A DNA stretch of 15,509 nucleotides. Origin: Lachnospiraceae bacterium. GTDB lineage: Bacteria; Bacillota; Clostridia; Lachnospirales; Lachnospiraceae. Shown here piece after piece: positions 1 through 15,509 of this stretch. Numbering within the stretch: the first letter of the stretch is position 1; each line of letters begins with the position of its first letter. Under the pieces are notes generated by a model. It ran no database searches. It had not been told where the DNA came from and was given only the letters and a program-made list of their open reading frames with translations. The position numbers and the translations under genes were made by a program. The stretch lies in the NCBI GenBank assembly GCA_900764225.1, contig CAAFNG010000183.1:1-15509 (forward strand), in the 5' to 3' direction.

Positions 1-52
1 CATACGAGATTCCTCTACGTCTCGTGGGCTCGGAGATGTGTATAAGAGACAG
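1..52. other. Illumina Nextera i7 adapter remnant (not genomic)
   Basis: Bases 1-10 match the end of the P7 arm, 11-18 (TCCTCTAC) occupy the i7 index slot, 19-33 are the Nextera read-2 segment, and 34-52 are the 19-bp Tn5 mosaic end AGATGTGTATAAGAGACAG. From memory, the index is the reverse complement of GTAGAGGA (Nextera N712). This is library sequence left on the contig; genomic DNA starts at base 53. Confidence 0.98.
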
Positions 53-163
53 TTTTCGTAGTCTGTCCAAAAGAGAACGGGTGATTTCGTAATGCTCATA
101 GAGATCATACTGGGAAATTCCACGCTTCTTCATCGTTACCCAAAACCTGTCATATTTTATCAT
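53..163 (-). CDS. Small Cro/C1-type HTH transcriptional regulator (N-terminal 37 codons, cut by contig end)
   Basis: Reading leftward from ATG at 163, the product begins MIKYDRFWVTMKKRGISQYD and runs 37 codons into the adapter. The pattern (initial aromatic segment, MKKRGISQYDLY helix, then the recognition-type stretch ITRSLLDRLRK) is typical of the roughly 65-75 residue HTH_26/XRE proteins common in Clostridia. A second in-frame ATG lies at 133, but the start at 163 has a better ribosome site (AGGA, 7 nt upstream) and preserves the family's N-terminal sequence. The C-terminal half is missing only because the contig stops. It is divergent from the membrane protein at 262, with a dyad between them that it might bind (inference). 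Such proteins act as DNA-binding regulators, often of neighbouring genes. Confidence 0.8.
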
Positions 164-187
164 ATGTATGTCCTGTCTGATTCATTC

Positions 188-216
188 TTGAATTAAATTT
201 ATTATGAATGTAAAAT
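188..216 (+). promoter_or_regulatory. SigA-type promoter for the small membrane protein
   Basis: TTGAAT (188-193), a 17-bp spacer and TAAAAT (211-216) predict a start near 223, some 40 nt before the ATG at 262. The spacing is ideal and both hexamers are close to consensus. Confidence 0.6.
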
Positions 217-226
217 TGAAATCAGA

Positions 227-250
227 ACAGTGTCCTTATAGAGACACTGT
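227..250. repeat. 8-bp inverted repeat between the HTH gene and the membrane protein gene
   Basis: ACAGTGTC (227-234) and GACACTGT (243-250) are perfect inverted arms around an 8-bp spacer. The dyad lies just downstream of the predicted start of the rightward transcript and ahead of its ribosome site (AAAGGAG, 253-259). It could be an operator, plausibly for the adjacent HTH protein, or a 5' hairpin. There is no T-run after it, so it is not an intrinsic terminator. Confidence 0.6.
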
Positions 251-261
251 AGAAAGGAGAA

Positions 262-486
262 ATGATGAAAAAGAATTTGAAGATGCTGTTTTCGGTAGCG
301 GTTACTCTGTGTTTTTCAGCTGCCATGTTTTACTGTTTTGTGGGAGGTGCCCCGGAAGGAAAGGGAGGACTTACGGTGTATATGTTGTCAGCGGCTGGTT
401 TGTCTGTTCTGATGCCGGGGTTTTGCTGCGGCTGCCTGCATTACATTTTTTATCTCCGAAAAAAACTTGATGACCAGAGAAAATGA
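262..486 (+). CDS. Small two-helix membrane protein, unknown function
   Basis: A 74-residue protein that I do not recognise. After a basic start (MMKKNLK), residues of roughly 8-28 form a hydrophobic helix. A glycine-rich polar turn (GGAPEGKGG) follows, then a second helix of roughly 37-66 containing a CCGC cluster, and a basic tail (RKKLDDQRK). This predicts two membrane segments with both ends in the cytoplasm. ATG at 262 follows AAAGGAG at the right distance, and a good promoter and dyad precede it, so the gene looks real. Paired divergently with a small HTH regulator, it may be that regulator's target, but nothing shows its job. A longer frame at 204-470 overlaps it and lacks membrane-protein character or a ribosome site. 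Confidence 0.65.
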   Translation: MMKKNLKMLFSVAVTLCFSAAMFYCFVGGAPEGKGGLTVYMLSAAGLSVLMPGFCCGCLHYIFYLRKKLDDQRK

Positions 487-496
487 TCCGGAATTA

Positions 497-505
497 TGGT
501 AATAT
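497..505 (+). promoter_or_regulatory. Possible extended -10 promoter for the Mbeg1-like gene
   Basis: TGG followed directly by TAATAT (500-505) forms an extended -10 element. No convincing -35 hexamer is present. It would give a leader of about 90 nt. Confidence 0.35.
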
Positions 506-532
506 AGTAGAAAGAAAGACCGTAACCATGCC

Positions 533-566
533 AAAGCAGCCTGACAGATGCAGGAAAATCTGCTTT
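533..566 (+). other. Leader hairpin upstream of the Mbeg1-like gene
   Basis: AAAGCAG plus CCTG (533-543) can pair with CAGG (551-554) and CTGCTTT (560-566), giving an 11-bp stem with a 5-nt bulge and a 7-nt loop. No T-run follows, so it is not a terminator. Whether it has a role is unknown. Confidence 0.35.
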
Positions 567-603
567 CATTGCGAAAAACAACAAACAGTGGGTGGTGGAA
601 TTT

Positions 604-1722
604 ATGGGAAATATTTTGGATTATCTGGACTGGAGAGGTGATCTTGCCTTTTCGCAGTCGCCGTTTAACGAAGTGGACAATCTGATTCTTGCATGTTTTT
701 CTTACCTGGAGCTGGATGGAATCAGGGAGATACAGGATGGCAATACTCTTAGCATAGAGGAGCTGACAGAGCACTTTTTTGAAAAAAGTCAGGAAAAAGA
801 AATGAAGGCAGAAGGTACTTTTCTGCAGAATATGCCTGCACTTTTGAAAAAAATGGCAGAGTCCGAAAGATTTCGTGACTGCCGTGTAGGTGGATTTGTC
901 AATGAAATCATGACAGATAAGACGCAGCAGTTTGCGGCGGTGACCGTGGAGCTTACGGACGGAACCACATATATTTCTTTTCGGGGGACGGATGATACGA
1001 TCACTGGCTGGAAAGAGGATTTTTATCTCAGCAACGGAACTGTTCCATCTCACAGGAAGGCACTTGAATATCTGGAAAAAAACGGCAGATATATGCAGGC
1101 AATGATACGGCTCGGAGGACATTCGAAGGGCGGCAATCTGGCAATGTATGCGGCTATGCAATGCGAAGAAGAAATTCGAAGCAAGCTTCTGGCTGTGTAT
1201 GACAATGATGGACCGGGATTTTCAAAAGATTTTTTTTCGGAGAAAAGATGTGAGGAGATTTTGCCGAAGGTGACCCGGATCATACCGGAGGCATCCGTGA
1301 TCGGCATGCTGCTGGAGCATAAAAAGAAACCAATGATCGTGTCCAGCACCCAGAAAGGAATCCTGCAGCATGATGCTTTTACCTGGGAGGTCATGGGGAA
1401 AGGTTTTATGAGAAGAGATACGCTTACAAGACGGGCCGAGGCTTCAGACCGTACTCTTCATAAATGGATCGACAATATGAATGAAAAAGAACGGGATAGA
1501 CTGATCCAGGAGCTTTTTTCTGTACTGGAGGCTACCGGGGCGAAGACGATCTCCGGAATCCAGGAGGGTGGGCTGAAAAGCCTGACAGCTATGATAAAAC
1601 AGCTTGACCAGATGGAACCGGAATCAAAGGCCATGGTGCAGGCGCTGATCGTTGGATTTTTCGGAAGCTGTCTGGAACTCCTTCCGTTGCCGGAGCTTGA
1701 CAAAAAGCGTTTTCTGCCATAA
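604..1722 (+). CDS. Mbeg1-like alpha/beta hydrolase (DUF2974 family)
   Basis: A 372-residue protein beginning MGNILDYLDWRGD, the usual opening of the DUF2974/Mbeg1-like family of Firmicutes. The nucleophile elbow is GGHSKGG, with Ser174 inside GxSxG. The expected partners follow: YDNDGPGF (Asp200 or Asp202) and QHDAFTW (His256), as in a class 3 lipase-like Ser-Asp-His triad. No signal peptide or membrane helix is seen, so the enzyme should be cytosolic. The substrate is unknown; an ester or lipid is inferred from the fold only. I chose ATG 604 over GTG 592 because family homology starts there and GGTGG lies just upstream. It ends 53 bp before homoserine dehydrogenase and may be co-transcribed with it, though no functional link is apparent. 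Confidence 0.85.
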   Translation: MGNILDYLDWRGDLAFSQSPFNEVDNLILACFSYLELDGIREIQDGNTLSIEELTEHFFEKSQEKEMKAEGTFLQNMPALLKKMAESERFRDCRVGGFVNEIMTDKTQQFAAVTVELTDGTTYISFRGTDDTITGWKEDFYLSNGTVPSHRKALEYLEKNGRYMQAMIRLGGHSKGGNLAMYAAMQCEEEIRSKLLAVYDNDGPGFSKDFFSEKRCEEILPKVTRIIPEASVIGMLLEHKKKPMIVSSTQKGILQHDAFTWEVMGKGFMRRDTLTRRAEASDRTLHKWIDNMNEKERDRLIQELFSVLEATGAKTISGIQEGGLKSLTAMIKQLDQMEPESKAMVQALIVGFFGSCLELLPLPELDKKRFLP

Positions 1723-1775
1723 CATAGGAGATAACTCTGAAAAAATGGAAAAAACTTGAAAGGGGACATCAGAAA

Positions 1776-3071
1776 ATGAGCGAAAAAGTCGTAAATGCGG
1801 CTCTTCTTGGCCTGGGCACCGTAGGAACAGGCGTATATAAAGTAATCAGAAGCCAGGAACAGGAAATGACAGCCAAGCTTGGTTGTCAGGTGAAGATCAC
1901 GAAGATCCTGGTGCGTAACATAGAGAAAGCATCTAAGAAATTAGAAGATCCCTCAGTTCTTACAACAAACTGGGACGATATTGCAGGAGATCCTTCTATA
2001 GATATCGTGATCGAGCTGATCGGCGGCATTGAGCCTGCACGCACATATATTCTCTCTGCGCTGAAAGCTGGTAAGAACGTTGTGACAGCGAACAAAGATC
2101 TTATTGCTGTTCACGGAAAGGAAATTCTGGAGACGGCGAAGGCTGCACAGAAGGACTTTTTATTTGAGGCTGCAGTGGCAGGAGGAATTCCGATCATCGG
2201 ACCTCTGAAGAACAGTCTGGAAGCCAATCATGTGACAGAGGTTATGGGAATCGTAAACGGAACAACCAACTTTATCCTCACCAAGATGTCCCAGGAGGGA
2301 ATGGAATTTTCGGATGCACTTGCTCTTGCAACAGAGCTGGGATATGCGGAAGCTGATCCGACAGCTGATATCGAGGGAATTGATGCAGGAAGAAAGGTTG
2401 CGATCCTTGCTTCCGTAGCGTTTAATTCCAGAGTTACACTGGATAATGTTCATGTGGAGGGAATCACAAAGATCACAGCGAAGGATATCCGTTATGCGAA
2501 GGAGATGGGCTGTGAGATCAAGCTTCTTGGTGTGGCACGCTGTCAGGAGGATGGGGTTGAAGCATATGTATGCCCGATGCTGATTCCGGCTGAGCACCCG
2601 CTTGCTTCTGTCAATGATTCCTACAATGCTGTTTTTGTGCACGGAGATGCAGTGGGAGATACTATGTTCTACGGCCGCGGAGCAGGCGAGCTTCCGACAG
2701 CAAGTGCTGTTGTGGGAGATGTATTTGAGGTAGTACGCAATATGAAGGCAGACTGCTGTGGCCGTGTGGGATGTACCTGCTACAAGAGCCTTCCGGTAAA
2801 AGAGATGGCAGATACCCATAACCGCTATTTCCTCCGCCTTCAGGTAGAGGACCGCTGTGGCGTGCTGGCTGAGATCCTGGAGCATTTTGCCAAATATCAG
2901 GCAAGTGTTGCACAGATCATGCAGAAGGAGAGCAAGAGACCGGATACAGCAGAGGTTGTTGTGATCACCAAGCTGGTAAGCGAGGGCGCTTTCTTTAAGG
3001 TTAAGGAAGAGCTGGAGAACAGCGCATCTGTAAGAAAGATCTCTTCCATGATCCGTGTGTACGAGAAATAA
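1776..3071 (+). CDS. hom: Homoserine dehydrogenase with C-terminal ACT domain
   Basis: 431 residues, the normal length for the ACT-bearing form. It reduces aspartate semialdehyde to homoserine with NAD(P)H, the branch step to threonine and methionine. The Rossmann loop GLGTVGTG is at 12-19; TANKDLIA surrounds Asn106-Lys107; NGTTNFIL is at 161-168; YAEADPTADIEG is at 190-201. Asp203 and Lys207 in DAGRK match the catalytic Asp/Lys pair known from the yeast enzyme. From about residue 350 (YFLRLQVEDRCGVLAEI) comes an ACT domain, the usual site of threonine feedback. Between the two lies a cysteine cluster, CC-x4-C-x-C at 327-335. ATG 1776 follows GAAAGGGGAC. The upstream gap is 53 bp and shows no clear promoter, so read-through from the hydrolase gene is likely. 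Confidence 0.97.
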   Translation: MSEKVVNAALLGLGTVGTGVYKVIRSQEQEMTAKLGCQVKITKILVRNIEKASKKLEDPSVLTTNWDDIAGDPSIDIVIELIGGIEPARTYILSALKAGKNVVTANKDLIAVHGKEILETAKAAQKDFLFEAAVAGGIPIIGPLKNSLEANHVTEVMGIVNGTTNFILTKMSQEGMEFSDALALATELGYAEADPTADIEGIDAGRKVAILASVAFNSRVTLDNVHVEGITKITAKDIRYAKEMGCEIKLLGVARCQEDGVEAYVCPMLIPAEHPLASVNDSYNAVFVHGDAVGDTMFYGRGAGELPTASAVVGDVFEVVRNMKADCCGRVGCTCYKSLPVKEMADTHNRYFLRLQVEDRCGVLAEILEHFAKYQASVAQIMQKESKRPDTAEVVVITKLVSEGAFFKVKEELENSASVRKISSMIRVYEK

Positions 3072-3091
3072 AATTTTTGTCAAAGAAAACG

Positions 3092-3119
3092 TTGCAAAAT
3101 TTCTGGATTTTGGTACTAT
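3092..3119 (+). promoter_or_regulatory. SigA-type extended -10 promoter for gpmI
   Basis: TTGCAA (3092-3097), a 16-bp spacer ending in TGG, and TACTAT (3114-3119). The predicted leader is about 95 nt. It contains a possible helix CTGCGG (3143-3148)/CCGCAG (3186-3191) and a 12-bp palindrome CTTTGATCAAAG (3194-3205) just before the ribosome site. Confidence 0.6.
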
Positions 3120-3222
3120 ATAGAATGGAAAACAAAAGAATCCTGCGGAACATGAGACGGTGTGAAAGCATCAGAAGCAGAGGCACCGCAGAGCTTTGAT
3201 CAAAGATAAGAAGGGGAAAATT

Positions 3223-4764
3223 ATGAGTAAAAAACCAACAGTATTAATGATCCTTGATGGTTACGGACTGAATGACAGACATGACGGAAATGCTGTATAT
3301 GAAGCAAAAACACCAGTCATGGACGGACTGATGAAGGATTATCCTTTTGTAAAGGGTAATGCAAGTGGTCTCGCAGTAGGTCTTCCGGATGGCCAGATGG
3401 GTAACTCCGAGGTTGGACATATGAACATGGGTGCAGGCCGTATCGTATATCAGGAGCTCACAAGAATCACAAAAGAGATCCAGGATGGCGATTTCTTCAA
3501 GAACGAGGCACTTCTCGCTGCAATGAAGAATGCAAAGGAGAACGACTCCGCAATCCATTTCATGGGACTTCTTTCTGATGGTGGTGTACACAGTCACAAT
3601 ACACATCTCTACGGACTGCTTGAGATGGCTAAGAGAGAAGGACTTAAGAAGGTTTACGTACACTGCTTCCTTGACGGACGTGACACACCGCCTGCATCAG
3701 GTAAGGAATTCGTAGAGCAGCTGGAAGCCAAGATGAAAGAGATCGGCGTTGGTGAGATTGGTGTGATCTCCGGACGTTACTATGCAATGGACCGTGATAA
3801 CCGCTGGGATCGTGTTGAGCTTGCATACAAAGCTCTTACAGAAGGCGAGGGCGTAAAGGCAACAGATGCCGTGGCAGCAGTTCAGGCTTCCTATGATAAT
3901 GATAAGACAGATGAGTTCGTTCTTCCGACGGTTATCGAGAAAGACGGTAAACCGGTTGCAACTGTTTCCGATAAAGATTCCGTTGTATTCTTTAACTTCC
4001 GTCCTGACCGTGCAAGAGAGATCACAAGAGCTTTCTGTGATGATGATTTCAAAGGCTTTGAAAGAGCAAAGAGACTGGATACTACTTTCGTATGCTTCAC
4101 AGAGTATGACGATACGATCCAGAACAAGCAGGTAGCTTTCCACAAGGTACTACTTCATAACACATTTGGCGAGTATCTTGCAGCTCATAACATGACACAG
4201 GCACGTATCGCTGAGACTGAAAAATATGCACACGTTACATTCTTCTTCAACGGTGGTGTTGAGGAGCCGAACAAGGGAGAGGACAGAATCCTTGTAAAAT
4301 CCCCGAAGGTTCCGACTTACGACATGCAGCCTGAGATGAGTGCACCGGAGGTTTGTGAGAAGCTTGTTGAGGCAATCAAGTCTGAGAAATACGATGTGAT
4401 CATCATCAACTTTGCGAACCCGGATATGGTTGGACATACAGGTGTTGAGGCAGCTGCTGTCAAGGCTGTTGAGACTGTTGATGAGTGTGTAGGCAAGGCT
4501 GTAGAGGCAATCAAAGAGGTTGACGGACAGCTCTTTATCTGTGCTGACCACGGTAACGCAGAGCAGCTTGTAAACTACGAGACAGGAGAGCCATGGACAG
4601 CTCATACAACCAATCCTGTACCGTTCATTCTTGTAAATGCAGATCCGAAATATACACTTCGTGAGAACGGATGCCTTGCAGATATCGTTCCGACACTGAT
4701 CCAGCTTATGGGAATGGAGCAGCCAGAGGAAATGACAGGAAAATCTCTTCTTGTTGAGAAATAA
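3223..4764 (+). CDS. gpmI: 2,3-bisphosphoglycerate-independent phosphoglycerate mutase
   Basis: 513 residues, full family length. It interconverts 3- and 2-phosphoglycerate in glycolysis and gluconeogenesis through a phosphoserine, using two Mn ions. All key residues are visible: Asp12 in ILDGYG, the phosphorylated Ser62 in MGNSEVGHMN, DGRD at 151-154, FNFRPDRAREI in the substrate-binding part, Asp401 and His405 in NPDMVGHTG, and Asp442-His443 in ADHGNAE. Late in the protein TAHTTNP gives the last metal histidine. These match the Geobacillus stearothermophilus numbering to within two residues. I chose ATG 3223 because AAGGGG lies 7 nt upstream and homology begins there; an in-frame TTG at 3196 would add nine non-family residues. 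The gene has its own promoter and a strong terminator, so it is monocistronic. Confidence 0.98.
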   Translation: MSKKPTVLMILDGYGLNDRHDGNAVYEAKTPVMDGLMKDYPFVKGNASGLAVGLPDGQMGNSEVGHMNMGAGRIVYQELTRITKEIQDGDFFKNEALLAAMKNAKENDSAIHFMGLLSDGGVHSHNTHLYGLLEMAKREGLKKVYVHCFLDGRDTPPASGKEFVEQLEAKMKEIGVGEIGVISGRYYAMDRDNRWDRVELAYKALTEGEGVKATDAVAAVQASYDNDKTDEFVLPTVIEKDGKPVATVSDKDSVVFFNFRPDRAREITRAFCDDDFKGFERAKRLDTTFVCFTEYDDTIQNKQVAFHKVLLHNTFGEYLAAHNMTQARIAETEKYAHVTFFFNGGVEEPNKGEDRILVKSPKVPTYDMQPEMSAPEVCEKLVEAIKSEKYDVIIINFANPDMVGHTGVEAAAVKAVETVDECVGKAVEAIKEVDGQLFICADHGNAEQLVNYETGEPWTAHTTNPVPFILVNADPKYTLRENGCLADIVPTLIQLMGMEQPEEMTGKSLLVEK

Positions 4765-4784
4765 TTAAAAATATTTATGCTTAT

Positions 4785-4822
4785 AAGCCCTGCAGATGAT
4801 AGGATTCTGCAGGGCTTTTTTC
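4785..4822 (+). terminator. Intrinsic terminator after gpmI
   Basis: AAGCCCTGCAGA (4785-4796) pairs perfectly with TCTGCAGGGCTT (4806-4817) around a 9-nt loop, followed by T residues. It lies 20 bp after the gpmI stop. Confidence 0.95.
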
Positions 4823-4872
4823 TGTGGTGAAACGCTAGATTTTTATATATGGAAAAATTTTTCAAAAGCATC

Positions 4873-4901
4873 TTGTAAATTAGATATATTTCAACTATAA
4901 T
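4873..4901 (+). promoter_or_regulatory. Near-consensus SigA promoter for the first MATE gene
   Basis: TTGTAA (4873-4878), 17-bp spacer, perfect TATAAT (4896-4901). A 12-bp A/T palindrome (GAAAAATTTTTC, 4852-4863) lies immediately upstream and could act as an UP-like A-tract. It should be strong and appears constitutive; no operator dyad overlaps it. Confidence 0.85.
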
Positions 4902-4962
4902 CCCTCTGATACATAAAAAAAGCAGCACAAAATTTATTTTTGCAGGGGGTAAATGACATTAA

Positions 4963-6315
4963 ATGAAAACAGACATGACACAGGGAAAGCCGATGAAGGT
5001 GCTCCTGGGATTTACTATCCCGGTATTTATCGGTAATGTATTTCAGCAGTTTTACAGCATGGTCGATGCCGTAGTAGTCGGAAAATTTGTAGGGACAAAA
5101 GCACTGGCAGCAGTCGGGGCAACGGGAACCATTATTTTTCTGATTATCGGTTTCCTTCTGGGAATCACTACAGGTTTCACGGTGCTGACCGCACAGAAAT
5201 ATGGTGCCGGTAAGATGGATGAAATGCGCCAGACAGTAGGAAATGCTATGATCCTGACAGCAGGAATCTCGGCATTGATGACACTCATCAGTATGACAGG
5301 AATGCATGCACTTCTGAAATTCATGAACACGCCGGAGGATATCTTTCAGGATGCCTATGCGTATGTAATGATCATCTGCGGAGGAATTTTTGCCCAGGCT
5401 TTATATAATATCCTGGCCAGCTTTCTTCGTGCACTGGGAAACAGCAAGGTGCCGCTGTATTTTCTGATTCTGTCCGCACTTTTGAATATTGTTCTTGATC
5501 TTGTGTTTATTATCGTATTTAAGATGGGAGCACCGGGAGCAGCCTGGGCTACCGTTATTTCACAGGGAACATCGGGGCTTCTCTGTCTGGTATATATCTG
5601 GAAATGTGTGCCGGAGCTTCGCATGCGCCGGGATGACTGGCATTTCCGCCGTAATATTGCAGGCAAACAGATCGGAGTGGGAATTCCCATGGGGCTTCAG
5701 TATTCCATCACGGCGATCGGAAGCATGATGGTACAGTCTGCTCTGAATATGCTGGGCTCCTATGCCGTGGCTGCGTTTACAGCGGGAAGCAAGATCGAGC
5801 AGATTTTTTCCCAGGCATTTGTGGCACAGGGAACAGCAAGCGCGACCTACAATGCACAGAATATCGGAGCAGGCAAGCTGGATCGTGTGCGAAAAGGCTT
5901 CCGTGCATCCCATCTGATCGGGTGTGTGTACTGCGCGATCGTGGGAACTTTCCTGTTCTATTTCGGAAAAAATTTCGCGTATCTGTTTATCTCTGATAAT
6001 ATCGCAGAGGTACTTCCGATGGTGGATACCTATCTGAAATGTGTTGCGCTGTTTTTTATTCCGCTTTATTTTGTCAATGTACTCAGAAACGGAATCCAGG
6101 GAATGGGCTATGGTCTGCTTCCGATGATGTCCGGTGTGGCAGAACTTGCAGGAAGGGGAATTACGGCAATGATCGCAGCACAGAAAAACAGCTATGTGGG
6201 AACCTGTATGGCAAGCCCGATGGCCTGGATCTTTGCCACAACGCTTCTCTGGATCATGTACTTCTATGTAATGAAGGACATGGCGAAGAAATTATGTTCG
6301 GGAAATAACTTCTAA
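4963..6315 (+). CDS. MATE family efflux transporter
   Basis: 450 residues, typical for a 12-helix multidrug and toxic compound extrusion transporter of the inner membrane. The family opening is clear: MTQGKPMKVLLGFTIPVFIG, then FQQFYSMVDAVVVGKFVG and ALAAVGATG, with alternating hydrophobic blocks to the end. The second half repeats the fold from about residue 230 (GIPMGLQYSITAIGSMMVQS). Such proteins exchange Na+ or H+ for organic cations, but the substrate cannot be read from sequence. ATG 4963 is preceded by GCAGGGGG at 4942-4949, a rather long 13 nt; ATG 4953 is out of frame. It is transcribed alone from the promoter at 4873-4901. It is only distantly like the MATE gene on the opposite strand at 8560-9918 and is not a tandem duplicate. 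Confidence 0.93.
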   Translation: MKTDMTQGKPMKVLLGFTIPVFIGNVFQQFYSMVDAVVVGKFVGTKALAAVGATGTIIFLIIGFLLGITTGFTVLTAQKYGAGKMDEMRQTVGNAMILTAGISALMTLISMTGMHALLKFMNTPEDIFQDAYAYVMIICGGIFAQALYNILASFLRALGNSKVPLYFLILSALLNIVLDLVFIIVFKMGAPGAAWATVISQGTSGLLCLVYIWKCVPELRMRRDDWHFRRNIAGKQIGVGIPMGLQYSITAIGSMMVQSALNMLGSYAVAAFTAGSKIEQIFSQAFVAQGTASATYNAQNIGAGKLDRVRKGFRASHLIGCVYCAIVGTFLFYFGKNFAYLFISDNIAEVLPMVDTYLKCVALFFIPLYFVNVLRNGIQGMGYGLLPMMSGVAELAGRGITAMIAAQKNSYVGTCMASPMAWIFATTLLWIMYFYVMKDMAKKLCSGNNF

Positions 6316-6342
6316 AAAAAACGTGAAATAAGATGCAAATTT

Positions 6343-6439
6343 CAGAAAGTATGTTATAATGAGAAAGCTGGTAACTAATACCAGAAAGTATCAACAAAAA
6401 GGTGCCCGAGCCGAAGCGCATGATGTATGCAGAAAGTAT
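6343..6439 (+). repeat. Three CAGAAAGTAT direct repeats in the L,D-transpeptidase promoter and leader
   Basis: CAGAAAGTAT occurs exactly at 6343-6352, 6382-6391 and 6430-6439. The first copy abuts the -10. The second and third each follow a short inverted repeat: CTGGTA/TACCAG with loop ACTAA (6368-6384), and GCAT/ATGC with a 5-nt loop (6418-6430). The region matches no riboswitch class that I can recognise. It could be a repeated protein-binding site or a structured leader. Confidence 0.6.
6352..6360 (+). promoter_or_regulatory. Extended -10 promoter for the L,D-transpeptidase gene
   Basis: TGT directly followed by a perfect TATAAT (6355-6360). The -35 is poor (ATGCAA, 6333-6338), as is common with extended -10 elements. 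The predicted start is near 6367, giving a leader of about 110 nt. Confidence 0.65.
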
Positions 6440-6475
6440 GGAAGGGTACATGAAACATAGAGGTGGAGTATAAAT

Positions 6476-8110
6476 ATGAGCAACGAGGAGAGAAAGGACA
6501 TCGAAGACAAGATCAACAGGGCTATGGCCCAGATCGTCAGCGATACTGTGGGAGAAGCCCAGTCCGGGAAGAACTCAGGAGAATCTGGCGGACAGAGATC
6601 GGCACGTCCTTTGAAATCAGCAAGGCCGAAGAAAATCACATATGTTCCCATTGATGAATCAGAATTTGAACCCGTTGTTCTCCCGGAAAAGAAGAAGCAT
6701 AAGGGACTGAAGATAACGGGACTGATCGCTGCTATGGTTCTGGTAGCTGCCGGATGTGCATATGCAGGGGTGTCGTATTACTACACCGATCATTTTTTTG
6801 AGGGAACGACGATCAATGGAATAGACAGCTCCAATAAGACAGCTTACGAGGTGGAACAGGAAATTGCCGGTAAGATGGCAGATTATTCCATTGAGATAAA
6901 AGCGAGAGATCAGGAACCGCAGACAATCGCAGGAACCGATATTGATTATCGGTATGTGTCAAGCGGTGAGATTCTTAAGCTTCTGAAAGAACAGAAGCCA
7001 TATATGTGGGTGCGGGGGCTCTTTGAAAAAAAAGTTTATACAGCAGATGAGCAGACAGCTTTTGACAGAACGAAGCTGGAAACAGCAGTGAAAGCACTGA
7101 ACTGTGCACAGAAAGAGAATCAGACAGCTCCAGAGAACGCATATGTGAGTTATAATAATTCAGAGTTTACCATTGTTCCGGAGACTGAGGGAAGTGAGCT
7201 GAAGGTCAAAGAAGCCTATCAGATGGTCAGTGAAGCTATCAGCAGTGATGAGCCGGAAGTAGATCTTGCCAGCAATCCGGATGCTTATGTCAGGGCAGAT
7301 GTGACAAGTGACAACGCAGATCTTCAGGCTACGGTAGATGCTTATAATAACTTTGCGAAAGCAAGTATCACATATACATTTGGAGACCAGACAGTAACGC
7401 TGGATGGTACGACAATCAAGGACTGGCTGCAGTTTGATGAGAAGGGACAGCTGATTCAGGATGAGGCATCGTTTAAACAGCACATCGTGGATTATGTTGC
7501 CCAGCTTGCCGCAGAGCATGATACTGTTGGAACAGAGAGACAGTTTCAGACAACAAGCGGAAGAACCGTATCCGTATCCGGCTCCGCATATGGCTGGAAG
7601 ATCGACCAGGATGGTGAGGTGGCACAGCTTACCCAGGAGATTCAGTCCGGAACACAGACAACGAGAGAGCCTGTGTACTCTATGAGAGCCAATGCGTACG
7701 GAGTTAATGATTTTGGTAGCACTTATATAGAAGTAGACCTTACAGAACAGTATATGTGGTACTATCAGGATGGCAATGTAATCTTTGAATCGGATATCGT
7801 ATCCGGACTTCCAAGTGATCCTGAACGTAAGACTCCTCCGGGAATCTTTACACTTTATTATAAGAAGAGCCCGGATGTACTTCGTGGCAGTAAGAAAGAG
7901 GACGGAACCTATTCCTATGAGCAGCCGGTAACTTACTGGATGCCGTTTAACGGAGGAATTGGATTCCACGATGCAGATTGGCAGCCATATTTTGGCGGAG
8001 ACCGGTATCTCAGCGGAGGATCCCATGGATGTATTAACCTGCCGCCGGATAAAGCAGGAGAGCTTTATAACATCATCCAGTATGATGTTCCGATCATCTG
8101 CTTCTATTAA
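6476..8110 (+). CDS. Membrane-anchored L,D-transpeptidase (YkuD) with peptidoglycan-binding region
   Basis: 544 residues. A polar, basic cytosolic N-terminus (about 1-79) is followed by one membrane helix (about 80-101), then an extracellular part. Residues of about 110-400 carry PG_binding_4/VanW-like modules (for example YTFGDQTVTLDGTTIKDWL and the region up to GWKIDQDGEV). The YkuD catalytic domain runs from about 416 to the end. His498 in GFHDADW and the nucleophile Cys519 in GGSHGCINLP form the signature. The enzyme makes 3-3 cross-links in peptidoglycan, or anchors proteins to it, on the outer face of the membrane; 3-3 linkages resist most penicillins. ATG 6476 follows GAGGTGGAG. It has its own promoter and a repeat-bearing leader of about 110 nt. 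Confidence 0.95.
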   Translation: MSNEERKDIEDKINRAMAQIVSDTVGEAQSGKNSGESGGQRSARPLKSARPKKITYVPIDESEFEPVVLPEKKKHKGLKITGLIAAMVLVAAGCAYAGVSYYYTDHFFEGTTINGIDSSNKTAYEVEQEIAGKMADYSIEIKARDQEPQTIAGTDIDYRYVSSGEILKLLKEQKPYMWVRGLFEKKVYTADEQTAFDRTKLETAVKALNCAQKENQTAPENAYVSYNNSEFTIVPETEGSELKVKEAYQMVSEAISSDEPEVDLASNPDAYVRADVTSDNADLQATVDAYNNFAKASITYTFGDQTVTLDGTTIKDWLQFDEKGQLIQDEASFKQHIVDYVAQLAAEHDTVGTERQFQTTSGRTVSVSGSAYGWKIDQDGEVAQLTQEIQSGTQTTREPVYSMRANAYGVNDFGSTYIEVDLTEQYMWYYQDGNVIFESDIVSGLPSDPERKTPPGIFTLYYKKSPDVLRGSKKEDGTYSYEQPVTYWMPFNGGIGFHDADWQPYFGGDRYLSGGSHGCINLPPDKAGELYNIIQYDVPIICFY

Positions 8111-8120
8111 TAACATAAGA

Positions 8121-8153
8121 CAAAAAGACAGGTTCCGGTGAAAGGAACCTGTC
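8121..8153 (-). terminator. Hairpin between the YkuD gene and the DUF3784-like gene; terminator-like on the minus strand
   Basis: GACAGGTTCC (8127-8136) and GGAACCTGTC (8144-8153) form a perfect 10-bp stem with a 7-nt loop. On the plus strand no T-run follows (CTATATC). On the minus strand the stem is followed by TTTTTG, the form of an intrinsic terminator. No minus-strand gene ends here, so it may block antisense transcription, or work as an RNA-processing or stabilising hairpin in the plus transcript. Confidence 0.5.
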
Positions 8154-8174
8154 CTATATCAGGAGGATACATTT

Positions 8175-8471
8175 ATGATGGATGATACATTCGGCTATTT
8201 ATTAACGTTTGCAGCACTGGTTGGAGGAATCCTGCTTCTCACCGGTCATGGCGGAGCGCTGATGAAGGGCGGAAATACCCAGGAGAGAGCCAAGAAATAC
8301 GATACAAAAAAGATGGAAAAAGCTTCCGGAATCTGCCTGCTTCTTATTGGAATCGCAACAGCTATTGATATTTTTACGACAAGCGTAAGTGCCGAGATCG
8401 TATATGTGGTAGTAATTCTTGTGATCCTGATCGGATATACATTTGTTGTACGAACTAGATGTCGTAAATAA
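8175..8471 (+). CDS. Small three-helix membrane protein, DUF3784-like
   Basis: 98 residues. The first helix (about 7-24, FGYLLTFAALVGGILLLTG) is followed by a cytosolic segment, GGNTQERAKKYDTKKMEKASG. Two further helices follow (about 50-68 and 73-92) and then a basic tail. The 'N-T-x-x-x-x-KYD-x-KK' segment between helices one and two resembles DUF3784 proteins of Firmicutes; this is recognition by pattern, not a search result. Function is unknown. ATG 8175 has a full AGGAGG 8 nt upstream (a second ATG follows at once). It lies 64 bp after the L,D-transpeptidase gene with a hairpin between, and may be its distal partner. A bidirectional terminator ends it. Confidence 0.75.
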   Translation: MMDDTFGYLLTFAALVGGILLLTGHGGALMKGGNTQERAKKYDTKKMEKASGICLLLIGIATAIDIFTTSVSAEIVYVVVILVILIGYTFVVRTRCRK

Positions 8472-8482
8472 AAAAAGATAAC

Positions 8483-8541
8483 AAAAAATCCTCTGTATTC
8501 AGCAGACACCAGATGGTGTGGCAGGATACAGAGGATTTTTT
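8483..8541. terminator. Bidirectional intrinsic terminator between convergent genes
   Basis: ATCCTCTGTAT (8488-8498) pairs with ATACAGAGGAT (8526-8536), extended by A5 (8483-8487) against T5 (8537-8541). Inside lies a second helix, ACACC/GGTGT (8506-8510/8515-8519), with loop AGAT. T-runs exist on both strands, so it can stop both the gene ending at 8471 and the leftward MATE gene ending at 8560. Confidence 0.93.
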
Positions 8542-8559
8542 TATTTTATAATATTATAA

Positions 8560-9918
8560 TCATTTTAAACGGGTGTGGCTTGTATGCCGGAAGGTCAGTG
8601 TGAATACAATCCCCTTTACAATGGAAGTAAGGGAAAGAGCCCACCAGATACCGCTAAGTCCCATTTCCGTATGGGAGAGGACAAGAGCCAGAGGAATTCG
8701 CGCACCGGTCAGCAGGATGCTGATGATACTGCATAACTTAGTCAGTCCAAGTCCGGACAGAGCACCGATAGTCATCAGTTCGATCGCCATGAAGCCTTCA
8801 CTGAAACCGATAATGATCAGATAATTGACTGCAATGGAAAGGGACTCAGCGTCATGGAAAAACAGCCCTGCGATCGGCTTCGGAAGAAATACGAAGGCCG
8901 CGGTTATGATAAGTCCCCACACAGCCAGGATTCCGAAAGAGATCCGGTAGCCATGGCGGATACGGTCATACTTTCTGGCTCCGTAATTCTGTGCGGTGAA
9001 AGCATTCAGCGCAGCGGCAAAGCCATCTGCTGTATTCCATGATACGGATTCAATCTGACCGCCCACACGCTGGGTAGCAATGGCAGCAGCGCCAAAAGCG
9101 GAAACCATTCTTGTGAGCACCATGGAGATCATGCAGTAGATCATACTCTGAATGGAAGTAGGAAATCCGATACGGAAGATATTTTTATAAAATTTTCCGG
9201 AATGTCGTGAAAAAAGTCTCACTCCGCGAAGCACGTTCGGTTCCAGTCTGGAAGTAAAAATCCGGAACGCCAGCACAGCAAATACAAGGATCTGTGCAGT
9301 CACAGTTGCGACAGCTGCGCCGACTGTTTCCAGTCTCGGGAAAGGACCGACACCAAGGATCAGAAGCGGATCCAGGATCATATTTCCTACCAGACCAAGA
9401 AAGTTGGCCATAAGAGGAGATCTGGAATCACCCTGCGCGGTAAAAAGTCCGGTCAGTGTCAGATTCTGGAAAGAGAAGATAATGAGTCCACAGGTGATCA
9501 GCATGTAGACTTTTGCTGCTTCGTAAGCTTCCGGATCCGTCAGGTTGAAAAAGCCGATCAGCGGATCGAGAAAGAGCAGGCACACGGCTGCAAAGATCAC
9601 TCCGAACAGAATGGTGATCTGCAGGGCGCTGGCTGCGTAGGAACGGGCTTCGTCATAATCCTTCCGGCCACAGGCCTGAGCGGTATTTACCTGTCCTCCC
9701 ATTCTTGGAAGTGCTACAAGTCCCTGGGAGAGCCATACGTACATACCGCCCACGCCCACACCTGCGACGGTTTTTGAGCCGAGGAGACCGATCCAGGCCA
9801 TATCCGTGATGTTGTAGGCAGTTCCCAGAAGAGAGGAAGCCATGATCGGAAGCGCCAGCTCTGCCAGAGTCTGGAAAATCGGTCCGGAAGTCAGGTCGAT
9901 AGTTCTTGTTTTTTTCAT
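8560..9918 (-). CDS. MATE family efflux transporter (second, distinct)
   Basis: 452 residues reading leftward from ATG 9918 (MKKTRTIDLTSGPIFQTLAE). It shows the MATE layout: two six-helix halves, the first with SSLLGTAYNITDMAWIGLLG and GGQVNTAQACGRKDYDEA, the second starting near FPTSIQSMIYCMISMVLTRM with TAQNYGARKYDRIRHGY. It is a cytoplasmic-membrane cation-coupled exporter with unknown substrate. Its ATG is 2 bp beyond the stop of the HAD phosphatase gene, so it is translationally coupled; the only ribosome-site-like run (GGAG) lies inside the HAD gene about 14 nt upstream. An in-frame TTG at 9930 would overlap the HAD gene and has poorer spacing. It shares the HAD promoter and the terminator at 8483-8541. 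Confidence 0.92.
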   Translation of the reverse strand: MKKTRTIDLTSGPIFQTLAELALPIMASSLLGTAYNITDMAWIGLLGSKTVAGVGVGGMYVWLSQGLVALPRMGGQVNTAQACGRKDYDEARSYAASALQITILFGVIFAAVCLLFLDPLIGFFNLTDPEAYEAAKVYMLITCGLIIFSFQNLTLTGLFTAQGDSRSPLMANFLGLVGNMILDPLLILGVGPFPRLETVGAAVATVTAQILVFAVLAFRIFTSRLEPNVLRGVRLFSRHSGKFYKNIFRIGFPTSIQSMIYCMISMVLTRMVSAFGAAAIATQRVGGQIESVSWNTADGFAAALNAFTAQNYGARKYDRIRHGYRISFGILAVWGLIITAAFVFLPKPIAGLFFHDAESLSIAVNYLIIIGFSEGFMAIELMTIGALSGLGLTKLCSIISILLTGARIPLALVLSHTEMGLSGIWWALSLTSIVKGIVFTLTFRHTSHTRLK

Positions 9919-9920
9919 GA

Positions 9921-10541
9921 TTACCGACAAAGCTCCACAAGATCCATAGGCATGTTGATCCGAAAATCAGGATCAGAAACCTCACCAAATCCGTATTTTG
10001 CGAAGATAAAAGGTACTCCGGCTTTTTTGCAGGCGTTGAAATCTCCCAGGGTGTCACCTACGTATACCGGATCCTTAAGGTCATAGTCATTGCGGATCTT
10101 CATGATATTTTCTGCTTTGGCCATACCGGTATCTCCCGGACAGAGATGCCCCTTAAAGTAGTGACCGAAGCCTGTGGCCTTGAGAAATACTTCAATATAG
10201 CCAGCCTGGCAATTGCTGACGATAAAGAGCGGAAAACGAGTGGAGAGGATCTTAAGTGTATCCTCAAGCTGTGGATAAAGCGGGGCACATTTGCGAAGCA
10301 GGGCTTCGTGCTCTGCCTGGCAGCAGCCATCGATGATGCGAAGCTGCTCAGATTCCGGAAGTTCCGGAAAAAGAGCCCTGGCAATGTCCGGAAGAAGCTG
10401 GCCGAAAAGTCCCATCAGCCGTTTGGAGCTTACGTCAGTGTCCATGTGCTCTGTATGAATAAGATAATCGCGCCAGGATTCAGCTACGATTCCGGTGGAA
10501 TCCCAGAGCGTACCGTCAACGTCAAAAATGATGCTGTCCAT
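9921..10541 (-). CDS. HAD superfamily phosphatase (phosphoglycolate phosphatase-like)
   Basis: 206 residues with all four HAD motifs: Asp7 and Asp9 in FDVDGTLWD, Ser109 in IVSNCQ, Lys142 in GMAKAENI, and Asp163/Asp167 in GDTLGD. An alpha-helical cap sits between motifs I and II (about 15-85). It is the Gph/PGP-type soluble phosphatase fold: phosphoryl transfer to Asp7, Mg dependent. The substrate cannot be assigned; phosphoglycolate is only the family default. ATG 10541 follows a full AGGAGG on the minus strand. It is the first gene of a two-gene unit with the MATE transporter (2-bp gap), an arrangement that could couple detoxification of a phosphorylated compound to export, though that is speculation. 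Confidence 0.92.
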   Translation of the reverse strand: MDSIIFDVDGTLWDSTGIVAESWRDYLIHTEHMDTDVSSKRLMGLFGQLLPDIARALFPELPESEQLRIIDGCCQAEHEALLRKCAPLYPQLEDTLKILSTRFPLFIVSNCQAGYIEVFLKATGFGHYFKGHLCPGDTGMAKAENIMKIRNDYDLKDPVYVGDTLGDFNACKKAGVPFIFAKYGFGEVSDPDFRINMPMDLVELCR

Positions 10542-10567
10542 AAAAAACCTCCTGAAAAAAATTATTT

Positions 10568-10598
10568 AATATAGGGGATTACATTGAATGCAATCCAA
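10568..10598 (-). promoter_or_regulatory. Probable leftward promoter region of the HAD-MATE operon with overlapping dyad
   Basis: On the minus strand TATATT (10573-10568) is a candidate -10, with TTGGAT (10598-10593) a candidate -35 at a long 19-bp spacing. A 21-bp near-palindrome fills 10576-10596, with arms GGATTACATT and AATGCAATCC around a central G (nine of ten pairs). It therefore occupies the spacer, where a bound protein would block the promoter. I do not recognise it as a Fur, Zur, PerR or LexA site. Confidence 0.5.
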
Positions 10599-10652
10599 AG
10601 TAATTTTATCTGAGAAAAGATGAAAAAGCAACTGTGACTTTTGGAGATTTTA

Positions 10653-10661
10653 TGTTATAGT
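10653..10661 (+). promoter_or_regulatory. Extended -10 promoter for sfsA-mutY
   Basis: TGT followed by TATAGT (10656-10661), with no good -35. Transcription would start near 10668, about 17 nt before the ATG at 10685, giving a short leader holding GTGAGGT as the ribosome site. Confidence 0.55.
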
Positions 10662-10684
10662 AGAATTTGTGAGGTAAAAATAAT

Positions 10685-12415
10685 ATGAGATATAAAAATA
10701 CGGTCAGAGGTATTTTTAAGGACAGGCCAAACCGGTTTATTGCACATGTAGAGATTGATGGAGAAATCGAGACCGTTCATGTGAAGAATACCGGGAGATG
10801 TAGGGAACTTCTTGTTCCGGGCGTGGAAGTCATCCTTGAGAAGAGTGATGATCCGTCCAGAAAGACGAAATACGATCTGATCTGTGTGAATAAAGAAGGG
10901 CGCCTGATCAATATGGATTCCCAGGCACCCAATAAAGCTGCCGAAGAGTGGGTGGCAGCCGGAAAATTTTTTACGGAGAAGGTCACAGTACAGCGGGAAA
11001 AAAACTACGGGAATTCCAGATTCGATCTGTATGTGGAATCCTCTGCACGCAGGGCTTTCATTGAGGTTAAGGGTGTCACCCTGGAGGAAAAAAATATCGT
11101 ACGTTTTCCGGATGCGCCTACAATACGCGGGGTCAAGCATCTGGAAGAGCTGATAAAGGCTGCATCGGATGGCTATGAAGCTTATCTTCTTTTGGTGATC
11201 CAGATGAAGGATGTGAAATATTTTGCACCAAACTGGGGGACACATCCGGAATTTGGAGATACCTTGCGAAGGGCGGCAAAAGCAGGCGTTCACATCCTGG
11301 CATACGACTGTGCAGTTAAAGAAGACACCATGGAGATCTGTGATCCGGTGCCGGTAGATCTGGAACGGCCGGAGGTGTCTGCTCTTTTGAAATGGTATGA
11401 TGCGAATAAGCGGAGCCTGCCGTGGCGGGATCAGAACAATGCCTATTATACCTGGGTGTCGGAGATCATGCTTCAGCAGACAAGAGTAGAGGCTGTGAAG
11501 CCATACTTTCAGCGTTTTATTCAGGAACTGCCTGATGTTGCAGCCCTTGCAGCGGCACCGGAGGACCATCTGGTCAAGCTCTGGGAAGGTCTTGGCTATT
11601 ACAGCAGAGTCCGCAATATGCAGAAAGCGGCCATTTCTGTGATGGAAGATTACGGAGGCAGGATTCCCGAAGATTTTGAAACGCTTCTCTCGTTAAAGGG
11701 AATAGGACGTTATACAGCAGGTGCCATCTCGTCGATCGCCTACGGGAAGTGCGTTCCGGCAGTGGATGGCAATGTTCTCCGGGTATATGCAAGACTTACG
11801 GAAAATCGTGAAGATATTATGAAACAGTCAGTCCGGAAATCCGTAGAGGACAGCCTGAAAGAGATTATGCCGCTGGACAGACCCGGAGATTTTAATCAGG
11901 CTCTGATGGAGCTTGGAGCTGTAGTCTGCGTCCCCAATGGAAAAGCAAAATGTGAGGAATGTCCACTGAAAGAGTTTTGTCTTGCAAGAAAGCATGGAAC
12001 TGTGGAAGAACTTCCCGTAAAAGCACCGAAGAAGGCAAGAAAAATAGAGAACAGGACGGTTCTTGTGATCCAGGACGGAGCTGCAACTGCAATCCGCAGA
12101 CGTCCACCTGAAGGACTTCTTGCAGGGCTGTATGAGATTCCCAATGTGGAGGGATATCTTACCCGGAAAGCTGCTCTTAAGCTGGTGGAAGATATGGGGC
12201 TTGAGCCTTTAAGAATCGAGAAGCTGCCGGATGCGAAGCATATTTTTTCGCATATAGAGTGGAGAATGCATGCGTACCGCATTGCGGTATCATCCCTGGA
12301 AAAGGCAGAACATGCAGACTTTCTTTTTGCAGACAAAAAAGAAACAGACAGAAAATATACAATACCATCTGCGTTTAGCGCATACACGAAATACATGAAG
12401 GAGGAAAACCCATGA
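10685..12415 (+). CDS. SfsA-MutY fusion: PD-(D/E)XK nuclease-like SfsA joined to A/G-specific adenine glycosylase
   Basis: One uninterrupted 576-residue frame. Residues 1-228 are a complete SfsA protein (opening RGIFKDRPNRFIAHVEIDG; nuclease-like core Asp114 in RFDLYVE, Glu127-x-Lys129 in FIEVKGV). From about 232 a complete MutY follows: LPWR (245-248), catalytic Glu260 in SEIMLQQTRVEAV, helix-hairpin-helix LKGIGRYTA (337-345), Asp361 in AVDGNVLRV, and Fe-S cysteines 415, 423, 426 and 432. The C-terminal MutT-like domain carries the FSH loop (521-523) that reads 8-oxoguanine. MutY removes adenine opposite 8-oxoG; SfsA is named for sugar fermentation stimulation and described as a DNA-binding, nuclease-like protein. 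The linker is only a few residues. The first cysteine pair is spaced C-x7-C rather than the x6 of E. coli. An internal SD-like GGAGGTG (11371) precedes an in-frame TTG (11387). The stop overlaps the next ATG. Confidence 0.95.
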   Translation: MRYKNTVRGIFKDRPNRFIAHVEIDGEIETVHVKNTGRCRELLVPGVEVILEKSDDPSRKTKYDLICVNKEGRLINMDSQAPNKAAEEWVAAGKFFTEKVTVQREKNYGNSRFDLYVESSARRAFIEVKGVTLEEKNIVRFPDAPTIRGVKHLEELIKAASDGYEAYLLLVIQMKDVKYFAPNWGTHPEFGDTLRRAAKAGVHILAYDCAVKEDTMEICDPVPVDLERPEVSALLKWYDANKRSLPWRDQNNAYYTWVSEIMLQQTRVEAVKPYFQRFIQELPDVAALAAAPEDHLVKLWEGLGYYSRVRNMQKAAISVMEDYGGRIPEDFETLLSLKGIGRYTAGAISSIAYGKCVPAVDGNVLRVYARLTENREDIMKQSVRKSVEDSLKEIMPLDRPGDFNQALMELGAVVCVPNGKAKCEECPLKEFCLARKHGTVEELPVKAPKKARKIENRTVLVIQDGAATAIRRRPPEGLLAGLYEIPNVEGYLTRKAALKLVEDMGLEPLRIEKLPDAKHIFSHIEWRMHAYRIAVSSLEKAEHADFLFADKKETDRKYTIPSAFSAYTKYMKEENP

Positions 12416-13428
12416 AACTTTTGAGCGTAGCAATACCATGCTATAATTCAGAGGCTTATATGTCAAAATGTATCAATTCCCTGCTGATCGGAGGAGAGGA
12501 AGTGGAGATCATCATCGTAGATGACGGCTCCAGCGACCGTACCGCTGAGATCGCAGATGAATATGCAGAAAAATATCCGACTATCGTAAAGGCAGTCCAT
12601 CAGGAAAACGGAGGACACGGACAGGCTGTAAATACAGGTATCCGCAATGCCACAGGTCTTTATTTCAAGGTAGTTGACAGTGATGACTGGGTAAACCAGG
12701 ATGCATACTATGAGATTCTGAAAACTCTTTATGAGCTGACACGTGGGTCTGAGACAGTTGATCTTCTGATCAGCAACTTTGTCTATGAGAAGCAGGGTGC
12801 TACCCGCAAGAAGGTCATGCAGTACAGACACTGCTTCCCGACCAATCAGATCTTTGGCTGGGATGAAGTGCGTCATATGAAAAAAGGCCAGTATCTTCTC
12901 ATGCATTCCATGATCTACCGTACCAAGCTTCTTTATGACTGCGGTATGGAGCTTCCGAAGCATACATTCTATGTAGATAATCTGTTTGCCTTTGAGCCAC
13001 TTCCATATGTGAAGAACCTTTATTATCTGGATGTGAATTTTTACAGATATTTCATCGGAAGAGATGATCAGTCTGTCAATGAGAAGGTCATGATCAAAAG
13101 GATCGACCAGCAGATCCGCGTGAACAAGCTTATGGTAGATGCTTATCTGAAAGCCAATGTAAGTAACCGCAGACTGCGTATGTATATGTTCAGCTATCTG
13201 GATATCATTACAACGGTTTCTTCCATCATGCTTGTAAGGGCAGGTACACAGGAGTGCCTGGATAAGAAACAGGAGCTGCAGGATTATATCAAAGACCAGA
13301 ATATGGGACTTTACCGGAAGCTCCGCAGAAGTCTTTTCGGAAGAGTTTCCAACCTTCCGGGAAAAGGCGGAAGAAAGATGTTTGTGGCAGCATATAAGAT
13401 CTGCCAGAAGTTCTACGGATTTAACTAA
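12412..13428 (+). CDS. Family 2 glycosyltransferase
   Basis: 338 residues with a GT-A domain at the N-terminus: LSVAIPCYNSEAYMSKCI, IIIVDDGSSD (Asp37-Asp38), ENGGHGQAVNTGIRNA, and the metal-binding DSDDW at 89-93. The C-terminal part (about 200-338) has no membrane helix, so the enzyme should be cytosolic or peripheral. It transfers a sugar from a nucleotide donor, presumably to a surface glycan or lipid acceptor; neither is known. ATG 12412 overlaps the mutY stop in ATGA and has GGAGG 7 nt upstream, so translation is probably coupled to the fusion gene. No glycan cluster surrounds it. It ends 9 bp before a strong bidirectional terminator. Confidence 0.92.
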   Translation: MKLLSVAIPCYNSEAYMSKCINSLLIGGEEVEIIIVDDGSSDRTAEIADEYAEKYPTIVKAVHQENGGHGQAVNTGIRNATGLYFKVVDSDDWVNQDAYYEILKTLYELTRGSETVDLLISNFVYEKQGATRKKVMQYRHCFPTNQIFGWDEVRHMKKGQYLLMHSMIYRTKLLYDCGMELPKHTFYVDNLFAFEPLPYVKNLYYLDVNFYRYFIGRDDQSVNEKVMIKRIDQQIRVNKLMVDAYLKANVSNRRLRMYMFSYLDIITTVSSIMLVRAGTQECLDKKQELQDYIKDQNMGLYRKLRRSLFGRVSNLPGKGGRKMFVAAYKICQKFYGFN

Positions 13429-13437
13429 ACTTTAAAT

Positions 13438-13481
13438 AAAAAAAGATACGCCGGAACATATATACCGGCGTATCTTTTTTT
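13438..13481. terminator. Bidirectional intrinsic terminator
   Basis: GATACGCCGG (13445-13454) pairs with CCGGCGTATC (13465-13474) around a 10-nt A/T loop, flanked by A7 (13438-13444) and T7 (13475-13481). It ends both the glycosyltransferase transcript and the leftward PAP2-like gene. Confidence 0.95.
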
Positions 13482-13489
13482 GTGTTGAT

Positions 13490-14176
13490 TTACAGATTCT
13501 GTTCTGTTTTCTTTCCACGCATATGAGCTACAGATCTCTGATCTTCATAATCCTCAGTTCTCTGCGGATAAAACAGCAGGTGACCGAACAGGGCCAGTGT
13601 GGTACCGAGACAGACATCAATAACCGAATGCTGCTTGATACACATAGTAGACAGGATGATCAGCGAGGAAAGGATCAAAGATCCTCCCTGGAGCCATTTC
13701 TTATCCTTCAGTGTCTGGCAGTTGTGAATTGCAAAATAAACAGCCAGGGAATTGAATACATGGATGCTTGGCAGAATATTGGTCGGTGTATCTGTCCGGT
13801 AAATACCTGCAATAAGCTGTGTAAATATGTTATTACGCGGAAATACTGCCGGACGGAGCTGCTGGACATTCGGGTAAACATAGGAGACTACAAGAAAAAC
13901 AGTCATACCCATCATCAGGTTGAATATCAGCTGGTAATATTCCCGTTTATTCTGGCGAAACAGAAAATAGACAACAGTAAGTATCACATACGGAAACCAT
14001 AAAAGATACGGGATAATAAAAACCTCGCAGAACGGGATCATATCATCAAAAACAGTATGTACAACATGGTAGGCACGTACAGGACGGTATTCAAGATAGT
14101 TGAACAGTATGAGATACACGATAAAATAGGCTATTATCACAAAACCGTGCCTGTATTTTTTTATTTTACTCAACAT
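13490..14176 (-). CDS. PAP2-like membrane phosphatase
   Basis: 228 residues, about six membrane helices. The active-site signatures of the type 2 phosphatidic acid phosphatase superfamily are present in the Aur1-like form: LPSIHV with His139 (motif 2, PSGH-like), and Ser176 followed by KQHSVID with His183 and Asp187 (motif 3, HxxxD). Motif 1 is partial: LRP is at 107-109 but the expected lysine seven residues before the arginine is Tyr101. The active site should face outward, hydrolysing a lipid phosphate or moving a phospho-headgroup; the substrate is unknown. ATG 14176 follows AAAGGAAG. It lies 78 bp downstream of the lipid kinase gene, with its own probable promoter overlapping that gene's stop, and terminates at 13438-13481. 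Confidence 0.85.
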   Translation of the reverse strand: MLSKIKKYRHGFVIIAYFIVYLILFNYLEYRPVRAYHVVHTVFDDMIPFCEVFIIPYLLWFPYVILTVVYFLFRQNKREYYQLIFNLMMGMTVFLVVSYVYPNVQQLRPAVFPRNNIFTQLIAGIYRTDTPTNILPSIHVFNSLAVYFAIHNCQTLKDKKWLQGGSLILSSLIILSTMCIKQHSVIDVCLGTTLALFGHLLFYPQRTEDYEDQRSVAHMRGKKTEQNL

Positions 14177-14198
14177 TTTGCTTCCTTTCTTGAAGAGT

Positions 14199-14213
14199 GG
14201 CTGTCGGACAGCC
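14199..14213 (-). repeat. GC-rich 15-bp dyad in the PAP2 gene leader
   Basis: GGCTGTC and GACAGCC are perfect inverted arms around a single base. As RNA it can form a 5-bp hairpin with a 5-nt loop 23 nt before the start codon. There is no T-run. It may be an operator or a leader hairpin. Confidence 0.45.
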
Positions 14214-14253
14214 GTTCAGTCTTAAGCTTCTGTGTGTTAAGTATCTATCTGCT

Positions 14254-14282
14254 ACTATAACACAGGCATTATGATTTTTAAA
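14254..14282 (-). promoter_or_regulatory. Probable promoter for the PAP2-like gene
   Basis: On the minus strand TTTAAA (14282-14277), 17-bp spacer ending in TGT, then TATAGT (14259-14254). It overlaps the last codons and the TAG stop of the lipid kinase gene. Confidence 0.5.
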
Positions 14283-15187
14283 GGTTTCTTTTCGATTGTC
14301 ACAGAAAATTCACGTTGTATTCCGCCGGATTCTCCGTCTTTATGAACGGGAAGCGGACGATTACTTGTAAAACTTACGTCCTTACACTGAAAAATATGTA
14401 CGCCATGAAGTTTTGTGTGTTTTCCGAAGAGTGCGCCTGGAAGGCAGAAAAGCATTTTGAGCTTGGAAATGCCTTCAATGACGATCACATCCAGAAGGCC
14501 GTCATCCGGCTGTGCGTCCGGGCAGAATTTAAATCCTCCGCCCTCGTATTTCTGATTCATCACTGCCGCAAACCAGGTTTTCGGGAAGGTTCTCGTGTTC
14601 TGACTGTCAGCTTTTACCGTGACCGATGCAGGAGAAAGAAACAGGAATTGTTTCAACGCGATCATAAGGTAGACGAGTTTTCCCATATGGAGACGGTTGA
14701 GAAATTTTTTGCCGGAGGTGATCAGAACCTCCTGACATACTGCTGCATCGTACCCCATTCCTGCACTGATCCCGAAGCGGTAAGCATGGGAACCAAGCGT
14801 TATCTTAGGGATATCCATGGACATGATACGCGCCTTCTCCAGAATGGAGTGAAGTGCCTTTTCCGGATCCATGGGAAGTCCCATACTGCGGCAGAAATCG
14901 TTGCCGGAGCCGGTAGGAATGTAACCGAAGATCACACTGTCTGGATCACAGATTCCGGTGAGCACTTCGTAAATAGTGCCATCACCGCCGACAGTAATCA
15001 GTGTGACAGGATTGTCCGGCGTGCCCTGTGCACTGAGTCTGTGGGCAAGCTCTGTAGCGTGTCCTACATATTCTGTGAGAAAGTACTGATATGAGATCCC
15101 CTGACTTTCCATGATGCTGCGGAGATGGTTCCAGATGTCACGTCCCTGGCCTGATCTCGAATTGGGATTCACAATAAAAGAATACAT
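14255..15187 (-). CDS. Diacylglycerol kinase-like lipid kinase (DAGK_cat, YegS/DgkB type)
   Basis: 310 residues, the normal size for soluble bacterial DAGK_cat kinases. The opening is YSFIVNPNSRSGQGR. The nucleotide loop is GGDGT at 67-71, followed by IPTGSGNDF (90-98). The C-terminal half carries GGGFKFCPDAQPDDGLLDV, typical of the beta-sandwich domain. It should phosphorylate diacylglycerol or a related lipid with ATP at the inner membrane face; in B. subtilis DgkB recycles diacylglycerol released by lipoteichoic acid synthesis. Tyr73 stands where many relatives have Asn after GGDGTI. I chose ATG 15187 because GGAGGG sits 10 nt upstream; an in-frame TTG at 15205 lies within that ribosome site. 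It is followed by a PAP2-like phosphatase that may reverse its reaction. Confidence 0.93.
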   Translation of the reverse strand: MYSFIVNPNSRSGQGRDIWNHLRSIMESQGISYQYFLTEYVGHATELAHRLSAQGTPDNPVTLITVGGDGTIYEVLTGICDPDSVIFGYIPTGSGNDFCRSMGLPMDPEKALHSILEKARIMSMDIPKITLGSHAYRFGISAGMGYDAAVCQEVLITSGKKFLNRLHMGKLVYLMIALKQFLFLSPASVTVKADSQNTRTFPKTWFAAVMNQKYEGGGFKFCPDAQPDDGLLDVIVIEGISKLKMLFCLPGALFGKHTKLHGVHIFQCKDVSFTSNRPLPVHKDGESGGIQREFSVTIEKKPLKIIMPVL

Positions 15188-15220
15188 AATATAAAAACCC
15201 TCCAAACTACTTTCAGCCTT

Positions 15221-15249
15221 ATCATAACATCGGAGGCGGTCTTTTACAA
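15221..15249 (-). promoter_or_regulatory. SigA-type promoter for the lipid kinase gene
   Basis: On the minus strand TTGTAA (15249-15244), a 17-bp spacer ending in TGT, and TATGAT (15226-15221). Ideal spacing plus an extended -10. The predicted leader is about 30 nt. Confidence 0.75.
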
Positions 15250-15306
15250 ATTAAAATTTCTTAAGGATTTCTAAAATATAGTAAAACAGATAGCACAGGT
15301 TTATAT

Positions 15307-15345
15307 TTTACATAAATTTAACGATATCTTCATCCTGGATTTTAC
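15307..15345 (+). promoter_or_regulatory. 11-bp-phased TT(T/A)AC-like repeats upstream of the response regulator
   Basis: Hexamers start every 11 bp: TTTACA (15307), TTAACG (15318), TTCATC (15329) and TTTTAC (15340). The first two, 5 bp apart, look like a B. subtilis PhoP box (TT(A/C/T)ACA half sites with about 5 bp between). The last two are weaker. A binding site for the response regulator's own product is inference. Confidence 0.35.
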
Positions 15346-15370
15346 GAAGAAAATTTATACTTGATATAAA
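15341..15370 (+). promoter_or_regulatory. Possible promoter for the response regulator gene
   Basis: TTTACG (15341-15346), 18-bp spacer ending in TGA, and TATAAA (15365-15370). The extended -10 makes up for the weak -35. Leader of about 55 nt. Confidence 0.45.
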
Positions 15371-15430
15371 TAAAGAATTATCATGTAAAAAGATGTTTTG
15401 TAAAAAAGAGAATGAATTCGGAGGAAGATT

Positions 15431-15485
15431 ATGATATACCTTGTAGAAGATGATGAAAGTATCCGCGAGCTTGTTGTATATACAC
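15431..15485 (+). CDS. Response regulator, N-terminal fragment (cut by contig end)
   Basis: ATG 15431 follows GGAGGAAG at good spacing. Eighteen codons read MIYLVEDDESIRELVVYT before the adapter begins at 15486. This is the first strand of a CheY-like receiver domain: V-E-D-D gives the acidic pair that binds Mg next to the phosphorylated aspartate, which lies beyond the end. The I-R-E-L-V-x-Y-T run is usual in clostridial PhoB/PhoP-like OmpR-family regulators, but the output domain is not in the window, so the subfamily is a guess. The upstream 11-bp-phased repeats would suit a PhoP-type regulator. A histidine kinase gene probably follows outside the window. Confidence 0.85.
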
Positions 15486-15509
15486 CTGTCTCTTATACAC
15501 ATCTCCGAG
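15486..15509. other. Illumina Nextera adapter remnant (not genomic)
   Basis: The last 24 bases are the reverse complement of the Tn5 mosaic end plus CTCGG, the same read-2-side adapter as at bases 29-52. Together they mimic 24-bp terminal inverted repeats, but they are library sequence. Confidence 0.98.

Follow-up and report, generated by a model that had tools for sequence, protein, structure and literature searches.

Does one gene really encode both SfsA and MutY, two proteins that are normally separate, and if so, has the joint been kept because the two halves serve the same DNA? The question is raised by a 15,509-nucleotide stretch of Lachnospiraceae DNA (the window), in which a single forward-strand frame of 576 codons runs from an ATG at 10685 through a TGA ending at 12415 with zero internal stops. 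Domain profiles and relatives both mark this frame (10685..12415, +) as an SfsA-MutY fusion gene. A candidate ribosome-binding site, GAGG, can be read from the sequence 10 nt 5' of the ATG (10671..10674, +).

An earlier note on this DNA had proposed that complete SfsA and MutY proteins share the frame, and a domain search bore this out, with all matches over curated cut-offs. By Pfam and NCBIfam, SfsA is complete within residues 1-216, and MutY, also complete, starts at residue 233. Within the SfsA half, an N-terminal OB domain occupies residues 14-77 (10724..10915, +; PF17746, E 5.3e-25, 87.7 bits against a cut-off of 25) and a PD-(D/E)XK-type domain residues 80-214 (10922..11326, +; PF03749, E 2.4e-48, 163.9 bits against 22.8), and TIGR00230 scored 191.9 bits (cut-off 126.45). 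The MutY half comprises an HhH-GPD domain at residues 258-390 (11456..11854, +; PF00730), four Fe-S cysteines (11927..11980, +), and a C-terminal NUDIX-like domain at residues 458-569 with an IFSH loop at 520-523 (12056..12391, +; PF14815, E 3.6e-23); PF00730 and PF14815 exceeded their cut-offs, as did TIGR01084 with 324 bits (cut-off 286.5). When solved structures were searched with phmmer, those of MutY matched over residues 233-531 and those of SfsA over residues 10-225. Rather than being a stand-alone protein of ~230 aa, the SfsA half is thus a fused variant within a 576-aa frame.

The residues named earlier as catalytic proved to be in place and invariant. The SfsA motif in the PD-(D/E)XK fold (D114, E127 and K129) was unchanged in 106/106 SfsA rows, 55 of them fused, and the domain aligns with the E. 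coli (4dap) and P. furiosus (4da2) SfsA structures. Likewise E260, Tyr343 and D361 in the HhH-GPD domain, the cysteines C415, C423, C426 and C432, and F521 and H523 of the FSH loop did not vary in 121 MutY rows. Tyr343 stands where we take endonuclease III to have its lyase lysine, which agrees with the earlier view that the MutY half is not an efficient lyase. The first two cysteines (11927-11953) are both aligned in 121/121 rows, with seven residues between them.

An assembly or sequencing artefact that joined two genes is hardly credible. Exact copies of a 19-base sequence, which we take to be a transposon-library adapter, occur near both window ends, at 34-52 (-) and 15486-15504 (+), with none expected by chance. 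They indicate that the contig ends hold unremoved adapter, but they lie ~3 kb and ~10 kb away from the fusion gene. Residues 225-240, where a stop or frameshift would have betrayed a false joint, contain neither: the representative that we examined of a 100%-identity cluster (49 members), a near-identical database protein, has the same joint and reads through, with an E-to-D difference there. A relative at 82% identity has the same architecture. Among the best 120 of 7994 scored database relatives, the SfsA plus MutY domain set was found in 120/120. The best 80 related loci, from a scan with one genome per species, comprised 50 fused loci, 12 with adjacent sfsA and mutY, and 18 with mutY but without sfsA in the locus (SfsA lies elsewhere in 7 of these 18 genomes and is absent from 11), so the two genes are not always separate in relatives. 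The SfsA-MutY fusion is genuine, with both active sites intact.

An AlphaFold2 model, made from 39 fused sequences, has both halves folded, with a mean pLDDT of 90.2 and a pTM of 0.61. By these scores the model is confident within each domain, though not about how the domains are arranged. A predicted linker (residues 222-231; 11348..11377, +) separates the SfsA half, whose last strand spans 215-221, from the MutY half, whose first helix spans 231-241. Foldseek comparison of the model retrieved MutY-DNA complexes (TM by target ~0.9), E. coli SfsA 4dap (0.93) and, at 0.88, the DNA-bound P. furiosus SfsA 4dav. Junctions measured in 54 fusions were 15-69 codons long; that of the window, at 15 codons, is tied for shortest (one of two), and 28/54 are exactly 17 codons, many of them from closely related genomes. 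GGAGG precedes an in-frame TTG at the window joint. An internal start releasing a separate MutY was considered and rejected as a general device, a signal being present at 5/54 junctions versus 5.9% of windows drawn at random from these genes.

The same architecture was found elsewhere in Lachnospiraceae. A survey of 299 genomes of the family found SfsA in 155 and MutY in 209; MutY without SfsA occurred in 85/299, and SfsA without MutY (E 1e-60) in 31/155. MutY at E 1e-60 was present in 124 of the 155 SfsA-bearing genomes (70/78 plus 54/77) versus 85 of the 144 SfsA-free ones (Fisher odds ratio 2.8, p 9e-5, ignoring kinship and draft gaps). When coordinates were compared by eye, the 124 genomes with both comprised 31 in which the genes are fused, 2 with an interrupted fusion, 19 with the genes as neighbours on one strand, 67 unlinked (most with sfsA and mutY on different contigs of draft assemblies) and 5 unplaced (SfsA position not among the matches listed). 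One of the 31 fused genes, in G212, is cut by a contig end, leaving 30 complete. The two genes are therefore linked in 52/124 genomes, which we judge to be much more than two genes among thousands would show by chance. The two interrupted fusion genes, L133 (G055) and L184 (G321), are broken within MutY or SfsA, through decay or assembly error.

The earlier note had suggested a search for loss of stand-alone sfsA and mutY. Second copies were sought in genomes of relatives rather than in the window's own genome, and in 19 of 20 fused genomes examined SfsA and MutY each gave just one match above the cut-off, both within the fusion. The twentieth, G008, has two fused copies. Of the 30 genomes with complete fusions in the family survey, one, G087, has a second SfsA match (position not among the matches listed). 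The second copy in G008 contains ambiguous bases, has a MutY half 96% like that of L018, and is perhaps from a mixed assembly.

Beyond the family, SfsA was present in 209/391 genomes at class level and 229/398 at phylum level, and no SfsA frame of at least 500 aa was among the matches listed for either draw (longest 484). The class draw included a fused Lachnospiraceae genome, G072, whose row was not among the matches listed. For 70 SfsA genomes from the class-level list, MutY exceeded the cut-off in 15 and none did so in 55; the positions listed for the 15 genomes with both gave no sfsA-mutY adjacency. The fusion is thus recurrent and, among the matches listed, so far found only in Lachnospiraceae. 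SfsA itself occurred in 7 of 14 control genomes (E. coli, Caulobacter, Synechococcus, Thermus, Thermotoga, Haloferax and Sulfolobus).

Trees of the two halves call for several changes between fused and not fused. The first trees needed 8 for MutY (121 rows) and 4 for SfsA (106 rows), and careful subset trees at the fewest 8 and 6, respectively, with gains and losses indistinguishable in all these counts. A single branch separated the fused rows from all others in 0% of the 200 bootstrap trees of the subset. The subset consisted of the window, 45 chosen loci and ten database proteins, but not P0002, which is almost identical to the window. Rows left out as genome repeats were L081-L110 except L081, L091 and L108, together with L111, L113, L114 and L115; also left out were L163 (a fused gene, not a separate one) and the MutY half of L133 (interrupted, with too short an aligned part). 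Fusions recur in the trees and fill whole clades, and MutY rows without SfsA (L072, L075, L078 and L079) nest among fused rows, which indicates that the partnership can be lost. Pair and fusion have switched several times in the family, the direction of the switches being inferred.

One such switch is close at hand. The window, the fused P0003 and the two-gene locus L126 of genome G310 form one group with bootstrap 100 in both trees. G310, the nearest genome relative of the window, keeps this gene order but has sfsA and mutY in separate frames. Five of its frames agree in size, strand and order with those for the glycosyltransferase, mutY, sfsA, HAD hydrolase and MatE of the window; the three other than mutY and sfsA were matched by size and position only. 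Since the window groups with an unfused, syntenic relative, the switch between two genes and one at this locus is recent and separate from the large fused clades. In two other fused proteins, P0008 and P0009, the SfsA half and the MutY half belong to different clades, owing either to recombination between fusions or to chimeric assembly. Both halves are under purifying selection: dN/dS in four fused-fused pairs was 0.045-0.094 (SfsA half) and 0.046-0.095 (MutY half), and comparison of the window with the unfused L126 gave 0.075 and 0.069, respectively.

The TGA of the fusion gene overlaps by 4 nt the ATG of a family 2 glycosyltransferase (12412..13428, +; PF00535). A glycosyltransferase lies directly downstream on the same strand in 67/81 loci including the window, and 14 of these have no sfsA there, so that sfsA is the part that comes and goes while the mutY locus is stable. 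The upstream neighbour is a divergent HAD-family hydrolase (9921..10541, -; PF13419), as in 12/81 loci including the window. A tblastn search at E 0.01 for SfsA remnants at mutY loci without adjacent SfsA found none in 18/18; the L069 alignment started at fusion residue 176. Promoter and terminator scans showed no excess over shuffles, and Rfam and tRNA scans of the window returned nothing.

What might hold the two halves together? The reading that we favour, at a probability of roughly 55%, is a two-headed protein that came from an sfsA-mutY gene pair joined in frame and was kept because the join brings SfsA to the same DNA as MutY, or in the same dose. In its favour are the domain and fold matches, the invariant active sites, the purifying selection on both halves, the recurrence in the trees, the synteny with the unfused pair of G310, and the linkage and co-occurrence of the two genes. 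The C-terminal half would be an ordinary MutY that, like its family, removes adenine opposite 8-oxoguanine. The N-terminal half would be a catalytically intact SfsA, which from its family may be expected to bind DNA and probably to cut nucleic acid with a metal ion. The accessible part of one report (PMC1189080) describes non-specific DNA binding by E. coli SfsA and assigns SfsA a PD-(D/E)XK nuclease motif and an OB fold by prediction, and strand cleavage by SfsA is not reported in it. The further step that SfsA works on or near DNA processed by MutY we consider less likely than not; direct handover of the MutY product to SfsA is possible, and a repair role for SfsA is putative. Counting against this explanation are the genomes that have SfsA without MutY or MutY without SfsA, the loss of the partnership in trees, and the pTM of 0.61; against processing of the MutY product by SfsA there are also the AP endonucleases of the fused genomes (below).

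Overlapping neighbour genes can fuse without benefit, and a neutral operon fusion, in which an overlapping sfsA/mutY pair loses a stop or shifts frame while the halves stay independent, with unrelated tasks and a harmless join, has an appreciable chance of being correct, if not an even one. The mutY-frame ATG precedes the sfsA stop in 9/9 Blautia-type pairs inspected (L052, L053, L054, L056, L057, L058, L060, L061 and L064), which would make fusion easy. The loose linker length across the 54 fusions and the commonness of SfsA without MutY in the class draw fit this account, as does the joining of SfsA to a HAD-family hydrolase in one frame in a class-level draw genome (L176 in G448, 449-1903, +), a fusion that does not support the repair reading. 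Against it stand the recurrence of fusions that fill whole clades, the prevalence of the 17-codon junction, albeit largely among relatives, and the linkage of the genes in 52/124 genomes.

More specific roles for SfsA are less probable still. SfsA could be a nuclease of the 8-oxoguanine pathway, such that the fused protein would remove adenine and its SfsA half would cut or hold the same site, in hosts mostly without canonical MutM; we consider this doubtful, but if true, the fusion would reveal the pathway in which the SfsA family works, a family found from E. coli to archaea. Replacement of MutM by the fusion was examined and rejected, Fpg exceeding the cut-off in 3/40 fused, 0/19 adjacent and 3/21 other MutY genomes. 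Over the 80 MutY-bearing Lachnospiraceae this makes 6 above the cut-off, with 12 more below it (18/80 at E 0.001); Fpg is scarce in every architecture, so its scarcity is a trait of the family and not tied to the fusion. OGG-type glycosylases were present at 7/7 loci fetched, three from fused genomes, the loci having been chosen from among the weakest rows of the MutY search. Least probable of these roles, and very unlikely, is that SfsA stands in for Nfo or Xth and makes the AP-site incision after MutY. The absence of the lyase lysine from the MutY half (Tyr343) and the nuclease motif in SfsA would suit such a role, but Nfo exceeded the cut-off in 35/40 fused genomes, Xth in 36/40 and at least one of them in 40/40 (of 50 fused genomes known), and replacement of the AP endonucleases was rejected. 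At L193 (3435-5540) in G249, a single 130-aa frame separates SfsA (5540-4842, -) from an Fpg/MutM gene (3435-4319, +), and mutY is on another contig.

We found no description of an SfsA-MutY fusion in the open literature that our search covered, most subscription papers and preprints being outside that coverage, and the accessible parts of PMC1189080, PMC3135505, PMC2743648 and PMC1839093 do not mention one. Database names shown for fused relatives give MutY alone ('A/G-specific adenine glycosylase'), a label that hides the SfsA half in gut bacteria. SfsA is widespread, yet in the accessible part of PMC1189080 it is credited only with binding DNA non-specifically and, by prediction, with a nuclease fold. 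Its recurrent fusion to an enzyme of one known substrate offers a concrete and cheap hypothesis for its function, and the repeated switching between pair and fusion makes a good test case for its role.

Compared with known systems, the window protein shares with MutY (9bs2, 6u7t) the HhH-GPD domain, Fe-S cysteines, catalytic Glu and Asp, NUDIX-like domain, FSH loop and TIGR01084 match; it differs in having a whole SfsA at its N terminus and in the spacing of its first two Fe-S cysteines, which in E. coli MutY is presumably six residues instead of seven. With SfsA of E. coli (4dap) and P. furiosus (4da2, and 4dav with DNA) it shares the OB and PD-(D/E)XK fold, the D/E/K motif and the TIGR00230 match, but those proteins are separate chains of ~230 aa, whereas the window's SfsA is joined to a DNA glycosylase. 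A parallel to the arrangement is a frame in one genome only (L179 in G211, 720-2384, +), in which the partner is not SfsA but a hypoxanthine-DNA glycosylase (TIGR04274, above its cut-off); it likewise places a DNA-repair enzyme at the MutY N terminus, in frame, and so favours the repair reading.
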